A stretch of 64,000 nucleotides of DNA. Origin: Kyrpidia tusciae DSM 2912 (GTDB lineage Bacteria > Bacillota > Bacilli > Kyrpidiales > Kyrpidiaceae). The stretch is taken from the NCBI RefSeq assembly GCF_000092905.1, contig NC_014098.1, positions 2,356,001-2,420,000 on the forward strand. Direction: 5' to 3'. The translations under genes and the position numbers were made by a program. Of the stretch, positions 1 to 64,000 are shown one piece after another. How positions within the stretch are numbered: position 1 is the stretch's first letter; the number at the start of each line of letters is the position of its first letter. The notes beneath the pieces are model-generated. The model was not told the DNA's origin and ran no database searches. It saw only the letters and a program-made list of their open reading frames with translations.

Positions 1-83
1 ACTGTCTCTCATATCTGAGGGCGACCCGGTAGGTCGTCATCCCATGGCACAAACGCAAAGATTCGAGGGAAGTGAGGAATCCA

Positions 84-923
84 ATGATGGAAGCAAAAGT
101 GGAACAGGGCGTCTTTGAAACGATCGGCGGTTACCGCACTCATTACCATGAGGCGGGTGCGGGTGAAGGAAAGCCTCTGCTGCTGATCCATGGTTCCGGC
201 CCGGGCGTTTCTGCATGGGCGAATTGGCGCCTGGTTTTTCCTTTACTTGCCGATGATTTCCAGTTGTACGCACCGGATCTCGTGGGATTTGGACAAACGG
301 AAAAACCGCGCATCACCTATTCGGTGGATGTCTGGGTCGATCATCTGATCGCATTCATCGAACAGAAAAATCTTGCACCCGTTTCGATTATCGGAAATTC
401 TTTGGGTGGGGCGTTGGCCTTACACATTGCCCACCGGCGTCCGGAATGGATTGACAAGTTAATCCTCATGGGGAGCGCCGGCATCCGATTCCAATTGACC
501 GAAGGCTTGGACAAAGTCTGGGGCTACGAGCCAAGTTTGGAGAACATGCGAAATTTAATTCGGATCTTCGCCTATGATCAAACGATGGCTGAAAAAGACG
601 ACCTGGTCGAAATGAGGTACAAAGCGAGTATCCAGGAAGGGGCTCACGAATCCTACGCGTCCATGTTTCCGGCACCGCGTCAGCGATGGGTGGACGAGCT
701 TTCTTTAAGTGAAGAAGCGTTGCGAAGTATAGACAAACCGACATTATTGATCCACGGACGCGAAGATCGCGTATTGCCGGTTGCCGAAACCAGCTGGCGA
801 TTGGCACAACTGTTGCCCCGGGCCGAATTTCACATGTTCTCGCAATGCGGACATTGGACACAGATTGAAAAGACAGAGGCCTTTTGTCGGTTGGTCAAAC
901 ATTTTCTAAAAAACAATGGATGA
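84..923 (+). CDS. Alpha/beta hydrolase, meta-cleavage-product type
   Basis: Alpha/beta-hydrolase-fold enzyme of 279 residues. The oxyanion-hole region HGSGPGVSAW and the nucleophile elbow GNSLGGALA (serine) are seen, with an acid in HGREDRVLP and the catalytic histidine in QCGHWTQIE. The HGSGPG plus GNSLGG pair is typical of C-C hydrolases acting on meta-cleavage products such as 2-hydroxymuconic semialdehyde (XylF/BphD/MhpC group). That role fits the two extradiol dioxygenases on the opposite strand, but the substrate is inferred. A GTG at 72 is in frame, but the purine-rich GTGAGG sits correctly for the ATG at 84. The gene is convergent with the molybdenum hydroxylase operon. Confidence 0.85.
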   Translation: MMEAKVEQGVFETIGGYRTHYHEAGAGEGKPLLLIHGSGPGVSAWANWRLVFPLLADDFQLYAPDLVGFGQTEKPRITYSVDVWVDHLIAFIEQKNLAPVSIIGNSLGGALALHIAHRRPEWIDKLILMGSAGIRFQLTEGLDKVWGYEPSLENMRNLIRIFAYDQTMAEKDDLVEMRYKASIQEGAHESYASMFPAPRQRWVDELSLSEEALRSIDKPTLLIHGREDRVLPVAETSWRLAQLLPRAEFHMFSQCGHWTQIEKTEAFCRLVKHFLKNNG

Positions 924-994
924 CGAGGACCCCGGGCCGCACCTTTCGCACCTTTGCACATGTGGCTGCGACGCGCCGCCCGTGGGCCCGGCGG

Positions 995-1021
995 CCCGGG
1001 TGATGACCAACATCACCCGGG
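995..1021. terminator. Hairpin between convergent genes
   Basis: An 11-bp perfect stem (CCCGGGTGATG / CATCACCCGGG) with an ACCAA loop lies between the convergent hydrolase and molybdenum hydroxylase genes. Neither side has a strong U-tract, so its activity as a bidirectional terminator is inferred from position and stem strength. Confidence 0.5.
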
Positions 1022-1075
1022 TTCGCACGATCCCTTCCGCCGCGAGAATACAACGGTCGGTTCCGCCTGTCCGCG

Positions 1076-3412
1076 TCAGGCCTCATTCGCCGCTTTACTC
1101 CTCGCCGCCTCCACCCAACTGACAATCTGCTCCGGCCGAATCGGCAGTTCCGTCACCAGGACGCCGAACGGGGCGAGCGCATCGGAGACCGCGTTCGCCA
1201 GGGCCGCCGGAGCGGCGATCAGCGACCCTTCCCCCATGCCCTTAAATCCGCCCTCGCTGGACGAGGGGGTTTCCAGGTGCTGCACCCGCATCCTCGGGAC
1301 ATCGACGCTTTCCGGCAATAAATAGTCCATGAGCGATCCCGTCACCAGCTGGCCGTCTTCATCGTACCTGAGCTCCTCCAGAAACGCGCTGCCGATGCCC
1401 TGGGCCACGCCGCCGTGAATCTGCCCTTCCACGATCATCGGATTGATCAACCGACCGCAGTCGTTCACCACCACGTAATCCAGAACCTTCACGAAACCTG
1501 TCCGGATATCCACCTCCACCACCGCGGCGTGGGTGCCGTTGGAAAACGTGGCCGGCAGCGGCGGCCTGTAGCGGACCACCACTTCGAGGCCCGGCTGCAT
1601 ATCCTCCGGCAACCGCGACACATCGGCGTACGCCGTGCGGGCGATCTCGCGAATGGAAATGCCGCGGGACGGCACCCCGGCGACATGGGCCTGGCCGCCG
1701 GCCAACTCAATGTCCTCCTCGGCCGCCTCGAGCAGATGCGCCGCGAGCTTGATGATCTTTTTCCTCATCTCCTCACCGGCGCGCAAAGCGGCGCCGCCGC
1801 CGATGGTCCCGGATCGGCTCCCCCCGGTGCCACCGCCGAAGGGTGCACTGTCCGTGTCGCCGTGAAGCACCACGACGTCACCCACATCCACGCCCAGGCG
1901 ATCGGCGATCAGCTGGGCCATGGTGGTTTCGTGGCCCTGCCCCGTCGGCCCGAGTCCAAACGCCGCGGTGACAGTACCCGACGGCTCGATGCGAATGCTG
2001 GCCGCCTCATACGGGGTCGACCCGGCTTCAGACTCGGCCATGGCGGACGGTTCGACAAAGGCGCAGAACCCGACGCCCAGATAACGGCCCTGTTTCCGCA
2101 GCTCTTCCTGCTTCCGGCGAAACGCCTCGTAATCGAGCATCTGAACCGCCCGCTCCAGGGATTCCCTGTAGGAGCCGGGATCATACACTTTGCCCGTCGG
2201 AGTATGATAGGGAAAATCTTCAGGACCGATCATGTTCACCCGGCGAACCTCCACGGAATCCTTGCCGAGGGCCCGGGCCACGGCCTCGACGATCCCTTCC
2301 TGCACCTGGGCGCCGATCGGGCCGCCCACGCCGCGGTATGGACCCAGAGGCGCTTTGTTTGAAAATACAGCGTCGATGGTGATCGAGACATGGGGAATCT
2401 TATACGGCCCCGTGATCATCTCGGTCGCCCAATTCGACTCCCCCACCGCGCCGGGGAACCCCGGAAACGGGTAGGCGCCGGTATCTCCGATCACATGATC
2501 TTGGATCGCGACAATGCGGCCGTCCTCTTCAAAGGCCACGTCCACTTCGTGAATGCTGTCCCGGGCATGGGCATCGGTGAACAACGATTCTGTGCGATCG
2601 CTCACCCATTTGACGGGTTTCCCCAAAAGTCGGGCAATCTGGGCCACCGCCACATACTCCGGATAGAACATGGCCTTGATGCCGAATCCTCCGCCCACCT
2701 CGGGAACCACGACGCGAATGCGGTTGTCGGGCATATTCAGGGCCCTGGCCAGAAGGGATCGAACGCCGTGCGGGGACTGATGAGACACATAGACCGTCAG
2801 GCGACCTCCCACCGGATCCACCGTCGCCGCGCATCCCCGGGTTTCCAAGGTCACGCCGGTCTGCCGGTGCACCTGAAAGGTCAACTGCATACGCCGGGGC
2901 GCCGACGAAAACGCCTCCGAAAAACCATCGCTGATGATTTCACGATGATGAAACAGGTTGGGCCGATGGCCGTGCACCCGTCGCGGGCCGTCCGCCGCCG
3001 CCCGGCGCATATCCAATACCGGTTCCATGGCCTCATATTCCACCTTGACAAGTTCCGCCGCATCCTCGGCGATGTAGCGATTGTCCGCCACCACCGCGAC
3101 GATCGGCTCCCCGACAAAACGCACTTCCTCTTTCGCAAGCACCGGTTGGATCACATCGTACGGATTGAATTTCAGGGCCAGCGGCAAATCCTCAGCGGTA
3201 AAGACCGCCTTTACTCCGGGAACGCGCCGGGCCTCGGACGCGTCGACGCTGAGAATTCGAGCCGCCGCCTGGGTTGACCGCACAAAGGCGATTTCCAGCA
3301 TACCCGGAACATCAAGATCATCCAAATACGATCCCTGACCTCGCAATAGCCGGGGGTCTTCCAACCGCGTCACCCGGGCGCCGGTGAATTGGGGTTTGAG
3401 CACTTCGGACAC
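1076..3412 (-). CDS. Molybdenum hydroxylase, large (molybdopterin) subunit
   Basis: Large subunit of a xanthine dehydrogenase/CO dehydrogenase family enzyme, 778 residues from the chosen start. It binds the molybdopterin cofactor and hydroxylates the substrate with water-derived oxygen. Visible motifs are GGGFGIKAMFYPEY (about residues 240-253), PYRGVGGP (358-365), the Gly-rich GGTGGSRSGTIGGGA, and the C-terminal GFKGMGEGS that carries the catalytic glutamate. The active-site loop lacks the AYRCSFR signature of form I CO dehydrogenase and is closer to form II/heteroaromatic hydroxylases. The GTG at 3412 is preferred because AGGGGG lies about 9 bases upstream; an upstream GTG at 3418 overlaps the stop of the small-subunit gene. 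It is the last gene of a CoxM-CoxS-CoxL-like set. The substrate is unknown. Confidence 0.88.
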   Translation of the reverse strand: MSEVLKPQFTGARVTRLEDPRLLRGQGSYLDDLDVPGMLEIAFVRSTQAAARILSVDASEARRVPGVKAVFTAEDLPLALKFNPYDVIQPVLAKEEVRFVGEPIVAVVADNRYIAEDAAELVKVEYEAMEPVLDMRRAAADGPRRVHGHRPNLFHHREIISDGFSEAFSSAPRRMQLTFQVHRQTGVTLETRGCAATVDPVGGRLTVYVSHQSPHGVRSLLARALNMPDNRIRVVVPEVGGGFGIKAMFYPEYVAVAQIARLLGKPVKWVSDRTESLFTDAHARDSIHEVDVAFEEDGRIVAIQDHVIGDTGAYPFPGFPGAVGESNWATEMITGPYKIPHVSITIDAVFSNKAPLGPYRGVGGPIGAQVQEGIVEAVARALGKDSVEVRRVNMIGPEDFPYHTPTGKVYDPGSYRESLERAVQMLDYEAFRRKQEELRKQGRYLGVGFCAFVEPSAMAESEAGSTPYEAASIRIEPSGTVTAAFGLGPTGQGHETTMAQLIADRLGVDVGDVVVLHGDTDSAPFGGGTGGSRSGTIGGGAALRAGEEMRKKIIKLAAHLLEAAEEDIELAGGQAHVAGVPSRGISIREIARTAYADVSRLPEDMQPGLEVVVRYRPPLPATFSNGTHAAVVEVDIRTGFVKVLDYVVVNDCGRLINPMIVEGQIHGGVAQGIGSAFLEELRYDEDGQLVTGSLMDYLLPESVDVPRMRVQHLETPSSSEGGFKGMGEGSLIAAPAALANAVSDALAPFGVLVTELPIRPEQIVSWVEAARSKAANEA

Positions 3413-3414
3413 CC

Positions 3415-3899
<485 letters not shown>

Positions 3900-3903
<4 letters not shown>

Positions 3904-4712
3904 GCTCCATCCCTCCCCAACGCACGCCGGTAGGCCGTTTCCGCCGCCAATACCCCCAGTCGTCTGCGATAGTTATCCTCCACATCCGCCTGCAGTACCG
4001 TTTTCTCCCACATCGCACGGCGAGCGGCCTCATCCTTGTCAAAGACCACCTCGTGTCGTTCCGGCCGCCCGCCGATCCCGAACCAAGTGACCGCCCCGGC
4101 GTCGCCCCCGCGCCATTCGACAAACGCTCCGGCCAGGGCAAAATCCCCCGACCGCCGGGCAAATTCGTGAAAACCCCAAGAGATGCCTTCGCTCAAGGGG
4201 ATCTCCACCGCGGTGAGAATCTCGTCCGACTGCAGATCTGTCATCAGGTACCCCAGAAAGAAGTCTTCGGCAGAAACCCTCCTGATCCCGTCCGCATTGG
4301 CCAGCTCAATCACGCCTCCCAACGCGGTTACCGCCGCCGGCAGTTCCGCGGCCGGGTCCGCGTGAGCCAGGGACCCGCCCAGGGTCCCTCGGGTGCGGAT
4401 GGCCCAATGGCCGATGTGACCCGCCGCCTCGGCAAGAATCGGCAAATGGGTGCAAATCAAGGGATTCCGGCGCAGTTCCTCGTGGCGCACCATGCCGCCG
4501 ATGCGCAGAGCGCCGTCCACCAGCCGGACCTCCCTCAACTCGTCCATCGCATTCAGGTCGACCAAGGCCGACGGCCGACTCAGCCGGAAATTCATCAACG
4601 GGATCAGACTTTGCCCGCCGGCGATGACCTTGCTCCCGGGCACATCGCGCAGAAACCGCAGCGCGTCTTCCAAATCCTTGGGCCGGTAATACTCGAAAGC
4701 CGCGGGTTTCAA
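3900..4712 (-). CDS. Molybdenum hydroxylase, medium FAD subunit
   Basis: FAD-binding subunit (CoxM type), about 270 residues. The two flavin-binding signatures are present: AGGQSLIPLMNFRL near residue 30 and TRGTLGGSLAHADPAAE near 105. It transfers electrons from the iron-sulfur subunit to the external acceptor. A TTG at 4712 is preferred: it follows AGGGGGGA by a few bases and gives the typical family N-terminus KPAAFEYYRP. Longer frames add an unlikely basic leader. It is the first of three overlapping structural genes and lies downstream of the MoxR and VWA genes. Confidence 0.88.
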
Positions 4713-4793
4713 TCCACATCCCCCCTGCACTGTCGTTCGGCGGCCGCCGCCGTCGACCGCCGATGCCGCCATTCTCGATGCCATAAACAGATT

Positions 4794-5630
4794 TTACCGT
4801 GAAAGTTCCAAAAGCGCCTTCGGAGAATGGCCCGACACCATCACGGTCACGTAGGGTTGTGCCGCCCGCAACGCCCGGGTTTTCGGGGCAAACCCCGGCG
4901 TCGCCATCAGCGGATTCATCCACGCGATGCGCACTCCCTCGCTGTACAACATCCGCAGCGCTTTTGCGAGCATCTGAGGATCCCCGGCATCCCACCCGTC
5001 GCTGATGATCAGAAGCGTTGTTCGCCCGCCCCCGACCCACCGGGATCCAAATCGCTGCAGCCAGTCGCCCAGCGCCTCTCCAATGCGGGTCCCGCCGGAC
5101 CAAACCCGGCTGAACCGCGCCAACTCGGCCAGGGCGGGGCCGTAGGGCCCGCGCAACAGGTCCGTTACCTCGACCAACTCCGCGGCAAAGAGAAATACCC
5201 CCACTTGCGGCAACCGATGGACCAATTGATAAAGCCACGGCAGATAGAGATCGACATACTCCTCCATCGAACCGGACACATCCCAGAGCACCGCAAGACG
5301 GCCCGGGCGCCGGTTGGTAACCCTCGGCACAAACTTTGGAACCGGCCCGCCCCGCCGGGCCCAAAGCCGGGCTGTGGACCGCACATCCACCCCCGCACCG
5401 CCGTGCGACAGCCATCGCCTGCGGCTCACCACATGCGGTGCCATGGAGAAACGCCGGCCAACCCGGCGAACCCACGCCGGCGGCGCAAGAACGGTCTTTG
5501 GAGCCCCCCTTCCGGGCCCGGAACCCGCGGTTCGCCCTCGTTCAGCAAGATCACCCCCGGACGTTCCCCGGGCCTGCGGGCGGTCCATCTGCGGCTCCAC
5601 CCGGCTGTTCCTCTCCCCCCCGACCTCCAT
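4794..5630 (-). CDS. VWA-domain protein, CoxE-like, N-terminally short
   Basis: Von Willebrand A-domain protein of the CoxE group, which works with a MoxR ATPase in maturing Mo-hydroxylase active sites. The MIDAS motif DVSGS is at residues 117-121, followed by SGGTRIG and ISDGWDAG, and the C-terminal WMNPL block is intact. Family members are usually near 370-400 residues; this one has 278 and begins in the Arg/Pro-rich linker before the VWA domain. The usual N-terminal helical domain is missing, and only 12 bases separate it from moxR. The ATG has a poor ribosome binding site (TAAGG two bases away). It may be a shortened gene that still works, or a deletion product. Confidence 0.75.
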   Translation of the reverse strand: MEVGGERNSRVEPQMDRPQARGTSGGDLAERGRTAGSGPGRGAPKTVLAPPAWVRRVGRRFSMAPHVVSRRRWLSHGGAGVDVRSTARLWARRGGPVPKFVPRVTNRRPGRLAVLWDVSGSMEEYVDLYLPWLYQLVHRLPQVGVFLFAAELVEVTDLLRGPYGPALAELARFSRVWSGGTRIGEALGDWLQRFGSRWVGGGRTTLLIISDGWDAGDPQMLAKALRMLYSEGVRIAWMNPLMATPGFAPKTRALRAAQPYVTVMVSGHSPKALLELSR

Positions 5631-5642
5631 TGCCTTAGTCAG

Positions 5643-6488
5643 TCAAGTCCCATCCAGAAGTTCCGGAATGCGTGAGGTAACCGCCTGGATATCCAGAAAT
5701 TCTTTGATCACGCAACCGATCGTCCGGTGAATCCACGCCTCGCTCCATCGGCCGTCCAACTCGAAGGCCCGGGCCCAGTCCAGCGTCTCGGCCACCCCCG
5801 GCGGTTTGAGGAGATCCCAGCCCCGCAGCATCTGCACCGCGCGCACGATTCTCCTGACTGCTTCGTCCTCTAATCCGGGGATTTGTTTGCGGACGATGGC
5901 GCACTCCCGCTCAGGGTCCGGCCAGTCGACATAGGTGTAGAGTGACCGTCGCCGCAACGCGTCGCTGAGGGGCCGGGTTCGGTTCGAGGTCAGGAAGACA
6001 ACCGGGGGCTCCCGGGCGGTCACCGTGCCCCATTCCGGCACGGTGATCCGGTAGTCGGCAAGAACCTCGAGCAACAGCGCCTCAAATCCCTCATCCGCCC
6101 GATCCACTTCATCGATCAATAACACGCAGCCGCCCGAACTCCGCAAGGCCCGCATCAACGGGCGCTCCAACAGATACGCCTCGGTGAACACGTTCTGCGC
6201 ATCCCCGCGGGCGAGATCGACCATCTGCTTGTGATAATTCCAGTCGTACAGCGCCTGGCTGGCATCTAATCCTTCGAAACACTGCAGCCGGACCAACGGT
6301 TTTTGTAAGGCCCGGGCAACGGCGTCTGCCAGGGACGTTTTCCCGGAACCCGCGGGGCCTTCCAACAAAAGGGGGCGCTCAAGAGCAACCGCCAGCCTCA
6401 CCATGCCGGCCAGACTTTCGTCGGCCACATATCCCGCCTGCTCCAACATCCGCATCCAGTCCCCCGGCGACCGATCCTTCGGCGACAA
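5643..6488 (-). CDS. MoxR-family AAA+ ATPase, CoxD-like
   Basis: AAA+ ATPase of about 281 residues in the MoxR/CoxD group. Walker A is GPAGSGKTS, Walker B is LLIDEVDRAD, sensor 1 is FLTSNRTRPLSDALRRR, and a C-terminal lid domain follows. With the VWA partner downstream it is expected to remodel the apo-molybdenum hydroxylase and help insert the sulfido ligand. A TTG at 6488 lies 8 bases after GGGGAG; a GTG at 6497 abuts the same purines and is the alternative. A decayed second copy of the middle of this gene lies at about 20478-20612. Confidence 0.88.
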   Translation of the reverse strand: MSPKDRSPGDWMRMLEQAGYVADESLAGMVRLAVALERPLLLEGPAGSGKTSLADAVARALQKPLVRLQCFEGLDASQALYDWNYHKQMVDLARGDAQNVFTEAYLLERPLMRALRSSGGCVLLIDEVDRADEGFEALLLEVLADYRITVPEWGTVTAREPPVVFLTSNRTRPLSDALRRRSLYTYVDWPDPERECAIVRKQIPGLEDEAVRRIVRAVQMLRGWDLLKPPGVAETLDWARAFELDGRWSEAWIHRTIGCVIKEFLDIQAVTSRIPELLDGT

Positions 6489-6658
6489 CGCGGTCACTCC
6501 CCGTTTCGACCCTTTAGATGGCGAAATACCCGATCCACCCCAATCGCCGCATCGCGATGGATTCTAAGGCAATTTTCCCGATGCTTACATTCAATTCGAC
6601 ACATCGCCTTCCGATTCCTGCTGTCGCACATGCAAGCCCCGGGGAGCACATGTCCGCA

Positions 6659-6899
6659 TCACAACCGCTCAATGACGGTGGCATTGGCCATGCCCGCCCC
6701 TTCGCAAATCGCAACAAGGCCGTACGTTCGCTCCATCCTTTCCAGTTCGTGCAGCAAAGTTGCGATCAGGCGTGCTCCCGTTGCACCCACCGGATGGCCC
6801 AGAGAAGAGGTCAACAGGATGAACCTCCTGAAAAACACCCCTTCTTCGCCCGATCGGTGTTCGCACCGCGTCAAGAATCACCGCTTCCCGCACGCGCAT
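6659..6899 (-). pseudogene. Thiolase remnant with internal deletion
   Basis: The first 32 or so codons encode a standard thiolase N-terminus (REAVILDAVRTPIG...) starting at an ATG at 6899 with a good ribosome binding site just after the SDR stop. In another frame the sequence then continues directly into the thiolase C-terminus (GHPVGATGARLIATLLHELE ... AICEGAGMANATVIERL). The central part, roughly 300 residues including the nucleophilic cysteine, is absent, so the product cannot be an active acyltransferase. The intact ancestor was presumably the 3-ketoacyl-CoA thiolase of this catabolic operon. Confidence 0.85.
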
Positions 6900-6910
6900 C
6901 CCCCCATCCC

Positions 6911-7696
6911 TCACATGGAAAACCGGACTTCTCCTCCATCGACCACCCACAGCGCCCCGTGCACGAACGACGCGGCCGGGGAGGCCAGAAACACGGCCAC
7001 CCGCGCGATTTCCGAAGGCTCTGCGAAGCGGCCGAGCGGGATTGAAGCAGCGTACTGCTTTTCGACCTCTCCGGCGGTTTTGCCCAGACGCTGGGCTTCC
7101 GCATCCAGCCAAGTCTTGATGATTTCTGTATTGGTCACCCCGGGGGCGATTGCATTCACGCGTATCCCCTTGGGGCCGAGTTCATCCGCCAAGGTCTTCA
7201 TCAAACCGACCACAGCCATCCGAAGGCTTGTCGCCAAGGTGTAGGTCGTGGAGATCTGTTTTACAAAATTCGACGTATTGATCACCAAGCTTGACCCGGT
7301 GGACATCAGGGGAAGAATCGCCTGAACGACGTGGACGGGGCCTTTGACAATGGTCTGATAGCCCGCATCCCATTGTGCGCCTTGAAGTTGGAGGAAGCTC
7401 CCGGCATCCGGCGCTCCCCCGTTGACAAAAGCCGCGTCCACTCGCCCGAAACGTTCTTTCACAACCTTCGCCACGGATTGCATCTGATCGGCATGGGTAA
7501 TATCCGCGACAATGGGGAACACCTCTTGCCCTGTCTGCCGCCTGATGTTTTCCGCCGTTTGTTTCAGGGCCTCGTCCCGACGGGCGCAAAGAACCACCCG
7601 GGCCCCCTCCCGAGCAAATTCCAACGCCGTCGCCGCGCCCATCCCCCGGCTCGCTCCCGTTACCAGCACCACTTTCCCCTGCAGTTGCAAGTCCAT
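6911..7696 (-). CDS. SDR-family oxidoreductase, atypical active site
   Basis: Short-chain dehydrogenase/reductase of 261 residues. The nucleotide-binding TGASRGMGAA motif is at the N-terminus, and NAIAPG follows the active-site region. The usual YxxxK catalytic pair is not seen: the corresponding stretch reads TTYTLATSLRMAVVGLMKTL, without the lysine at the expected position. It resembles SDR subfamilies that carry an S/N-x-x-R segment there. A role in ketoacyl or hydroxyacyl-CoA conversion is inferred from the neighbouring enoyl-CoA hydratases and thiolase remnant. GGGAGG lies upstream of the ATG. A candidate operator lies 23 bases upstream of the start. Confidence 0.8.
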   Translation of the reverse strand: MDLQLQGKVVLVTGASRGMGAATALEFAREGARVVLCARRDEALKQTAENIRRQTGQEVFPIVADITHADQMQSVAKVVKERFGRVDAAFVNGGAPDAGSFLQLQGAQWDAGYQTIVKGPVHVVQAILPLMSTGSSLVINTSNFVKQISTTYTLATSLRMAVVGLMKTLADELGPKGIRVNAIAPGVTNTEIIKTWLDAEAQRLGKTAGEVEKQYAASIPLGRFAEPSEIARVAVFLASPAASFVHGALWVVDGGEVRFSM

Positions 7697-7718
7697 GTTT
7701 TCTCTCGCCTCCCGCCCT

Positions 7719-7734
7719 CACTGTACACGCAGTG
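7719..7734. promoter_or_regulatory. Candidate operator palindrome, copy 1
   Basis: The 16-bp sequence CACTGTACACGCAGTG is an inverted repeat (CACTG/CAGTG arms). It matches the copy in front of the iclR gene (12322-12337) with the shared pattern CAYTGTACACGYARTG. On the minus strand each copy contains a -10-like TACA(A/G)T. It sits between the enoyl-CoA hydratase gene and the SDR start, where a regulator could control the distal part of the operon. IclR binding is an inference. Confidence 0.6.
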
Positions 7735-7755
7735 GTGTATCGTTGTCTTATCCGT

Positions 7756-8532
7756 TCAGGTTCCCTGGAACTCCGGCCGCCGTTTTTCGAGAAAGGCCGC
7801 GATCCCCTCCCGATGGTCGAAGGAGACATGCAGCAGCGATTGGGAAGCCGATTCCAAATCCATGAACGCGTCAAACGGCATCCGCAGGGCATCTCTAACG
7901 GCCCGTTTAGCCAGACCCATCGCCAGGGTTGGACCCGTGGCCAATTCTTCCGCCCACTCGGCCGTCAAGCCTTCCAGCATGGCCCGGTCCACCACGCGAT
8001 TATAGACTCCCCATGAATAGGCCTGATCGGCACTCAGCGGTTCCCCCCGGAAAATCAGTTCTTTGATCCGCTTCGGCCCAATGTGCTGCACGAGAAAATA
8101 GATCATGGCGGCGTCGGGCATCGCCCCGATCTTGCCGAACGCCGGGATGAAAGAGGCATCCTGACTCGCCAGCACCAAATCGCAGGCGAGAACGACTCCG
8201 ATCCCCGCCCCCGCCACCGGCCCGTTGAGCGACGCGATCACCGGTTTGTCTAAGAGCATGAGCGACTGGATCAACGGTCTCACTTTTTCATTCAGAAGCC
8301 GACGGGTTCCGAGCGGCCCCAGCCCTTGAATCTCTCGCAAATCCCCTCCCGCACAAAACACCGGCCCTGCACCGGTTAACACCAAAACCCGAACCTCGTC
8401 GCGCTCTCGCGCCTCCGCCAAGACTTGCTGGATTTCTTCGAACATCTCTCCGTTGAGCGCATTGCGGACCTCAGGGCGATTCAAGGTCAGCCGGCCGATC
8501 CCCTGATTCACTTCCCATACAATCGTTTTCAA
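7756..8532 (-). CDS. Enoyl-CoA hydratase/isomerase family protein
   Basis: Crotonase-fold protein of 258 residues. The oxyanion-hole segments FCAGGDLREI and NGPVAGAGIGVVLACD are clear, so it binds an acyl-CoA. The catalytic-glutamate region reads FGKIGAMPDAAMIYFL; neither classical glutamate is present, a pattern seen in isomerase-like or ring-modifying crotonases (PaaG/MenB-like variety), so the precise reaction is open. The TTG start lies 9 bases after GGAGG. It belongs to the run of CoA-linked genes downstream of iclR. Confidence 0.82.
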   Translation of the reverse strand: MKTIVWEVNQGIGRLTLNRPEVRNALNGEMFEEIQQVLAEARERDEVRVLVLTGAGPVFCAGGDLREIQGLGPLGTRRLLNEKVRPLIQSLMLLDKPVIASLNGPVAGAGIGVVLACDLVLASQDASFIPAFGKIGAMPDAAMIYFLVQHIGPKRIKELIFRGEPLSADQAYSWGVYNRVVDRAMLEGLTAEWAEELATGPTLAMGLAKRAVRDALRMPFDAFMDLESASQSLLHVSFDHREGIAAFLEKRRPEFQGT

Positions 8533-8619
8533 AACCCATTCCCTCCAATCAGCCCCAGACCGATCTCGAATCCGACCTTTTCAGCGGTCAGGAAAGTGTC
8601 ACCTCGTCCCTTCGGGTCC

Positions 8620-9423
8620 TCATTCTTGTCCTTTTCCAAACTTCGGAGGCTCTTTCGCAAAAAACGCCCGCACGGCTTCACGATGGTCGGCCGTTTGGAA
8701 CGTGATCCCTTCCATAGCCAAGGAGGCGGTCAAAACGGTGTTCATGACTTGGGACACAAAGAGATTTACCGACCGTTTGGTCAATTCAATGGCCAGCCGC
8801 GGGCCCGTGGCCAAGCGCTCCGCCAGCCGGTACGTTTCCTGCTCCAACTGTTCCCGGGAGTACGCATGATTGACCAACCCCATCTCCGCCGCCTCCGCCC
8901 CGGTGAGCGCCTCTCCGGTCATCAAGAACTCTTTCGCCCGATTGGGCCCCACCAACAACGGCCAAATCACCGCCCCGCCGTCTCCGGCAACCACACCGAC
9001 ACCCACATGCGGATCGGCGATTCGCGCATCCTCCGCCATGAGGCAGATATCTGCAAACAGCGCAATCGTGGCTCCCAACCCAATGGCGGGGCCATCCACC
9101 ATGGCGATGATGGGTTGCGGCAGGGCTGTCATCGACCGAACGATTTCCACGCCTTGGCGAAGGATCTCCGCATATCCTTCCGGCGTGCGCGCTTCTGTTT
9201 CAAGCCAGTGCAGATCACCCCCCGCACAAAACGCCCGTCCCTCTTCCGCTCCCCGCAAAACCACAATGCGGGTTTCCCGATCTCTGGAGATATCCACGAA
9301 AACCCGGCTCAATTCCTCATGCATCTTTTGATTGACCGAATTGCGAGACCCGGGATTCGTCAGACGCACGGTGAGAATGGTCCCGCGCCTTTCAAACGTC
9401 AACGTTTCATACGATTCATACAC
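8620..9423 (-). CDS. Enoyl-CoA hydratase/isomerase family protein
   Basis: Second crotonase-family protein of the island, 267 residues from the chosen start. Acyl-CoA binding motifs FCAGGDLHWL and DGPAIGLGATIALFAD are present. The active-site loop reads HVGVGVVAGDGGAVIWPLL, which has aspartate rather than glutamate near the second catalytic position. The GTG at 9423 has GGAGGG seven bases upstream and leaves 13 bases to the preceding gene, whereas the longest frame would overlap it. Expected to hydrate or isomerise an enoyl-CoA intermediate; substrate not identifiable. Confidence 0.8.
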   Translation of the reverse strand: MYESYETLTFERRGTILTVRLTNPGSRNSVNQKMHEELSRVFVDISRDRETRIVVLRGAEEGRAFCAGGDLHWLETEARTPEGYAEILRQGVEIVRSMTALPQPIIAMVDGPAIGLGATIALFADICLMAEDARIADPHVGVGVVAGDGGAVIWPLLVGPNRAKEFLMTGEALTGAEAAEMGLVNHAYSREQLEQETYRLAERLATGPRLAIELTKRSVNLFVSQVMNTVLTASLAMEGITFQTADHREAVRAFFAKEPPKFGKGQE

Positions 9424-9436
9424 CCTCCGTCCCTCC

Positions 9437-9961
9437 TCATGAATCTTGGGATATCTCGTCCGCATCCCCCGCCGCCCGCCTGCGTATCAGGCGCCTCGGC
9501 CAATACCGCAGAACCAGCTCTCCACGATGGTTGAACACGGCATTCTCGGTGACCACAATCCCTCGCTCCGGATTGGAAGTCTCCCGTTTTTCCACCAAGG
9601 TGAGTCGCACCCTCATCCCGTCGCCCACAAACAAAGGACGCTTGATGTCCATCTCACCGGCCAAGTACGCAATCCCCGTTCCTTCAAGAATTCCCGACTG
9701 CATCACCAACCCTTCCGCATAACTGAAGATCAGGGCTCCCGGTGCAATCCGCCTGCGAAAAGGGGTCTGGTTGCGGATATATTCTTCATCAAGAAACAAA
9801 GACTCCGTCATCCCGCAGGCCGTCACGAATTGCAGGACATCCCATTCTGTCAGAGTCCTCTGTGCCGTCTCCATCTTCCACTGATCCGTGTAGTCCTCCC
9901 AGAATAACCCGCGCACCCTGCGGTCCCCTTTCCATCCCATCATTCCGTCCGATCTTGACAT
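9437..9961 (-). CDS. MaoC-like hot-dog-fold protein
   Basis: Protein of about 174 residues with the layout of a single MaoC/hot-dog domain (TPFRRRIAPGALIFSYAEG, then GDGMRVRLTLVEKRE). The hydratase-2 signature D-x-N-P-x-H before this loop is not preserved; the region reads CGMTESLFLDEE. It may bind acyl-CoA without hydrating it, or use other residues. The ATG at 9961 follows the aldehyde dehydrogenase stop by two bases; a downstream ATG pair at 9943/9940 is an alternative start. Operon position suggests a role with the enoyl-CoA hydratases. Confidence 0.65.
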   Translation of the reverse strand: MSRSDGMMGWKGDRRVRGLFWEDYTDQWKMETAQRTLTEWDVLQFVTACGMTESLFLDEEYIRNQTPFRRRIAPGALIFSYAEGLVMQSGILEGTGIAYLAGEMDIKRPLFVGDGMRVRLTLVEKRETSNPERGIVVTENAVFNHRGELVLRYWPRRLIRRRAAGDADEISQDS

Positions 9962-9963
9962 GT

Positions 9964-11433
9964 TCAACGCAGAGAAGTCCACACGGTTTTGAGTTCCGTA
10001 TAGAGATCCAACGCTTCTTCCCCCAATTCCCGGCCGAAACCGCTCATCTTGTAGCCACCGAACGGCGCGGCGGCATCCAACAGGTTATAGGCGTTAATCC
10101 AGACCGTGCCCGCCTTGAGCGCCTTGGCCACATTGTGCGCACGCGACACATTCTGCGTCCAAAGACCCGCAGCCAATCCGTATTTTGTCGCATTCGCCGA
10201 ACGGATGACCTCTTCCGTGGTCTCAAAGGGAAGAACAAGAGCCACCGGTCCGAAGATCTCTTCCTGGGCCACCGTCATCTGATTGTCTTCGCCGACGAGA
10301 ACGGTCGGCTCATAGAAATATCCTTTGGAATGCTTCTCTGGAATGCGGCCTCCCTCGATCACCCTCGCCCCTTCACGGATGCCGACGCCCACATAGTGTT
10401 GAACCCGCTGCCGATGTTCCTCGGAGATCAGTGCGCCAAACGTTGTCCCCGAATCAAAGGGATCTCCGATCGTGACCTTTCGCGCAGCCGTCGAGAGCTG
10501 TTCCAAAACCTCTTCATACACCGGCTTTTGCACAAAAATCCGCGAACCCGCCAGACACACTTCACCTTGGTTATAAAAGATCCCGCTCACAATCCCCTTC
10601 ACCGCCGCAGGAAGATCGGCGTCGGAAAAAACGATGTGCGGCGACTTGCCCCCCAACTCCAAACTCACGCGTTTAATGTGCGTGGCCGCCTGCCTCATGA
10701 TCTGTTGCCCCACCGCGGTGGATCCGGTAAAAGCGATTTTATCGACGCCCGGGTGGGCCACCAAAGCCGCCCCGGTGGTTTCCCCGTCGCCGGTCACGAC
10801 GTTGAATACCCCTTCAGGGACGCCGGCCTCCGCCATCAATTGGGCCAAATACAGCGCCGACAACGGAGTTTCCTCGGCGGGTTTCAAGACCACGGCATTG
10901 CCCGTCGCCAACGCGGGGGCCACCTTAATCGCGGCCATATACAATGGAAAATTCCACGGCACGATCTGCCCGACCACCCCGACGGGTTCCCTCATTGTAT
11001 ACGTCAAAAAGCGCCCGCGGACAGGGATGGTCTCTCCTTTCAGCTTTGAAGGCCAACCTGCGTAATACCGGAAACATTGAATGGTCAATGGGATATCCAC
11101 AGCCTGCGCGTCTCGAATCGGCTTGCCGGTGTCGTACGTCTCCAAAAGCGCCAATGTGTCCGCGTGAGCCTCGATCAGGTCCGCCACACGATGGAGTAGC
11201 CGCTCTCGATCATGTGGATTCATGCCCGCCCAGCGACCCTCATCCACCACCCTCCTCGCCGCTCGAACCGCCCGGTCGACGTCCCCTTGCCGAGCCCACG
11301 GCACGCGGCAGATCTCCTCACCGGTTGCCGGGTACACCACCGGAAATGTCTCCCCGCCGGCCGAATCCACAAAACCGCCGTCGATAAACAACTGTTTGGG
11401 GAAGGAAATATCCTCAATCCGCAGCACGTTCAT
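9964..11433 (-). CDS. NAD(P)-dependent aldehyde dehydrogenase
   Basis: Aldehyde dehydrogenase superfamily enzyme of 489 residues, full length. The catalytic cysteine is C293 in NQGEVCLAGSR and the general base E259 is in LELGGKSPH; PWNFPL and FTGST nucleotide-binding motifs are also visible. It oxidises an aldehyde to the acid. In a meta-cleavage island it could be the 2-hydroxymuconic semialdehyde or aryl-aldehyde dehydrogenase, but that is inference. GAGGGGG lies correctly before the ATG. It follows iclR by 10 bases and so is probably co-transcribed with it. Confidence 0.92.
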   Translation of the reverse strand: MNVLRIEDISFPKQLFIDGGFVDSAGGETFPVVYPATGEEICRVPWARQGDVDRAVRAARRVVDEGRWAGMNPHDRERLLHRVADLIEAHADTLALLETYDTGKPIRDAQAVDIPLTIQCFRYYAGWPSKLKGETIPVRGRFLTYTMREPVGVVGQIVPWNFPLYMAAIKVAPALATGNAVVLKPAEETPLSALYLAQLMAEAGVPEGVFNVVTGDGETTGAALVAHPGVDKIAFTGSTAVGQQIMRQAATHIKRVSLELGGKSPHIVFSDADLPAAVKGIVSGIFYNQGEVCLAGSRIFVQKPVYEEVLEQLSTAARKVTIGDPFDSGTTFGALISEEHRQRVQHYVGVGIREGARVIEGGRIPEKHSKGYFYEPTVLVGEDNQMTVAQEEIFGPVALVLPFETTEEVIRSANATKYGLAAGLWTQNVSRAHNVAKALKAGTVWINAYNLLDAAAPFGGYKMSGFGRELGEEALDLYTELKTVWTSLR

Positions 11434-11443
11434 GATTGCCCCC

Positions 11444-12280
11444 TCAACCCCCGGTTTGGCCTCGAATCAATCTCCAACTCTTATCCGCCTTCTCGCTAGC
11501 CGCGCCCCGTTGTTCTCGAAAAGCTTTGGTGATTTCCTTCTGAACCTCACGCAACAATTGAATCACGTAATCGCGTTTTTTCGCCATGCGCTGGGCGGGC
11601 CCGCTCACGCTGATCGCCAAAGACACCGTCTCGTCCAGCCATACGGGCACGCCAATACACCACAGCCCCTCTTCCAACTCCCCTTTGTCCATGGCATACC
11701 CTTTCTCTCGAACTTCCTGAATCATGTCGGCAATGGCTTTTGGATCGGTCACCGAAAGGGGAGTAATCTTCTCCAACCGGGCGGATAGATATTCATCGAT
11801 AAAAGGCTGCGGAGCCATAGACAGCAAAGCCTTCCCCAAAGACGAACAATGCAATGGGGAGCGGCGCCCGATCCAGGCGACCGCACGAACGAGGTAGGCA
11901 CTGTCCATTTTATCGATGATCACAGCCCGATTCCCTTCCATGGCCGCAAGTTGAACCGCTTCTTTGGTGGCACGGTTCAGTTGTTCGAGATAGGGGCGAA
12001 TCAATTCCCGGTACCGACTGTGTGGAACATAGTTCTCCGCCCAACGGGCCAGCGTCGGACCGAGATAATAGCGGTTTCCCCCCTCCTCTTTCTCCAATAT
12101 CCCCACGGTTTCCAGTGTGTTGAGGATGCGGTACACCGATGATTTCGGAATGTGCAACGCATCGGACAACTCCCCGACAGTCCAGCCGTATTTTTCCGAG
12201 CCGGTAAAATGCTCCATGATTCGGATCGTTTTGATCAAGGCCGGAACCACATGATTGCCGCTTTCGGAAAAACCCTTCAC
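11444..12280 (-). CDS. IclR-family transcriptional regulator
   Basis: IclR-type regulator of about 278 residues. The N-terminal winged helix shows WTVGELSDALHIPKSSVYRILNTL, and the C-terminal effector domain includes MEGNRAVIIDKMDS, LHCSSLGKALLS and LEEGLWCIGVPV, all usual for the family. A GTG at 12280 follows GGAGGTG by six bases; a longer frame starts inside that ribosome binding site. It is the first gene of the downstream transcription unit and is preceded by a palindrome found again before the SDR gene, so it probably controls itself and this catabolic island in response to an aromatic or acyl metabolite. Confidence 0.92.
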   Translation of the reverse strand: MKGFSESGNHVVPALIKTIRIMEHFTGSEKYGWTVGELSDALHIPKSSVYRILNTLETVGILEKEEGGNRYYLGPTLARWAENYVPHSRYRELIRPYLEQLNRATKEAVQLAAMEGNRAVIIDKMDSAYLVRAVAWIGRRSPLHCSSLGKALLSMAPQPFIDEYLSARLEKITPLSVTDPKAIADMIQEVREKGYAMDKGELEEGLWCIGVPVWLDETVSLAISVSGPAQRMAKKRDYVIQLLREVQKEITKAFREQRGAASEKADKSWRLIRGQTGG

Positions 12281-12321
12281 GGATCCCACCTCCGACGCGG
12301 TTGCCTACCGCTTACCCCATT

Positions 12322-12337
12322 CATTGTACACGTAATG
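12322..12337. promoter_or_regulatory. Candidate operator palindrome, copy 2
   Basis: CATTGTACACGTAATG, a 16-bp inverted repeat located 42 bases upstream of the iclR start. On the minus strand it overlaps a -10-like TACAAT, a position suited to autorepression. Twelve of 16 bases are identical to the copy at 7719-7734, and the differences are paired so that each site keeps its own symmetry. Confidence 0.62.
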
Positions 12338-12460
12338 GCTCGGCTTGGGACAGGACCTCCGGGGCGGTGCGAGCGATTCCATGACACGGTGCCCGCACCG
12401 TTCCAGAAATGCACCCCAAGCCGCCGACCAGCTTCTCTCAAAACGTCAACTTCAAAACCT

Positions 12461-12784
12461 TTACGACTGCGTCAGATCCGCCCTGGGTGGACCGAAAAAT
12501 TCCACCACAAGCCCCTCTCCCCCGTTGGCGCTATGAGGCGTCCCCGGAGGAATGTGATAGAATTCCCCTTTTGACACCCTCTTGGCTTCGCCATCAATTT
12601 CGAGGTCGACATACCCCTCGATGACAACGCCAATGGTTTCCTCCGCGTGGGAATGGACCGGCACTTTGGCGGCGGGTGTCGGCCTCATGGTCACAGCAGT
12701 CATATACTGCCCCTGCAGTACCGGATTGAGCCTTCCTGGTGCTGTCTCTCTCTTTGGAAGGGAATCGATCGTGTAAAAAGCCAT
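12461..12784 (-). CDS. Small cupin-domain protein
   Basis: Single-domain cupin of 107 residues. The first metal-binding motif HSHAEETIGVVIEG and the second PPGTPHSANGG are present (HxHxxE...H), so it probably binds a metal. Small cupins in aromatic clusters can be dioxygenases, isomerases or sensors; nothing here decides which. It is the last gene of the iorA-led set before the gap upstream of iclR. The 123 bases between this gene and the palindrome at 12322 hold no other supported feature. Confidence 0.75.
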   Translation of the reverse strand: MAFYTIDSLPKRETAPGRLNPVLQGQYMTAVTMRPTPAAKVPVHSHAEETIGVVIEGYVDLEIDGEAKRVSKGEFYHIPPGTPHSANGGEGLVVEFFGPPRADLTQS

Positions 12785-12853
12785 CAGCCAGTTCCACTCC
12801 CTCTCTCAAGAAAAGCAGTATTTTTATATTTCATGGATCCAGGCAATCGGAGA

Positions 12854-14038
12854 TCAACTCCAGACTGGATGGGCAGGCAGGCCGTACATCGTTCCCCCAT
12901 ACCAAGTCATAGCATCCTCATATAGATGAGAAGCATGGGATTCAAGCGTCAACAGGTCCCGCGCAAAGAGTTCCACGGGATCTCCTTTGAAGTGAGCATT
13001 CCCTCCCAGGGCAACGAGCACCCGGTGGGCAATATCCCCCGCCAGCTCAGCCGCTTGCGCTCGCCAGGCAAACATGCGGCCCCCCTCTTGGTCACTCACC
13101 ACGGTTTTCCCTTCCTTGACCCATAACTCAAGTTGATCGATATAGCGATCAACAAGAGCTTCTAACGTCTCCAGTTTGACCCGGAGTTCACCCAGAAGTC
13201 GGTGGCTCACCGGTTTCTCCTTTTCCCTGGCCATCTTCTCATAAGGCCGAGCCCGCTTCTCAGTGCGCTCCTGGAAGATGTCCACCAGCCGCTCTGCTCC
13301 GGCCAAAGCCAGCACAGGGAAGCCTGATGCAAAAAGGGGCATGAATGGTACTCGATAGATCGGCTCATCTTCGTCCACCTCTCCCCCCAACGGCTTCCCG
13401 GTAATCTTGATCCTCAGAGGCAGGACGCGCCAAAGGGGAACCCATACCCCGTCCGCAACCACTCTGTTGCTAGCACTCGCCCGGAGGCCTAAAGTATTCC
13501 AGTTCTCCACCACTTTGAGTTCCGACGTCGGCACCGCCAAAAGACAAGGCTCCGGACCTTCCCCATCCGGCAGCTGTACCGGTGCCCCGAGTCCGATCCA
13601 ATCAGCCCACAGAATTCCGCTGGCAAAGTCCCATTGACCATACAGGCGGTAGCCATCACCGTCTCGCTCCACCCGTCCTACGGGTGCTACCACGTCAGCC
13701 ACGAATCCTCCTTTGTTAAAAATCTCTTCTCGCCCCTCGGGAGGAAGGTGGGCCACCCAAACTTCGTGAACGGGGTAGAAGTACACAAGCCAACCCGCAG
13801 CGATATTGTACCGCCCCACCGTCCGAATGACCTTTGCGAAGGTCCGCGGAGTTACGGAAAAGCCACCGTATCGTTTAGGGCGCAACAGCTTGTGCAACTC
13901 GGCTTCTTCAATGGCCTGGGCCACCTTGCCGGAAAACCTAGCGTTTCGATCCGCTTCATATGCTTCGGCTTCGGCTATTTTGCCCACTCGTTCCGCCTTG
14001 GCGAGCAGACTGGCAAGATCAACTTGCTGCGTTACCAT
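12854..14038 (-). CDS. Flavin-dependent monooxygenase, acyl-CoA dehydrogenase fold
   Basis: About 394 residues with the acyl-CoA dehydrogenase fold but the layout of group D flavin monooxygenases (HsaA/HpaB/pigment-hydroxylase type). An N-terminal helical domain is followed by WDFASGILWADWIGLG, NTLGLRASAS and a C-terminal helical domain with VALGGNAHFKGDPVELFARDL-like residues. The catalytic glutamate of true dehydrogenases is not evident. Such enzymes hydroxylate phenolic substrates with reduced flavin supplied by a separate reductase; no reductase gene is seen in the window. It lies directly downstream of two extradiol dioxygenases, so it may make the catechol they cleave. ATG at 14044 is an alternative start. 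Confidence 0.72.
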   Translation of the reverse strand: MVTQQVDLASLLAKAERVGKIAEAEAYEADRNARFSGKVAQAIEEAELHKLLRPKRYGGFSVTPRTFAKVIRTVGRYNIAAGWLVYFYPVHEVWVAHLPPEGREEIFNKGGFVADVVAPVGRVERDGDGYRLYGQWDFASGILWADWIGLGAPVQLPDGEGPEPCLLAVPTSELKVVENWNTLGLRASASNRVVADGVWVPLWRVLPLRIKITGKPLGGEVDEDEPIYRVPFMPLFASGFPVLALAGAERLVDIFQERTEKRARPYEKMAREKEKPVSHRLLGELRVKLETLEALVDRYIDQLELWVKEGKTVVSDQEGGRMFAWRAQAAELAGDIAHRVLVALGGNAHFKGDPVELFARDLLTLESHASHLYEDAMTWYGGTMYGLPAHPVWS

Positions 14039-14118
14039 GTTCATCTCTCCTTCTTCCCGTCGTTTCTCTCAGCTCATCCCTCAGACCGGGGGCATCGCCG
14101 ACGAACGATCAGCGCGCC

Positions 14119-15063
14119 TCATAAACTGGCTTTTAGAAAGTCCTCATTCAAGAAGTTATCATAATACGACAATGCCTTTTTCAATTGCGATTCCGTCCAC
14201 ACCACGGGCTGATACTCGGGATGCAATTCACTGAATCGTCCGCCGGAGAACAATTCCAGCCTCACGCCGAACGGATCGTACAGGTACAGGGAATACGTTT
14301 TCCCGTAAGACTGCAGCGTGAGCCCGTACAAATCAATCTTCACGCCGTCCTCCACGAGAAATGTGGAGTCGTTCAGGATATCTGTTTCATCCAATTTTAC
14401 AAAAGCGATGTGGTGCAACCCGGCCTCTTTCCCCGGGAAAACCGCAATGTCTTGGCCGTTGGTCGTGCGGAACAACAGGGCCGACATCGGCGAACCGTTG
14501 TCCCCGGCTTTGATCCATTCGGAGATCTGAAACTCGAGTACCTCTTGAAGGAACCGAATGGTTTCCTCCGGGTGGGGAGAGGTAATGCCCACATGTCCCA
14601 GGAATAAAGGAGCAGGAGTGCCCCGAAGTGCCCTGGGAACATTCCAGTCGGGGGAGGCATACCCCGTGACATACCCCACCTCTTCCATGGAATCAAACAC
14701 TCGAAATCTGTGCCCTCCGGGAATGTGAAACGAAATGGACCTGCCGATGCCCTTGATGACACTCTCCGACTCCGCTCTCTCCACCGGAATGCCGCGAGCC
14801 GCCAATTTCCCTTGGAGCGCATCCAGATCCTGACCATCGCGCACCTCAAGACCGATTTCGACCAACCGATTCTCCGCGGTCTGCTCCACGATCAGGCTGT
14901 GGTGAAAAGGTTCGTGCCAGCAGCGCAGGTACACGCGTTCCCGTTCCCCGGCCGTTTCCACAAGCCCCAGCGTTTCCCGATAAAAGCGACTCGCCTTTTT
15001 CAAATCATTCAGGCCGATCCATACGTAGGCCACTCTGAGGATACCCCGATGTTCGACGCCCAT
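14119..15063 (-). CDS. Extradiol dioxygenase-like VOC protein, divergent
   Basis: Two-domain vicinal-oxygen-chelate protein of 314 residues, laid out like catechol 2,3-dioxygenase. The Fe(II) ligands of the C-terminal domain are kept: H157 (FLGHVGI), H217/218 (GLHHIAF) and E270 (VRLELFSGG). The second-sphere histidines of the classical enzyme are replaced: NGQD where the paralogue has MHD, and QSYG where it has TRHG, while the active-site tyrosine (SLYLYDPFG) remains. It probably acts on a different diol or has altered chemistry. The ATG at 15063 is chosen behind GGAGGTGGAAGAAGG. It follows the canonical dioxygenase by about 50 bases in the same direction. Confidence 0.78.
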   Translation of the reverse strand: MGVEHRGILRVAYVWIGLNDLKKASRFYRETLGLVETAGERERVYLRCWHEPFHHSLIVEQTAENRLVEIGLEVRDGQDLDALQGKLAARGIPVERAESESVIKGIGRSISFHIPGGHRFRVFDSMEEVGYVTGYASPDWNVPRALRGTPAPLFLGHVGITSPHPEETIRFLQEVLEFQISEWIKAGDNGSPMSALLFRTTNGQDIAVFPGKEAGLHHIAFVKLDETDILNDSTFLVEDGVKIDLYGLTLQSYGKTYSLYLYDPFGVRLELFSGGRFSELHPEYQPVVWTESQLKKALSYYDNFLNEDFLKASL

Positions 15064-15115
15064 CCCTTCTTCCACCTCCGCCCAATCTCTCCCCCGATCC
15101 GAAGGCCGGGTTCCA

Positions 15116-16042
15116 CTAGGTCAAATCTTCAAAAAATTTCATGTCCATTTCCCGTTCGTAGTAGAAGACCCCGCGCGGGAAATTCTCCATATCCCACGCG
15201 ACCTCCTGAACGCGGTTCGGGGCCCCGGGGGTGAAATAAGGGCCGTGGAAAATCTCGTTCCGATTGCCGGCGGGATCGTGGAAATAAATCGTCGTCACTC
15301 CGCTGACACCGTGGCGGGTCATGGCGTAATCAAAGGTTCGAACGCCGTTCTTTTTCAAGAGATTCACAGCCCGCACCAGATCGGCCCGGCTATCCACCCA
15401 AAAAGCCACGTGGTGCAAGCCCCCGTTGGGGCCCGGCGACATCGCCACATCGTGCATCGTGTTGGTGCAATACATCCAACTGGCCAACAATTTCCCCGAC
15501 GGATCCCTCAACGTCTCGCTGGTGCCGAAGTCCAAAACCTCCCTAAAAAATTTGCTGTTTTCTTCCGCATCTGCCGTTGAAATCAGCAAATGGTCCAGCC
15601 GGGACAGCAGCGCCCGCCCAAAGGCGGATTCATCCGGCACCGGGTCCGGGTTTTCCATGCCTGAGAGATAGCCGAGTTTATCCATGTGATAGACCACTTC
15701 AAAGGTCTGCCCCGAGGGAACGATGAAGCGAATGCCCTCACCTTGGCCGGCCTCTTCGTTCTCCGCCACCCGCACGGCCCGGGTTCCCGTCCGTTCCACG
15801 AGTTTTTCAATCTCCTCGACGTCCTCCGGGCGATTCACCTTCAGCCCCACGTGGTCCAACCCGGCGCTGTCCGACGCCTTGAGCATCAAGACATGGTGGT
15901 CCTGATCCTCCGGCGTCCGCAGGTACACTTCCCCCTCCCGGCGGTCGGACACCACCAAGCCGAGCACATTGGCGTAATGGTTGACCGCCGCTTCCAAATC
16001 GGTGACATGCAACCCCACATGAGCCACTCTGTTCACTGACAT
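15116..16042 (-). CDS. Catechol 2,3-dioxygenase-like extradiol dioxygenase
   Basis: Ring-cleaving dioxygenase of 308 residues with two VOC modules. Fe(II) ligands are H151 (RLDHLLI), H210/211 (GLHHVAFW) and E263 (NRNEIFHGPY). The catalytic second-sphere residues also match the XylE pattern: H197 (TMHDVAM), H244 (TRHGVSG) and Y253 (TIYFHDPAGN). It should open a catechol ring next to the hydroxyls to give a yellow 2-hydroxymuconic semialdehyde-type product. The ATG at 16042 follows AGGAGGGGG. Its start overlaps the end of the ferredoxin gene by 10 bases, the same order as in known xylT-xylE pairs. Confidence 0.9.
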   Translation of the reverse strand: MSVNRVAHVGLHVTDLEAAVNHYANVLGLVVSDRREGEVYLRTPEDQDHHVLMLKASDSAGLDHVGLKVNRPEDVEEIEKLVERTGTRAVRVAENEEAGQGEGIRFIVPSGQTFEVVYHMDKLGYLSGMENPDPVPDESAFGRALLSRLDHLLISTADAEENSKFFREVLDFGTSETLRDPSGKLLASWMYCTNTMHDVAMSPGPNGGLHHVAFWVDSRADLVRAVNLLKKNGVRTFDYAMTRHGVSGVTTIYFHDPAGNRNEIFHGPYFTPGAPNRVQEVAWDMENFPRGVFYYEREMDMKFFEDLT

Positions 16043-16407
16043 GTGGTTCCCCCTCCTGAAATAGGGTTCGGGCGAATCTCGGCCCAAACCTTTTGTTTTT
16101 TCTGCTTCCAACCATTCAACGGACGCACCACCACATCACTTAAAGGCGTGGCCCGGCACAGCAACTCGTACTTGAGGTTTCCGGTGGCCGGATCCACCCG
16201 TTTTTTCCGAGAAACTGGCCCGGTATACCCCACCATTCCTTCCACGACCTCGGCGCGACAAGCTCCGCAGCCACCGTTTGCACACGTCACCCGAATGAGA
16301 ATGCCCGCGCGCTCGGCCGCGTCGGTGATCACCTCCCCTTCCTCGCAATCAAGGATCTGCGGATGATCGTCCCCTTCCCCGAAGATCTGAATCCGGTATT
16401 TTCTCAT
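16033..16407 (-). CDS. Plant-type [2Fe-2S] ferredoxin, XylT-like
   Basis: Ferredoxin of 124 residues. Cluster cysteines are in CANGGCGACRAEV (Cx4Cx2C) with the distal one in ELLCRA. In toluene and phenol pathways such a ferredoxin (XylT) reactivates catechol 2,3-dioxygenase by reducing its oxidised iron. Here it overlaps the start of just such a dioxygenase, which supports that role. Service to the neighbouring ketoacid oxidoreductase is less likely, since those enzymes usually use 4Fe-4S ferredoxins. GGGAGGGGGG precedes the ATG. The C-terminal tail after residue 95 is Lys-rich and not part of the fold. Confidence 0.88.
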   Translation of the reverse strand: MRKYRIQIFGEGDDHPQILDCEEGEVITDAAERAGILIRVTCANGGCGACRAEVVEGMVGYTGPVSRKKRVDPATGNLKYELLCRATPLSDVVVRPLNGWKQKKQKVWAEIRPNPISGGGTTCQ

Positions 16408-16494
16408 GACGCCCCCCTCCCACAGGCCGCTGCGAGCTGTGATCAGCCGATCCGCCGGGCTCGGATCACCTCTTGTGCCAAGACTCCACCGGCT

Positions 16495-18141
16495 TCATCG
16501 GGTGGTCGACACGGCCCGAGCACTCACCGACCGCCTTTCTTTTTCCACATCCTCGACGTAGGAAAGCGCCTCACCTCCTTTCCCGGCCTCGCGACCGGCG
16601 ATCTTCAGGGAAAACTGAGCGACGGCCCGGCCGTCCGCCGCCCCTTCTTGATCCAGCCGCGCGACCCGGGGCAGGATCCGCTCCACGTACATCCACAGGT
16701 CCTGCAAGGCCCTCTCCCGCACGTGAGCATAGCCCTTGACCAGATCCCCGGCTTGGGCTGCGAATTCCGCCAGCGACGGCCACTCCCGCAGCGCTCGGTA
16801 CACGGCCGCTTCCCACCGCTCCATCATCTCCATCTCCTGCCGGTGGCGATACGACCGCCGCCGCCATGCCCGGCACCCGGCGATCAGTTTGAGCAAGGCG
16901 TATCCCGTCACCGATGTGCTCTTTAACCTCATCGGGAATTTCACATTCTGCAGGCGTTTGAAGCGTTCACCCTGTTTTCCGATCAATGCCCGCACCAACC
17001 GCGCGGGAAGAATTCCGTACAGTTGCGGGCCGTCGGGATCGAGGTATTCGGTCACCACAAACTTCTGCCCTTTCTTTATCCCAAAGTTTTCCTTGATCTT
17101 TCTGAACCTTTCGCGCCGGGTTTTGAGTTGGGCAACCCGCGGCGCATCTTCATAGGTCATCCAAACGGCCAAATGACGGGCAAAATACCGAGTCACCGGC
17201 CAATCGCGCGCCTCCCCCCCGGGCAAAGCGCGACGCTCCGCCTCCCAAATGCCTCGCACCCGTTCGATGTACTCGTCCACATACCTCGCATCTTGATAAT
17301 CCAACAGGCGATAAACCGCCTCAGCCAAGATCGGCATCAGCCACCCACCGAATGTCTCTTCAGCGCCTCTGAGCAGCCGGCGATAGGCCTGAACTTGCCC
17401 GCTGCTGGTCAACCGAGCCTCCAGTTCCGCAGCCCTGTCCCGCCAAGATACAGGCTCCTTCCGAACGGGAGGGGGTAGGATTGCCCCTCCTTGACTCACC
17501 AACCGGTATCCCTCGTCAAAGCTGCGGAGATTGCGCTCCGTGTCCACGCCGCTTTCTTCAATGGCCCTCCGAAACGGTTCAGGCGCCAACCGAAGCTTCC
17601 TCGACGCGACCATCATACCCAGCAGCAGGGCGTTGCTCGTGAGTTCCGGCAGCCCCAGGGCGCGAACCGTGCCCGCCGCATCCAGCAAATACACATCGTC
17701 GGTCAATTGTTTCGCAGTAGTCATGATTTGTTCGACGGGATAGGTTCCATCTCCTGCAGGCATTTTCTCCAAGGTAGTATAATATCTGTAAACGTTTCCG
17801 ATAATTGTACATCCCGGCGCCGCAAATCCCCCCCGGAGCAATCGGCCCAATTCCAAAAGCTCTTGCCCCACCACCAGATCCACATCTCCGGGATGGGCAT
17901 ACACAGAAATCATCGGCCGTTCCAGCCCAGGCGTCGCTTCCACGTAATAGGTCACAGTGCCCGATCGTTGGGCCAGCCCGAGAACGCCGATGCTTTGGGC
18001 AAACCATCCCGCGTAATAAAATCCGCGAACCAACCAATTCGTGAGCAGCCCGCCGCCTTGTCCTCCAACCGTTCCGATCAGAATTCTTACAACCCGGCGC
18101 TGAGACCCTGATCCGGGGCGTTCCTGATCCTGCGATCCCAT
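16495..18141 (-). CDS. iorB: Indolepyruvate oxidoreductase beta-type subunit
   Basis: Long IorB-type protein (548 residues). The N-terminal gamma/beta domain of 2-ketoacid:ferredoxin oxidoreductases shows GTVGGQGGGLLTNWL and GLAQRSGTVTYYVE. The C-terminal half is an Arg-rich helical extension as in the long IorB variants. With IorA it converts aryl pyruvates and CoA to arylacetyl-CoA, CO2 and reduced ferredoxin. ATG at 18141 is preferred (AAGGGG nine bases upstream); an ATG at 18201 overlaps the iorA stop as ATGA and is the alternative, adding a Glu/Lys-rich leader. The gene follows iorA closely. Confidence 0.85.
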   Translation of the reverse strand: MGSQDQERPGSGSQRRVVRILIGTVGGQGGGLLTNWLVRGFYYAGWFAQSIGVLGLAQRSGTVTYYVEATPGLERPMISVYAHPGDVDLVVGQELLELGRLLRGGFAAPGCTIIGNVYRYYTTLEKMPAGDGTYPVEQIMTTAKQLTDDVYLLDAAGTVRALGLPELTSNALLLGMMVASRKLRLAPEPFRRAIEESGVDTERNLRSFDEGYRLVSQGGAILPPPVRKEPVSWRDRAAELEARLTSSGQVQAYRRLLRGAEETFGGWLMPILAEAVYRLLDYQDARYVDEYIERVRGIWEAERRALPGGEARDWPVTRYFARHLAVWMTYEDAPRVAQLKTRRERFRKIKENFGIKKGQKFVVTEYLDPDGPQLYGILPARLVRALIGKQGERFKRLQNVKFPMRLKSTSVTGYALLKLIAGCRAWRRRSYRHRQEMEMMERWEAAVYRALREWPSLAEFAAQAGDLVKGYAHVRERALQDLWMYVERILPRVARLDQEGAADGRAVAQFSLKIAGREAGKGGEALSYVEDVEKERRSVSARAVSTTR

Positions 18142-18197
18142 GAATGACAACCCCTTTTCTCCTTCGTTTGCTTCGATTGAGCCCCCGGCCTCCTTTT

Positions 18198-20324
18198 TCA
18201 TCCGGCCTTGGCCCGGACGAACATGCCGGAGATCTTTTCGACGATCCGCTCGTACCACGGGGTGTTGATCACAACGCTGACTTTGTAAAAAGAGGGGCAC
18301 AACCAAGCGGCCTGGGCCACTTCTCCGCATACGCCACAGCCCACACACTGATGGTCGATGGTCGCAATCTTGGACTCCCGCAACCGATTCGGCGATTCAC
18401 CCAGTGTCAAGGAAGGACATCCATTGAAGCGAATACACGCATGATCCCCCACACAAACCTCGTCGTCCACGCCCAGCCGTTCCACGACCACGCGCTTGCC
18501 CGCCGCGATGTCCTTCTGTCGCTTCGGCCGAATTCGGCGCTGCCTCTCCAATTGGCATTCCGCTTCCGAGATGAGGACCCGCAGCCCTCCCTCCGGATCC
18601 TCGCGCAACCGTTTTAGTTTTTTGGTGAATTTTCGATAATCGTAGGGATTCTCCTTCTCCACTTTGCGAATGCCAAGCCCCCGCAAGGCCTCTTCGATCT
18701 TCATCCGCACCCGGGTTTTCTCTCCGGTGAGCGTCTGCCCGGTGGTCGGGTTCTCATGGTGTCCGGTCATCGCCGTCCATCCATTGTCCAACACCACGTA
18801 GGTGGCATTCTGATTGTTGTAGAGCGCGTTGACCACTGAACTGTTCAGCCCGCTGTGCCATAGAGTCCCGTCGCCGATCACGGATACCACTTTCTGGTCT
18901 GTCATCTCGGACAATGCCGCCGCGGCAGCCAATCCCGCCCCCATGCCGATATTGGAGTCCGCCATCCAGAAAGGCGCCAATCCCGCCATTCCGTAACAAC
19001 CCACATCGCCCGCATGGAAGTCGACCTCCCCCGACAATTCCTCCATGATCTTCATCTGACTAAACACGGGTCTCTCTGGACAGCCGACGCAAAATGTCGG
19101 AACGCGGGGCGTGACCGGCTCCAGCATCTTCTCCGCCATTTCCTTCCTCTGCAGCCGGAGGGCGGTTTCTCGCTGCACCGTTTCGCCCAATTCCGGCAGC
19201 GCCCGCTCCAGAAACTGAGCCAGAGCCGGTAAAAGTCGGTCCGGTGTCAATTCCCCCACATCGGGCACGATATCCTGGCCGTGGAACGCCACCGGGACCC
19301 GGGAACGGTGCAGGATGGAGCGAATGCTCTGTTCAAGGAGATTGGGTTTCCCCTCTTCCACCAGCAGAACGATTTCTTTCCCCTCGAAAAACTCGAGGAC
19401 CTGCCTTTCAGAGAGAGGGAAAATTACATTTAACTGAAGAATGTCGAGGCGTTCGTCCACCCAACCGTCCTCATTCGCCAACCCGAACGCGCTCAAAATC
19501 CTCATCACCGTGTTGCACGTAAAGCCGTGGGTAATCAAACCGATCTTCGCCTTCGGAGAGCCAAATCGTTCGTTCAACCGATGTTCAAGCAGAAATTTCT
19601 CCGCTTTGGGCAACCGTTCTTGGTACTTGCTGCGTTCGTGCTGTTGCGTATTGGGCGGAAGCGGGGTCTTGCTCGGGTCTTTCGCCACCCGGGCAATTTT
19701 ATCCTTGACATTGAAGACGGCCCGGCGGTTGCCCTTGGTCCGGATAAAGCCGTGGGTATGTGAGAGTTGAGGACGCAGGAGAAAAACAACGGGCAATCCA
19801 GAGATTTTTGACATTTCCATGCCCTGCATGACCATGTCGCTCAGGATCTGCAAATCCCCTCGGGGATCGATCACAGGCATGCCGGATTTCATGGCCCATG
19901 GCAGGCTTCGCATGGCCACGCTGGTGCTGGCGACCCCATAATCTTCCCCGACGATAATCATCGCCCCGTCCTTGACGCCGATGGCCGCAATGTGATCCAG
20001 TACATCCGAAGCCACGCTGTTCCCGAGAACCTTCCACGTCACAGCCCCTCGGATCTCCGCAAAAGCGGAGGCTGTCATCATGGCGCCGGCCGACATCTCG
20101 TTGGCCGACGATTCCACGTAGACACCCATCGGTTTGAGGACCGGCTCATAAGCGTCTGCCACCGCATCGATCAGGTTCGCCGTCGGAGCCCCCGGATAAC
20201 CGCCAAAATAGCTGATCCCGGATTGGAGCAAGGACTTGAGTACGACGAGCGCCCCGTCGCCGTACAGCACTTGACCTTCCCCAAACTGAAGTTGGGCAAT
20301 ATCGGATTCTGTATACGCATGCAC
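18198..20324 (-). CDS. iorA: Indolepyruvate ferredoxin oxidoreductase alpha subunit
   Basis: Catalytic subunit of 708 residues. The pyrimidine-binding domain (GGYPGAPTANLIDAV) is followed by a TPP-binding domain with GDGTLWHSGLNSSVVNALYN and CVGCPERPVFS, and a C-terminal ferredoxin-like domain with C-x-G-D-H-x-C-I-R-F-x-G-C and CVGCGVCGEVAQAAWLCP. The latter carries 4Fe-4S clusters, although the first motif is not perfectly classical. It decarboxylates indolepyruvate, phenylpyruvate or hydroxyphenylpyruvate. GTG at 20324 is preferred; the GTG at 20336 lies inside the GGAGGTG ribosome binding site. It is the first gene of the island transcript. Confidence 0.9.
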   Translation of the reverse strand: MHAYTESDIAQLQFGEGQVLYGDGALVVLKSLLQSGISYFGGYPGAPTANLIDAVADAYEPVLKPMGVYVESSANEMSAGAMMTASAFAEIRGAVTWKVLGNSVASDVLDHIAAIGVKDGAMIIVGEDYGVASTSVAMRSLPWAMKSGMPVIDPRGDLQILSDMVMQGMEMSKISGLPVVFLLRPQLSHTHGFIRTKGNRRAVFNVKDKIARVAKDPSKTPLPPNTQQHERSKYQERLPKAEKFLLEHRLNERFGSPKAKIGLITHGFTCNTVMRILSAFGLANEDGWVDERLDILQLNVIFPLSERQVLEFFEGKEIVLLVEEGKPNLLEQSIRSILHRSRVPVAFHGQDIVPDVGELTPDRLLPALAQFLERALPELGETVQRETALRLQRKEMAEKMLEPVTPRVPTFCVGCPERPVFSQMKIMEELSGEVDFHAGDVGCYGMAGLAPFWMADSNIGMGAGLAAAAALSEMTDQKVVSVIGDGTLWHSGLNSSVVNALYNNQNATYVVLDNGWTAMTGHHENPTTGQTLTGEKTRVRMKIEEALRGLGIRKVEKENPYDYRKFTKKLKRLREDPEGGLRVLISEAECQLERQRRIRPKRQKDIAAGKRVVVERLGVDDEVCVGDHACIRFNGCPSLTLGESPNRLRESKIATIDHQCVGCGVCGEVAQAAWLCPSFYKVSVVINTPWYERIVEKISGMFVRAKAG

Positions 20325-20367
20325 GCGCTGGTGCACCTCCTTCTTTCAGCGATCAACCGAACGTAAC

Positions 20368-20397
20368 ATTGTAATTTCTCGATAAATTCACTGTAAA
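20368..20397 (-). promoter_or_regulatory. Probable promoter of the iorA operon
   Basis: On the minus strand TTTACA (20397-20392) and TACAAT (20373-20368) are separated by 18 bases, a good sigma-A match, 44 bases upstream of the iorA start. Two CACTG/CAGTG elements flank the -35; the first (CACTGTA) equals the left arm of the palindrome at 7719, so a related regulator may act here. Confidence 0.6.
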
Positions 20398-20477
20398 GCA
20401 CTGTTTTCTGCATTTCACTATACCGGGCGCTTCAGATTTCATCAAACGTCTGGATTCATATATGAATCGCGATCTGG

Positions 20478-20612
20478 TCGTATGTGAGAAAAACCACAGG
20501 GAGCTCCCCGGCGGCCACCGTGCCCCACTCTGGTAGCGTAATCCGATAATCGGCGAGAAATTCCAATAAAAGGGCCTCGAACCCTCATCCGCCCGATCCA
20601 CCTCATCGATAA
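20478..20612 (-). pseudogene. moxR/coxD gene fragment with frameshift
   Basis: About 135 bases that match the middle of the MoxR gene at 5643-6488. The translation starts LIDEVDRADEG and, after restoring one lost base, continues EALLLEFLADYRITLPEW, then GTVAAGELPVVFLT. It covers Walker B to sensor 1 and nothing else. It is a relic of a second moxR/coxD copy at the promoter edge of the catabolic island. The rest of the roughly 525-base gap (20337-20863) contains the iorA promoter and no other gene that can be supported. Confidence 0.85.
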
Positions 20613-20863
20613 GGGTTCGCTTTTCGTTCTTCACGACATGCAAAGGCTTACAGTGTTCATTGACGCCCATCCCGCCTTTTGACGATATGGGCAAAGGGAT
20701 GTGCGTGTGACAGAGGGAGTAAGGGAAACCAAATAGCAAAAATCCGTGTCATTCGACAAATCGGCAGGAATTATGACGACCCGCGTCGAATTAATACCAG
20801 CGGTTTTGCGTTTTGCGCCGGAGCGAACCGGTTGATTTAGTTAAGCCGAGAGGAGGAGACTCG

Positions 20864-21937
20864 TTGCGCCGACGTATGCTTACGGCAATCGTCGCAGGGT
20901 GTTTATTCACCGGCATCGCACTGCCTGCGGCCCAAGCGGAGTGGATTACCCCTTACCAACCACCCGCCGGACTTCGGGACTTAACCAATCAATCCCATAC
21001 CTTGCAGACACAGATCCAGCAGCTGCAAGGCCAAGCGAACGATACACAAAGACAGATTGCGAGCTTACAAGACCAGTTGGTGAATTTGGACGCCCGGATT
21101 GCGGATACTGCGCAGGAATTGACCGCCGCAGAGAAGCAGCTCCAGGTTCAGCAAGACTTGCTGAACAAGAGGCTACGGGCCATGTACGAGGACGGCACGG
21201 TCAGCTACCTGGAGGTACTTCTCTCATCCACCAGTTTCAGCGATTTTGTCGACCGGATGTACGCACTCTCGAGGATCGCCATGCAGAATCGGCAGATTTT
21301 CGACGAGACCAAAAAGAAGCTGGACGAGGTTCAAGCTCTGAAAAGAGACCTCGAAAGCCAAAAGCAACAGCAACAGTTGGCCCTCATGAACTTGTCGGAC
21401 GCCTTGCGGAAACTTGTAGCTGAGAAACAACGTCGCGAGAATCAACTCGGACAAGTACAGCGGCAACTCTCCCAGCAATCGGCCCCCGGGGCAGTCTATG
21501 CCATGGTCGGTCCGGGTCGGGCTTCGTGGAGCGGGGGAGCAGCAGCGCCGAGCCTTTCCGCCCGGGGATTGACGTCCATCCCCCAAGCCGCGATGGCATA
21601 CATAGGAAACTCTTACGTCTTTGGAGGAGCAAGCCCCCAGACCAGCTTCGATTGTTCCGGCCTCGTTCAGTGGGTGTATGGGCAATCGGGCATCGGTTTG
21701 CCGAGAACAGCCCAAGGGCAGTACAACGCCACCCAACACATCGGAGAGGGCCAGGCCCAGCCCGGGGACTTGGTGTTTTTCACCGGGACCTACGACGCGT
21801 CCGACACCGTCACCCACGTCGGGATTTACCTCGGCAACGGCCAAATGCTGAGCGCGGACAATGCGGGAGTGGGCGTTCGCTCGATTACGTCGGGATATTG
21901 GCGCGACCATCTGTACGGATTCGGGCGGGTGCGCTGA
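20864..21937 (+). CDS. Secreted NlpC/P60 peptidoglycan hydrolase with coiled coil
   Basis: Exported cell-wall endopeptidase of 357 residues. A signal peptide (RRRMLTAIVAG ... PAAQA) is followed by a long coiled coil (about residues 30-220), as in PcsB/CwlO-type hydrolases that are gated by FtsEX. The C-terminal NlpC/P60 domain has the catalytic cysteine in FDCSGLVQW and histidine in VTHVGIYLG. TTG at 20864 is chosen because AGGAGGAGA precedes it; an internal ATG at 20876 is possible. It should cut stem peptides during cell elongation or division. It is monocistronic with a strong terminator. Confidence 0.9.
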   Translation: MRRRMLTAIVAGCLFTGIALPAAQAEWITPYQPPAGLRDLTNQSHTLQTQIQQLQGQANDTQRQIASLQDQLVNLDARIADTAQELTAAEKQLQVQQDLLNKRLRAMYEDGTVSYLEVLLSSTSFSDFVDRMYALSRIAMQNRQIFDETKKKLDEVQALKRDLESQKQQQQLALMNLSDALRKLVAEKQRRENQLGQVQRQLSQQSAPGAVYAMVGPGRASWSGGAAAPSLSARGLTSIPQAAMAYIGNSYVFGGASPQTSFDCSGLVQWVYGQSGIGLPRTAQGQYNATQHIGEGQAQPGDLVFFTGTYDASDTVTHVGIYLGNGQMLSADNAGVGVRSITSGYWRDHLYGFGRVR

Positions 21938-21972
21938 ACAGCACGGAAAAAACGAAGCTCAACTTTACCAAA

Positions 21973-22012
21973 GGATGCCCGGACAGCTCTCGGCCGTCCG
22001 GGCATCCTTTTT
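21973..22012 (+). terminator. Rho-independent terminator
   Basis: A 12-bp perfect stem GGATGCCCGGAC / GTCCGGGCATCC with an 11-base loop is followed by TTTTTC. It ends the NlpC/P60 transcript. Confidence 0.93.
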
Positions 22013-22093
22013 CATTCAAGGGGCAATCATTTCGTTAGCGCTATAGCATCTAGGCGATAGTCGTCAGGGGTAAACAACCCTGTTCCGTCCTAT

Positions 22094-22678
22094 TTACTCT
22101 CCTGCAAAAACCACATCCAAATCAATGACCAAATCCTCAAACAAACCGACACGCAGTCGATCGCCCTGGCCGTAAACGGCATCCAACTCGAAACGTCCAT
22201 CCAGGTTCAAACGGAAGACCTCTACGGTACTGTTCACGGGTTCCACAATCCAATACTCTTTGACGCCCGCCCGCTCATAAAGCTTGTACTTGATCCATCG
22301 ATCCTTCTTGCCCGTGGACGGTGAAAGGATTTCCACGATTAAATCCGGACTTCCGGCGCATCCCCGTTCATCTAGTTTCGCCGTATCACAAATGACACTG
22401 AGATCGGGCTGAACAACGTCAAAGATCTCATCGTCCCCTTTTGTTTCTGCAAAGAGTCTCACGTCAAAAGGTGCGACAAAGGCTTCACAAGGTTTGCCCC
22501 GGAGGTACGAAGTGAACTCCGCCGCCAGTTGACCCAGAATGAACTGATGCCTCCGGGACGGGGACGGAGACATATCGTAGGGTACGCCATCGATGAGCTC
22601 CCAACGCTTATCATCTAGCCAATTTAAATAATCTTCGTAATTGTACCTGCGATCCGGTTGGTGTACCGATGAACTCAA
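22094..22678 (-). CDS. Uma2/DUF820-family putative endonuclease
   Basis: Uma2-family protein (194 residues from the chosen start) with a restriction-endonuclease-like core: WELIDGVPYDMSPSPSRRHQ, VQPDLSVI, PDLIVEILSPST and K-x-x-x-Y-x-x-x-G-V-x-E-Y-W. The PD...E-x-L pattern suggests a metal-dependent nuclease, though biological roles of this family are poorly defined. TTG at 22678 has AGGGTGA upstream; longer frames start at GTG 22687 or 22765 with weak signals. It stands alone next to two tRNA genes, with no antitoxin or methylase partner. Confidence 0.75.
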   Translation of the reverse strand: MSSSVHQPDRRYNYEDYLNWLDDKRWELIDGVPYDMSPSPSRRHQFILGQLAAEFTSYLRGKPCEAFVAPFDVRLFAETKGDDEIFDVVQPDLSVICDTAKLDERGCAGSPDLIVEILSPSTGKKDRWIKYKLYERAGVKEYWIVEPVNSTVEVFRLNLDGRFELDAVYGQGDRLRVGLFEDLVIDLDVVFAGE

Positions 22679-22797
22679 TCGACTCACCCTTTCGCCAGCT
22701 CCAAATTCGGGAAACCGCGCGACCCCCGATAAGACCAGGCGATAAAAGAAACGGACGATCGACACTACCCGACCGTCCCCGTTAGACCGTCATTGCG

Positions 22798-22872
22798 TGG
22801 TGGGCGGTGACGGGATCGAACCGCCGACCCCCTGCTTGTAAGGCAGGTGCTCTCCCGCTGAGCTAACCGCCC
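22798..22872 (-). tRNA. tRNA-Val (anticodon UAC)
   Basis: Cloverleaf with acceptor GGGCGGT / ACCGCCC, D arm TTAGCTCAGCGGGAGAGC, anticodon loop CTTACAA with anticodon TAC, and T arm GTCGGCGGTTCGATCCC. The discriminator A and CCA end are encoded. Confidence 0.96.
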
Positions 22873-22879
22873 AACAAAA

Positions 22880-22954
22880 TGGTGGAACCGAAGGGATTCG
22901 AACCCTCAACCCCTGCGCTGCCAGCGCAGTGCTCTCCCATTGAGCTACGGTCCC
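22880..22954 (-). tRNA. tRNA-Ala (anticodon GGC)
   Basis: Cloverleaf with acceptor GGGACCG / CGGTTCC, D arm AGCTCAATGGGAGAGC, anticodon loop CTGGCAG with anticodon GGC, and T arm GAGGGTTCGAATCCC. The CCA end is encoded. It lies seven bases upstream of tRNA-Val on the same strand and is probably processed from the same transcript. Confidence 0.96.
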
Positions 22955-23198
22955 ACATCTCTCCGCCCGGTGGACGGCTGCCCTTCTCACTTGCCGCCTT
23001 TGCGCCTTCGCGGCGGACAGTTGCTATTATACGTCATCCCACAAATCCTTGCAAGGGGTTTTGAACGGAAACGGGCGGTGCGATTCGACCGCCCGGAACT
23101 TTCCTTCGTCGCTTCCCAATTGACGCCCGCCGACCACCAGGTGACCTCGTCCCGTCGGGCCGCCTCACTCAGCTTAAAACGCCAAAAACCTTCAGCTT

Positions 23199-23585
23199 TC
23201 AACCCACCGCTTCTATGCGTTGTTCCGCCACGCGCACCGGTCCCAAGCCGCGTGGTACCTCCAGCGACTCCCGCGTTTCGGCGCCCAGCGCCCGCGTGAT
23301 GTAGTCGCAGGCCACGTTGGGGTCAATGCGATTCCCGCACGTATATACATCGATACTCGCATACCCGTGTTCGGGAAAACTGTGAATCGTCAGGTGCGAT
23401 TCGGAGATAATCACCACGCCGCTGACGCCCTGCGGCGCAAACTTGTGAAAAGCCACTTCTCGAATCTCTGCCCCGGCTTCTAGAGCCGCCCTTACCATGA
23501 TCCGTTCGATTCCCATCAGGTCGTTCAACTTCTCCCGATCGCAGCCCCACAGCTCAGCAATCACATGACGACCCATCGTGTCCAT
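23199..23585 (-). CDS. speD: S-adenosylmethionine decarboxylase proenzyme
   Basis: SpeD of the short bacterial class, 128 residues. The self-cleavage site is in [14 protein letters not shown], where serine 63 becomes the pyruvoyl group; H68 and the cysteine in VYTCGNR complete the processing and catalytic set. It makes decarboxylated SAM for spermidine synthesis. AAAGGGGGA stands correctly upstream of the ATG. The gene has its own promoter (23794-23822) and an unusually long structured leader. Confidence 0.95.
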
Positions 23586-23599
23586 GTTGAATCCCCCTT

Positions 23600-23787
23600 T
23601 AAAGCTGATCTCATGCCCTCCCAGGCATGCGGGACCTACGCCATCCACCACGGGGGAAAGTTAGTCCATCACGCAGACACGCGCGAACCGGGCGAATCCA
23701 ACAGGAAAACTCGCCCCGGCATGAGGTCCTAACCCTTTAAGTGGATGCTGGTTCCTATGAATTCCTCACCTCTTCGGCAAGTATACG
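23600..23787 (-). ncRNA. Structured 5' leader of speD, candidate cis-regulatory RNA
   Basis: The predicted start site at about 23787 leaves some 200 untranslated bases. They can form a closing stem between 23741-23747 (GTGGATG on +) and 23642-23648 (CATCCAC), an inner stem 23729-23733 / 23660-23664, and a hairpin 23711-23719 / 23688-23695 (GGGCGA/TCGCCC). A further hairpin of CATGCC/GGCATG arms lies nearer the gene. I do not recognise it as a known riboswitch class. It could sense polyamines or SAM, but that is conjecture. Confidence 0.45.
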
Positions 23788-23793
23788 CAAGAT

Positions 23794-23822
23794 AGTATAA
23801 GGCTTTCCTCCCGGCTTTGCAA
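23794..23822 (-). promoter_or_regulatory. Promoter of speD
   Basis: Minus-strand TTGCAA (-35), a 17-base spacer, and TATACT (-10). It is a good sigma-A promoter and places the start about 200 bases upstream of the speD ATG. Confidence 0.65.
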
Positions 23823-23843
23823 CTTGAAATTCTGTCCTATTCC

Positions 23844-24608
23844 TCATTTTTTGCCCCGTTTCGACAAAAATGGGCGCATGGCTTCGAGATGGGCCTCCCG
23901 GCCCCACAGCGATGAACACATTTTCGATTCGAAGTCCATCGCTTGTTCCAGACTCCCCGAGGACCGCACGATGGAAAGGAGGCCCGCCACAGCCGCGGCA
24001 TCCCACCGGGCCCACCGCTCAATCTGGCGCACCGCCCTTTCCAGCAGTTCATCCCCGGGCACCAGCTCATCCAGCAGTCCGCGCTCCACGGCCTCCTCTC
24101 CATTGTAGACTTCCCCGTCCAACAATACCGGCAACGCCCGGGCTTCCCCCAGTCGCCGCACTAAAATCGAGCCTCCTCCCCACCCCGGTACAATCCCCAG
24201 AGTCACCTGAACAAAGCCCACGGACACGTCCGGTGTGCCAAGCCGCCAGTGGCAGGCTGCAAGCACCTCGGCGCCGCCGCCCCGTACCGCCCCCCGGGCC
24301 GCCGCCACCACCGGTTTCGGGCAAAAATAGATCTGCTCCAACACGTAGCGCATTCTGGACATGACGGCGTAGATCGCCGCCCGTCCTCCACCCTTCCCCA
24401 AATATTGCTTGACGTCCCCACCCGAAATAAACGCCCGATCCCCCGCACCGGTAATGACGATTCCCCGTACCGCCGGATCCTGCCGGCACTCCCTGATCGC
24501 CTCGGCCAACGCCTCTGCCGTCGACTCATCAATGGCGTTGCGCACCCCGGGCCGATCCACAGTAATGATCGCCGCCGGCCCCCTGCGTTCTAATCGAATC
24601 CCTTCCAT
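23844..24608 (-). CDS. Enoyl-CoA hydratase/isomerase family protein
   Basis: Crotonase-family protein of 254 residues. The first oxyanion loop reads FISGGDVKQYL and the second ARGAVRGGGAEVLAACHWRLG. The active-site loop VTLGIVPGWGGGSILVRRLG lacks both hydratase glutamates (Q-V-T-L-G and G-W-G-G-G), so an isomerase, thioesterase or decarboxylase-like role is as likely as hydration. The ATG at 24608 has AAAGGA eight bases upstream. It sits 28 bases after the ThyX-type gene and may be co-transcribed with it, without an obvious metabolic link. Confidence 0.8.
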   Translation of the reverse strand: MEGIRLERRGPAAIITVDRPGVRNAIDESTAEALAEAIRECRQDPAVRGIVITGAGDRAFISGGDVKQYLGKGGGRAAIYAVMSRMRYVLEQIYFCPKPVVAAARGAVRGGGAEVLAACHWRLGTPDVSVGFVQVTLGIVPGWGGGSILVRRLGEARALPVLLDGEVYNGEEAVERGLLDELVPGDELLERAVRQIERWARWDAAAVAGLLSIVRSSGSLEQAMDFESKMCSSLWGREAHLEAMRPFLSKRGKK

Positions 24609-24636
24609 CCACCTCATCCTTTCAAGCCCTGCCCGC

Positions 24637-26139
24637 TCATCGCCCGACCCCGGTCCCTGCCTCCACCCGGCTCCGGCGGCGGGCACCCCCGATCAACGCC
24701 GGGTGACGATCCCGCAACTCTCGATCGATCATCTCGAAGGCTTGCCGAATGTCCCATTGCGCCTCCGGGGAAGTACGCAGGTTAATCAAATGGTACAGTT
24801 CCCACAAATTAACGGTCATGATCACTTCCCGCCGGTGGGCATTCGTGACGCAGTAAGGAACGGCTTCGGGACAGAGTCCCCGGATCTTCTCCCGCACCTC
24901 GTCACTGTAGGCCAGAAAATCGGTCAATAATCCCGCCAAACCCGCTTCTTCCACCCGAGGGGGGATGACCCACCCGCCCGCACCCCCCGGGACTCCGTAG
25001 GTAAAATCCGCCCCGCGATTGTGTCGAAGCAGTTGGTGCCAATTCGCTTCGGACACCCGGAGAAGAATCCGGTACACCACTGTTTTAAACGCCCCATGAG
25101 GATGGTCATGAACCGTTAAATTTTCCCATGACGACCGAATCATGTCCTCTAAATCTTCCGGGTCCATCCCTTCGGCCCGGCGGCGGGCTTCTTCGAAATC
25201 GTATCCCCCATGTGCCAGCCACAACCCCGTCACGAGGGCCACCAGCGATTCCCGATAGTCCGGCAGCGATAACCACTCGACTTCGGGGCCACTTCTCGCT
25301 CCACCGCTGTCCTGCCCATGCGTCCCGGCTGCCCACGTCCGCGCCAAACCGCGAAGATAGTCACTGGGTGAAATGTGCCGCAACAGCGTCGGCAATCGCC
25401 CCGCCACCTCCTGAGTGAGCTCCACCGCCAAATCCCGGCATTCGGTGTAGGGACCGGACAAAAGATGAACGATGGCATCTCGAACTGCCCGTCCGTTCCC
25501 AGTGAGACCCAAATTCGTCAAAGTCGCCAGGGTGAGCGCATACCTGGCGTCCTCAAAAGCGGCCTTCTCAATTCGAATCCGATGGGACCGTTCCGACTCA
25601 CCGTCCCGCCGGGGAACCCGCCGGGCAAACTCCCCCAGCAAGCCTTCGTACAACGCTTCGTAAACGTCAAAGGCTCGGTCCTGCAGGCCTTTGTACAGGC
25701 TCAGGGACTCCGGATCGCGCTGTAATTCAGGAGGAAAGTAGACATCCCCCCGGCGAGGGCGCTGATATCGCTGGCTGTACTCGGTAAAGCTATTAAATCG
25801 CGATCCCAACTCCAATTCCGCCGAGGCCAGCCGACTGATCCCCTCAATACCAACATGGACGACAGCATGTTCGGCGACACTGGAATGCCCATATCCGATG
25901 ACCCAGCGCTCGTGAAAATCTCCAGCGATTTTCTGCGCCCGTTCCGCCCCGGCATCCCCGGAAACAGCCCGCCCCCCTTGTAACTGCCCTTCCTCCAGAA
26001 GCTTGGCCAAATTCTCCCGAAACCCCTTCGGACTGCGGCTGACATAGGCAAAAACGACCGCAATGACTTCCTCCGGCAAATTGTCGATGGTGAATACCCG
26101 ACGATCCAGATTCGATACATATGTAAGGAGGGAATTCAT
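24637..26139 (-). CDS. Double-length FAD-dependent thymidylate synthase (ThyX) family protein
   Basis: A 500-residue protein made of two tandem ThyX-like halves; ordinary ThyX has about 220-250 residues. The N-terminal half carries GHSSVAEHAVVHVGIEGISR and SRFNSFTEYSQRYQRP. The C-terminal half has LLRHNRGADFTYGVPGG and the closing block NLWELYHLINLRT with AQWDIRQAFEMI. The strict RHRxxSxNxxSxR flavin/dUMP motif is altered in both copies, so it may be a pseudo-dimer in which each half provides part of the site, or it may have another function. If active it would methylate dUMP using FADH2. The ATG lies after GAGAGGGTCG. Confidence 0.78.
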   Translation of the reverse strand: MNSLLTYVSNLDRRVFTIDNLPEEVIAVVFAYVSRSPKGFRENLAKLLEEGQLQGGRAVSGDAGAERAQKIAGDFHERWVIGYGHSSVAEHAVVHVGIEGISRLASAELELGSRFNSFTEYSQRYQRPRRGDVYFPPELQRDPESLSLYKGLQDRAFDVYEALYEGLLGEFARRVPRRDGESERSHRIRIEKAAFEDARYALTLATLTNLGLTGNGRAVRDAIVHLLSGPYTECRDLAVELTQEVAGRLPTLLRHISPSDYLRGLARTWAAGTHGQDSGGARSGPEVEWLSLPDYRESLVALVTGLWLAHGGYDFEEARRRAEGMDPEDLEDMIRSSWENLTVHDHPHGAFKTVVYRILLRVSEANWHQLLRHNRGADFTYGVPGGAGGWVIPPRVEEAGLAGLLTDFLAYSDEVREKIRGLCPEAVPYCVTNAHRREVIMTVNLWELYHLINLRTSPEAQWDIRQAFEMIDRELRDRHPALIGGARRRSRVEAGTGVGR

Positions 26140-26259
26140 TCAGGTTCGACCCTCTCTCGTGATATTCGCCCATACCGGCGCGACTTTATTTTAACAGAAA
26201 CGCGGGGGCCGGTCCCCCTTTCGCTTGGGACCGCCGGGGCGAAACGGCTTGCGTTACGT

Positions 26260-26288
26260 TTGACTGTACGGTTATCTTTTCGTACAAT
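26260..26288 (+). promoter_or_regulatory. Promoter of merR-htpX with internal dyad
   Basis: TTGACT, a 17-base spacer and TACAAT give a near-consensus sigma-A promoter about 50 bases upstream of the MerR-type gene. A dyad GTACG-N10-CGTAC (26266-26285) fills the spacer, which is where MerR-family regulators bind, so autoregulation is plausible. Confidence 0.72.
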
Positions 26289-26338
26289 AAGATTGGAAGG
26301 TGGCTTATCAAAAATCAACCTTCGAAAGGAGGGACTCG

Positions 26339-26797
26339 ATGCAATCGGACGGTCTCTATCGCATTGGAGAGTTGGCGAAAGCGGCGAGGGTCAGCCGGAG
26401 AACGGTAGATTTTTATACCCGCATGGGGTTGGTGACTCCCGAGGAGCGAACCGAGGGCAACTACCGGCTGTACGGGGAAGACGCGCTCAAGCGCCTCCTA
26501 TACATCCAGGAGTTGAAAAAGCGGAAGTATACCTTGGAGGAGATTCGCAACCGGCTCGATGCCATGGACCGTCAAACTCCTCCCTCCGACACGGTACACC
26601 GAATGGAAAAGTTACAGGAGTTGATGAAGCAGCTCGAAACCGAACTGTCTGAGCTCCGTCCCGAACTTCGCCAATGCGCCACTCGATTGTCCGATTCGTT
26701 TCAGCGAACGACAGTTCAACGCGCATTGGCGCAAGGGCTGTCCCTGGCTCAGGCGCTTTTGCTGTTTATCTACGATTCTCAATGGCTAAACCTGTGA
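26339..26797 (+). CDS. MerR-family transcriptional regulator
   Basis: Regulator of 152 residues. The N-terminal winged helix reads [20 protein letters not shown], then a second helical pair ([19 protein letters not shown]). A dimerisation helix runs to about residue 110, and a C-terminal tail has no metal-binding cysteine cluster, so the signal is not an obvious metal. The ATG follows AAAGGAGGGACTCG. It ends 10 bases before htpX, and the two are probably one operon, suggesting control of a membrane protease by envelope stress. Confidence 0.9.
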
Positions 26798-26807
26798 GGT
26801 GCCGCGG

Positions 26808-27653
26808 ATGAATTCACTGAAAACATGGCTTTTGATGGGTGTACTGACGGTCTTGCTGGTCCTGTTGGGTCGATGGGTGGGGGGACCGTCCGGGGCGCTG
26901 ATATTCTTGCTGCTGGCTGTGGCCATGAATTTTGTTGGCTACTTCTTCAGTGATTCCATCGCCCTGCGCATGTCCGGGGCGCGGGAGCTGCCCGAATCGG
27001 AAGCCCCCCAGCTCCACGCCATGATTCGACGGCTGGCGGATCGGGCCGGGTTGCCGATGCCTCGGGTGTACATCACCCCGTCGCCCCAGCCCAACGCCTT
27101 TGCCACCGGACGCAACCCGCAACACGCCGCTGTGGCTGTCACCGAAGGGATCCTGAGACTCCTAACGCCCCACGAACTGGAGGGCGTCCTGGCTCACGAA
27201 CTGGCCCATGTGCGCAACCGCGACATTCTCATCAGCAGCATGGCGGCCATGTTGGCCGGTGCCATCACCTGGATCGCCGACGCCATTCAGTGGGGGGCGA
27301 TCTTTGGCGGTTTTAGCCGGCAGGACGACGAGGAGGGACCAGGGCTCCTCGGCGGGCTGTTTATGGCGATCCTGGCTCCCATCGCGGCCACGTTGATTCA
27401 ACTGGCGATCTCGAGGGCCCGGGAGTTCAAGGCAGATGCCACCGGGGCGAGGATCGCCGGAACGCCTGACGGCTTGGCTTCGGCCCTTTTGAAATTGGAG
27501 GCCGCCGCTCAACAGATTCCGTCGTTCGTCAACCCGTCCACCGCTCACATGTACATCGTCAACCCCTTGAAGGGCTCGACCATTGCCGGCTTATTCAGCA
27601 CCCATCCCCCCATCGAGGAGAGGGTGCGACGCCTGCGAGCGATGCACCTCTGA
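26808..27653 (+). CDS. htpX: HtpX-like M48 membrane metalloprotease
   Basis: Zinc metalloprotease of 281 residues. Two N-terminal membrane segments (to about residue 45) are followed by [19 protein letters not shown] and the zinc motif [10 protein letters not shown]. Further membrane segments ([10 protein letters not shown]..., [16 protein letters not shown]) precede the third-ligand region [13 protein letters not shown] and the C-terminal [11 protein letters not shown]. It degrades damaged membrane proteins alongside FtsH. ATG at 26808 is preferred to an in-frame GTG at 26799 because GAGGTG lies just upstream. Confidence 0.93.
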
Positions 27654-27666
27654 GGCGTTATCCAAG

Positions 27667-27705
27667 ACGCCCCCATCCGGTCAGCCGTCGGAGTGGGGGC
27701 GTTTC
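27667..27705. terminator. Terminator after htpX
   Basis: Stem ACGCCCCCA / TGGGGGCGT with an 18-base loop, followed by TTCTCTGTTTC. It lies within the 3' end of the convergent small gene at 27681-28001 and may serve both. Confidence 0.7.
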
Positions 27706-28001
27706 TCTGTTTCGTTCAGAGACTGGAGACTCGAAACCCGGACCTCCCAGATGGGCAGTCGGGGCTGTTTCCCCGACCGAGTGACGAGGCGCCGCCGGGC
27801 GATTCGGCCGGATACTTGATACCATCTGTCCCTTTGCACCGATTCGCCTTCAGAAAGGATCAACAATACCTCCTCCACCCGGTACCCGTCGAACAGGAAG
27901 GGCTCCACCGACAATCGGGCCACCGTCAGCTGTGCATCATTCTCGACGTCAGTATACACAAAGGCATTCTCTTTGGCCCGCCCGACCACCGTGACGATCA
28001 T
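27681..28001 (-). CDS. Hypothetical protein, 106 residues
   Basis: Not recognised. Beta-rich sequence beginning MIVTVVGRAKENAFVYT, with WYQVSGRIARRRLV and WEVRVSSLQ further on, which loosely suggests an OB-fold. Start at ATG 28001 is supported by GGGG six bases upstream; ATG at 28007 abuts the ribosome binding site. The gene is downstream of the phosphate transporter on the same strand, about 60 bases away, and converges with htpX. The last codons overlap the htpX terminator. Confidence 0.55.
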   Translation of the reverse strand: MIVTVVGRAKENAFVYTDVENDAQLTVARLSVEPFLFDGYRVEEVLLILSEGESVQRDRWYQVSGRIARRRLVTRSGKQPRLPIWEVRVSSLQSLNETEKRPHSDG

Positions 28002-28062
28002 GACCATCCCCTCTCCATTTCAATCCCGGTCTGGTCCACAGGTTCACAAACACCCGTCCCGA

Positions 28063-29076
28063 CTAACGGGGGATGTAGATGAGTAATGCCAGGATTTGAT
28101 ACACCAATGCGGCCAGAAGGGCACTGACCGGCAAAGTGACCACCCAGGCGGACACGATCCTCCCGGCGACACCCCATTTCACCTTGGCAACCCCCTTGGC
28201 CGCTCCCACGCCCATCACGGCCGAAGCGATAACATGGGTGGTGCTGACCGGCTGTTTCGCAATCGTCGCCCACAACAAGACCAGGGATGAGGTTAAATCG
28301 GAGGCAAAGCCATTAATCGGCTGCATCTTCATAATACCACGCCCCACCGTTCGAATGATGCGCCACCCTCCTACCGACGTGCCCAGGGCCATGGATGTGG
28401 CGGCAGCCAGCTTCACCCACAAGGGAATCTCCGCCGTTTGGAGGTAGCAGGCGGAGATTAACGCGAAGGTGATAACACCCATGGTTTTTTGCGCATCATT
28501 GGTCCCGTGCATGAACGCCTGAAACGCTGCGGAAAGAACTTGAACTCGTCGGAAACCCCGGGTCACCCGGGACGGTGCCACGTTTCGCACCACCCACAAC
28601 AGACTGGTCATCCCGGCGAAACCGAAAATCAAGGCCAGGACGGGCGACAGGATCAGCCATTGGATAATCCGCAGAAAACCGGACCAGTGCAGGGCATCCA
28701 GGCCGTGAGAAGAAAGCACCGCCCCTGCGACAGAACCGATGAGGGCGTGGGAAGAACTGCTGGGGAGGCCATAGTACCACGTGGCGAGATTCCAGGCAAT
28801 GCCGGCAATCATCGCGGACGCGATGATCCAAAGGCCGTCTTTCAGAACAAAGGGATTGGCGATTTCTTTGCCGACAGTCTGAGCCACTCCCGTGAACATG
28901 AGCGCCCCCAGCAGGTTCATCAGCCCGGCCACGGCCACCGCGATCCGGGGCCTTAGGGCCCGGGTCGAAATCGATGCCGCCACAGCGTTCGCCGTGTCGT
29001 GAAATCCATTGATAAAGTCGAAAATAAGAGCGAGGCTGACCACCACGGCGACCAAAGCAATGTCGGCGCTAGGCAT
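28063..29076 (-). CDS. pit: Low-affinity phosphate transporter, PiT family
   Basis: Integral membrane inorganic phosphate transporter of 337 residues with about ten hydrophobic segments. Both inverted PiT signature repeats are seen: DFINGFHDTANAVA near the N-terminus and MHGTNDAQKTMG in the middle, plus PSSSSHALIG and PVSTTHVIAS. It imports phosphate, or metal-phosphate, using the ion gradient. The start overlaps the end of the PhoU-like gene by 8 bases, the standard arrangement for Pit and its DUF47 partner. Confidence 0.93.
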   Translation of the reverse strand: MPSADIALVAVVVSLALIFDFINGFHDTANAVAASISTRALRPRIAVAVAGLMNLLGALMFTGVAQTVGKEIANPFVLKDGLWIIASAMIAGIAWNLATWYYGLPSSSSHALIGSVAGAVLSSHGLDALHWSGFLRIIQWLILSPVLALIFGFAGMTSLLWVVRNVAPSRVTRGFRRVQVLSAAFQAFMHGTNDAQKTMGVITFALISACYLQTAEIPLWVKLAAATSMALGTSVGGWRIIRTVGRGIMKMQPINGFASDLTSSLVLLWATIAKQPVSTTHVIASAVMGVGAAKGVAKVKWGVAGRIVSAWVVTLPVSALLAALVYQILALLIYIPR

Positions 29077-29692
29077 TCTTTAAAATGACTCCTTCGACCA
29101 AATTCGAGACATCTTCGCAAAAATCCATACCATCTTCAAGTTTCTCATAAATCTCTTTCCATTTAATTACATAAATCGGATCATATCCCGGTTCGTTTAA
29201 CAGCTTTGCCACCGATCGCCGATACAGCTGGTCCGCATCCATCTCCCATCGTTTCACTTCCTCGCATAAAGAACGAACCGGCTCAAAAGACAGCCTTCGC
29301 ATCTCGTGTATCAGTTTGACCAGGGCCCCCGTCGCCCGCTCCATATCTTTGCACATCTCCACCACCTCAGGAGTCGGGTGGCCGACTTCATACAAAAGCA
29401 TGCGGTCCCCCACCCCGGCAACCATGTCCAGAACGTCATCAATGGTAAAAGCAAGGCCCGAAATGTCTTCTCGTTCGATGGGCGTGATGAAAGTCTTATT
29501 GAGTCGTTCGATGATCTCCCGGGTTATGTCATCTCCTCGATGTTCAATTTCTAGCAGGTGATCCACCTTCGTTTGGGGATCGGTGTAATCGTTCACTAAA
29601 CTGAGTAACTGCCGCGCCCCTTCGTGCAGATTCGCCACTTCTTTTTCGAGAAGGTCAAAAAAAACATCGTTCCGCGGCCCGAGATGTAACAT
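29069..29692 (-). CDS. DUF47/PhoU-like Pit accessory protein
   Basis: All-helical cytoplasmic protein of 207 residues in the DUF47 family, related to PhoU. The typical spans LLEIEHRGDDITREIIERL and ITPIEREDISGLAFTIDDVLD are present, with acidic metal-binding residues. It is thought to regulate the Pit channel encoded directly downstream, with which it overlaps. GGGGGACT lies before the ATG. The 268 bases upstream (29693-29961) separate it from the divergent peptidase gene and hold both promoters. Confidence 0.9.
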   Translation of the reverse strand: MLHLGPRNDVFFDLLEKEVANLHEGARQLLSLVNDYTDPQTKVDHLLEIEHRGDDITREIIERLNKTFITPIEREDISGLAFTIDDVLDMVAGVGDRMLLYEVGHPTPEVVEMCKDMERATGALVKLIHEMRRLSFEPVRSLCEEVKRWEMDADQLYRRSVAKLLNEPGYDPIYVIKWKEIYEKLEDGMDFCEDVSNLVEGVILKNA

Positions 29693-29961
29693 GATCGCAG
29701 AGTCCCCCTGTCAACGTCCACCCTTCGCTAACCGAACGGTTGATCGATTCCTCTTTCATTGTACCGAGGACACCTTTTGCCGGGCAAGGGAAAGACAAAA
29801 GTTCCCTAACACATTCTTTACCGTTGTGAACCATACTACAAAAGACCAGCACTGCCCCGGGCAACCAAACCGGAGAGGAGGACGTTTTTCGTGCGCCCGA
29901 ACAGCTCATCGGGGAGTTGACGCGGAATGACGAGTACTGATGCGAAGGGCGGGATGTTCTG

Positions 29962-30963
29962 ATGGCCAGGCGCCGACTCCTCATGGTCTGCACCCTGCTG
30001 ATGTCTCTATCGAGTGTTCGCCCTACCGCTGGAGTCGCCACGGCTGAGGCGGAGGTGGGAGGTCCGGTGGCCACCCGACAAAGCCCGGCCGTCGTCCGGG
30101 AAGCGCCTGTCGAACAGTGGTCCAGGGCCTACCGGGTGCCGAAAGCCTGGGTGCAAGCGGTGTGGGCCTATGAGAGCCATATTCATAGCGGTAAATCCAC
30201 TCAGCTCAACGGCCCGGATCGGCCGCTGTGGCTCGGTCTCGGTAACCCGGGGCTTGAGGACGCGCCTTCCATTTTCGTGTTTGAAGGCGTGGGACGAGAT
30301 GGGGATGGGGACGGGCGATGCGATATCCGGAGTGCCCGGGACCGCACCTGCGCGGTCCTGGACTGGCTATCCCGAAACGGAGTGACCACCGCCCCGGAAA
30401 TTCGGCGCAGCCTCTGGCAATGGTACGAGGACAGTGTCATTGTGGAACGGATCACGCTGTTTTCATCCTTATTCGCCACCCACACCCCTGCGGAAATGTC
30501 CCGCCACGCCTTTCCCCTCCCGTTGCGTAGCTCATATACGTATCGCAATACTTGGGGACAGGCCCGAGGGTGGGGAGGACGCCGGATCCACGTGGGGACC
30601 GACCTCTTTGCACCCTACGGCACTCCGGTCCGCAGCACCGTGTGGGGATATGTGGAAACAAAAGGGTGGAATCCCTACGGGGGATGGAGAATCGGCATTC
30701 GGGATATCGACAACACTTACCATTATTTTGCCCATCTGTCGGGATACGCAAAAGGACTATCCATCGGTCAAATCGTCAAACCCGGACAGGTCATCGGGTA
30801 TGTGGGAAGCTCGGGATACGGTCGAAAAGGCACATCGGGAAAATTCCCTCCCCATCTTCATTACGGCATGTACGTCGACGCGGGGAGCGAAGAATGGCCG
30901 GTGAATCCCTATCCCAACCTGGTTCAGTGGGAGCGGGAGGAACGAAAACAGACAAAAAGATAA
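29962..30963 (+). CDS. M23 peptidase, LytH-like
   Basis: Exported zinc peptidase of 333 residues. An N-terminal signal segment (ARRRLLMVCTLLMSLSSV) is followed by a region around residues 55-175 that contains a lysozyme-like WVQAVWAYESHIH patch and a Ca-site-like DGDGDGRCD. The C-terminal LytM domain has HVGTDLF and PPHLHYGMY zinc motifs. The HVGTDLFAPYGTPVRS and YHYFAHLSGY stretches resemble LytH, a sporulation L-Ala-D-Glu endopeptidase; identity as LytH is inferred. A 9-codon ORF (GTG at about 29891) precedes it behind GGAGAGGAGG and may be a leader or chance. Confidence 0.82.
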   Translation: MARRRLLMVCTLLMSLSSVRPTAGVATAEAEVGGPVATRQSPAVVREAPVEQWSRAYRVPKAWVQAVWAYESHIHSGKSTQLNGPDRPLWLGLGNPGLEDAPSIFVFEGVGRDGDGDGRCDIRSARDRTCAVLDWLSRNGVTTAPEIRRSLWQWYEDSVIVERITLFSSLFATHTPAEMSRHAFPLPLRSSYTYRNTWGQARGWGGRRIHVGTDLFAPYGTPVRSTVWGYVETKGWNPYGGWRIGIRDIDNTYHYFAHLSGYAKGLSIGQIVKPGQVIGYVGSSGYGRKGTSGKFPPHLHYGMYVDAGSEEWPVNPYPNLVQWEREERKQTKR

Positions 30964-30980
30964 AGGAGCCTGGGCAAAAA

Positions 30981-31010
30981 AAAACGGGGGAATCGACCCC
31001 CGTTTTGGGG
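30981..31010. terminator. Bidirectional terminator
   Basis: AAAACGGGGG / CCCCCGTTTT, a 10-bp stem with A- and T-runs on both sides, between the convergent M23 peptidase and the small gene at 31013. Confidence 0.92.
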
Positions 31011-31012
31011 TT

Positions 31013-31261
31013 TTACTCGTTTCGGTAGGTGACGTCCCGGACGGGATGCATGAACAGTTCCCCTCTCTGAAGCCTCCGCTCTGTATCCTCCCGGATTTCC
31101 TGGTTCTCTTCTCTTTGCGAGCCGGGGTCTCGTGGATTGTCGATCCACTGCTGCCCCGACAAGGCTGCGGGGTCGACGTGGATACTCCAGTAATCCAAGG
31201 GTGTCTCCCGCCACCTGGCATCCTGTTCGGCCTCTTGCCCGGCGGGCGTGCGTTCATTCAT
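31013..31261 (-). CDS. Hypothetical hydrophilic protein, 82 residues
   Basis: Not recognised. Very hydrophilic (many Glu, Arg, Gln, Asp) with an RxxxxxRR stretch near the end and no membrane segment or cysteine. GGGAGGTG stands eight bases before the ATG, a strong translation signal that argues for a real gene. It follows the SpoVB/YtgP gene by about 45 bases on the same strand and may share its transcript. Confidence 0.6.
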   Translation of the reverse strand: MNERTPAGQEAEQDARWRETPLDYWSIHVDPAALSGQQWIDNPRDPGSQREENQEIREDTERRLQRGELFMHPVRDVTYRNE

Positions 31262-31306
31262 TTTGACGCCACCTCCCGATATTACTGTGCCCGATTCCTC
31301 GACTCC

Positions 31307-32962
31307 TTAACGTTGAACCCCCCGCGGTCCCACCGTACGGAGCAGCCGCGCCACCGCAGGCCCGACCCGGGGCAAGGACTCGACTTCCTTTGGCGCCACC
31401 GCCCCGAGAAGAACGGCCGACACCGCAAACGCCCCGGCGCCGATCATCACTGCGCCGCCTAGTTCCAAGGCCAACGCCCATCGAGAGTGATCAGCCCCCA
31501 TCCATCCACCGAAAACCCACTGCCACAGTTGGACGGCAACCACCATGCCCGCCGTTGCCAACGCCGGCTTCCCCCAGAGGGCAATGGGGGATAGGCGCAG
31601 GGAAGTCAACCGTTTCATCTGGTAAAGATTCAATTCGGCAGCGACCCAATACGAGACCACCGACGCCGCCGCAGCACCTCCGATGCCCCACAAAGGAACC
31701 CACCACAGGTTTAGCACCACTTTAAGAACCAAGCCGATAAAGAGATTCACCACCGGGCGGACGGTCATCCCCATCCCTTGTAAGACACTTGAGGAAACCG
31801 ATTCGAGGGTGCTGAAAACGGTGGAAAGGGCCAGAATGGCAATGGCGGCGGTGCCGGCATCGTTCCCAAACAACACGATGTTGGTCGGACCCGCCAAAAG
31901 GGCCAGTCCCACCCCGGCGGGCAAAGCGATGAGAATCGAGGCGCGCAAAGATAAAGCGGCGAACTTCTGAACCCCCGCATAATTTCTTACTGCATACGCC
32001 TCGGATACAAGCGGGATGATCGTCAGCGCCACCGTCGTGGCAAACGTGGCGGGAATGGCGATGATTTTCTGCGCCCGCCCGCTCAAAATGCCGAATTGGG
32101 CCATCGCCTCATCTTGAGAAAGGCCCACTTGGTGAACCAGAGACATCGTGACGGTGGAGACATCCGCTTGATTGAACAGCGGAACCACCAGCGCTCCCAA
32201 GCTGATCGGTATGGCGTAAACCACCACCCGGGCGAGAAGCCGTCCCATGGGCACGGCGGTGGAAACCATGCTTTTCCGGAGCAACGCCCGTACGCCGGGC
32301 CGGTGCTTGCGAGAGGTCCCCACCAACCACCACAAGGCCGCCAACCCGCCGGTGAAGGCCCCAAGGGTACTCATGGCGGCAATCTGTTCCACCGGGGCCC
32401 CCCACTGGGTCATCGCATAAGCGACACCGAGAACCGTCACCACCCGCACGATCTGCTCCACCACCTGGGAGTACCCGGTTGGTTCTACCATTTGCCATCC
32501 TTGAAAATATCCCCTCATAATAGCTATTACTGGGAATACGAGCAGAGCCGGAGCCATGGCCTGAACGGCGGGGATCACATCTTTGTTATCCCCGGCAAAA
32601 TATCGCACATAGGCCGGGGCACCAAAATATTGGATCACGGCGAACAGCAGGCCGCTGAACCACATCATGACCAGCAAGGCCCGGTAGAGGCGCTCACTCG
32701 TGCGGTAATCGCCTTTCGCATTGTACTCGGAGACGAATTTCGAAATGGCCAAGGGCAAGCCGGCGGTGGAGATCTGAAGAAAAATATTGTAAATCGGGTA
32801 AGCGGCGTTATAGATCCCAACACCCCGATCGGCAATCAGGTGCTGCAAAGGTACGATATAAATGAGCCCGAGCAATTTACAAAAGAATACGGCCGCACTC
32901 AGGAACAAGGTGCCGTGGACAAAGTGCTGAGCCGCAGTGCGTTTTTCCTTCAAACCCTCCAT
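31307..32962 (-). CDS. SpoVB/YtgP-family lipid II flippase-like membrane protein
   Basis: Polytopic membrane protein of 551 residues (about 14 segments) from the MOP/MurJ-like polysaccharide exporter superfamily. The N-terminus GTLFLSAAVFFCKLLGLIY and AGLPLAISKFVSEYNA are typical of SpoVB, YtgP and SpoVB-like proteins of spore formers. It should move lipid-linked precursors across the membrane for peptidoglycan or spore cortex. Which paralogue it is cannot be decided here. GGGAAAGGG precedes the ATG. It is divergent from the membrane-protein/CBS pair. Confidence 0.88.
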   Translation of the reverse strand: MEGLKEKRTAAQHFVHGTLFLSAAVFFCKLLGLIYIVPLQHLIADRGVGIYNAAYPIYNIFLQISTAGLPLAISKFVSEYNAKGDYRTSERLYRALLVMMWFSGLLFAVIQYFGAPAYVRYFAGDNKDVIPAVQAMAPALLVFPVIAIMRGYFQGWQMVEPTGYSQVVEQIVRVVTVLGVAYAMTQWGAPVEQIAAMSTLGAFTGGLAALWWLVGTSRKHRPGVRALLRKSMVSTAVPMGRLLARVVVYAIPISLGALVVPLFNQADVSTVTMSLVHQVGLSQDEAMAQFGILSGRAQKIIAIPATFATTVALTIIPLVSEAYAVRNYAGVQKFAALSLRASILIALPAGVGLALLAGPTNIVLFGNDAGTAAIAILALSTVFSTLESVSSSVLQGMGMTVRPVVNLFIGLVLKVVLNLWWVPLWGIGGAAAASVVSYWVAAELNLYQMKRLTSLRLSPIALWGKPALATAGMVVAVQLWQWVFGGWMGADHSRWALALELGGAVMIGAGAFAVSAVLLGAVAPKEVESLPRVGPAVARLLRTVGPRGVQR

Positions 32963-33136
32963 CGCCCTTTCCCTCGAGCTTCACCCGCATCACGTCGCTG
33001 CCCCTACTCTAACGTGTTTTGTCGATCCAGACAAGGAGGAGACCTGGAGAGACCTGTCAGCCTCTGCTCCTCGGTCTGCGTCTAGTCTCCTCCGTATAGA
33101 AATAGGACGACAGTCGATGGAAGGGAGGCGTGGCGA

Positions 33137-33472
33137 TTGCCAGGTCCGGTTTTCGGCGGGAGACTGCTCGCCTGGTTGTGCTTTGGCGCAGGCCTCTACC
33201 TGCGGAATGTCCCTTTGATCGTCATGGGTATTGCGGGGATGGCCACCTGTCGTTTCGGGGATGCCGCCGCGGTATGGTACGTATTGATCATGAGCATTTT
33301 CTTCTTGGTGCATCCGGTGGTCGCCCTCTGGTGGCCCGGAACCGCCACATGGTTCGACCCCGCCGGCCGCACCCTTCCCTGGGAGGCGGCCATCGCCCTC
33401 GCGGGCTTAGCGGCATGCAATTTTGCCGGGTGGGGAGGACATATTAAAGGCGGGAGGGGGATGAATCCATGA
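33137..33472 (+). CDS. Small membrane protein, unknown function
   Basis: Membrane protein of 111 residues with about three to four hydrophobic segments (LLAWLCFGAGLYL, LIVMGIAGMATC, WYVLIMSIFFLVHPVVALW, AAIALAGLAACNFAG). The TTG start has GGGAGG eight bases upstream. The stop overlaps the start of the CBS-domain gene as ATGA, so the two are translationally coupled; the CBS protein could regulate it. No family recognised. Confidence 0.7.
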   Translation: MPGPVFGGRLLAWLCFGAGLYLRNVPLIVMGIAGMATCRFGDAAAVWYVLIMSIFFLVHPVVALWWPGTATWFDPAGRTLPWEAAIALAGLAACNFAGWGGHIKGGRGMNP

Positions 33473-33888
33473 AGCTAAAAGACCTGATGACCACCCAAGT
33501 GTCCTACGTATCCCCGGCTTCCACCTGTAAGGACGCCGCCCGGGTGATGAACGACATCAACGTAGGGTCGGTGCCTGTGGTGGACAAAGATAAACTGGTG
33601 GGTATCTGCACAGACCGAGACATCGTCTTAAAATGTATCGCTGCGGGAAAAGATCCCGCCACCACGGCGGTGAAAGACTGCATGACCGCCAACCCCATCA
33701 CCGGAACCCCGGATATGGATGCACATCAAGCCTCCGACCTGATGTCACAGCATCAAATCCGCCGGCTGCCCGTGGTGGACCAGGGCAAACTGGTGGGCAT
33801 GGTGGCCATCGGGGACTTGGCGGTCACGGCGATTCACCAGGACGAGGCCGGAGAAGCGCTGAGCGGAATTTCCCAGGGCGTGCATTAA
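33469..33888 (+). CDS. CBS-domain pair protein
   Basis: Two tandem CBS domains and nothing else, 139 residues. The first covers TTQVSYVSPAS... VGICTDRDIVLKCIA and the second covers MTANPITGTPDMDAHQAS... LVGMVAIGDLAVTAI. Stand-alone CBS pairs bind adenine nucleotides or cyclic di-AMP and modulate partner proteins. The coupled membrane protein upstream is the likely partner. Confidence 0.9.
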   Translation: MKLKDLMTTQVSYVSPASTCKDAARVMNDINVGSVPVVDKDKLVGICTDRDIVLKCIAAGKDPATTAVKDCMTANPITGTPDMDAHQASDLMSQHQIRRLPVVDQGKLVGMVAIGDLAVTAIHQDEAGEALSGISQGVH

Positions 33889-33911
33889 CCACACGTTCAT
33901 GGCCCAACCCC

Positions 33912-33950
33912 GAGGGCAGGGACTCACACGAGCCCCTGTCCTCCTTTGTT
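33912..33950 (+). terminator. Terminator after the CBS gene
   Basis: GAGGGCAGGGACTC / GAGCCCCTGTCCTC, a long stem with two mismatches and an ACAC loop, followed by CTTTGTT. The stop of the convergent holin-like gene falls inside it. Confidence 0.75.
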
Positions 33951-34478
33951 GACAGAGTTTCTTAGCTTGAGCCCGGGCGGTCCGGCCTGTCCGCCGGGGG
34001 GATCATAAGCCATGGCCCAACCCGGCACGGGATTCACCGACCCGCAGTTTCCCGGGGGGGTCGGAGATCCATTCCCGCTTCCTCCCGGCACGTCCCTTGC
34101 CGGCACCGTCTCGGGACGCGGTTGCAGGGTCCCGGGACCGTGGTTGCGGCGGTCCTGAAGCCAGGCTTGTTCCACGGCAGCCCGCATTTCCTCGGGGGTA
34201 ACCGTCACCCCGTGCTGGCGCAGACGCTGGCTGAGATATCCCATAGCTTGTTCCAGTTTAGCCGGACCGTCGGAGTCCCTATACACGGTTTCAGCAAAGG
34301 AAAAGGCCTCGGTGGCCAGACAAGCCAGCAAATCCCTCTGCGCCTTCGTCGCGTGCATCCGAAGATAATCGGCCACCTTCCGCCCGGCCAAGTGAAGCAA
34401 GGCCAAACCCAGAGCCGCCAAAAACTGCAACACGAACAACACCAGCTGATTGGCCAGAGGTACCCACCACGGGTCCAT
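33924..34478 (-). CDS. Phage holin LLH-type protein
   Basis: Protein of 184 residues. One N-terminal membrane helix (LANQLVLFVLQFLAALGLALL) is followed by an amphipathic helical region with ATKAQRDLLACLATEAFSFAETVY and an EEMRAAVEQAWL segment, the layout of the LLH-family phage holins. A Pro/Gly-rich tail follows. No endolysin or other phage gene is nearby; chromosomal copies may act in sporulation or lysis. ATG at 34478 follows GGAGGGA; the longer frame upstream is not credible. It is divergent from the SASP gene. Confidence 0.65.
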   Translation of the reverse strand: MDPWWVPLANQLVLFVLQFLAALGLALLHLAGRKVADYLRMHATKAQRDLLACLATEAFSFAETVYRDSDGPAKLEQAMGYLSQRLRQHGVTVTPEEMRAAVEQAWLQDRRNHGPGTLQPRPETVPARDVPGGSGNGSPTPPGNCGSVNPVPGWAMAYDPPGGQAGPPGLKLRNSVNKGGQGLV

Positions 34479-34682
34479 CGGCGGTCCCTCCTTCCTGTTC
34501 CTTTTTCCCACCCTATGCGATGACACCTCCCCGGGGTGCGATGGTGAGAAGCGATCTCCACTTTTGATGTGCATCTTCCACGCCGTGGCGCAAACAAGTT
34601 TTGTAGGAGAGGAAGAAAGTGTTAGGCTAGGCCCGTACAGCCCGGGAACAATAAGATCACACCACCAAAGGAGGTGAACGAG

Positions 34683-34898
34683 ATGGCTCAAGGACAGAAA
34701 CGAAATGTCCTGGTCGTCCAGGCGGCGACCCGGGCTCTGGACCAGCTGAAGTATGAAGTGGCTTCCGAGTTGGGGATCGCGACCCCCCAAGACGGGTATT
34801 GGGGAACGATGACGACCCGGGATACCGGTGCCATCGGAGGAAACATCACGCGAAAACTCGTTGCCTTGGCTGAGCAGCAACTCGCCGGCCGGCAATAA
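34683..34898 (+). CDS. Alpha/beta-type small acid-soluble spore protein
   Basis: SASP of 71 residues. LDQLKYEVASELGI and GGNITRKLVALAEQQL match the conserved DNA-binding blocks, although the second begins TTRDTGAIGG. The germination protease site region (E-L-G-I around residue 35) is present. It saturates spore DNA and protects it. AAAGGAGGTG stands six bases before the ATG; an upstream GTG lies inside that signal. A sigma-G promoter was looked for but not clearly identified. Confidence 0.95.
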   Translation: MAQGQKRNVLVVQAATRALDQLKYEVASELGIATPQDGYWGTMTTRDTGAIGGNITRKLVALAEQQLAGRQ

Positions 34899-34920
34899 CG
34901 GACGGTCTTCTATCGGTCAC

Positions 34921-34955
34921 AAAAACCCCCCACCAGGCGCTGTGGGGGGTTTTCA
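34921..34955. terminator. Bidirectional terminator
   Basis: AAAACCCCCCAC / GTGGGGGGTTTT with an 8-base loop, between the convergent SASP and citrate synthase genes. Confidence 0.92.
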
Positions 34956-34989
34956 TCTGGGGCTCCTCGTGGCATCGAGACCCCGAGTT

Positions 34990-36117
34990 TTAACGCTGAT
35001 CCAAGGGCACGTAAGTCAGGTCCTGAGGCCCGACATATTCCGCCCGGGGGCGAATGAGCCGGTTGTGGTCGTACTGCTCCAGCACGTGGGCCGTCCACCC
35101 GGCAATTCGGCTCACTGCAAAGATCGGCGTGAATAAATCCACGGAGATCCCCATGGAATAATACGTAGAAGCAGAATAAAAATCGACATTTGGGTACAAA
35201 CCCTTCTCTTCCCGCACCACCCGTTCCACCGCTTGAGAAATCTGGTACCATTTTAGATCCCCGGCCTCTTTTCCCATCTGCTCGGACATTTTGCGCAAAT
35301 GGGTCGCCCGCGGATCCTCCGTTCGGTAGACGCGGTGACCGAAACCCATGATCTTTTTCTTTTCGGCCAGAGCCTGTTTCACCCAAGATTCCGCCCGGTC
35401 GACCTCCCCGATGTCCAGAAGCATCTTCATCACCTGTTCATTGGCCCCTCCATGAAGGGGGCCCTTTAGAGTACCGATGGCCGAGGTGATGGCCGAATAC
35501 AGGTCGGAGAGGGTTGCGGCTGTGACCCGGGCAGAGAAGGTGGAGGCATTCAGTTCGTGGTCCGCGTGAAGGATCAGGGCCGTATCAAACACCCGCCGAT
35601 GGACGGGACTCGGTTCTTGACCAAATAGCATATACAAAAAATTCCCCGCGATCGATAGGTCATCCCGGGGGGCGACCGGATCCCGGCCATGACGGAGCTG
35701 CTCCCAGGCCGCGACAATGGTCGGCAACTGTGCCACCAGCCGGGCCGCTTTTCGCAGATTCGCTTCCCGGGACGTTTCTCCCGCCTCGGCGTCATACGTC
35801 GATAACAAGGAGACGGTGGTCCGCAACACCTCCATGGGGGACGCCGACTGCGGAAAGCTGCTCATGGCCTTAGCCACTGGCTCAGGCAATGACTGATGTC
35901 GGTGCAACTGGGCCTTGAGATCATCCAGCTCACTCTTTTTCGGCAATCGACCATGCCACAACAGAAACACGACTTCCTCAAAGGTGGAATGGGTCGCCAA
36001 ATCGTGAATATCGTATCCGCGATAGATCAAGCGACCTTTTTTCCCATCAATAAAGCAGATCTGCGATTCGGCCACAACCACGTCTTCGAGGCCTTCGCGA
36101 AACGTTTGTTCTCCCAT
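34990..36117 (-). CDS. Citrate synthase
   Basis: Citrate synthase of 375 residues, small Gram-positive type. Active-site histidines are in ADHELNASTFSARV / KGPLHGGANE and MGFGHRVYRTEDPRA, with the catalytic aspartate in YPNVDFYSA. It condenses oxaloacetate with acetyl-CoA. GGAGGAAG precedes the ATG. A paralogue of similar length lies at 62079-63182; this one has the more typical CitZ features, so it is probably the main TCA enzyme. Confidence 0.9.
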   Translation of the reverse strand: MGEQTFREGLEDVVVAESQICFIDGKKGRLIYRGYDIHDLATHSTFEEVVFLLWHGRLPKKSELDDLKAQLHRHQSLPEPVAKAMSSFPQSASPMEVLRTTVSLLSTYDAEAGETSREANLRKAARLVAQLPTIVAAWEQLRHGRDPVAPRDDLSIAGNFLYMLFGQEPSPVHRRVFDTALILHADHELNASTFSARVTAATLSDLYSAITSAIGTLKGPLHGGANEQVMKMLLDIGEVDRAESWVKQALAEKKKIMGFGHRVYRTEDPRATHLRKMSEQMGKEAGDLKWYQISQAVERVVREEKGLYPNVDFYSASTYYSMGISVDLFTPIFAVSRIAGWTAHVLEQYDHNRLIRPRAEYVGPQDLTYVPLDQR

Positions 36118-36186
36118 GCCGTCTTCCTCCAGCGAATGAAATTTCCCGTGTTAGGGTGCCCGAACCCCGGGTGGGGATTCCCTGAA

Positions 36187-36633
36187 TCAGCTCGGTCCGG
36201 ATTGGTGCCCGATCCAGGCCGTACCATCCTCCCAATGTTCTTTTTTCCATATCGGCACAAACTGTTTAATGCGCTCAATGCCGTATCGGCTGGCCTCAAA
36301 GGCGTCCTCCCGGTGCGGAGACGCCACCGCCACCACCACGGCGATATCCCCGACCTCCAGGCGACCGATCCGATGAACAATGGCCGCCCTCGCTCCGGAC
36401 CAGCGGCTTTCGATCTCGTCACCGATCTGATAAAGCGTCCGCCTGGCCATCTCCACGAAGGCGTCGTATTCCAAATACACAGTCCGTTTCCCCTTGGTCC
36501 ATTCCCGAACCATCCCGAGAAACGGAACGATTGCCCCCATCTCCGGGCCGGTCACCCAGGAGATGACCGCAGAAACGTCGATGGGTTCCTCCACGACCCG
36601 AAACCGTTCCTCCCGCAGCATCTTTTCCGACAT
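36187..36633 (-). CDS. moaE: Molybdopterin synthase catalytic subunit
   Basis: MoaE of 148 residues. FLGMVREWTKGK, LEYDAFVEMA and ASPHREDAFEASRYGIERIKQFVPIWKKE (read in parts) are family hallmarks, with the catalytic lysines in the last block. With MoaD it inserts dithiolene sulfurs into precursor Z to make molybdopterin. The gene follows moaD by five bases. The cofactor is needed by the Mo hydroxylase encoded at 1076-4712. Confidence 0.93.
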   Translation of the reverse strand: MSEKMLREERFRVVEEPIDVSAVISWVTGPEMGAIVPFLGMVREWTKGKRTVYLEYDAFVEMARRTLYQIGDEIESRWSGARAAIVHRIGRLEVGDIAVVVAVASPHREDAFEASRYGIERIKQFVPIWKKEHWEDGTAWIGHQSGPS

Positions 36634-36638
36634 CCCCC

Positions 36639-36884
36639 TCAGCCTCCACTGACCGGCGGAATAAACGCCACCTGATCCCCCGATTTCAGGACGCGTTCCG
36701 GCCCGGCGTACTCCCCATTGATCGCCACCATGCAGCGGTCTAAGAGATCGGCGATCTGACCGAATTGGTCCCCGACCCGACCCCGCAGATCCCGGACTGC
36801 GACTCCTTCGGGAAGTTCGATCACAGTCTCCCGCTCGTTCATCCGATCCGCCAGCTCAGCAAACCACAGTACGTTCACCCGCAC
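36639..36884 (-). CDS. moaD: Molybdopterin synthase sulfur carrier subunit
   Basis: Ubiquitin-fold sulfur carrier of 81 residues ending in the required Gly-Gly (PPVSGG). [15 protein letters not shown] and [10 protein letters not shown] are typical. GTG at 36884 is chosen ten bases after GGAG; a GTG six codons' distance either side is possible. It is the first gene of the moaD-moaE pair and is divergent from tatA. Confidence 0.88.
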
Positions 36885-37065
36885 GATGTTCACGCTCCTT
36901 TTCACCGGTTCGCCCATTGTCATTGTACTCCCCCACGACGGAAAGACCAACGGGATGTGTCGTAAAATCGACAGTTTCCACCCTTCGGAACGGTTGTCAG
37001 CCGGGATTTTTGGGTATATCCTAAAGATAAGCCCATGGGTGGCGGTGGCCCGGGAGGTGAACGCC

Positions 37066-37278
37066 ATGCTGTCAAACATCGGTTTTCCCGGTTTGATTCT
37101 AATACTCATCATTGCCCTGGTGGTTTTCGGTCCAAGCAAACTCCCGGAGATCGGCAGGGCCGTGGGACGAGGGCTGCGGGAATTCAAAGATTCGGTGCGG
37201 GATGTGACCAGTACCGAGGACAAACAGGAGACACCTGCGGTACAGCAAGCTCAGACATTAAAAGACCGCGAGGTTTAA
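37066..37278 (+). CDS. tatA: Twin-arginine translocase subunit TatA
   Basis: TatA/E-type protein of 70 residues: one N-terminal membrane helix ([17 protein letters not shown]), the hinge [15 protein letters not shown], an amphipathic helix and an acidic tail. It forms the pore part of the Tat exporter for folded proteins. GGGAGGTGAACGCC precedes the ATG. No tatC is adjacent. Confidence 0.93.
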
Positions 37279-37296
37279 TCCTTCGCGGTCTTTTTT
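37261..37296 (+). terminator. Terminator after tatA
   Basis: AAAGACCGCGA / TCGCGGTCTTT arms around GGTTTAATCCT, followed by TTTTT. The tatA stop codon lies in the loop. Confidence 0.9.
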
Positions 37297-37309
37297 CCGC
37301 CCTGTGGCT

Positions 37310-37735
37310 TCAACCACTGCGCCGCCGGGGCCAAGCAGGAGCAACCAGGCTCTGGGCGACAGAGGGATCCGGCGTCCACCCGGGATCCTGGTAAACTGCC
37401 CTCACGGTGGTGTAGATTCCCCCCCGGACATTGAACTCACCGATGACCTCCAACCAACGCGGCTGGGCTGCCGTGACAAAATCCTTCAGAATCCGGTTGG
37501 TCACGTCTTCGTGAAAATGCCCTTCATCGCGAAAACTCCACAGGTACAGTTTTAAAGACTTCAGCTCGACGATCCACGGCCCGGGAATATAGCGAAAATA
37601 GATCACGGCAAAATCCGGTTGTCCGGTTTTCGGACACAGGGCTGTAAACTCCGGACACTCGATCCGGACTTCATAGTCCCGGTCCGGGTGCGGGTTCGGT
37701 ACGACTTCCAGTTCTTTCGACGGTTTTGTCGACAA
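37310..37735 (-). CDS. queF: NADPH-dependent 7-cyano-7-deazaguanine reductase
   Basis: Short QueF of 141 residues. The catalytic cysteine is in [14 protein letters not shown] and the family motif [15 protein letters not shown] (E-S/L-K-S-x-K) is complete, followed by FHEDVTNRI. It reduces preQ0 to preQ1 for queuosine synthesis. The TTG start lies behind GGAAGGGGAAG. It has no other queuosine genes beside it and no preQ1 riboswitch is seen in the 24 bases that separate it from pyrE. Confidence 0.93.
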
Positions 37736-37759
37736 CGTTCTTCCCCTTCCCGTTTGGTC

Positions 37760-38419
37760 TCAGGAAAACTGTGGAGGGCGAGCGGGGGGCCAGTGGTGTG
37801 GGTCTGACCTAAATTCCTCCAAAATCCTTCGCTGATCCTCGGTGACAAGTCCACGTTCCGTGGCCACCTCAATCAGCGTGGAGTAATCGGTCAGCGCGAA
37901 CCACGGCACCCCCGCCCTGGCAAACGCGTCCTTGGCTTCGGTAAACTCATAGGTGACGACCGCCGCCACCCCCACGGGAGCATAACCGACCTCCCGAAGG
38001 GCGGACACGGTACCGAGTGCACTGCCTCCGGTGGAAATCAAATCTTCCACCACCACCGTTTTGGAACCCGCAGGAAGGCGTCCTTCCACCCGGCTGGCGG
38101 TACCGTGTCCCTTCGCTTTATCCCGGACGTATACCATGGGGAGACGAAGGCGATCGGCCACCCAGGCCGCGTGGGGAATCCCCGCTGTGGCCGTACCGGC
38201 CACTCCCTGGACCTCCGGCCAGCGCCGGCGAATTTCTTCCACCATGGCGTCGGCCACCGCCTCCCGCACCCGGGGATACGAGATGATCAAACGGTTATCA
38301 CAATAAATCGGCGAGCGAATCCCCGATGTCCAGACAAAGGGCTCCTCCGGGCGCAGGAATACAGCACCAATATCCAACAGATGCCCGGCGATCAACCGGG
38401 CCACCGAGTCCATCCCCAT
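37760..38419 (-). CDS. pyrE: Orotate phosphoribosyltransferase
   Basis: OPRTase of 219 residues. The PRPP-binding motif is VVVEDLISTGGSAL and the flexible loop has VRDKAKGHGTASRVEG. It makes OMP from orotate and PRPP in pyrimidine synthesis. ATG at 38419 is two bases after the glutamate dehydrogenase stop; ATG at 38413 is also possible. It lies apart from a pyr operon, coupled to glutamate dehydrogenase, an unusual position. Confidence 0.92.
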   Translation of the reverse strand: MGMDSVARLIAGHLLDIGAVFLRPEEPFVWTSGIRSPIYCDNRLIISYPRVREAVADAMVEEIRRRWPEVQGVAGTATAGIPHAAWVADRLRLPMVYVRDKAKGHGTASRVEGRLPAGSKTVVVEDLISTGGSALGTVSALREVGYAPVGVAAVVTYEFTEAKDAFARAGVPWFALTDYSTLIEVATERGLVTEDQRRILEEFRSDPHHWPPARPPQFS

Positions 38420-38421
38420 CG

Positions 38422-39708
38422 TCAAACCCACCCGCGCAGCTGTACCGCTTCCGCCAACCGCCGAATCCCGACCATGTAGGCCGCCAACCGGGTATCCACC
38501 TGATGACTTTTCGCCATGGCCAAAACTTTATGTACGGCTGCCACCATCATCTGGGCCAACCGCTGGTTCACTTCCTCCTCGGTCCAATAAAACCCTTGGT
38601 TGTTCTGCACCCATTCAAAATACGATACGGTTACTCCCCCGGCATTGGCCAGGATATCGGGAATCACGAGAATCCCCCGCCGGTCGAGAATTCGGGTCGC
38701 CCCCAAAGTGGTGGGCCCGTTGGCCGCTTCCACCACGATCCGTGCCTGAATCTGATCGGCATTGTCTTCCCGGATCTGATTTTCAATCGCCGCGGGAATC
38801 AAGATATCGCATTCCTTGGTCAGCAATTCCTCGTTCGGGATGCGCTCATTCTGGAATAAGTTCGTCACCATGCCGAAAGAATCCCGGCGATCGAGCAAAT
38901 GGGGAATATCGAGGCCGTCGGGCTTATACAGTGCGCCCCCGGCGTCACTGATCCCCACCACCTTTGCCCCTTCTGCGTGCAAGATCTCTGCGACATGGCT
39001 ACCCACATTCCCGAATCCTTGGACGATCACCCGGGCTCCGGCAAGTTCTATCCCGAGAGTCTTCGCCGCTTCCCGGGTTGCGATGACCACCCCGAGAGCC
39101 GTGGCCTTCTCCCGCCCCCTCGAACCCCCGAGGACGATCGGTTTACCGCTGATAAAGGATGGGGAATCATATTCCCGGATCCGGCTGTATTCGTCGTACA
39201 TCCAAGCCATCACTTGGGCGTTGGTGTACACATCCGGCGCCGGGATGTCCTTGGCGGGCCCGACGATCTGGCTCACGGCCCGGACATATCCCCGGGACAA
39301 ACGTTCCAGTTCTCCCAAGGACATGGTCCGTGGGTCACACACGATGCCACCTTTTCCCCCGCCGAAAGGCAGTTCAAAAATGCCTGCTTTCAGGGACATC
39401 CATAAGGCCAGGGCCTTCACTTCCTCCTCGGTCACATCGGGGTGAAAGCGAATTCCCCCCTTGGTCGGGCCAACGGCATCATTATGTTGAACGCGGTAAC
39501 CGGTGAACACTTTCACTGAACCGTCATCCATGCGAACCGGGATGCGGACGGTTAAAACCCGCAGCGGTTCCCGAAGCAGCTCGTATGTGGCATCTGAATA
39601 TCCGAGTTTCTTTAACGCTTGTTGAATGACCTCCTGAGTCGCTTCAAACAGACTGCGCGACACAGAGGGCATGCTGGCACCTTGAATCAGTCGTTTTTGG
39701 GCCTTCAC
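38422..39708 (-). CDS. Glutamate dehydrogenase
   Basis: Glu/Leu/Phe/Val dehydrogenase family enzyme of 428 residues. The catalytic lysine lies in PFGGGKGGIVCDP, the glutamate-binding region in GYRVQHNDAVGPTKGGIRF, and the NAD fold in VQGFGNVGSHVAEI. Length and motifs match RocG/GudB-type catabolic enzymes. It interconverts glutamate and 2-oxoglutarate. The GTG start has GGGGAGGGGA upstream. pyrE follows almost directly. Confidence 0.93.
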   Translation of the reverse strand: MKAQKRLIQGASMPSVSRSLFEATQEVIQQALKKLGYSDATYELLREPLRVLTVRIPVRMDDGSVKVFTGYRVQHNDAVGPTKGGIRFHPDVTEEEVKALALWMSLKAGIFELPFGGGKGGIVCDPRTMSLGELERLSRGYVRAVSQIVGPAKDIPAPDVYTNAQVMAWMYDEYSRIREYDSPSFISGKPIVLGGSRGREKATALGVVIATREAAKTLGIELAGARVIVQGFGNVGSHVAEILHAEGAKVVGISDAGGALYKPDGLDIPHLLDRRDSFGMVTNLFQNERIPNEELLTKECDILIPAAIENQIREDNADQIQARIVVEAANGPTTLGATRILDRRGILVIPDILANAGGVTVSYFEWVQNNQGFYWTEEEVNQRLAQMMVAAVHKVLAMAKSHQVDTRLAAYMVGIRRLAEAVQLRGWV

Positions 39709-39817
39709 GATGTCCCCTCCCCACGCCGCTCTCCTCTTGATTCGAGAGGCCGCCCCTCTCTTTTCTAAATTATAATCGAAAAAAGCGAAGGGACGCGAGG
39801 GAGCGCCGGGGCAGGGG

Positions 39818-40030
39818 TCAAAAGCGCCCCCTCCTCAGCTCCAACCCATCCCCTGCAATGCACCATTCTACCGGATCGCCGGGTTCAATTCCAAGGGCCT
39901 TCATCACCGGCTCGGGCAGATGCACCGCCCCCTCCTCGTCCACGCCCAAAATCCACCCTTCCAGCTCTTCACGAGGTTCGTTTTTCATCGTTTTCACCAC
40001 CCGAGCATTCAAATGGTCGTCCATGGTCAT
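39818..40030 (-). CDS. SpoVT/AbrB-like domain protein
   Basis: Small protein of 70 residues. ILGVDEEGAVHLPEPVMKALGIEPGDPVEW matches, in its layout, the swapped-hairpin AbrB fold (G-x-V-x-L-P-x-x-x-x-x-x-L-G-I-x-x-G-D), so it may bind DNA as a transition-state type regulator or act as an antitoxin-like repressor. No toxin partner is seen. AGGGA is five bases before the ATG. Confidence 0.75.
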   Translation of the reverse strand: MTMDDHLNARVVKTMKNEPREELEGWILGVDEEGAVHLPEPVMKALGIEPGDPVEWCIAGDGLELRRGRF

Positions 40031-40124
40031 TTATATCCCTGGGCTCTGTTCCTCATACAAGTTTGGTCGGAGCCACACGGGTTGGAAACCCGCCCAGGTG
40101 GCATGATATAGATACGCGACCCCA

Positions 40125-40319
40125 CTACGGCCTATCCAAGCGGGGCGAACCGTCTGAGAAGGAGGAATCGGGATTCGCCTTCGCACTTTTTCGCAACTCC
40201 GGGCGAGGGCAAAGAAGACCCTCCTGCTTCCAATCCCTTTGCCAACGGAACGGGCGAACCGGGCAGTCGGGATGCGTGAACCAATGAATGGGACAGTCGT
40301 AACGGTCAATACAAGACAT
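40125..40319 (-). CDS. Small Cys/His-containing protein, unknown
   Basis: Not recognised, 64 residues. The N-terminus has a dense cluster of cysteine, histidine and tryptophan (SCIDRYDCPIHWFTHPDCPV) that could bind a metal; the rest is basic and Ser-rich. GGAGG nine bases before the ATG supports translation. It lies between the AbrB-like gene and codY and is divergent from codY. Confidence 0.45.
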   Translation of the reverse strand: MSCIDRYDCPIHWFTHPDCPVRPFRWQRDWKQEGLLCPRPELRKSAKANPDSSFSDGSPRLDRP

Positions 40320-40414
40320 CGGCCTCAACCTCCTCGCAGGTTCCTCGTCACGAGATCTTTACGACAATTTGACGTCATCGTATAGCGGCGCAGAAAATTG
40401 TACACAATATATTC

Positions 40415-40443
40415 AAATTCATTTTGTCGATTTGTGTTATAAT
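40415..40443 (+). promoter_or_regulatory. codY promoter region
   Basis: A perfect -10 TATAAT lies at 40438-40443, about 113 bases upstream of the codY start; the -35 at 17 bases (AAATTC) is weak. Just upstream at 40391-40399 is CAGAAAATT, identical to the right half of the CodY box AATTTTCWGAAAATT, which hints at autoregulation. The left half does not match. Confidence 0.5.
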
Positions 40444-40555
40444 ACTGTATGAAATCGATGGCGCGAAGTCTTCAAGACTTTCGATAGATCGGGCTTGTAT
40501 CTCCCCCCGACACTTCGCCGAAAGGAAATCAGATTTTATAAAGGAGTGGATCACA

Positions 40556-41338
40556 GTGGGTACCATGTTGGAAAAGGTTCATCGAATGAACGTGCTGTTG
40601 CAGAAATCGGCAGCCGAGTCCATCGATTTTAAAGAGATGTCCGAACTCCTGAGTGAAACGTTGCGCGCCAACGTCTACGTGGTCAGCAAGAGCGGCAAGA
40701 TTCTGGGTTACGGCATGGCCGAGTACGCCCTGACTGCGGAATGGGAACGCATCATGAACGTCGACGGGCGGTTCCCCGGCGCATTCAACGACACATTGCT
40801 CAGCTTCAGCGAAACAGCGGTCAACCTTCAGAACAAAGAGAAGCTATATGTGTTTTCCGAAGAGGAAAACGAGACGTTCCGTCAGAAGAACATCATGATC
40901 GTTCCGGTGGTGGGCGGGGGAGAACGCCTGGGAACGATGTTGCTTGCCCGACTGGATCGAAAGTTTACCGACGAAGACATTATATTGGCGGAATACGCCG
41001 CAACTATCGTGGCCATGGAGATTCTTCGCGCGAAACAGATTCAGCGGCAGGAGGAAGCCCGCAAGCGCATGATGGCGCAACTCGCTTTCGATAACCTGTC
41101 GTATTCCGAAGTGCAGGCGGTCATGTCGATCATGAACGCGCTCAAGGGAGACGACGGCGTGATCGTGGCCAGCCGAGTGGCCGACGAAGGCGGGATCACC
41201 CGCTCCGTAGTGGTCAACGCCGTGCGCAAACTTCAAAGCGCCGGTTTGGTGGACAGTCGGTCCCTCGGTATGAAGGGCACCTATCTGCGTATCCTCAATC
41301 CCTTTTTGCGGGACGTGCTGAGAAAAGCTGTGGTCTGA
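40556..41338 (+). CDS. codY: GTP- and branched-chain amino acid-sensing repressor CodY
   Basis: CodY of 260 residues. The N-terminal GAF domain carries the ligand pocket (VYVVSKSGKILGYGMA, FSETAVNLQNKEKL), and the C-terminal winged helix reads ASRVADEGGITRSVVVNAVRKLQSAGL. It represses nutrient-uptake, biosynthetic and stationary-phase genes when isoleucine, valine, leucine and GTP are plentiful. GTG at 40556 follows GGAG by nine bases; ATG at 40565 is in frame but too far. It stands alone here rather than in a clpYQ-codY operon. Confidence 0.94.
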   Translation: MGTMLEKVHRMNVLLQKSAAESIDFKEMSELLSETLRANVYVVSKSGKILGYGMAEYALTAEWERIMNVDGRFPGAFNDTLLSFSETAVNLQNKEKLYVFSEEENETFRQKNIMIVPVVGGGERLGTMLLARLDRKFTDEDIILAEYAATIVAMEILRAKQIQRQEEARKRMMAQLAFDNLSYSEVQAVMSIMNALKGDDGVIVASRVADEGGITRSVVVNAVRKLQSAGLVDSRSLGMKGTYLRILNPFLRDVLRKAVV

Positions 41339-41374
41339 ACCGACCCGCAAAAAAACCCCATCTCTATCCTATGA

Positions 41375-41405
41375 GCGGGGCGCTGGGATCATCCCAGCGC
41401 CCCGC
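41375..41405. terminator. Perfect 15-bp inverted repeat after codY
   Basis: GCGGGGCGCTGGGAT and its exact complement are separated by a single base. The stem is strong but the U-tract is poor (CTATTT) on the + side. It lies between the convergent codY and pseudokinase genes. It probably acts as a terminator, but a protein-binding palindrome is possible. No gene is seen in 41406-41492. Confidence 0.6.
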
Positions 41406-41492
41406 CTATTTAAAGCCGGAAACTCCGCAGCCAACCGGTGCGCTGAAGCTTGACATACTCAGCGGCAGCCCGGCGATCCCGCATGCGGGAAA

Positions 41493-43103
41493 TCAAGAAC
41501 CACGGCTCACCCGGAAAACCACGTAGTCCCCATCCCCCACCTGGGTCCCCGGTGAAGGCGTTTGGTCGATGACCGTGCCTTTTGGCCGGTCCGAGGATAC
41601 GATTTCATACCGGTAGTGGATGCCGAGGCTAAGCAATTGAGACTGCGCCTGATCCAACGTCAGACCGGTCAGATCCGGCACCGTTTTGACACCCGGAGCG
41701 GGGGTGGCCCCGGGAGACGCCGATCCACCCGGCGTTGTCGTCCCGGTCGAACCGGAGGTGGACGAGCCCGACCCTTGTGTCGAATTGCCGGGCTCCGGAC
41801 CGAAGGCCGGTCCCGCCGCCCCTGAGCCGGGAGAGTTCGGGGGGGCCGCCACCTGAAGATGAACCACCCGGTCGGGTTTGACAGTTTTTCCGGCATACGG
41901 ATCTTGACCGATCACCGTCCCGGGGGGCTGGGTGCTGGCCTGGGGCTCTTTCACCACCTTCGAAGGATCAAGCCCGGCCTGGACCAGGGCACCCAAGGCG
42001 TCATCGTAGGACTTCCCCACGACAAAAGGCATCGTCGCATCCCCCGGCCCCCGCATAAACACCGCGTAGGCCAGACTCGCGCCGCCCACAACGGCCAGGA
42101 TGGCGACCATCAGCACCATGGCTGCCCGGGACCAATGAAACCGGTGCATCCACCCGGCCACGCCGGGGCGGGGAACCGCCCGGACAGCGTCGGCCATACG
42201 ACTGTCGCCCCATCCCTTCCCTTTTTTTGTCGAGAAAGGTTTTCCCCGCCCAAACGCCATCGCCCGCACCTGAGCCCAGGGGTTGGGAGCGCCACCGCTG
42301 GGGCGAATCCCCTTCCCGACCGGGCGGTTTGAGGCTTCCCCGACACCGGTTTTTTTCGGGGAAGGCGCAGGAGCCGAAACAGCCGCGGACGACGAGGCGT
42401 CGATAAGCTCCGGAGGCGCTTCGCGAAAGACATCTCTGATCCCGCGCACGCAGGTTTCGAGGTCGGAAAACTGCAAAGTCGGGTCTTGGGAGACTGCCCG
42501 CAACCACCAATGGCCAAACGCCTGGATCCACAGGGGCGGGATCTGGCCCGTTAAGCTTTTCTCAAGCACTTCCCACTGCAAAGGGGCATCCGGGTTTCCG
42601 GTCGCCAGCCGCACAGCCGTATGGGCCAGCTCCCGCGGGAGAGAGTGGTTCCCCGCCCCCAGTCCGTAAAACACAACCCCTCCTTCCGGCCGAAGCCAAA
42701 TCCAGCGGGGGTCCAGGGACACGCCCTGAAGGCCGGCCCGATACCATTCTAAAGCCGCCTCTCCCAGCTGCGTCAATCTCGACAACCACGTTTCGGTACT
42801 CCCCGACCCAGACTTCCACGCCCGCCAAAAGGGTTGTCCCGCCACGCGCCCGTACACCACGTACACCGTCCCGGCATCCAGACCCACATCATAGATATCC
42901 GGCCGGGAAGGCCAACTCCCGCCCGCGGCCGCGCGAATATCCCGCAGCAGATTCTCCCGGTCTTCGTCGGGCATGCCGGGAAACACCGCCAGAGCCACCG
43001 GGCGGTGAAGCGAACGATCCCACCCCAGGTGCAATTGCCCTTTTTGCGTCGATCCGACCATCTCCTGAGATTCGTATCGCTCGCCCCAGACAAGATTCAC
43101 CAT
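41493..43103 (-). CDS. PASTA-domain protein with degenerate kinase domain
   Basis: Membrane protein of 536 residues. The N-terminal 230 residues keep the shape of a Ser/Thr kinase, but the catalytic lysine position reads VALAVF, the HRD/K-x-x-N loop reads GVSLDPRWIWLRP, and DFG reads YGLG, so it should not phosphorylate. A disordered linker (about 240-330), one membrane helix (MVLMVAILAVVGGASLAYAV) and two extracellular PASTA domains follow, separated by a Gly/Ser/Thr-rich linker. PASTA domains bind peptidoglycan fragments or lipid II. It may be a cell-wall sensor without kinase output. ATG at 43103 follows GGGAGGGGG. Confidence 0.85.
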   Translation of the reverse strand: MVNLVWGERYESQEMVGSTQKGQLHLGWDRSLHRPVALAVFPGMPDEDRENLLRDIRAAAGGSWPSRPDIYDVGLDAGTVYVVYGRVAGQPFWRAWKSGSGSTETWLSRLTQLGEAALEWYRAGLQGVSLDPRWIWLRPEGGVVFYGLGAGNHSLPRELAHTAVRLATGNPDAPLQWEVLEKSLTGQIPPLWIQAFGHWWLRAVSQDPTLQFSDLETCVRGIRDVFREAPPELIDASSSAAVSAPAPSPKKTGVGEASNRPVGKGIRPSGGAPNPWAQVRAMAFGRGKPFSTKKGKGWGDSRMADAVRAVPRPGVAGWMHRFHWSRAAMVLMVAILAVVGGASLAYAVFMRGPGDATMPFVVGKSYDDALGALVQAGLDPSKVVKEPQASTQPPGTVIGQDPYAGKTVKPDRVVHLQVAAPPNSPGSGAAGPAFGPEPGNSTQGSGSSTSGSTGTTTPGGSASPGATPAPGVKTVPDLTGLTLDQAQSQLLSLGIHYRYEIVSSDRPKGTVIDQTPSPGTQVGDGDYVVFRVSRGS

Positions 43104-43282
43104 GGGGTTCCCCCTCCCACTGATCATCCATCCCTATCTTATTGAAATTCGAAGGTCGAGGTTATTTTCGGGCCGTCCATCCTTCGGTGCCCCACCTGCC
43201 TATTCCTTCTCTTCGACAAACGGTGAAAATCGTGATACACATAATAGTATAGTCCCAACCGGGCTCAAGGAGGGAGCGACCA

Positions 43283-44683
43283 TTGCCAAAAACACTGCTT
43301 GACAAGATTTGGGAACGCCACGTGGTAGACGCAGAACCGGGGAAACCGGCTCTCTTGTACATCGACCTGCACCTCGTCCACGAGGTGACGTCCCCCCAGG
43401 CTTTTGAAGGACTCCGTCTCGCCGGGCGACGGGTTCGACGGCCGGACTTGACTTTCGCTGTGGTGGATCACAACGTGCCCACCACCGATCGAAGCCTCCC
43501 CATCGCCGACCCCATCGCCGCCGAGCAGATCCGAACCCTCGAAGAGAATTGCCGGGAATTTGGCATTCGCCTGTGGAATCTGCACGATGCCGAGCAAGGC
43601 ATCGTCCATGTAATCGGACCTGAACTCGGCCTGACGCTGCCCGGGAAGACGATCGTTTGCGGAGACAGCCACACTTCCACTCACGGAGCTTTCGGAGCCC
43701 TGGCCTTCGGAATCGGAACCAGCGAAGTGGAGCACGTCCTGGCCACAGGGTGTCTGCCCCAAAACAAACCCCGCACCACCGAGGTGCGGTTGGTGGGCCG
43801 CCGTCAGCCAGGGGTATCTGCCAAAGACGTGATCCTCGCCCTCATCGCCAGGTACGGCACCGATTTTGCCACCGGTACCGTGATCGAGTATCGGGGCGAG
43901 GCGATCCGAAACATGTCTATGGAAGAGCGAATGACAATATGCAACATGTCAATCGAAGCGGGCGCCCGAGCAGGGCTGATCGCCCCGGATGAAACCACGT
44001 TCAACTATATCCGTGGTCGCCGATTCGCTCCCCGAGGTGAGGCGTGGGACGCCGCCATGCGGGATTGGAGGGAATTATACACGGACCCCGGAGCGTCCTT
44101 TGATCAATCGGTGGAACTGGACGTCTCGTCCTTAGCCCCCCAAGTGACGTGGGGTACGAATCCCGGAATGGGAACGGACGTGACCGGGGTTGTTCCGAGC
44201 CCGGAAGACTTCGAGGATGAAAACCGCCGCCGGGCGGTGGAACGAGCCCTGGAGTACATGGATTTGAAACCGGGAACCCCCATCACATCCATCCAAATCG
44301 ACCGGGTGTTTATCGGCTCGTGCACGAACAGCCGGATTGAGGATTTGCGGGCGGCCGCCCGGATCGTGAAGGGGCACAAAGTGGCCCCGCACGTGAAGGC
44401 CATGGTGGTCCCGGGCTCAGGACTCGTCAAGCAGCAGGCGGAAAAGGAAGGTTTGGACGTCATTTTCAAAGAAGCGGGCTTTGAATGGCGAGAGGCGGGT
44501 TGCAGCATGTGCCTCGGAATGAATCCCGATATCTTACAGCCCGGAGAGCGGTGCGCGTCCACGTCCAACCGGAATTTTGAAGGACGCCAAGGTCGAGGCG
44601 GTCGAACTCACCTGGTCGGTCCAGAGATGGCAGCGGCCGCGGCTGTGGCCGGCCATTTTGTCGATGTGCGGAATTGGTCGTAA
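43283..44683 (+). CDS. leuC: 3-isopropylmalate dehydratase large subunit
   Basis: LeuC of 466 residues. Cysteine ligands of the 4Fe-4S cluster are in [13 protein letters not shown] and [11 protein letters not shown], with [19 protein letters not shown] typical of the family. With LeuD it isomerises 2- to 3-isopropylmalate in leucine synthesis. The TTG start follows AGGAGGGAG. leuA and leuB are not beside it. CodY, a usual regulator of leucine genes, is encoded 2 kb away. Confidence 0.95.
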
Positions 44684-44717
44684 TTCCAATATGAACCAAA
44701 AGGGAAGGCGGGAGAAT

Positions 44718-45332
44718 ATGGAGCCGTTTGTTCGCCATGAGGGACTGGTCCTGCCCTTGGACCGGGTGAACGTGGACACCGACCAGATCATTCCGAAACA
44801 ATTTCTGAAACGCATCCAAAGAACGGGATTTGGGCAATTCCTCTTTTACGACTGGCGGTTCCGGGAAGATGGATCGCCAGATCCGAAGTTTATCCTCAAT
44901 CATCCGGAATACCGGGAGGCATCCATTCTTCTGGCCCGGGACAATTTTGGTTGTGGTTCCTCCCGGGAGCACGCCCCTTGGGCGTTGCAGGATTACGGGT
45001 TTCGTGTGATTATCGCCCCCTCCTTCGCCGATATTTTTTATAATAATTGCTTCAAAAATGGTCTGTTGCCGCTGGTCCTCCCCGGTGAGACCGTGAACCA
45101 CCTGTTTGACGAAGCGGGGCGGATTCCGGGCCGCTATCGGTTGACGGTGGATCTCGAATCCCAGGAAGTGTGGGACAACCGGGGTTGGCAGACGCGGTTC
45201 GAAATCGATCCCTTTCGGCGGGAATCGCTGCTCAAGGGGTTGGATGACATCGGCGTAACTTTGGAGAAGGAGGATCGTATCGCCGGGTATGAGCAAAGAA
45301 TGGCCCCATATTTAATTCCGCGGGAAGCCTGA
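44718..45332 (+). CDS. leuD: 3-isopropylmalate dehydratase small subunit
   Basis: LeuD of 204 residues: [32 protein letters not shown] and [15 protein letters not shown] are family hallmarks. It provides the swivelling domain that completes the active site. ATG at 44718 has GGCGGGAG close by; it is 34 bases after leuC and co-transcribed with it. Confidence 0.95.
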
Positions 45333-45340
45333 CCGGCGCA

Positions 45341-45377
45341 CGAAAAAGGCCCGGGGAACAAGTGGTTCCCCGGGCTT
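45341..45377. terminator. Terminator between leuD and the coat gene
   Basis: GCCCGGGGAAC / GTTCCCCGGGC, an 11-bp stem with a 5-base loop. The minus-strand side is followed by CTTTTTCG, so it chiefly ends the coat-protein transcript but may serve leuCD too. Confidence 0.85.
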
Positions 45378-45408
45378 CGGCGCCCCAATACCCCGTTTTT
45401 GCCTCGGC

Positions 45409-45984
45409 TTATTGGTAGGCGGGTTGTACCGGGCCCGCTTGCTGGCCGATGGGCTGGTAGGTGTGCAACAAAGTTTGGGCGGTCTTATCCAGCAGGGTGG
45501 GAACTTGATACCACCCTTTTTGGTTCATGAACAAGAAGGTTTCGTACGCGTGTTGGGCACAGGTGACCGCTCCGTTCACCATCATCTGGCGCAAGTTGGG
45601 GTCGGCGCACTCCAGGGCGGCCTGCATATGGTTCCGGGCGGAGTTTTTGTGGGCGGATAGCACCGCGCCCGCAATTTGCTGATCATTGAAAGAGGTCACC
45701 CCGGTCTGGGGAGATACCGGAGCGGGCTGCCGAAGCCCATAGGCGATCTGTTGGGGTTGGGCCAAGCGCATATCCGGCTGATGGGGTGTCGCCGCCTTAT
45801 AGGTATGCGTGTAGTTGACCATTTCATTGTACGCCGCCACCGCCGATTGGATGTGGCGTTCGATCATTTGTTTCAAGCTCTGATCTTGGCATTGACGGGC
45901 ATAAAAAGAAAAATGTTCAATCTGCGACCGGGTTTCATTGAGGATTTCATGAGTTTCCATCGCTTCGTGGGCACCGTAGGGCAT
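45409..45984 (-). CDS. Spore coat protein, CotF family
   Basis: Coat-type protein of 191 residues with two ferritin-like helical halves: ETHEILNETRSQIEHFSFYARQCQD in the first and SAHKNSARNHMQAALECADPNLRQMM in the second, then a Gln/Pro-rich tail. The MVNGAVTCAQHAYETFLFMNQKGWY stretch is typical of CotF. It is expected to be made in the mother cell and to coat the spore. AAGGAGGAATCCAC precedes the ATG. Confidence 0.88.
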   Translation of the reverse strand: MPYGAHEAMETHEILNETRSQIEHFSFYARQCQDQSLKQMIERHIQSAVAAYNEMVNYTHTYKAATPHQPDMRLAQPQQIAYGLRQPAPVSPQTGVTSFNDQQIAGAVLSAHKNSARNHMQAALECADPNLRQMMVNGAVTCAQHAYETFLFMNQKGWYQVPTLLDKTAQTLLHTYQPIGQQAGPVQPAYQ

Positions 45985-46091
45985 GTGGATTCCTCCTTGG
46001 CTGAGATCTTGTTCCTCCCATAGCATGGCATGGAAAGGAAGCCTTTATGCACGCCATGCCGAACTCCCCCCAGTGCCCTCAGCCGCCTTCC

Positions 46092-46407
46092 TCACCGCAC
46101 CGCTTCCTCAGTCTCTTCGTCAAACAAGTGAATCTTTGACAGGTCCGGTGCCACCTTCAGCCGCTGCCCCGGCTCCGCTTTCAAGGACGGATCCACCCGC
46201 ACCGTCAAAGCCTGATCCCCGTGGCTTACGTAAAGATAGGTTTCTGCACCGGTGGGCTCCACCACTTCCACGTTGACCTCGAATCCGGCCTCGTCTTCGG
46301 AAGTGGCGGGATGCAAATGTTCCGGACGAACCCCCAGAACCACCCGGGGGCCAACCCCCTTCCGTTTCACCGCATCCGCCAAGGAATCGGGCAAGGCAAT
46401 CCGGATG
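46092..46407 (-). pseudogene. ABC transporter ATPase C-terminal remnant
   Basis: About 100 codons equal to the end of a sugar-type (MsmX/UgpC) ABC ATPase: ALPDSLADAV, VVLGVRPEHLHPA and the TOBE-like VNVEVVEPTGAETYLYVSHG. The nucleotide-binding part is missing, and upstream sequence at about 46408 switches to the tail of the TnpB element. The reading frame is open but has no credible start or function. Confidence 0.8.
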
Positions 46408-46675
46408 TGGTATCAACAGTTGCCGGAATATCTGTCCAAACCTATCCAACAAACCGCTGTCGGCCTGACCTTTGTCTCCTTCCATCCGGAAGGGAGCCGC
46501 CCCCGGGGCGGGCGTGCTTCTCGGCGTGTGCTTCCTCCCGCGTCCGGCAAGCCAGGATCGGCAAACCGGTCCCCAAGGAATGAAGCTCAGAGCCATCCCG
46601 TACCACACGGGCACTCGCGAAAGGCATCTCGTCCAGGCGGTTAGCCTCCCGCGAGACCAGAGGGGTTTTTTGCCC
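46408..46675 (-). ncRNA. Probable TnpB-associated guide RNA (omega RNA) region
   Basis: The 268 bases after the tnpB stop hold no gene but several GC hairpins, for example GCCC / GGGC near 46500, CTTCCGG-ATGG-AAGG near 46480, and CCGCCTGG near 46635. In IS200/IS605-family elements this position encodes the omega RNA that guides TnpB, ending at the element's right end. The junction with the ABC relic near 46408 marks the likely right end. The exact boundaries are inferred. Confidence 0.5.
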
Positions 46676-48172
46676 TCAGGCAACCTCTGGCTTTGGGTCA
46701 TCCCCTCTCCGGGGATACACGAATGTCTTCGTCCATTTCCTGTACAGGTTCATCATCCCCACAAAATCCGCGTCCGCGCTGTACCGGTGGTTCGGGTTCT
46801 TGCATGTGAACCGTGAACCTTTTCGTTCCCCGAGCACCTTGCAGTGCGGACAGACCTGGGAGGTATAGGCCGGGTTGCGCTCCACCGTCAGAATCCCTTC
46901 CCGAAACGCCAGGTCCCGGACCCATTCCATGATCTTCCCCCGCAACCAGTACGCCCGTTTGTGGTTCTTCCGCCCGCTTTTGCTCATCTTCTCTTTCGGC
47001 GGCCGGTACCGACGCAGGTGCTCGAACACGATCACCCTTGCGCCGTGCTCCCTCGCGAACCGGACAATGGCCACGGCCGTCTGATTGGCCGCGTTCTCGT
47101 CCAGGTTCCGGATCTTGTTCCACAAGTTCGCGTTGTCCTGGACGCCCGGCCGAAGCCGTCCGCTTTGTTTCCGCTTGCGGTAAATGACGGTCAACAGCCG
47201 GTGCCGCCGATGGTTCAAGGCCCTGCCGTCCACGAACCTCGTGGCCGCCAGCCGCCCTTCCACGAACGCTCCCATCACGGCCAACCGATTGGCCCCCAGG
47301 TCCACCGCAACCACCGGCATCTGTGGGTTTGCCCGGCGCTGTTCCTCTGCCTTCCGGGGTTTGTCTACGGATTTCTCCATCGGGATGTGCAGCGCATACC
47401 GCACCCCGCCCGGATATCGTTTGTCCCGCTTCCCGTACACCGTCAGGGATTTCGCCACCCATGTCCGGTCCCCTTTTTCTTCGCCGGAACCGGCCTGGGC
47501 CGTCTTTGAACGTTTCCTTTCCCGAGCGATTCGTTCTTTCTCCAGGGCGGACCTGGCGAGAAGCGCTTCGGCCTGGGCGTGAACCACCACCGGCAGTGAC
47601 ACCTTTTCCCACTTCTGCCCGGTGTGCAGTTTCAAGCTGATGAACGTGTGCCGCTTTTTCTTCTGCGGGGTCAGGTCATACGCGGGGTGCTCGACCATCC
47701 CTGCATAAAACGTCACCGGTTCGTTCGGTGCGCCGGGTCGTGGTTCCCGCCCGCGCTGGTCCGGTGTCGTTTCCTTCCAAGTTTTCAGGTGGCTCCACCA
47801 GGACCGCACCTTGCCAATGGCCTGGTTGATCGCCGCCCGCCGCAACTCCGTCGGCATCCCCTTCGCAGACGGAACGTGTTCGTCAAGCGGCCACCCCGGG
47901 TTCGGGTGGGCTTTGGTCGCCAAGGTGTGAAACTCCGCGAAGGTCAACAGTTCCTGGTTGGTGCGCTTGCGGAGGTAGGGAGCGCCGTCTTTTTTCCGGG
48001 CTTCCACCAGCTCGTCCAACACGTTCAGATGTGCGGCGAAAAAATCCATGTAGAACGCAATCACCTGGTTATAGATGTCCTTGGTCCTCTCCAACGCCTC
48101 CCTCTTGCACCGATGGACCTCCCTGTGAATCCCGATCCGGATCGTCTTGATGACCTTGACCAGTGCCCTCAC
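46676..48172 (-). CDS. TnpB-family RNA-guided nuclease, IS200/IS605 type
   Basis: TnpB of 498 residues, longer than the typical 350-400. The split RuvC domain is complete: VVAVDLGANRLAV (D), VIVFEHLRR (E) and SADADFVGMMNLYR (D). The zinc finger has CPHC and FTC followed by KNPNH, so one ligand may be histidine. Such proteins cut DNA next to a transposon-specific motif, guided by RNA from the element's 3' end. No TnpA transposase is present, so the element is non-autonomous. The GTG start coincides with a GGGAGGTG signal and is uncertain. Confidence 0.85.
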   Translation of the reverse strand: MRALVKVIKTIRIGIHREVHRCKREALERTKDIYNQVIAFYMDFFAAHLNVLDELVEARKKDGAPYLRKRTNQELLTFAEFHTLATKAHPNPGWPLDEHVPSAKGMPTELRRAAINQAIGKVRSWWSHLKTWKETTPDQRGREPRPGAPNEPVTFYAGMVEHPAYDLTPQKKKRHTFISLKLHTGQKWEKVSLPVVVHAQAEALLARSALEKERIARERKRSKTAQAGSGEEKGDRTWVAKSLTVYGKRDKRYPGGVRYALHIPMEKSVDKPRKAEEQRRANPQMPVVAVDLGANRLAVMGAFVEGRLAATRFVDGRALNHRRHRLLTVIYRKRKQSGRLRPGVQDNANLWNKIRNLDENAANQTAVAIVRFAREHGARVIVFEHLRRYRPPKEKMSKSGRKNHKRAYWLRGKIMEWVRDLAFREGILTVERNPAYTSQVCPHCKVLGERKGSRFTCKNPNHRYSADADFVGMMNLYRKWTKTFVYPRRGDDPKPEVA

Positions 48173-48410
48173 CTCCCATCTCGTTCATGGCCTGCCCGAT
48201 CTTTTTCCGGAACTCCTGCGACCGCTTGCCGTACATCCGGGCTGAAAACACGGTGATGATCGTCAACAGGTCTCCAGCCGTAACAACCTGGCCGTCCTCT
48301 TCGCCCCATCGACCGGATACCATGAGCCCGATTTCCCAACCCCGGCCTTCGGGATCATCCCCGCCTTGAAGCAGCGTTCTCACCCAATCGCCGGCTCCCC
48401 GCAGCGGCAA
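48069..48410 (-). CDS. Hypothetical ORF between M50 protease and tnpB
   Basis: Not recognised. An ORF of 113 codons begins at a TTG eight bases after AGGAGG, 22 bases after the M50 protease stop. The first 78 residues (GWEIGLMVSGRWGEEDGQVV, LLTIITVFSARMYGKRSQEF) look protein-like; the rest overlaps tnpB in another frame and looks like chance read-through. It may be a gene cut by insertion of the TnpB element near 48180. Confidence 0.4.
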   Translation of the reverse strand: MPLRGAGDWVRTLLQGGDDPEGRGWEIGLMVSGRWGEEDGQVVTAGDLLTIITVFSARMYGKRSQEFRKKIGQAMNEMGGEGTGQGHQDDPDRDSQGGPSVQEGGVGEDQGHL

Positions 48411-48432
48411 CCCCCGCGCCTCCTGTGGACTG

Positions 48433-49182
48433 TCATGTCGGAGGCCCCAGCTGCAACAGGAGACTGTGAGTCCCCCAGGAGGCCACGGCCAGAAACGCCA
48501 CGAGTCCAAAATAGAGAACGCCATAACCGATCCGCGAAGAGACCGGGATCCAGATGTCGGGCTGATTGCGCATGCGCCAAAACTCCAAAAAGCCAAAGAT
48601 CAGGATGAGAAATAAGATGAGATTCGGCCTCGTCACTGCGATCGCCGCCGCCACCGCCAGTCCGGCACCCCACAACTTGCGATGAACCGCCCGGACCACC
48701 CTCCCGCCGTCCAGGGGATAGACAGGTAAAAGGTTGAACAAGTTGACGAAGAATCCCACGTAGGACAAAAAGAGCATCAAGATCGAACCCGTCCACCCAT
48801 ACCAAAACCAGCAAATCACCGCCCCCACGGTGCCCGCGATCGGCCCGGCGATCCCGACAAAAGCGTCCTCCCGTGGATCGGCAAATTGCGTACGCAAGCG
48901 GATAAATGCCCCCAAAAACGGAATGAAATAAGGAAGGGACGCCTCGCCTCCCTTCATGCGGATCGCCACCACGTGACCCATTTCGTGCACAAACAGTAAC
49001 AACACGAATCCAATGGCAAAAGGCCACCCCAAAAATACAGCGTAGGCGACGATGGTCAAGAGCATCGTTAAAACCGGTCCCTTGGCCAGAGCCAACAGCT
49101 TAACGAGCGCCCATAATTTCGCCCCGAATTTCCCGAGAATCAGAGCGATGGCCGCAAATATGCCGGCCGTTCGCCGTTTCAT
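48433..49182 (-). CDS. M50-family site-2-like membrane protease
   Basis: Intramembrane zinc protease of about 249 residues with six or so membrane segments. The zinc motif is VHEMGHVVAIRMKGG and the third ligand is in NLLPVYPLDGGRV. It lacks PDZ and CBS domains and resembles the short S2P forms. The substrate is unknown. Starts at 49194 (ATG), 49188 (GTG) and 49182 (ATG) are all in frame behind AAAGGA; none is clearly best. Confidence 0.88.
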   Translation of the reverse strand: MKRRTAGIFAAIALILGKFGAKLWALVKLLALAKGPVLTMLLTIVAYAVFLGWPFAIGFVLLLFVHEMGHVVAIRMKGGEASLPYFIPFLGAFIRLRTQFADPREDAFVGIAGPIAGTVGAVICWFWYGWTGSILMLFLSYVGFFVNLFNLLPVYPLDGGRVVRAVHRKLWGAGLAVAAAIAVTRPNLILFLILIFGFLEFWRMRNQPDIWIPVSSRIGYGVLYFGLVAFLAVASWGTHSLLLQLGPPT

Positions 49183-49247
49183 GAACACAATCATCCTTTC
49201 CGCGGGCGCGAACCACCCACGCTACCAGTATACCATCCCCTTTCTTG

Positions 49248-49886
49248 TCACGGCAGTCTGCCCTCTTGAATCAACTTTCGCTGGCGGTCGAGTAAGAAGC
49301 GGAGGAGGGTGTCGAGATGCCGCTCGTCCACGTGCAAGAACGTACAGGCAATCCGGCTTCTAGAAGCCAGCAGCGGCTCCACCCGCACCACCCTCGCCCG
49401 AACCGGCATCTGCAAAGCGGGCAACTCCAGAGTCAATTCCAACTCATCTCCGGGCTTGAGGTTCGCCTGGGCAATGAACAAGCAGCCGTTGCCACTTAGA
49501 TTCACACATCGCCCCTTATGATCGCCCCATGTTACGGGCACATCCACCGGCACCCGAAAATACTGCCGACGCCGCTCTCGCTCCCAGCGCTGGGGCATCT
49601 CCAACTCCAATAGCTCGGCTTTCCCGTGAACCCGGCCGGTGACCCGGGTCGTGGCCACATAACAGTCCCCCTTCCGGGGAAAAATGCGCACCCGGATCTC
49701 CGTCTGGTTTTTCAATCCAGCCACATTGGGCCACAAGACCCAAAATTTATTGTCCTGGATATCGTACACCACCGATTCGAACTGCACCGTCTCTTCGCCG
49801 GCCTGGTATTCCCCATGAACTTTAAACCCTGGTTTGATCAAGAAAAATTCCTCCCACAGCGCCCCCCTGGCTTGTTGATCCGTCAT
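49248..49886 (-). CDS. YcgR-like PilZ-domain c-di-GMP receptor
   Basis: Protein of 212 residues. The N-terminal beta domain (about 15-100, YcgR_2 type) is followed by a PilZ domain with the c-di-GMP binding elements RRRQYFRVPVDVPV and CVNLSGNGCLF. Homologues brake the flagellar motor or control exopolysaccharide. No motility gene is near. The terminator-like segment downstream is shared with other signals. Confidence 0.88.
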   Translation of the reverse strand: MTDQQARGALWEEFFLIKPGFKVHGEYQAGEETVQFESVVYDIQDNKFWVLWPNVAGLKNQTEIRVRIFPRKGDCYVATTRVTGRVHGKAELLELEMPQRWERERRRQYFRVPVDVPVTWGDHKGRCVNLSGNGCLFIAQANLKPGDELELTLELPALQMPVRARVVRVEPLLASRSRIACTFLHVDERHLDTLLRFLLDRQRKLIQEGRLP

Positions 49887-49966
49887 TCTTTATTTAATTG
49901 AACTATTCATCAACGAAGCCGGGAATTCCTCTCGGCCTTCGCCAAAAATTCCCCCCTCAAAGCAAA

Positions 49967-49989
49967 AAGCCGAGCGACTCGCCCGGCTT
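49967..49989 (-). terminator. Terminator of the aco operon
   Basis: Minus-strand AAGCCGGGCGA / TCGCTCGGCTT with one mismatch, followed by TTTGC. It ends the acoABC transcript about 100 bases after acoC. The remaining bases 49990-50088 show no other feature. Confidence 0.85.
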
Positions 49990-50088
49990 ATGCCAACCGT
50001 TCGATCTGATTTCGCACTGCCGGCCCCCGGAACGGGGCCGAACAGGCACGCGAAAAAGTTAAACCTGCCTCTGGCCCGGTGGGCGAAC

Positions 50089-51327
50089 CTAAGCCACTAG
50101 CCGTTCCGGTTGCCCGAGAGCCTCACATACGGCGCTCAGAAATTGTGCCGCCGGACCGCCATCCACCGCCCGATGGTCGAAGGTCAGGCTCAGGGGCAGT
50201 CTTTGCCTCTGTACAATCCCTTGATCGCTCAAGACAAGATACGGCTCCGCCCGCCCCACACCAAGCAGACCCACCTCTGGCGGGTTAAGAATGGGTGTGA
50301 AGAACTGTACCCCGTAAGTCCCCAGATTGGACACCGTAAAGGTTCCCCCGGTCATCTCTTGGTGCGTTAACCTCCCGGCCCGGGCCTTTTCCGCCAGGCG
50401 GGCGGCTTCCTGGTGAAGCTCCTCTAAAGTGAGCCGATCGGCGTCGACGATCACCGGAACCAGCAGTCCTTGGTCAGTGTCCACCGCAACCCCGAGATTG
50501 ACCCGGGACTGGCGCGCCGGGCCGTCTTCTGTCCAGTGCGCGTTGATATCCGGGTGATCCCGCAGCGCCAGTACCACCGCTCTTAGCACCCAGTCATTTA
50601 GCGACGCCTCCGGCGCCCACCGCTTTCGCCACTCCATGAGCCGGGTGATGTCCGCCCAGGCCATCTCCGTCAATTGGGCGGAACCCTGGAGACTTTCCAT
50701 CATCCTTCGGGCGATGGTCCGCCTCACCCCCCACCCCGGGCCCTGAGCCAGCCGGGACGAAGATGAGGCCGCCTCCCCAATGGCAACCTGACGCTCCTGC
50801 ACCCCTTCGGCATCGGCCACCGTCGGCGCCCGATGGCCGGTATCCGGGGCCCCGTCCGGCACCTCTTCACGCCCCACTTCAGCGGCGCGGCGGACATCGT
50901 CTTCCGTGGGGCGGCCGCCGGGCCCAGTTCCGGCAATGGCAGACAAATCCACCCCCAGTTCCCGGGCCAATCGACGAACACGGGGCGAAGCGGGCACGAA
51001 GCTCGGTTGCGTATTTTCCTGCACCTTCTCCTGGGGCACCGGCGCCTCAGCCGTCCCCGAAGGCGAAGGGGCCATACCGGTCTCACCCGCCGATGCCGCC
51101 TCGTCGACCACAGCCAGCACTTCCCCCACGGCCACCGTCTCGCCCCGCTGCTTAAGAATCTTAGTCACCACCCCGTCGACCGGGGCGGTTACTTCACTCA
51201 CGGCTTTCTCGGTCTGGACTTCCACCAGGACATCCCCGGCTTTGACAGAGGCTCCTTCTTGAACGTGCCAAAACACCACCACACTGTCGTATCCTTCCTC
51301 GCTGGTTTTCGGCATTCGTACTTCCAT
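50089..51327 (-). CDS. acoC: Acetoin dehydrogenase-type E2, dihydrolipoamide acyltransferase
   Basis: E2 component of 412 residues. A single lipoyl domain (lipoylated lysine in VEVQTEKAVSEV, near residue 40) is followed by a Pro/Ala linker, a peripheral-subunit-binding domain (SPRVRRLARELGVDLSAIAG), and a catalytic domain with the active-site motif FDHRAVDGGPAAQFL. It accepts the acetyl group from E1 and transfers it to CoA. ATG at 51327 follows GGGAGGACTAGAC. No E3 gene follows. Confidence 0.88.
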   Translation of the reverse strand: MEVRMPKTSEEGYDSVVVFWHVQEGASVKAGDVLVEVQTEKAVSEVTAPVDGVVTKILKQRGETVAVGEVLAVVDEAASAGETGMAPSPSGTAEAPVPQEKVQENTQPSFVPASPRVRRLARELGVDLSAIAGTGPGGRPTEDDVRRAAEVGREEVPDGAPDTGHRAPTVADAEGVQERQVAIGEAASSSSRLAQGPGWGVRRTIARRMMESLQGSAQLTEMAWADITRLMEWRKRWAPEASLNDWVLRAVVLALRDHPDINAHWTEDGPARQSRVNLGVAVDTDQGLLVPVIVDADRLTLEELHQEAARLAEKARAGRLTHQEMTGGTFTVSNLGTYGVQFFTPILNPPEVGLLGVGRAEPYLVLSDQGIVQRQRLPLSLTFDHRAVDGGPAAQFLSAVCEALGQPERLVA

Positions 51328-51358
51328 GTCTAGTCCTCCCAATGAGGTGATGAATCGG

Positions 51359-52381
51359 CTACGCCTCCCGAATCAATTCCCGGGCCGCCCGCTCAATGGC
51401 GTCAACCCCGGGGAGCACGAAATCCTCTAAGGGGTCACTGTAAGGGATGGGGACATCCGGGATCGCCAATCGCCGAACGGGGGCCTCCAGCTCGTACAAT
51501 GCCCCCTCAGCCACCGTCGCCGCCACTTCTGCCGTCATCCCATACGACAGGTAGTCTTCGTCCACGACGAGCAGGCGGTGGGTTTTCTTGACCGACTGCA
51601 CCAAGGTGTCCCGATCCAAAGGGGCAAGAGAACGCAGATCCACGACCTCCGCCTCGATTCCGTCGGCCGCCAGCCGTCCGGCCGCCCGAACGGCGTAATG
51701 GGTCATCATTTGAACACCCACGATGGTCAGATCTCGGCCCTCCCGCACCACCTTCGCCTTCCCCAAAGGCACCGTGTAGGGTTCGGCGGGCACTTCGCCT
51801 TCCGATTCTGGAATGGGGTCCATCCACCCGAGCCCCTGCAAGGATTTGTGAAACATGAACAGCACCGGATTATCGTCCCGGATGGCCGAGATCATCATTC
51901 CTTTGATATCATAGGGCGTTGACGGGGCCACTACTTTCAAGCCCGGAAGGTGCGCAAAAGTCGCGTACAACGTTTGGGAATGTTGGGCAGCGTCGTTATA
52001 ACCGCCCCCCACCGCCGTCATCAACACCATCGGAACTTTAACATTCCCGCCGGACATGTAGTGGATCTTGGCCATATGGTTATAGATTTGGTCCATGCAC
52101 ACCCCGAAAAAGTCCACGAACATCAGCTCGGCGATGGGCCGCATCCCCTCTACCGCGGCACCGATTGCCGCCCCGATGAAGCCGGTCTCAGAAATGGGCG
52201 TGTCCCTCACTCGATCCGGACCAAAACGGGTGAACAGCCCTTCCGTGGACCCGAAAATTCCCCCGTATTGCCCAACATCTTCCCCCATGACGAACACCCG
52301 GGAATCCCGCTCCATTTCCTGAGCGATGGCCTCCGCCAACGCCTTTGACCCCGTCAACCTTCTGCCGGTCATTGCCGTCAA
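51359..52381 (-). CDS. acoB: Acetoin dehydrogenase-type E1 beta subunit
   Basis: Transketolase-like beta subunit of 340 residues: VFVMGEDVGQYGGIFGSTEG, PISETGFIGAAIGAA and a C-terminal transketolase domain (VVDLRSLAPLDRDTLVQSV). With the alpha subunit it forms the TPP site. TTG at 52381 follows GGAGG by eight bases. It is between acoA and acoC. Naming as acetoin dehydrogenase rests on the AcoR/sigma-54 context. Confidence 0.88.
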   Translation of the reverse strand: MTAMTGRRLTGSKALAEAIAQEMERDSRVFVMGEDVGQYGGIFGSTEGLFTRFGPDRVRDTPISETGFIGAAIGAAVEGMRPIAELMFVDFFGVCMDQIYNHMAKIHYMSGGNVKVPMVLMTAVGGGYNDAAQHSQTLYATFAHLPGLKVVAPSTPYDIKGMMISAIRDDNPVLFMFHKSLQGLGWMDPIPESEGEVPAEPYTVPLGKAKVVREGRDLTIVGVQMMTHYAVRAAGRLAADGIEAEVVDLRSLAPLDRDTLVQSVKKTHRLLVVDEDYLSYGMTAEVAATVAEGALYELEAPVRRLAIPDVPIPYSDPLEDFVLPGVDAIERAARELIREA

Positions 52382-52464
52382 CTTCGATCCCTCCTCATTC
52401 TTTCTCAACCCGTCGCGCCAAACAACAAGTACCCTTCTCCGGGTGCGGGCCGATCCTCGACCTT

Positions 52465-53466
52465 TTAGCCTTCCGAGGTTTTCGCAAATACGTCTTCGAG
52501 CGCCTCTTCCCCCCGGGGCCAGGCGCTGTCCCTGGCAAAGGTGTAGGCCTCGTCCACTTCCCGCTTCGCCTGGGCCTCTAGCCCGGCCAACTCTTGTTCC
52601 CCGGCGACCCCCTGCTCGACCACGTACCGTTTCAGCCGCTCGATGGGGTCTTTTTGCCTCAAGTGGCTCACTTCGTCCTTTTCTCGGTACACTTCCGGAT
52701 CGCCCTGAAAATGACCGAGATACCGATACGTTTCGATCTCGATGAGGGTAGGGCCCTCCCCGCGCCGCGCCCGGTCCACCGCTTCTTCCGCGACCCGATA
52801 CATTTCCAAGGGATCATTGTCTTTGACCAGGGCCCCGGGTATTCCGTAGGCGGCGGCACGAATGGCATTATTGGCCACAGCAGTCGATTTCGATTTTGGC
52901 ACAGAGATTCCGTAGGCATTGTCTTCAATCACCATAATTACCGGTAATTTCCAAAGAGCCGCGAGATTTAACGACTCATGAAAAGCCCCGGAGTTTGCCG
53001 CACCCTCCCCGGCAAAAGCCACCGCCACCCAATCGGTGTTGTTCATTTTGTTGCTGAGGGCCGCCCCCACCGCCTGGGGCATCCCCGCCCCCACGATCCC
53101 GCTGCAGGAAAATTTCACCCCCGGATCAAACAGATGCATGTGGCCGCCCTTTCCTTTTCCAAGCCCGGTCTTCCGCCCGAACATCTCCGCGGTCATGCGT
53201 TTCAGGTCAACCCCTTTGGCAATGGCGTGGTGATGAGGCCGATGCGGGGCGGTCACCGTGTCTTCCCTGCGCAAGTGCGCACAGATCCCCACCGCTGCCG
53301 GTTCTTGGCCCGCAGCCAGATGCATTTCTCCGGGCACCGTCCCGGCCCCGATGTTAAACACGGGCATCTTGCCCTCGGTGTACACCTTTACCATAGTTTC
53401 CTCAAAATACCGGATTTTGACCATCGTCTCGTACATCCACATCAGCTTGTCCGCAGGAATGGCCAC
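52465..53466 (-). CDS. acoA: Acetoin dehydrogenase-type E1 alpha subunit
   Basis: TPP-dependent E1 alpha subunit of 333 residues. The TPP motif runs from GEGAANSGAFHESLNLA to VIEDN; HRPHHHAIAKGVDL and the phosphorylation-loop-like YRYLGHFQGDPEVYR are typical. It cleaves acetoin to acetaldehyde and hydroxyethyl-TPP. GTG at 53466 is preferred (GGGGGGAG upstream). A longer frame from 53523 would begin inside the sigma-54 promoter and is therefore untenable. Confidence 0.88.
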   Translation of the reverse strand: MAIPADKLMWMYETMVKIRYFEETMVKVYTEGKMPVFNIGAGTVPGEMHLAAGQEPAAVGICAHLRREDTVTAPHRPHHHAIAKGVDLKRMTAEMFGRKTGLGKGKGGHMHLFDPGVKFSCSGIVGAGMPQAVGAALSNKMNNTDWVAVAFAGEGAANSGAFHESLNLAALWKLPVIMVIEDNAYGISVPKSKSTAVANNAIRAAAYGIPGALVKDNDPLEMYRVAEEAVDRARRGEGPTLIEIETYRYLGHFQGDPEVYREKDEVSHLRQKDPIERLKRYVVEQGVAGEQELAGLEAQAKREVDEAYTFARDSAWPRGEEALEDVFAKTSEG

Positions 53467-53511
53467 CCGGGCTCCCCCCTTGTGGAAAGAATCAACACCT
53501 TCCTCAATATA

Positions 53512-53527
53512 TGCAAAAAACATGCCG
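53512..53527 (-). promoter_or_regulatory. Sigma-54 (-24/-12) promoter of acoABC
   Basis: On the minus strand CGGCATGTTTTTTGCA matches TGGCAC-N5-TTGCW, with the essential GG and GC doublets exactly ten bases apart. It lies about 46 bases upstream of the acoA GTG and downstream of the gene for a sigma-54 activator, so it is very probably the AcoR-dependent promoter. A short GCCGG/CCGGC dyad overlaps its upstream edge. Confidence 0.85.
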
Positions 53528-53633
53528 GCCTATGCACCGGCTGACCAATCGTCAAAATTCGCCTGAGACCCCACGGAATTTTGCCCTTTAAACCTTCTGT
53601 CTGACCGCTTCCGGGAATGGCCCGCGCAACGTC

Positions 53634-55211
53634 TCACCTGTCCCATCCTGTTCCGCCTTGTTTCAACCACCGGTACAGCGTGCTTCGGGAAACCCCAAGC
53701 CGCCGGGCGGCTGCGGACACATTGCCGCGGGTGCTCTGAAGGGCGTCTGCCACTGCCTCCTTGCGACTGGGGATACTCCTTCCGGGCATTGCCCCGGTTC
53801 TATGTTCAGCGTCCAGAAAAGAAGCCAACCCCTCGGGACCGATGATCGGCGAATCATCAAAAACGGACGCACAAACTATAACATTCCGTAGTTCACGTAT
53901 ATTTCCTCTCCACGGGTAGTCCTGGAGCAGGCGCAATGCGGCGGGATTCAATTTTTTGCCCGTACCGGTCGTATCCAGCAAATACTGCGCCAAATCAGGG
54001 ATGTCCTCCTTCCGCTCCCGCAGCGGCGGAACGTGAATCGGAAGGACATGAAGGCGGTGAAACAAATCTTCCCGAAACGCCCCCTGGCGAACGAGTAACC
54101 CAAGATCCCGGTGTGTAGCAGAGACCAGCCGGACATCCACCGGGATCTCCTCCCGGCCGCCAATCGGTCGAACCGCCTTTTCTTCAAGGACTCGAAGCAG
54201 GGCGAGCTGCATTTGTGGGGGCATCTCCCCGACCTCGTCCAGGAACAAAGTTCCTCCTTCAGCAAGCCGAAAAGCCCCGGGATATCCCCCTTTTTTGGCA
54301 CCGGTGAAAGCACCCTCCTCATAGCCAAATAATTCACTTTCCAGGAGATGTTCAGGCATCCCCCCGCAGTTGAGGGCCACAAAGGGGCCACCTCTTCGGC
54401 CGCTTCTCCGGTGGATCCATCGCGCAAGGAGTTCTTTGCCCGTCCCCGTCTCTCCCAAGAGGCAAACCGGATAATCCACCCGGGCCGCCCGTTCGGCCAA
54501 GTCGATACACCTGCGGAAGGATACGCTTTTGCCGATCATCCCCTCAAAATCAACTCCCACTTCCCGGGACTCCACCGCTCCATCCCCCTGTTGGGGCATC
54601 CGAGCGATGACGTCCTCCACGTGGGCTCCCATGGTCGCCACGACGCCCAGGAGATAGGGGTGGGCCGATTCCAGCGGGCCAGATAAATTCAACACACCAA
54701 AAACGTTTCCCTTCGGGTCGCGGAGAGGCACGGCAGCGCAGCACCAGGGGTGCGTCGCCACCACGTAATGCTCGTACCCCGCCACGTAGACAGCGTTTCC
54801 GACCTCCAGCGCTGTTCCGATCGCATTGGTGCCCACCGCCGCCTCCGACCAGTCAGCCCCCGGAACAAACTGGATCTCCCGGGCCCTTCGAAGGGTGTCC
54901 GGATGACCGATCTCGCTCAGGATTCGTCCATCCGCATCACAGAATAAAGCGACCATCCGCTGCTCCATCAATAAACCGTGAATTTTATGTAACAAGGATT
55001 CAACTTCTCGAATCGGGTCAGCGTATTTGTGACGCTGCAACTCTAAATCCTCCGGCTCCAGCACAATGTCTCCGCGGTCCCGGTATGGATCCACCCCGTA
55101 GCGCCGGCTTCGCACCCACGACTCGCACACGTCCCTGGATACGCGGTGGGCGTCCAGCGTCCCCTCCCGCACAAACCTTTTCCAGGTTCGATACAACAAG
55201 GGCATCTCCAT
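53634..55211 (-). CDS. acoR: Sigma-54-dependent activator AcoR
   Basis: Bacterial enhancer-binding protein of 525 residues. An N-terminal GAF-type sensor (about 60-200) with [20 protein letters not shown] is followed by an AAA+ domain with Walker [12 protein letters not shown], the sigma-54 contact loop [11 protein letters not shown] and Walker [10 protein letters not shown]. The C-terminal Fis-type helix-turn-helix is [21 protein letters not shown]. It activates acoABC when acetoin is present. ATG at 55211 or two codons later is likely. It lies just upstream of the sigma-54 promoter in the same direction. Confidence 0.92.
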
Positions 55212-55508
55212 CCTGCCCGTCCCCCCGTTCCGTTCCGCCGGACTCGTCCCCGGCACAATTGCTCGGCCACCAAGAACAAAAAATCCTCCGGATGCCTTTT
55301 GGCGGCCCGGGCACCGGACGACGACGTCCGCGTCCGACGGGCCAACCCGGCATCCCGGAGGCCATTGATGAGGCGATACTGAAACCGAACCAACGAGATC
55401 GACACTGAGCCATCGGAAGTTGACATCGTGGGCAAAGGGTGGTCAACACACAGGATAAGCATTGGGAGAGAAATCGCGCCCGTAGAAAAGGGCACGCACA
55501 AGCCTGCA
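55212..55508. other. Gap of about 300 bases upstream of acoR
   Basis: No convincing gene. A minus-strand frame from ATG 55426 ([20 protein letters not shown]) looks mildly protein-like but has no ribosome binding site and runs into acoR. The terminator of the upstream DUF3055 gene lies at 55475-55496. The acoR promoter must be here, but no clear -35/-10 pair was found. Confidence 0.5.
55475..55496 (-). terminator. Probable terminator after the DUF3055 gene
   Basis: Minus-strand CGTGCCC / GGGCGCG stem (one G-U pair) with an 8-base loop, followed by ATTTCTC. It ends the riboswitch-controlled transcript. Confidence 0.55.
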
Positions 55509-55802
55509 TCAGAATTGCTCGCCTCGTGGCGGATAGGACAAAACGCTCGTGAGGTAATGGCCCAATTCGGTGGCCGTTTCGCCGTCGTCAATTCCAAAAT
55601 GCTGGGCCACCCGCTGCGGATCTTCGGCATCGTGGGCGTCCATGATGCTCGCCCGCCCGGTCTGTAGGCACATCACAATGCTCTTGCCCATAAAATGTTG
55701 GGAATACGTCACTGCCAGATCGAATCGCGTGCCGGCCACATCCAACGTGGCAAAATGAGTTCGGGTATCTTCCGTTTCTGAAAACAAAACGTGCTCACCC
55801 AT
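55509..55802 (-). CDS. DUF3055-family protein
   Basis: Cytoplasmic protein of 97 residues in the DUF3055 family of Bacilli: TRTHFATLDVAGTRFDLAVTY, HFMGKSIVMCLQTGRASIM and ELGHYLTSVLSY follow the family pattern. Function is unknown. GGGGGGATCGAGGA precedes the ATG. It starts 17 bases after the small ORF and therefore lies in the transcript headed by the c-di-AMP riboswitch. Confidence 0.8.
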   Translation of the reverse strand: MGEHVLFSETEDTRTHFATLDVAGTRFDLAVTYSQHFMGKSIVMCLQTGRASIMDAHDAEDPQRVAQHFGIDDGETATELGHYLTSVLSYPPRGEQF

Positions 55803-55819
55803 TCCTCGATCCCCCCTTG

Positions 55820-55960
55820 TCAATGTCTGATGCGCGGAAGGTACCCGACGTTTTGCACGCCTTTGACTTTGCCATAGCGTGTGGCAATCCGGCGCGCCTC
55901 ATACACGGTACTGCTTCGCGAACGGAGACGCCACGGGGTGGTGGGGAGCCGCAGGGACAC
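55820..55960 (-). CDS. Small basic ORF under riboswitch control
   Basis: Not recognised. The 46-residue product is strongly basic (SLRLPTTPWRLRSRSSTVYE, ARRIATRYGKVKGVQNVGYL) with no membrane segment. Its GTG start stands five Ts after AGGCGGGG. That purine run is both the only possible ribosome binding site and the 3' arm of the terminator hairpin, so hairpin formation would stop both transcription and translation. It could also be the tail of a lost larger gene. Confidence 0.5.
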   Translation of the reverse strand: MSLRLPTTPWRLRSRSSTVYEARRIATRYGKVKGVQNVGYLPRIRH

Positions 55961-55965
55961 AAAAA

Positions 55966-55998
55966 CCCCGCCTATGAGAAGTCCTTGGCCAGGCGGGG
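55966..55998 (-). terminator. Expression-platform terminator of the c-di-AMP riboswitch
   Basis: Minus-strand CCCCGCCT / AGGCGGGG stem with a 17-base loop, followed by TTTTTG. It lies about 20 bases after the aptamer, the normal place for riboswitch-controlled termination. Confidence 0.85.
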
Positions 55999-56014
55999 CT
56001 TTCGCCACCGCTCC

Positions 56015-56168
56015 CTCCAACGCTTGCGAAGTTAGCTGACGGGTTCGGGTGGAGAGCTCACCCTACCGAGCGGATGAAACATTCTCAAATCTTCTGAGAA
56101 CAGCCCGCCCGGATTCACCCCACACATGGGTCCTCCGCTTCCACTGGACATGGAACTCAGCGTCTCCG
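56015..56168 (-). ncRNA. Cyclic di-AMP riboswitch (ydaO/yuaA class)
   Basis: The minus-strand transcript contains the conserved blocks in order: GGAGGACCCATGTGTGGGG, GGGGTGAATCC, CGGTAGGGTGAG, CCACCCGAACCCGTCAGC, and TCAGCTAACTTCGCAAGCG. The closing stem is ACGCT (56163-56159) with AGCGT (56024-56020). These match the ydaO class, which binds two c-di-AMP molecules and switches genes off. The usual targets are cell-wall hydrolases and potassium transporters; here a short ORF and a DUF3055 gene follow. Confidence 0.92.
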
Positions 56169-56176
56169 TTTTCACC

Positions 56177-56205
56177 ATCATACATGAAAAAGGGAATTTT
56201 GGCAA
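56177..56205 (-). promoter_or_regulatory. Promoter of the riboswitch transcript
   Basis: Minus-strand TTGCCA (-35), 17-base spacer, TATGAT (-10). The predicted start at about 56170 coincides with the 5' edge of the aptamer. Confidence 0.75.
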
Positions 56206-56248
56206 TGAGCGATTCGTTCACAATACGTTCACGCAAGGGGGAAGCGTC

Positions 56249-56428
56249 ATGCATCCGATACCCGCAGTCCTTCTCTCACTGGCCGTCGCCCTCGGGGCAG
56301 GCTGGTTCCTCGGAGTGCCCTTATGGATTGCCCTTATGATCGGCGCAGGTTCCATTGCCGGGGCCGCCGTCCTTCGCTCCGTCTACCACGGAGTCGAACG
56401 CCGCTTCCGGAGCCTCAACCGGCGGTGA
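56249..56428 (+). CDS. Small two-helix membrane protein
   Basis: Not recognised. The 59-residue protein consists of two hydrophobic helices (AVLLSLAVALGAGWFLGV and LWIALMIGAGSIAGAAVL) and a basic tail. GGGGGAAGCGTC before the ATG supports translation. It is divergent from the riboswitch transcript and convergent with the peroxiredoxin gene. Confidence 0.6.
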   Translation: MHPIPAVLLSLAVALGAGWFLGVPLWIALMIGAGSIAGAAVLRSVYHGVERRFRSLNRR

Positions 56429-56461
56429 TTGCCAGGAGCCGGCCAGGCCGGCTCCCCGCCC

Positions 56462-56932
56462 TCAGCCGTTGCTCAACTGGCGGACATCCTCCAATACCTG
56501 CTCCATGTGTCCCTCCACCTTCACCCGAGGATAGATCTTGCGGATCACCCCGTCGCCGTCGATGAGGAAGGTGGTTCGTTCGATCCCCATGGATTTCTTC
56601 CCGTAGCGGGTTTTCTCCTTGTACACGCCGTAGGCCGTAGAAACGGCTGCGTCCTCGTCGGACAACAGCGGAAAGGGAAGCTGATATTTCTCCGCGAATT
56701 TTTTGTGAGAACTCGGGGAATCGGTGCTCACCCCGAGGATGACGGCGCCGACTTCAGAAAAAGCCTCGTGAAGATCGCGAAATCCGCAGGCCTCTTGCGT
56801 GCACCCCGGCGTATTGTCCCGGGGATAGAAGTACAGTACCACCGGTTTTCCGCGAAAATCCGCCAGGCTCACCGTCTCGCCCGTCCCGGTGGGAAGTGTA
56901 AAATCGGGTGCCTTCTGACCTTGCGCCACCAT
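56462..56932 (-). CDS. bcp: Thiol peroxidase, Bcp/PrxQ type
   Basis: Peroxiredoxin of 156 residues. The peroxidatic cysteine is in YPRDNTPGCTQEACGFRD, with the resolving cysteine five residues on (PrxQ alpha-2 type). It reduces hydroperoxides using thioredoxin. ATG at 56932 follows GGAGGGGATCCAC. Confidence 0.94.
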   Translation of the reverse strand: MVAQGQKAPDFTLPTGTGETVSLADFRGKPVVLYFYPRDNTPGCTQEACGFRDLHEAFSEVGAVILGVSTDSPSSHKKFAEKYQLPFPLLSDEDAAVSTAYGVYKEKTRYGKKSMGIERTTFLIDGDGVIRKIYPRVKVEGHMEQVLEDVRQLSNG

Positions 56933-57155
56933 GTGGATCCCCTCCATCTCCCCTCCCCGCACTCCTGAACCCATTCGTTCTGGGCCCGGGCGGGGATGAC
57001 ATCTCACTCGCATTCGAAACTCGGTGACCAATCCTTTTCACTGCCAGCATACCATAATTCCCATCCAGATACACGCCGCTCCCTTGCTCTGCGGCCCCGA
57101 GTCTCCTACAATGGGGACGAACCCAATGATGCTGATTGTTTAAGGAGAGTGCATC

Positions 57156-58478
57156 ATGCCATCAATTCTTGCCCCATGGATGTTTTTCCACGGGTTGTCC
57201 GACGACCCAGCCGTCGCGGCAGCCGAAGACTGGATAGAAACCAAAAACCCCGAGGTTGCGGCGACCTGGTTCCGCGCTCTCCTCCGCTTTGCCGCGGAAG
57301 AAGATCCTATCCCTCTCCCCTCCACCGTCTCCCTATGGCAATCGTACCTCCTTCACCGGCTGTTCTTTTCGACCTTCCCGTCTCCGGATGAGGGGAAAGA
57401 ATGGCATCGGGCGCTTCAAGGTGGCCTCGCGGCAGATCTGAGGCGACTGCGCCCTTTATACCATTTGGATCCCGCTCCGCTCCTCGAATCTTTAGGCCTT
57501 AGGCCAGAGGTCTTGTCCCCGGACTTTACTTCGGCTGCCTCGACCGCCCGGGGGAACACCCTGTTAAATCAGTGGCTCAGCGACCGGTTGACCGAGGTGG
57601 CCCGGTCTCTGGAGACGACGGAGGATTGTGCGATCCTCGCCGATCTGTTCACCCGGGCATTCCGAAGCATGGGCAGCGGCCCGGCCGCTCGCCACTGGGT
57701 ATTTAAATGGGAAGGACCAAGCCGGGGGCTGGCCCCCGTCATCGAGCCCGATCCCATCACCGTGGCAGATCTGGTCGGATATGAGCGGCAACGCAAACAG
57801 GTGCTCCAGAACACCGAACAATTCGTCCTGGGACTTCCTGCGAACAATGTGCTTCTTTACGGAGACCGGGGAACGGGAAAATCTTCCCTGGTCAAAGCGC
57901 TGGTTCATGAATTTGGCGCTCGAGGATTGCGGCTCGTGGAAGTGGCCCGGCGGGACCTGGGAGATTTTCCCCTCATCGTCCGCCTGTTGCGCCGACGGCC
58001 ACAAAAATTTATCCTATTTTTTGACGACTTATCCTTCAGCGAAGGAGAGACCTTTTACAAAGACCTTAAAACACTCCTGGAGGGAGGTGTGGAACGGCGT
58101 CCGAACAATGTACTGCTCTACGCCACGTCCAATCGACGACACTTGGTGAATGAACGGTTCAGCGACCGGGGATGGCCAACCCGGGGGGATGAAGAGGACG
58201 ATCTGCACCTGGAGGACACGGTCCAGGAAAAATTATCCTTGGCCGACCGCTTCGGGTTGACGGTGTCCTTCCTGTCCCCGGACCAAGAACTCTTTTTGGA
58301 AATGGTGGGCCACATGGCCAAACGGGCCGGTCTCGAAATCGAGGAAGATTCCCTCCGACGTTTGGCCCTCCAGTGGGAACGTCGGCACAACGGCCGTTCC
58401 GGGCGCAGCGCCCGACAGTTCGTGGACCATCTGGCCGGTGAACTGGCCTTGGAAAAGAAAAAGGTGGACCTGAGGTGA
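57156..58478 (+). CDS. DUF815-family AAA+ ATPase
   Basis: ATPase of 440 residues. An N-terminal helical domain of about 200 residues precedes the P-loop (YGDRGTGKSSLVKAL), Walker B-like FILFFDDLSF, sensor SNRRHLVNERF and a lid with NGRSGRSARQFVDHL. DUF815 proteins are widespread in Firmicutes and their role is undefined. AAGGAGAG precedes the ATG. Confidence 0.88.
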   Translation: MPSILAPWMFFHGLSDDPAVAAAEDWIETKNPEVAATWFRALLRFAAEEDPIPLPSTVSLWQSYLLHRLFFSTFPSPDEGKEWHRALQGGLAADLRRLRPLYHLDPAPLLESLGLRPEVLSPDFTSAASTARGNTLLNQWLSDRLTEVARSLETTEDCAILADLFTRAFRSMGSGPAARHWVFKWEGPSRGLAPVIEPDPITVADLVGYERQRKQVLQNTEQFVLGLPANNVLLYGDRGTGKSSLVKALVHEFGARGLRLVEVARRDLGDFPLIVRLLRRRPQKFILFFDDLSFSEGETFYKDLKTLLEGGVERRPNNVLLYATSNRRHLVNERFSDRGWPTRGDEEDDLHLEDTVQEKLSLADRFGLTVSFLSPDQELFLEMVGHMAKRAGLEIEEDSLRRLALQWERRHNGRSGRSARQFVDHLAGELALEKKKVDLR

Positions 58479-58479
58479 C

Positions 58480-58507
58480 GAGGGGCGCGGCGTTACACCG
58501 CGCCCTC
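58480..58507. terminator. Hairpin after the DUF815 gene
   Basis: GAGGGGCGCGG / CCGCGCCCTC with one bulge, but without a U-tract. It is a weak terminator candidate between convergent genes. Confidence 0.4.
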
Positions 58508-58580
58508 TCCGGATGCCACAGCAGTTTCTGCACACTATGGCTTGGCGGGGTTTCCCGCTTCACCCAAGCCCGTTCGGCAC

Positions 58581-58859
58581 TCAGGCACTCTTGACGGCCT
58601 CTTTCAGGGTTTTGCCCGGTCGGAACACCGGCGTCTTGCCACCGGCGATCTCGATCGTCTCCCCGGTTTGCGGATTACGGCCGGTGCGGGCTGAACGCTC
58701 CCGAACCTCGAAACTGCCAAATCCGGTCAGCCCCACACTCTCCCCCGCCTGCAGCGCTTCCTGAATCGTATCCAAGACGGCATCCACCGCCGCCGACGCC
58801 GCTTTTTTGGTCAACCCCGATTTTTCCGCCACCTTGGCGATCAAATCCTGCTTGGTCAC
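58581..58859 (-). CDS. hup: HU-type DNA-binding protein
   Basis: HU of 92 residues: [40 protein letters not shown] and the beta-arm [14 protein letters not shown]. It bends and compacts DNA. The GTG start has AAGGAGGTG upstream, a very strong signal for an abundant protein. Confidence 0.96.
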
Positions 58860-59000
58860 TGGCCCACCTCCTTCCCGAAAACCCGGCCGGGACCGACTTT
58901 TCCGGCCGATTCGTCCCTAGTTTCGCCGGATTTCTCGCCGGTCAAACCTGGGCGAATGGCCCCGGGGAATGGATTTCGGGAAGATTCGACCCATGACCCA

Positions 59001-60566
59001 TCATTGTTGGCTGTCCCGAAGGGCCCGCCGCAAGATCTTGCCCACTGAACTTTTCGGTAGCTCTTCCCGAAATTCCACCTCCGTCGGTGCCTTATAGTGA
59101 GCCATACGCTCCCGGCAAAACGCGATGACCTCATCCCGGGTCAACGTCACCCCGGGCTTGCACACGACGTAGGCTTTGACTGTCTCCCCGCGGTACGGAT
59201 CCGGCACCCCCACCACAGCCGCCTCCTGGATGCCCGGGTGGGTGTAAAGGACCTCTTCCACCTCCCGGGGATAGACGTTGAAGCCGCTGGCGATGATGAT
59301 ATCTTTCTTCCGGTCGACAATGTAATAGTACCCGTCCTCATCCCGGGTGGCGATATCCCCGGTGTGGAGCCAGCCGTTCCGAAGGACCTGGGCCGTTTCC
59401 TCCGGCCGGTTCCAATATCCTTTCATGACCTGGGGACCGCGCACCACCAATTCGCCGGGCTCTCCGGGCGGTAGTTCTTGTAAACCCGTGGCCACATCCA
59501 CAATCCGCGCCTCGGTTCCCGCTACCGGCAGGCCGATACTCCCGACTTTCCGCACCCCGTGATAGGGATTGGTGTGCGTCACCGGACTCGCCTCGGTCAA
59601 GCCGTAACCCTCGAGAATCTTCGCCCCGGTTTTCGCTTCAAAAGCCCGAAGGACCTCCACCGGCAGCGGTGCGGACCCGCTGTTGCAGATGCGAATCGAG
59701 TCGATTCCATATTCCCGGGCCTTGGGATGGCTGTTGACCGCCACATACATCGTGGGAACACCGGGAAACATTGTGGGCTTTGCCGCCTTGATCGCGTCCA
59801 GGACCTCGTCTACCTGAAAACGGGGCAACATCACCAGATTCGCCCCCACAGCAATGCCCAAATTCATCCCCACGGTCATGCCGTACACGTGAAACAGAGG
59901 CAGAACGAGCAGAATCACTTCTTCCCCGTCCCGCAAACCGTCACGAAAATCCGCCAATGATTGGTAAACGTTGGCAACCAGGTTGCGATGGGTCAACATC
60001 GCCCCCTTGGAATAGCCAGTTGTTCCCCCGGTGTACTGCAAAACGGCCGTGTCCTCGGGAGAAATGGCCACCGACGGCGGATCACCTTGGGCGCCGAGAA
60101 GGGCCTCCACGGGTTGAACCCGTTCGGTCGCCGGGGTTTGCACCGGACCGGGAAACTGAACGAGATACGCCCGCTCGAGGTGGGTGTTCTCCCAAACCGC
60201 TTCGATCTTCCCCCACAGCGGTTCATAAGCCACAATCACCTTTGGATCGGCGTCCACCAGCAGGTGTTCCAACTCAGCCCCGGTGTACATCGGGTTGACC
60301 TGGACCACGATGCCTCCGGCAACTAAAACGGCATAGTACGCAATCACATAATGAGGGCAATTGGGCAACATGATCGCCACGCGATCCCCTTTACGCACCC
60401 CGGCCGCAGCGAGACCCACCGCGGCTCGCTGGACCATCCACCACACTTGCTCATAGGTCAGGGTGACGTGGTAAAAAGAAACCGCCGGACGCCCGGAGAA
60501 GCGCTTTGCAGTATCGCGGAGCATTTCCGGTAACGAAATCTGAGGAAATGAAAACGTTCCACCCAT
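59001..60566 (-). CDS. Long-chain acyl-CoA ligase (AMP-forming)
   Basis: Adenylate-forming enzyme of 521 residues. The P-loop YTGGTTGYSKGAMLTH, the GYGLTEASPVTHTNP motif, TGDIATRDEDGYYYIVDRKK and the catalytic lysine in PKSSVGKILRRAL are all present. It activates fatty acids or a related carboxylate as CoA thioester. GAGGTGACACA precedes the ATG. Confidence 0.9.
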   Translation of the reverse strand: MGGTFSFPQISLPEMLRDTAKRFSGRPAVSFYHVTLTYEQVWWMVQRAAVGLAAAGVRKGDRVAIMLPNCPHYVIAYYAVLVAGGIVVQVNPMYTGAELEHLLVDADPKVIVAYEPLWGKIEAVWENTHLERAYLVQFPGPVQTPATERVQPVEALLGAQGDPPSVAISPEDTAVLQYTGGTTGYSKGAMLTHRNLVANVYQSLADFRDGLRDGEEVILLVLPLFHVYGMTVGMNLGIAVGANLVMLPRFQVDEVLDAIKAAKPTMFPGVPTMYVAVNSHPKAREYGIDSIRICNSGSAPLPVEVLRAFEAKTGAKILEGYGLTEASPVTHTNPYHGVRKVGSIGLPVAGTEARIVDVATGLQELPPGEPGELVVRGPQVMKGYWNRPEETAQVLRNGWLHTGDIATRDEDGYYYIVDRKKDIIIASGFNVYPREVEEVLYTHPGIQEAAVVGVPDPYRGETVKAYVVCKPGVTLTRDEVIAFCRERMAHYKAPTEVEFREELPKSSVGKILRRALRDSQQ

Positions 60567-60670
60567 TGTGTCACCTCAATCCCTGAATCTGGAATCCAGT
60601 TGGCACATCCCCTTGGGGATCCCTACCAACCGGTCATTCGGACCTCGGCGCGCCGGACCGGGGAGTTCCG

Positions 60671-61063
60671 TCACGACACCCGCACCAATTCCCTTCCCCG
60701 GAACCGCAGCTCTCCACCCCCTTGCAAGCTGAGGATCAAAAGGCGAAATTCCGGGCGAAACTCGGTGCCCACCACGAGCCCGGAGTGAAACTCCAGCCGC
60801 CCTTCCACTTGGTTCCCGGGGACTCCCGGGTCGACCACCAAGTACTCCGTCCCGCACAGATCTTGCGCGCCGGTTCCCCGGTGCACCGGAAGGATCCCCC
60901 GAAGCGAACCCGATCCGCAGGGAATGGAGAAACCCACCTCGGCGGCCTGAAATGCCTGGAGGAAGGCATTGACCGCCTCGGGAACCCGACCGCCTTCCAA
61001 CAATTCGCGGACCTGCTGCACGTCTTCCTTTTTCATCTCCACCAATGCGTGGCGTACGGGCAC
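60671..61063 (-). CDS. Hypothetical protein, 130 residues
   Basis: Not recognised. An N-terminal helix (VEMKKEDVQQVRELLEGG) is followed by a beta-rich region with IPCGSGSLRGILPVHRG and EFRLLILSLQGGGELRFRGR. GTG at 61063 follows GGAGG by nine bases; ATG at 61072 abuts that signal. No membrane segment. It is upstream of the acyl-CoA ligase on the same strand, about 100 bases away. Confidence 0.6.
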   Translation of the reverse strand: MPVRHALVEMKKEDVQQVRELLEGGRVPEAVNAFLQAFQAAEVGFSIPCGSGSLRGILPVHRGTGAQDLCGTEYLVVDPGVPGNQVEGRLEFHSGLVVGTEFRPEFRLLILSLQGGGELRFRGRELVRVS

Positions 61064-61246
61064 ACTTTTCATCCTCCCCGCCGCTTTGATCCTGATCATG
61101 TCATTCCATTCGCCGTCTGACTTTCACTTTCCTGCTGAACATTCTGCCGGACCCCGTTGCGCCGTAAGATCCCTTTTCAGTATACTACATATCAATCTGA
61201 ACCTGCCGAATCAATCTGAAAGAGCCATGTCTGAAAGGAGATCAAG

Positions 61247-61999
61247 GTGGCGAAACAGCGATTAGACCGCATTCTGGCGGAAATGGGCGTGGGATCCCGC
61301 CGGGACATCAAAAAAATGGCAAGGTCCGGGTTGATCGAGGTGGACGGGCGAGTCGTCCGGGACGCTTCCCTACACGTCGACCCCGGACAACAGGTACTCT
61401 GTGTCGCGGGGCATCCCGTTCACTATCAGCCTTTTCACTACTGGATGATGAATAAGCCCCCCGGAGTCGTCTCCGCGGTCATAGACCCCAGACACCGCAC
61501 CGTAATCGATCTGCTCGATGAATCAGACCGCACTCCGCGCCTTTTTCCCGCCGGCCGCCTGGACATCGACACCGAGGGGTTTGTGCTGATCACCGACGAC
61601 GGGCAGCTGGCCCACGCCATTCTCTCGCCCAAACGCCATGTTTCAAAAACGTACCGCGCCACAGTGCAAGGAAGGGTCAGCGACGCAGATGTCGCCGCTT
61701 TCGCCCGGGGCCTGGTCCTCGGCGACGGCTATCGCGCTCTTCCCGCCCATCTGCAAATCCGCGACGCCGGAGAGCGATCCGAGGTCGAGATCGTCCTTCG
61801 AGAAGGCAAATTCCACCAGATCAAGCGAATGTTCGCCGCCCTCGGGAAGCCGGTCCTGTATCTCAAACGCGTCGCCATCGGAGGCGTGCCATTGGACCCC
61901 GCTCTACCTCCGGGAGGCTACCGCGCCCTGGCCGATGACGAAGTCGCCCGTCTCCGGGAGACGGATCCGCGACTTCCCCCGCACCCCGCCGAATCGTAG
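61247..61999 (+). CDS. RsuA-family pseudouridine synthase
   Basis: rRNA pseudouridine synthase of 250 residues. An S4 RNA-binding domain (RLDRILAEMGVGSRRDIKKM) precedes the catalytic domain with the aspartate in GRLDIDTEGFVLITDDG and LREGKFHQIKRMFAALG. It modifies a uridine in 16S or 23S rRNA. The GTG start has AAAGGAGATCAAG upstream. Confidence 0.92.
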   Translation: MAKQRLDRILAEMGVGSRRDIKKMARSGLIEVDGRVVRDASLHVDPGQQVLCVAGHPVHYQPFHYWMMNKPPGVVSAVIDPRHRTVIDLLDESDRTPRLFPAGRLDIDTEGFVLITDDGQLAHAILSPKRHVSKTYRATVQGRVSDADVAAFARGLVLGDGYRALPAHLQIRDAGERSEVEIVLREGKFHQIKRMFAALGKPVLYLKRVAIGGVPLDPALPPGGYRALADDEVARLRETDPRLPPHPAES

Positions 62000-62078
62000 A
62001 CCCTGGCCCTGCGGCCATCTTTCACCGAAGCTCTGAGGCTCCTGGAAGTTCATCTCCGGGGAACCCCTACCTCCGAAT

Positions 62079-63182
62079 TCAGCGCGGCATGGGACCGGTA
62101 TAAACAGACTGGGGGCGGATCAACCGGTTGTCTGCCGCCTGCTCCAGAACGTGGGCCGTCCAGCCCGCCATCCGGGAGAGAGAAAAGGTCGGAGTGTAGA
62201 GTTCCTTGGGGAGCCCCACGGCCCGGAGCACGGCGGCCGCGTAGAATTCCACGTTTGTGTACAGCCGGCGGCCGGGTTTGTACTCTTCCAACAGCCGAAT
62301 GGCCACATTTTCCACGTGCACGGCCAGATCCAACCACGGGTCATCCCCGGCCACCCGTTTGGCGACGATGGAGAGAGCCTCGGCCCGGGGATCCCGGGTT
62401 TTATACACCCGATGTCCGAATCCCATCAAACGCTCCCCGCGCTCCAAAAGGCTGCGCAAGTACGGCTCCGCGTTTTCCTTGGTGCCGATGGCCGCCAATG
62501 TCTCGTCCACTTCCGATGGCGCACCTCCGTGAAGTGGACCCTTCATGGTCCCGATGGCCGTGGTCACGGCGGAAGCCATGTCCGAACGGGTTGAAGTGGT
62601 CACCCGGGCCGAAAAGGTCGAGGCATTCATGCCGTGCTCCGCCGTCAGCACCAGATAGGCGTCGAGGGCTGCAACGTGTGCCGGGTGGGGCTCCTTACCG
62701 AAAAGCATGTACAGGTAATTGGCCGTGTGGCTGAGATCCTCCCGGGGCTCGACAGGCTGCCGACCGTTCAGGCGGCTATGCCGGTAGGTGATGATCGTCG
62801 GGACTTTGGCTGTCAATTCCATCGCCTGCTCGACTGTCGGCGGCCATCCGTAGGATTCATTTCCCACGGCGGAAACGGCCGTGCGAAGCACGCTCATCAT
62901 GTCCACCCCGGCGGGGATGGCGTCGATGATCGTCTTCAGATAATCGGGCAAAATCCGATATTGCGCCATTTTCGCGTGAAACTCCGCCAGCTCCGCGTCC
63001 GTCGGCAATTTTCCAAACCAAAGCAAGTACGCGACATGTTCATAGGTGTATTGAAGAGCCAGATCCTTGGCCCAATAGCCCCGATACACCAGATGCCCCC
63101 GTTCTCCGTCGACCAGAGCCAGTTCGGTGTCGGTCACCGTCACTCCCTCAAGCCCTTTGTGGATCGTCAACCCCTGGGTCAT
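62079..63182 (-). CDS. Citrate synthase family protein (citrate or methylcitrate synthase)
   Basis: Paralogue of the citrate synthase at 34990-36117, 367 residues. Active-site blocks TAEHGMNASTFSARV, KGPLHGGAPSEVDE, MGFGHRVYKTRDPRA and the aspartate/glutamate region YTNVEFYAAAVL are seen; in the last the usual aspartate is Glu (NVEF), as in many 2-methylcitrate/citrate synthases of Bacilli (CitA/MmgD group). ATG at 63182 follows GGAG; GTG at 63191 is inside that signal. It may serve propionyl-CoA removal. Confidence 0.88.
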   Translation of the reverse strand: MTQGLTIHKGLEGVTVTDTELALVDGERGHLVYRGYWAKDLALQYTYEHVAYLLWFGKLPTDAELAEFHAKMAQYRILPDYLKTIIDAIPAGVDMMSVLRTAVSAVGNESYGWPPTVEQAMELTAKVPTIITYRHSRLNGRQPVEPREDLSHTANYLYMLFGKEPHPAHVAALDAYLVLTAEHGMNASTFSARVTTSTRSDMASAVTTAIGTMKGPLHGGAPSEVDETLAAIGTKENAEPYLRSLLERGERLMGFGHRVYKTRDPRAEALSIVAKRVAGDDPWLDLAVHVENVAIRLLEEYKPGRRLYTNVEFYAAAVLRAVGLPKELYTPTFSLSRMAGWTAHVLEQAADNRLIRPQSVYTGPMPR

Positions 63183-63237
63183 GATGATCACTCTCCTTTT
63201 TCAAAAAAACACAAGATGTTCATTGATGTATAACACA

Positions 63238-63266
63238 ATTATAACAGGTTTTACGTCTGGCTCCAA
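63238..63266 (-). promoter_or_regulatory. Promoter of the second citrate synthase
   Basis: Minus-strand TATAAT with a weak -35 TTGGAG at a 17-base spacing, about 56 bases upstream of the start codon. Confidence 0.6.
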
Positions 63267-63363
63267 TACAGTAAGGACAAGCGCGCAGGCCTCATGTTAC
63301 AGCTGGGGAAGGAGATATAAGACACTTGGCGCGACAAGAAAGATTTCTACCAGGAAGATTTTC

Positions 63364-63393
63364 TTGTCTCGTGTCAGCCTTGCCAGGTATAAT
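63364..63393 (+). promoter_or_regulatory. Promoter of pspA
   Basis: TTGTCT, an 18-base spacer and a perfect TATAAT, about 70 bases upstream of the pspA ATG. The interval 63267-63363 contains no gene that can be supported; a 71-codon frame from TTG 63326 overlaps this promoter and is rejected. Confidence 0.6.
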
Positions 63394-63462
63394 AATAGAA
63401 GTACGGGGCGGCGGTTTTCGCCGGTTTCCGACAATCTCCACAGAGGAGGAGAACAGCCGTTT

Positions 63463-64000
63463 ATGGGCCTGTTCAAACGATTGCGGGATATCAGTCTCGC
63501 CAACATTAACGCGATGCTCGATCGAGTGGAAGACCCGGTGAAATTGCTGGATCAGTACCTGCGGGATATGGAAGAAGATCTGCAGGATGCCGAAGAAGCG
63601 GTGGCCAAGGCCATCGCGGTGGAAAAGAAACTGAAGGCCCAATTCGAAGAAGCCCAGAGCCTCGCGGAGAAGCGAGCGAAACAGGCGGAAGAGGCGGTAC
63701 TGGCTGGAAACGACGATCTGGCCCGGCGGGCCCTGGCGGATAAACGGGAACAAGAAGCAAAGGCAAAGGACTTTCAGAACCAGTATCAAACGGCGAAAGC
63801 AAACGCCGATGCCCTCAGGGAAAAACTCGCCGAGATGAAAGAAGAGATTGGCAAGATGCGGAACAAACGGGACACCTTGGTGGCCCGGGCCCAAGCCGCA
63901 AAAGCTCAGAAAGAGATCAGCCAGGCCATGTCCGGCATCGGCAGCGACAGTGCGATGCGCGGTTTCCAGAGGATGGAGGACAAGGTTCTGCAACTGGAGG
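63463..64000 (+). CDS. pspA: PspA/IM30-family protein, cut by window end
   Basis: Start of a phage-shock-protein A homologue, open at the right edge after about 179 codons. GLFKRLRDISLANINAMLDR is the amphipathic membrane-binding helix, and a long coiled coil follows, with EDPVKLLDQYLRDMEEDL and NKRDTLVARAQAAKAQKEI. It coats and repairs stressed membranes (ESCRT-III-like). AGGAGG lies upstream, though somewhat far from the ATG. Confidence 0.93.
   Translation, partial: MGLFKRLRDISLANINAMLDRVEDPVKLLDQYLRDMEEDLQDAEEAVAKAIAVEKKLKAQFEEAQSLAEKRAKQAEEAVLAGNDDLARRALADKREQEAKAKDFQNQYQTAKANADALREKLAEMKEEIGKMRNKRDTLVARAQAAKAQKEISQAMSGIGSDSAMRGFQRMEDKVLQLE

Follow-up and report, generated by a model that had tools for sequence, protein, structure and literature searches.

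A riboswitch is among the most direct clues to the regulon of a gene. The published targets of c-di-AMP riboswitches are potassium, amino-acid and osmolyte transporters and proteins of the cell wall or of the osmotic stress response (PMC7266159, PMC9960051, PMC3766115). In the reviewed mechanism of this class, c-di-AMP promotes termination (PMC9960051, PMC5575661), and the ligand acts in the same direction on the kdpFABC switch of Bacillus thuringiensis BMB171 (PMC6488665). One review states that the ydaO switch was not found in Staphylococcus (PMC5575661).

We analyzed a 64-kb window of the Kyrpidia genome G000 (3,384,766 bases), the window being the whole stretch C1:2356001-2420000, and found on its minus strand a c-di-AMP riboswitch upstream of a gene for a DUF3055 protein. 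The putative sigma-A-type promoter (56177..56205) consists of TTGCCA (56205-56200), a 17-nt spacer and TATGAT (56182-56177), with 10 of 12 matches; 0.2 such sites are expected per shuffle. It is followed by the aptamer (ydaO/yuaA, RF00379; 56006..56172), which in a scan of the 64 kb matched the Rfam model with 89.9 bits (E 9.6e-20), far above the gathering score of 38. The match is complete (model positions 1-134 of 134), all base pairs of the model are standard, and an alignment of 25 aptamers, this one included, contains 38 invariant columns. As a riboswitch it is an unexceptional representative of a known RNA class. The intrinsic terminator (55961..56002) is a hairpin, GCCCCGCCT...AGGCGGGG, at about 56002-55966 with a folding energy of -20.2 kcal/mol, directly followed by a T5 tract; the consensus terminator scanner overlooked it because the hairpin loop is long. 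The earlier note, made from the letters of the window, had read a complete promoter, ydaO-class aptamer and terminator here, and the covariance model confirms the aptamer. The genome G000 contains two further RF00379 elements, and each Kyrpidia genome has two genes for diadenylate cyclases (DAC domain, PF02457), so the ligand is made by the host.

Three Kyrpidia genomes were compared: G000, the near-identical G003 and the diverged G002. The arrangement of promoter, aptamer, terminator and DUF3055 gene is present in all three, and these parts, their order and their conservation were established by computation. Between G000 and G002 the promoter is identical at 29 of 29 positions, although only 53% of the 17 bases directly before it agree; identity is 87.7% for the aptamer and 76.1% for the terminator. 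The terminator stem of G002 is built of other base pairs (TCGCCT/AGGCGA core) with the pairing kept. One competing hairpin, which would engage the 3' side of P1, is predicted for G000 and not for G002; the coupling of aptamer and terminator through it is thus an unproven prediction for G000. On the opposite side of the promoter lies a divergent ORF for a small membrane protein of 61 aa (56243-56428, plus strand), apparently conserved in G002, whose 5' flank overlaps, in antisense, the DNA of the riboswitch.

The gene downstream (55509..55802, minus strand) starts with ATG at 55802, is preceded by a Shine-Dalgarno run GGGGGG (55816-55811) and encodes a DUF3055/SAV0927-like protein of 97 aa. As the earlier note had proposed, it belongs to DUF3055 (PF11256): profile positions 1-79 of 80 are matched with 100.5 bits (E 6.1e-29; cut-off 25). 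The G002 protein is 88% identical, and the substitutions between G000 and G002 fall on the three codon positions as 7/7/34 of 98 each, with no gaps, a pattern of purifying selection. An AlphaFold2 model (pLDDT 80) matches the PDB entries 6iy0 and 8xfu with Z-scores of 11.0 and 10.5 (rmsd 1.9 A over 79 residues), and the next best unrelated structure reaches 5.4. Matches beyond these two Staphylococcus aureus entries, at Z about 5, are probably just common arrangements and were rejected as a guide to function. DUF3055 occurs in 142 of 200 genomes sampled from the class (about 70%), and our search of the open literature turned up no paper on its function. The genes generally adjoining other DUF3055 loci (HepT-like, DUF1885, radical-SAM and HAD genes) gave no functional clue. 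Downstream of DUF3055 in the window lies an intact gene for a sigma-54-type, AcoR-like activator (53634-55256, minus strand), which adjoins genes for dehydrogenase E1 subunits; in G002 (L017:4756-5437, minus strand) this activator gene appears broken, and a PilZ-domain gene follows instead.

The terminator and the start codon of DUF3055 are separated by an untranslated linker of about 158-160 nt (55803..55960, minus strand). A precedent for so distant a terminator is the kdp switch of B. thuringiensis, whose terminator lies 143 bp before the start codon (PMC6488665). The linker contains a 46-codon ORF (55960-55820), which the earlier note had regarded as a basic peptide and the first ORF behind the switch. 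Its frame is open in G000 and in the near-identical G003, and small ORFs also lie between switch and DUF3055 in two other genomes (49 aa in G067, a 90-codon frame in G037), as would suit a leader peptide or small protein on which the switch actually acts first. We consider this very improbable. Between G000 and G002 the substitutions in the ORF are spread over the codon positions as 10/11/9 of about 43 each, the alignment needs gaps in 13 columns, and the G002 sequence yields this peptide in none of its frames, frame 0 containing a stop. This flat pattern and the indels and stop that break the frame in G002 are the grounds on which we judge the ORF not to be a gene. Moreover, the ORF has no Pfam or NCBIfam match, and the small ORFs of G067 and G037 resemble by eye neither each other nor that of Kyrpidia. 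On this comparison of sequences, the 46-residue ORF is most simply a chance open frame that plays no part.

The linker itself folds no better than shuffled sequences (z -0.01), contains no Rfam family up to E 10 and no Pfam or NCBIfam match, and among 61 genomes searched it has no counterpart outside Kyrpidia and no copy elsewhere. A second riboswitch, suggested by a resemblance by eye to a c-di-GMP aptamer, was rejected on the Rfam and folding results, and a remnant of a lost gene on the lack of protein-family matches and of any other copy.

The pairing of switch and DUF3055 is not limited to Kyrpidia. RF00379 aptamers were found 5' of DUF3055 genes in ten genomes from four families of one class, and this recurrence is a direct result of the genome comparison. 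In a first survey, drawn from high-scoring PF11256 members only, 105 DUF3055 loci whose upstream sequence reached 1 kb or more showed no switch outside Kyrpidia. A genus-specific pairing was nevertheless overturned by the low-scoring paralogs, a scan of which revealed same-strand aptamers upstream of DUF3055 in G037 (family f28), G053, G067 and G081 (f14), and G045 and G073 (f25). From the proteins of these nine switch-linked genomes we built the profile A8, with eight rows, one of them standing for both G000 and the near-identical G003, and ran it against 399 genomes of the class. The first nine ranks were the known linked proteins, and rank ten was a new one, from G087 (f25); an RF00379 aptamer was then found upstream of this DUF3055 gene, which had been held out of the profile. 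No switch was seen among the scanned matches ranked 11 and lower. With 56.7-118.4 bits, all seven switches outside Kyrpidia exceed the gathering score of Rfam. This is of weight because some of the aptamers were by construction part of our own model R1.

In total, 9 of 153 distinct DUF3055 proteins are switch-linked; the other 144 have no switch within about 1-1.5 kb. By a rough estimate, random placement of about three switches among about 3,300 genes (about 0.1% per gene) would lead one to expect clearly fewer than one linked case. At the other loci, 93-546 nt separate the end of the aptamer from DUF3055. An intrinsic terminator lies in between at eight of nine distinct loci, with none recognizable in G081. 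In G037, G067, G045, G073 and G087, DUF3055 has its own hairpin and T-run directly at its 3' side; in these lineages it thus forms a single-gene unit and is itself the target, as opposed to a distal gene. The linked gene of G053 (L210:2100-2390, plus strand) has no obvious start codon before the conserved N-terminus; it may be decaying or start from a rare codon. The genomes outside Kyrpidia with a linked copy carry unlinked paralogs as well, and Kyrpidia has the linked copy only. A tree of the 153 distinct proteins does not unite the nine linked ones in one clade; it puts them at three separate positions and requires no fewer than four label changes. This tree is based on 93 columns of a short protein, and the long branch of Kyrpidia meets another long branch. 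The switch was either acquired at least three times or belongs to an old pairing that was lost repeatedly, and we do not press the choice.

Several other c-di-AMP riboswitches were observed in the compared genomes. A second aptamer of G000 scores higher, at 106 bits (L018:6130-6262, minus strand; G000:C1 about 1,970,800-1,971,260; also L004, L005 and L006), and lies directly before a gene for a protein of about 100 aa (L018:5826-6128, minus strand) that has no Pfam match and was found in Kyrpidiaceae only (4 of 200 class genomes). There is no terminator before this gene, and the aptamer tail doubles as a Shine-Dalgarno site; the aptamer may act on translation, and the protein may be a second c-di-AMP target. 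Tandem RF00379 aptamers on the same strand, about 50 bp apart, occur in two genomes of one family (G038:C49:83916-84058 and 84107-84257; G139:C1:600820-600970 and 601019-601161). In G170, two switches are arranged head to head about 220 bp apart (L225:473-598, minus strand, and 818-952, plus strand), and in G067 a distance of 4.2 kb separates two switches that lie on opposite strands (L223:1997-2122, minus strand, and 6365-6511, plus strand). In G001, from the sister genus of Kyrpidia, a degenerate aptamer (L099:15862-15996, plus strand; 26 bits, below the cut-off) precedes an NlpC/P60 gene (16001-16891, plus strand), whose product has a copper-amine-oxidase-like N-terminal domain.

The earlier note had left two readings of the locus side by side: a tie of DUF3055 to c-di-AMP, or a riboswitch left behind by its original target. 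The tie is supported by the ten genomes of four families. That the switch is vestigial, a hydrolase or transporter having been lost and DUF3055 having merely become the downstream neighbor, now appears highly unlikely. It would agree with the transporters and enzymes of the wall that the class usually controls (PMC9960051, PMC7266159), and with the weak switch of G001, which stands before an NlpC/P60 gene in a genome that lacks DUF3055. However, the pairing recurs in three other families, promoter, aptamer core and re-paired terminator have been kept in the diverged G002, and the linker holds no gene remnant. None of the relatives examined shows a hydrolase or transporter in the place of DUF3055. 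The switch loci of G001 are without synteny to the window: all three share only the NlpC/P60 domain with it and no common locus, and we rejected G001 as a synteny reference. Its assembly is 79% complete, so that absence there is weak evidence. The NlpC/P60 gene of the window (20813-21937, plus strand) has no c-di-AMP element upstream, as the earlier note had stated.

Control of translation, with an incidental hairpin, would have parallels both in a c-di-AMP switch reported in Corynebacterium glutamicum (PMC9960051) and within G000 itself, where another RF00379 aptamer (L001) lies right before a start codon without a terminator. At the DUF3055 locus, by contrast, a strong hairpin with a T5 tract directly follows the aptamer and is kept with changed base pairs, and the start codon lies about 160 nt beyond the terminator. 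We regard translational control as improbable here. The locus is very probably a single-gene unit of promoter, c-di-AMP aptamer, terminator and DUF3055, most likely operating as a conventional OFF switch of the ydaO class.

By analogy with its class, the DUF3055 leader would bind c-di-AMP and respond to it by termination. At high c-di-AMP, the ligand-bound aptamer would let the terminator form and no DUF3055 would be made; at low c-di-AMP, for example in low potassium, the polymerase would read through the untranslated linker and DUF3055 would be expressed. This direction follows from the class mechanism, in which ligand binding promotes termination. The sole target of the Kyrpidia switch would be a member of a switch-linked DUF3055 subfamily, and the riboswitch class suggests for this protein a role in potassium, turgor or envelope homeostasis. 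We speculate further that the subfamily is a dedicated c-di-AMP effector, recruited at least three times or of deep ancestry, that serves the same potassium, turgor or envelope response as the classical targets; this is a tentative extension that may well prove wrong. If it is true, DUF3055 proteins of other Bacilli, including S. aureus SAV0927, may take part in this response under different regulation. Recurrence of the pairing in four families gives DUF3055 its first testable connection to a control by c-di-AMP of potassium, turgor or cell wall, and it raises a definite question, namely the job of a small protein that would be made only at low c-di-AMP.

The new element is DUF3055 as a recurrent target of c-di-AMP riboswitches, unreported in the literature we searched. 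DUF3055, SAV0927 and PF11256 are unmentioned in the searchable literature; the primary target lists (Block 2010, Nelson 2013) lay outside that search, and a prior listing there is possible. Compared with described members of RF00379, the Kyrpidia switch is typical in its full-length aptamer with standard pairs throughout, its position in the 5'-UTR and its intrinsic terminator as expression platform, and atypical in its target, as DUF3055 takes the place of a wall enzyme or of a transporter for potassium, osmolytes or amino acids. The nlpC switch of C. glutamicum shares the aptamer class; unlike the Kyrpidia switch, it has no terminator, is thought to act on translation and controls an NlpC/P60 peptidase (PMC9960051). 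The protein has the same Pfam family and, by its predicted model, the same fold as S. aureus SAV0927 (6iy0, 8xfu; 24% identity), but it represents a diverged subfamily with a C-terminal tail. As, according to the review, the ydaO switch was not found in Staphylococcus, control of SAV0927 there must differ. The kdpFABC switch of B. thuringiensis BMB171 (PMC6488665) is similar in layout, with an aptamer followed by an intrinsic terminator that precedes the start codon by about 140 nt; it controls an operon for a potassium transporter, whereas the Kyrpidia unit encodes one small protein.
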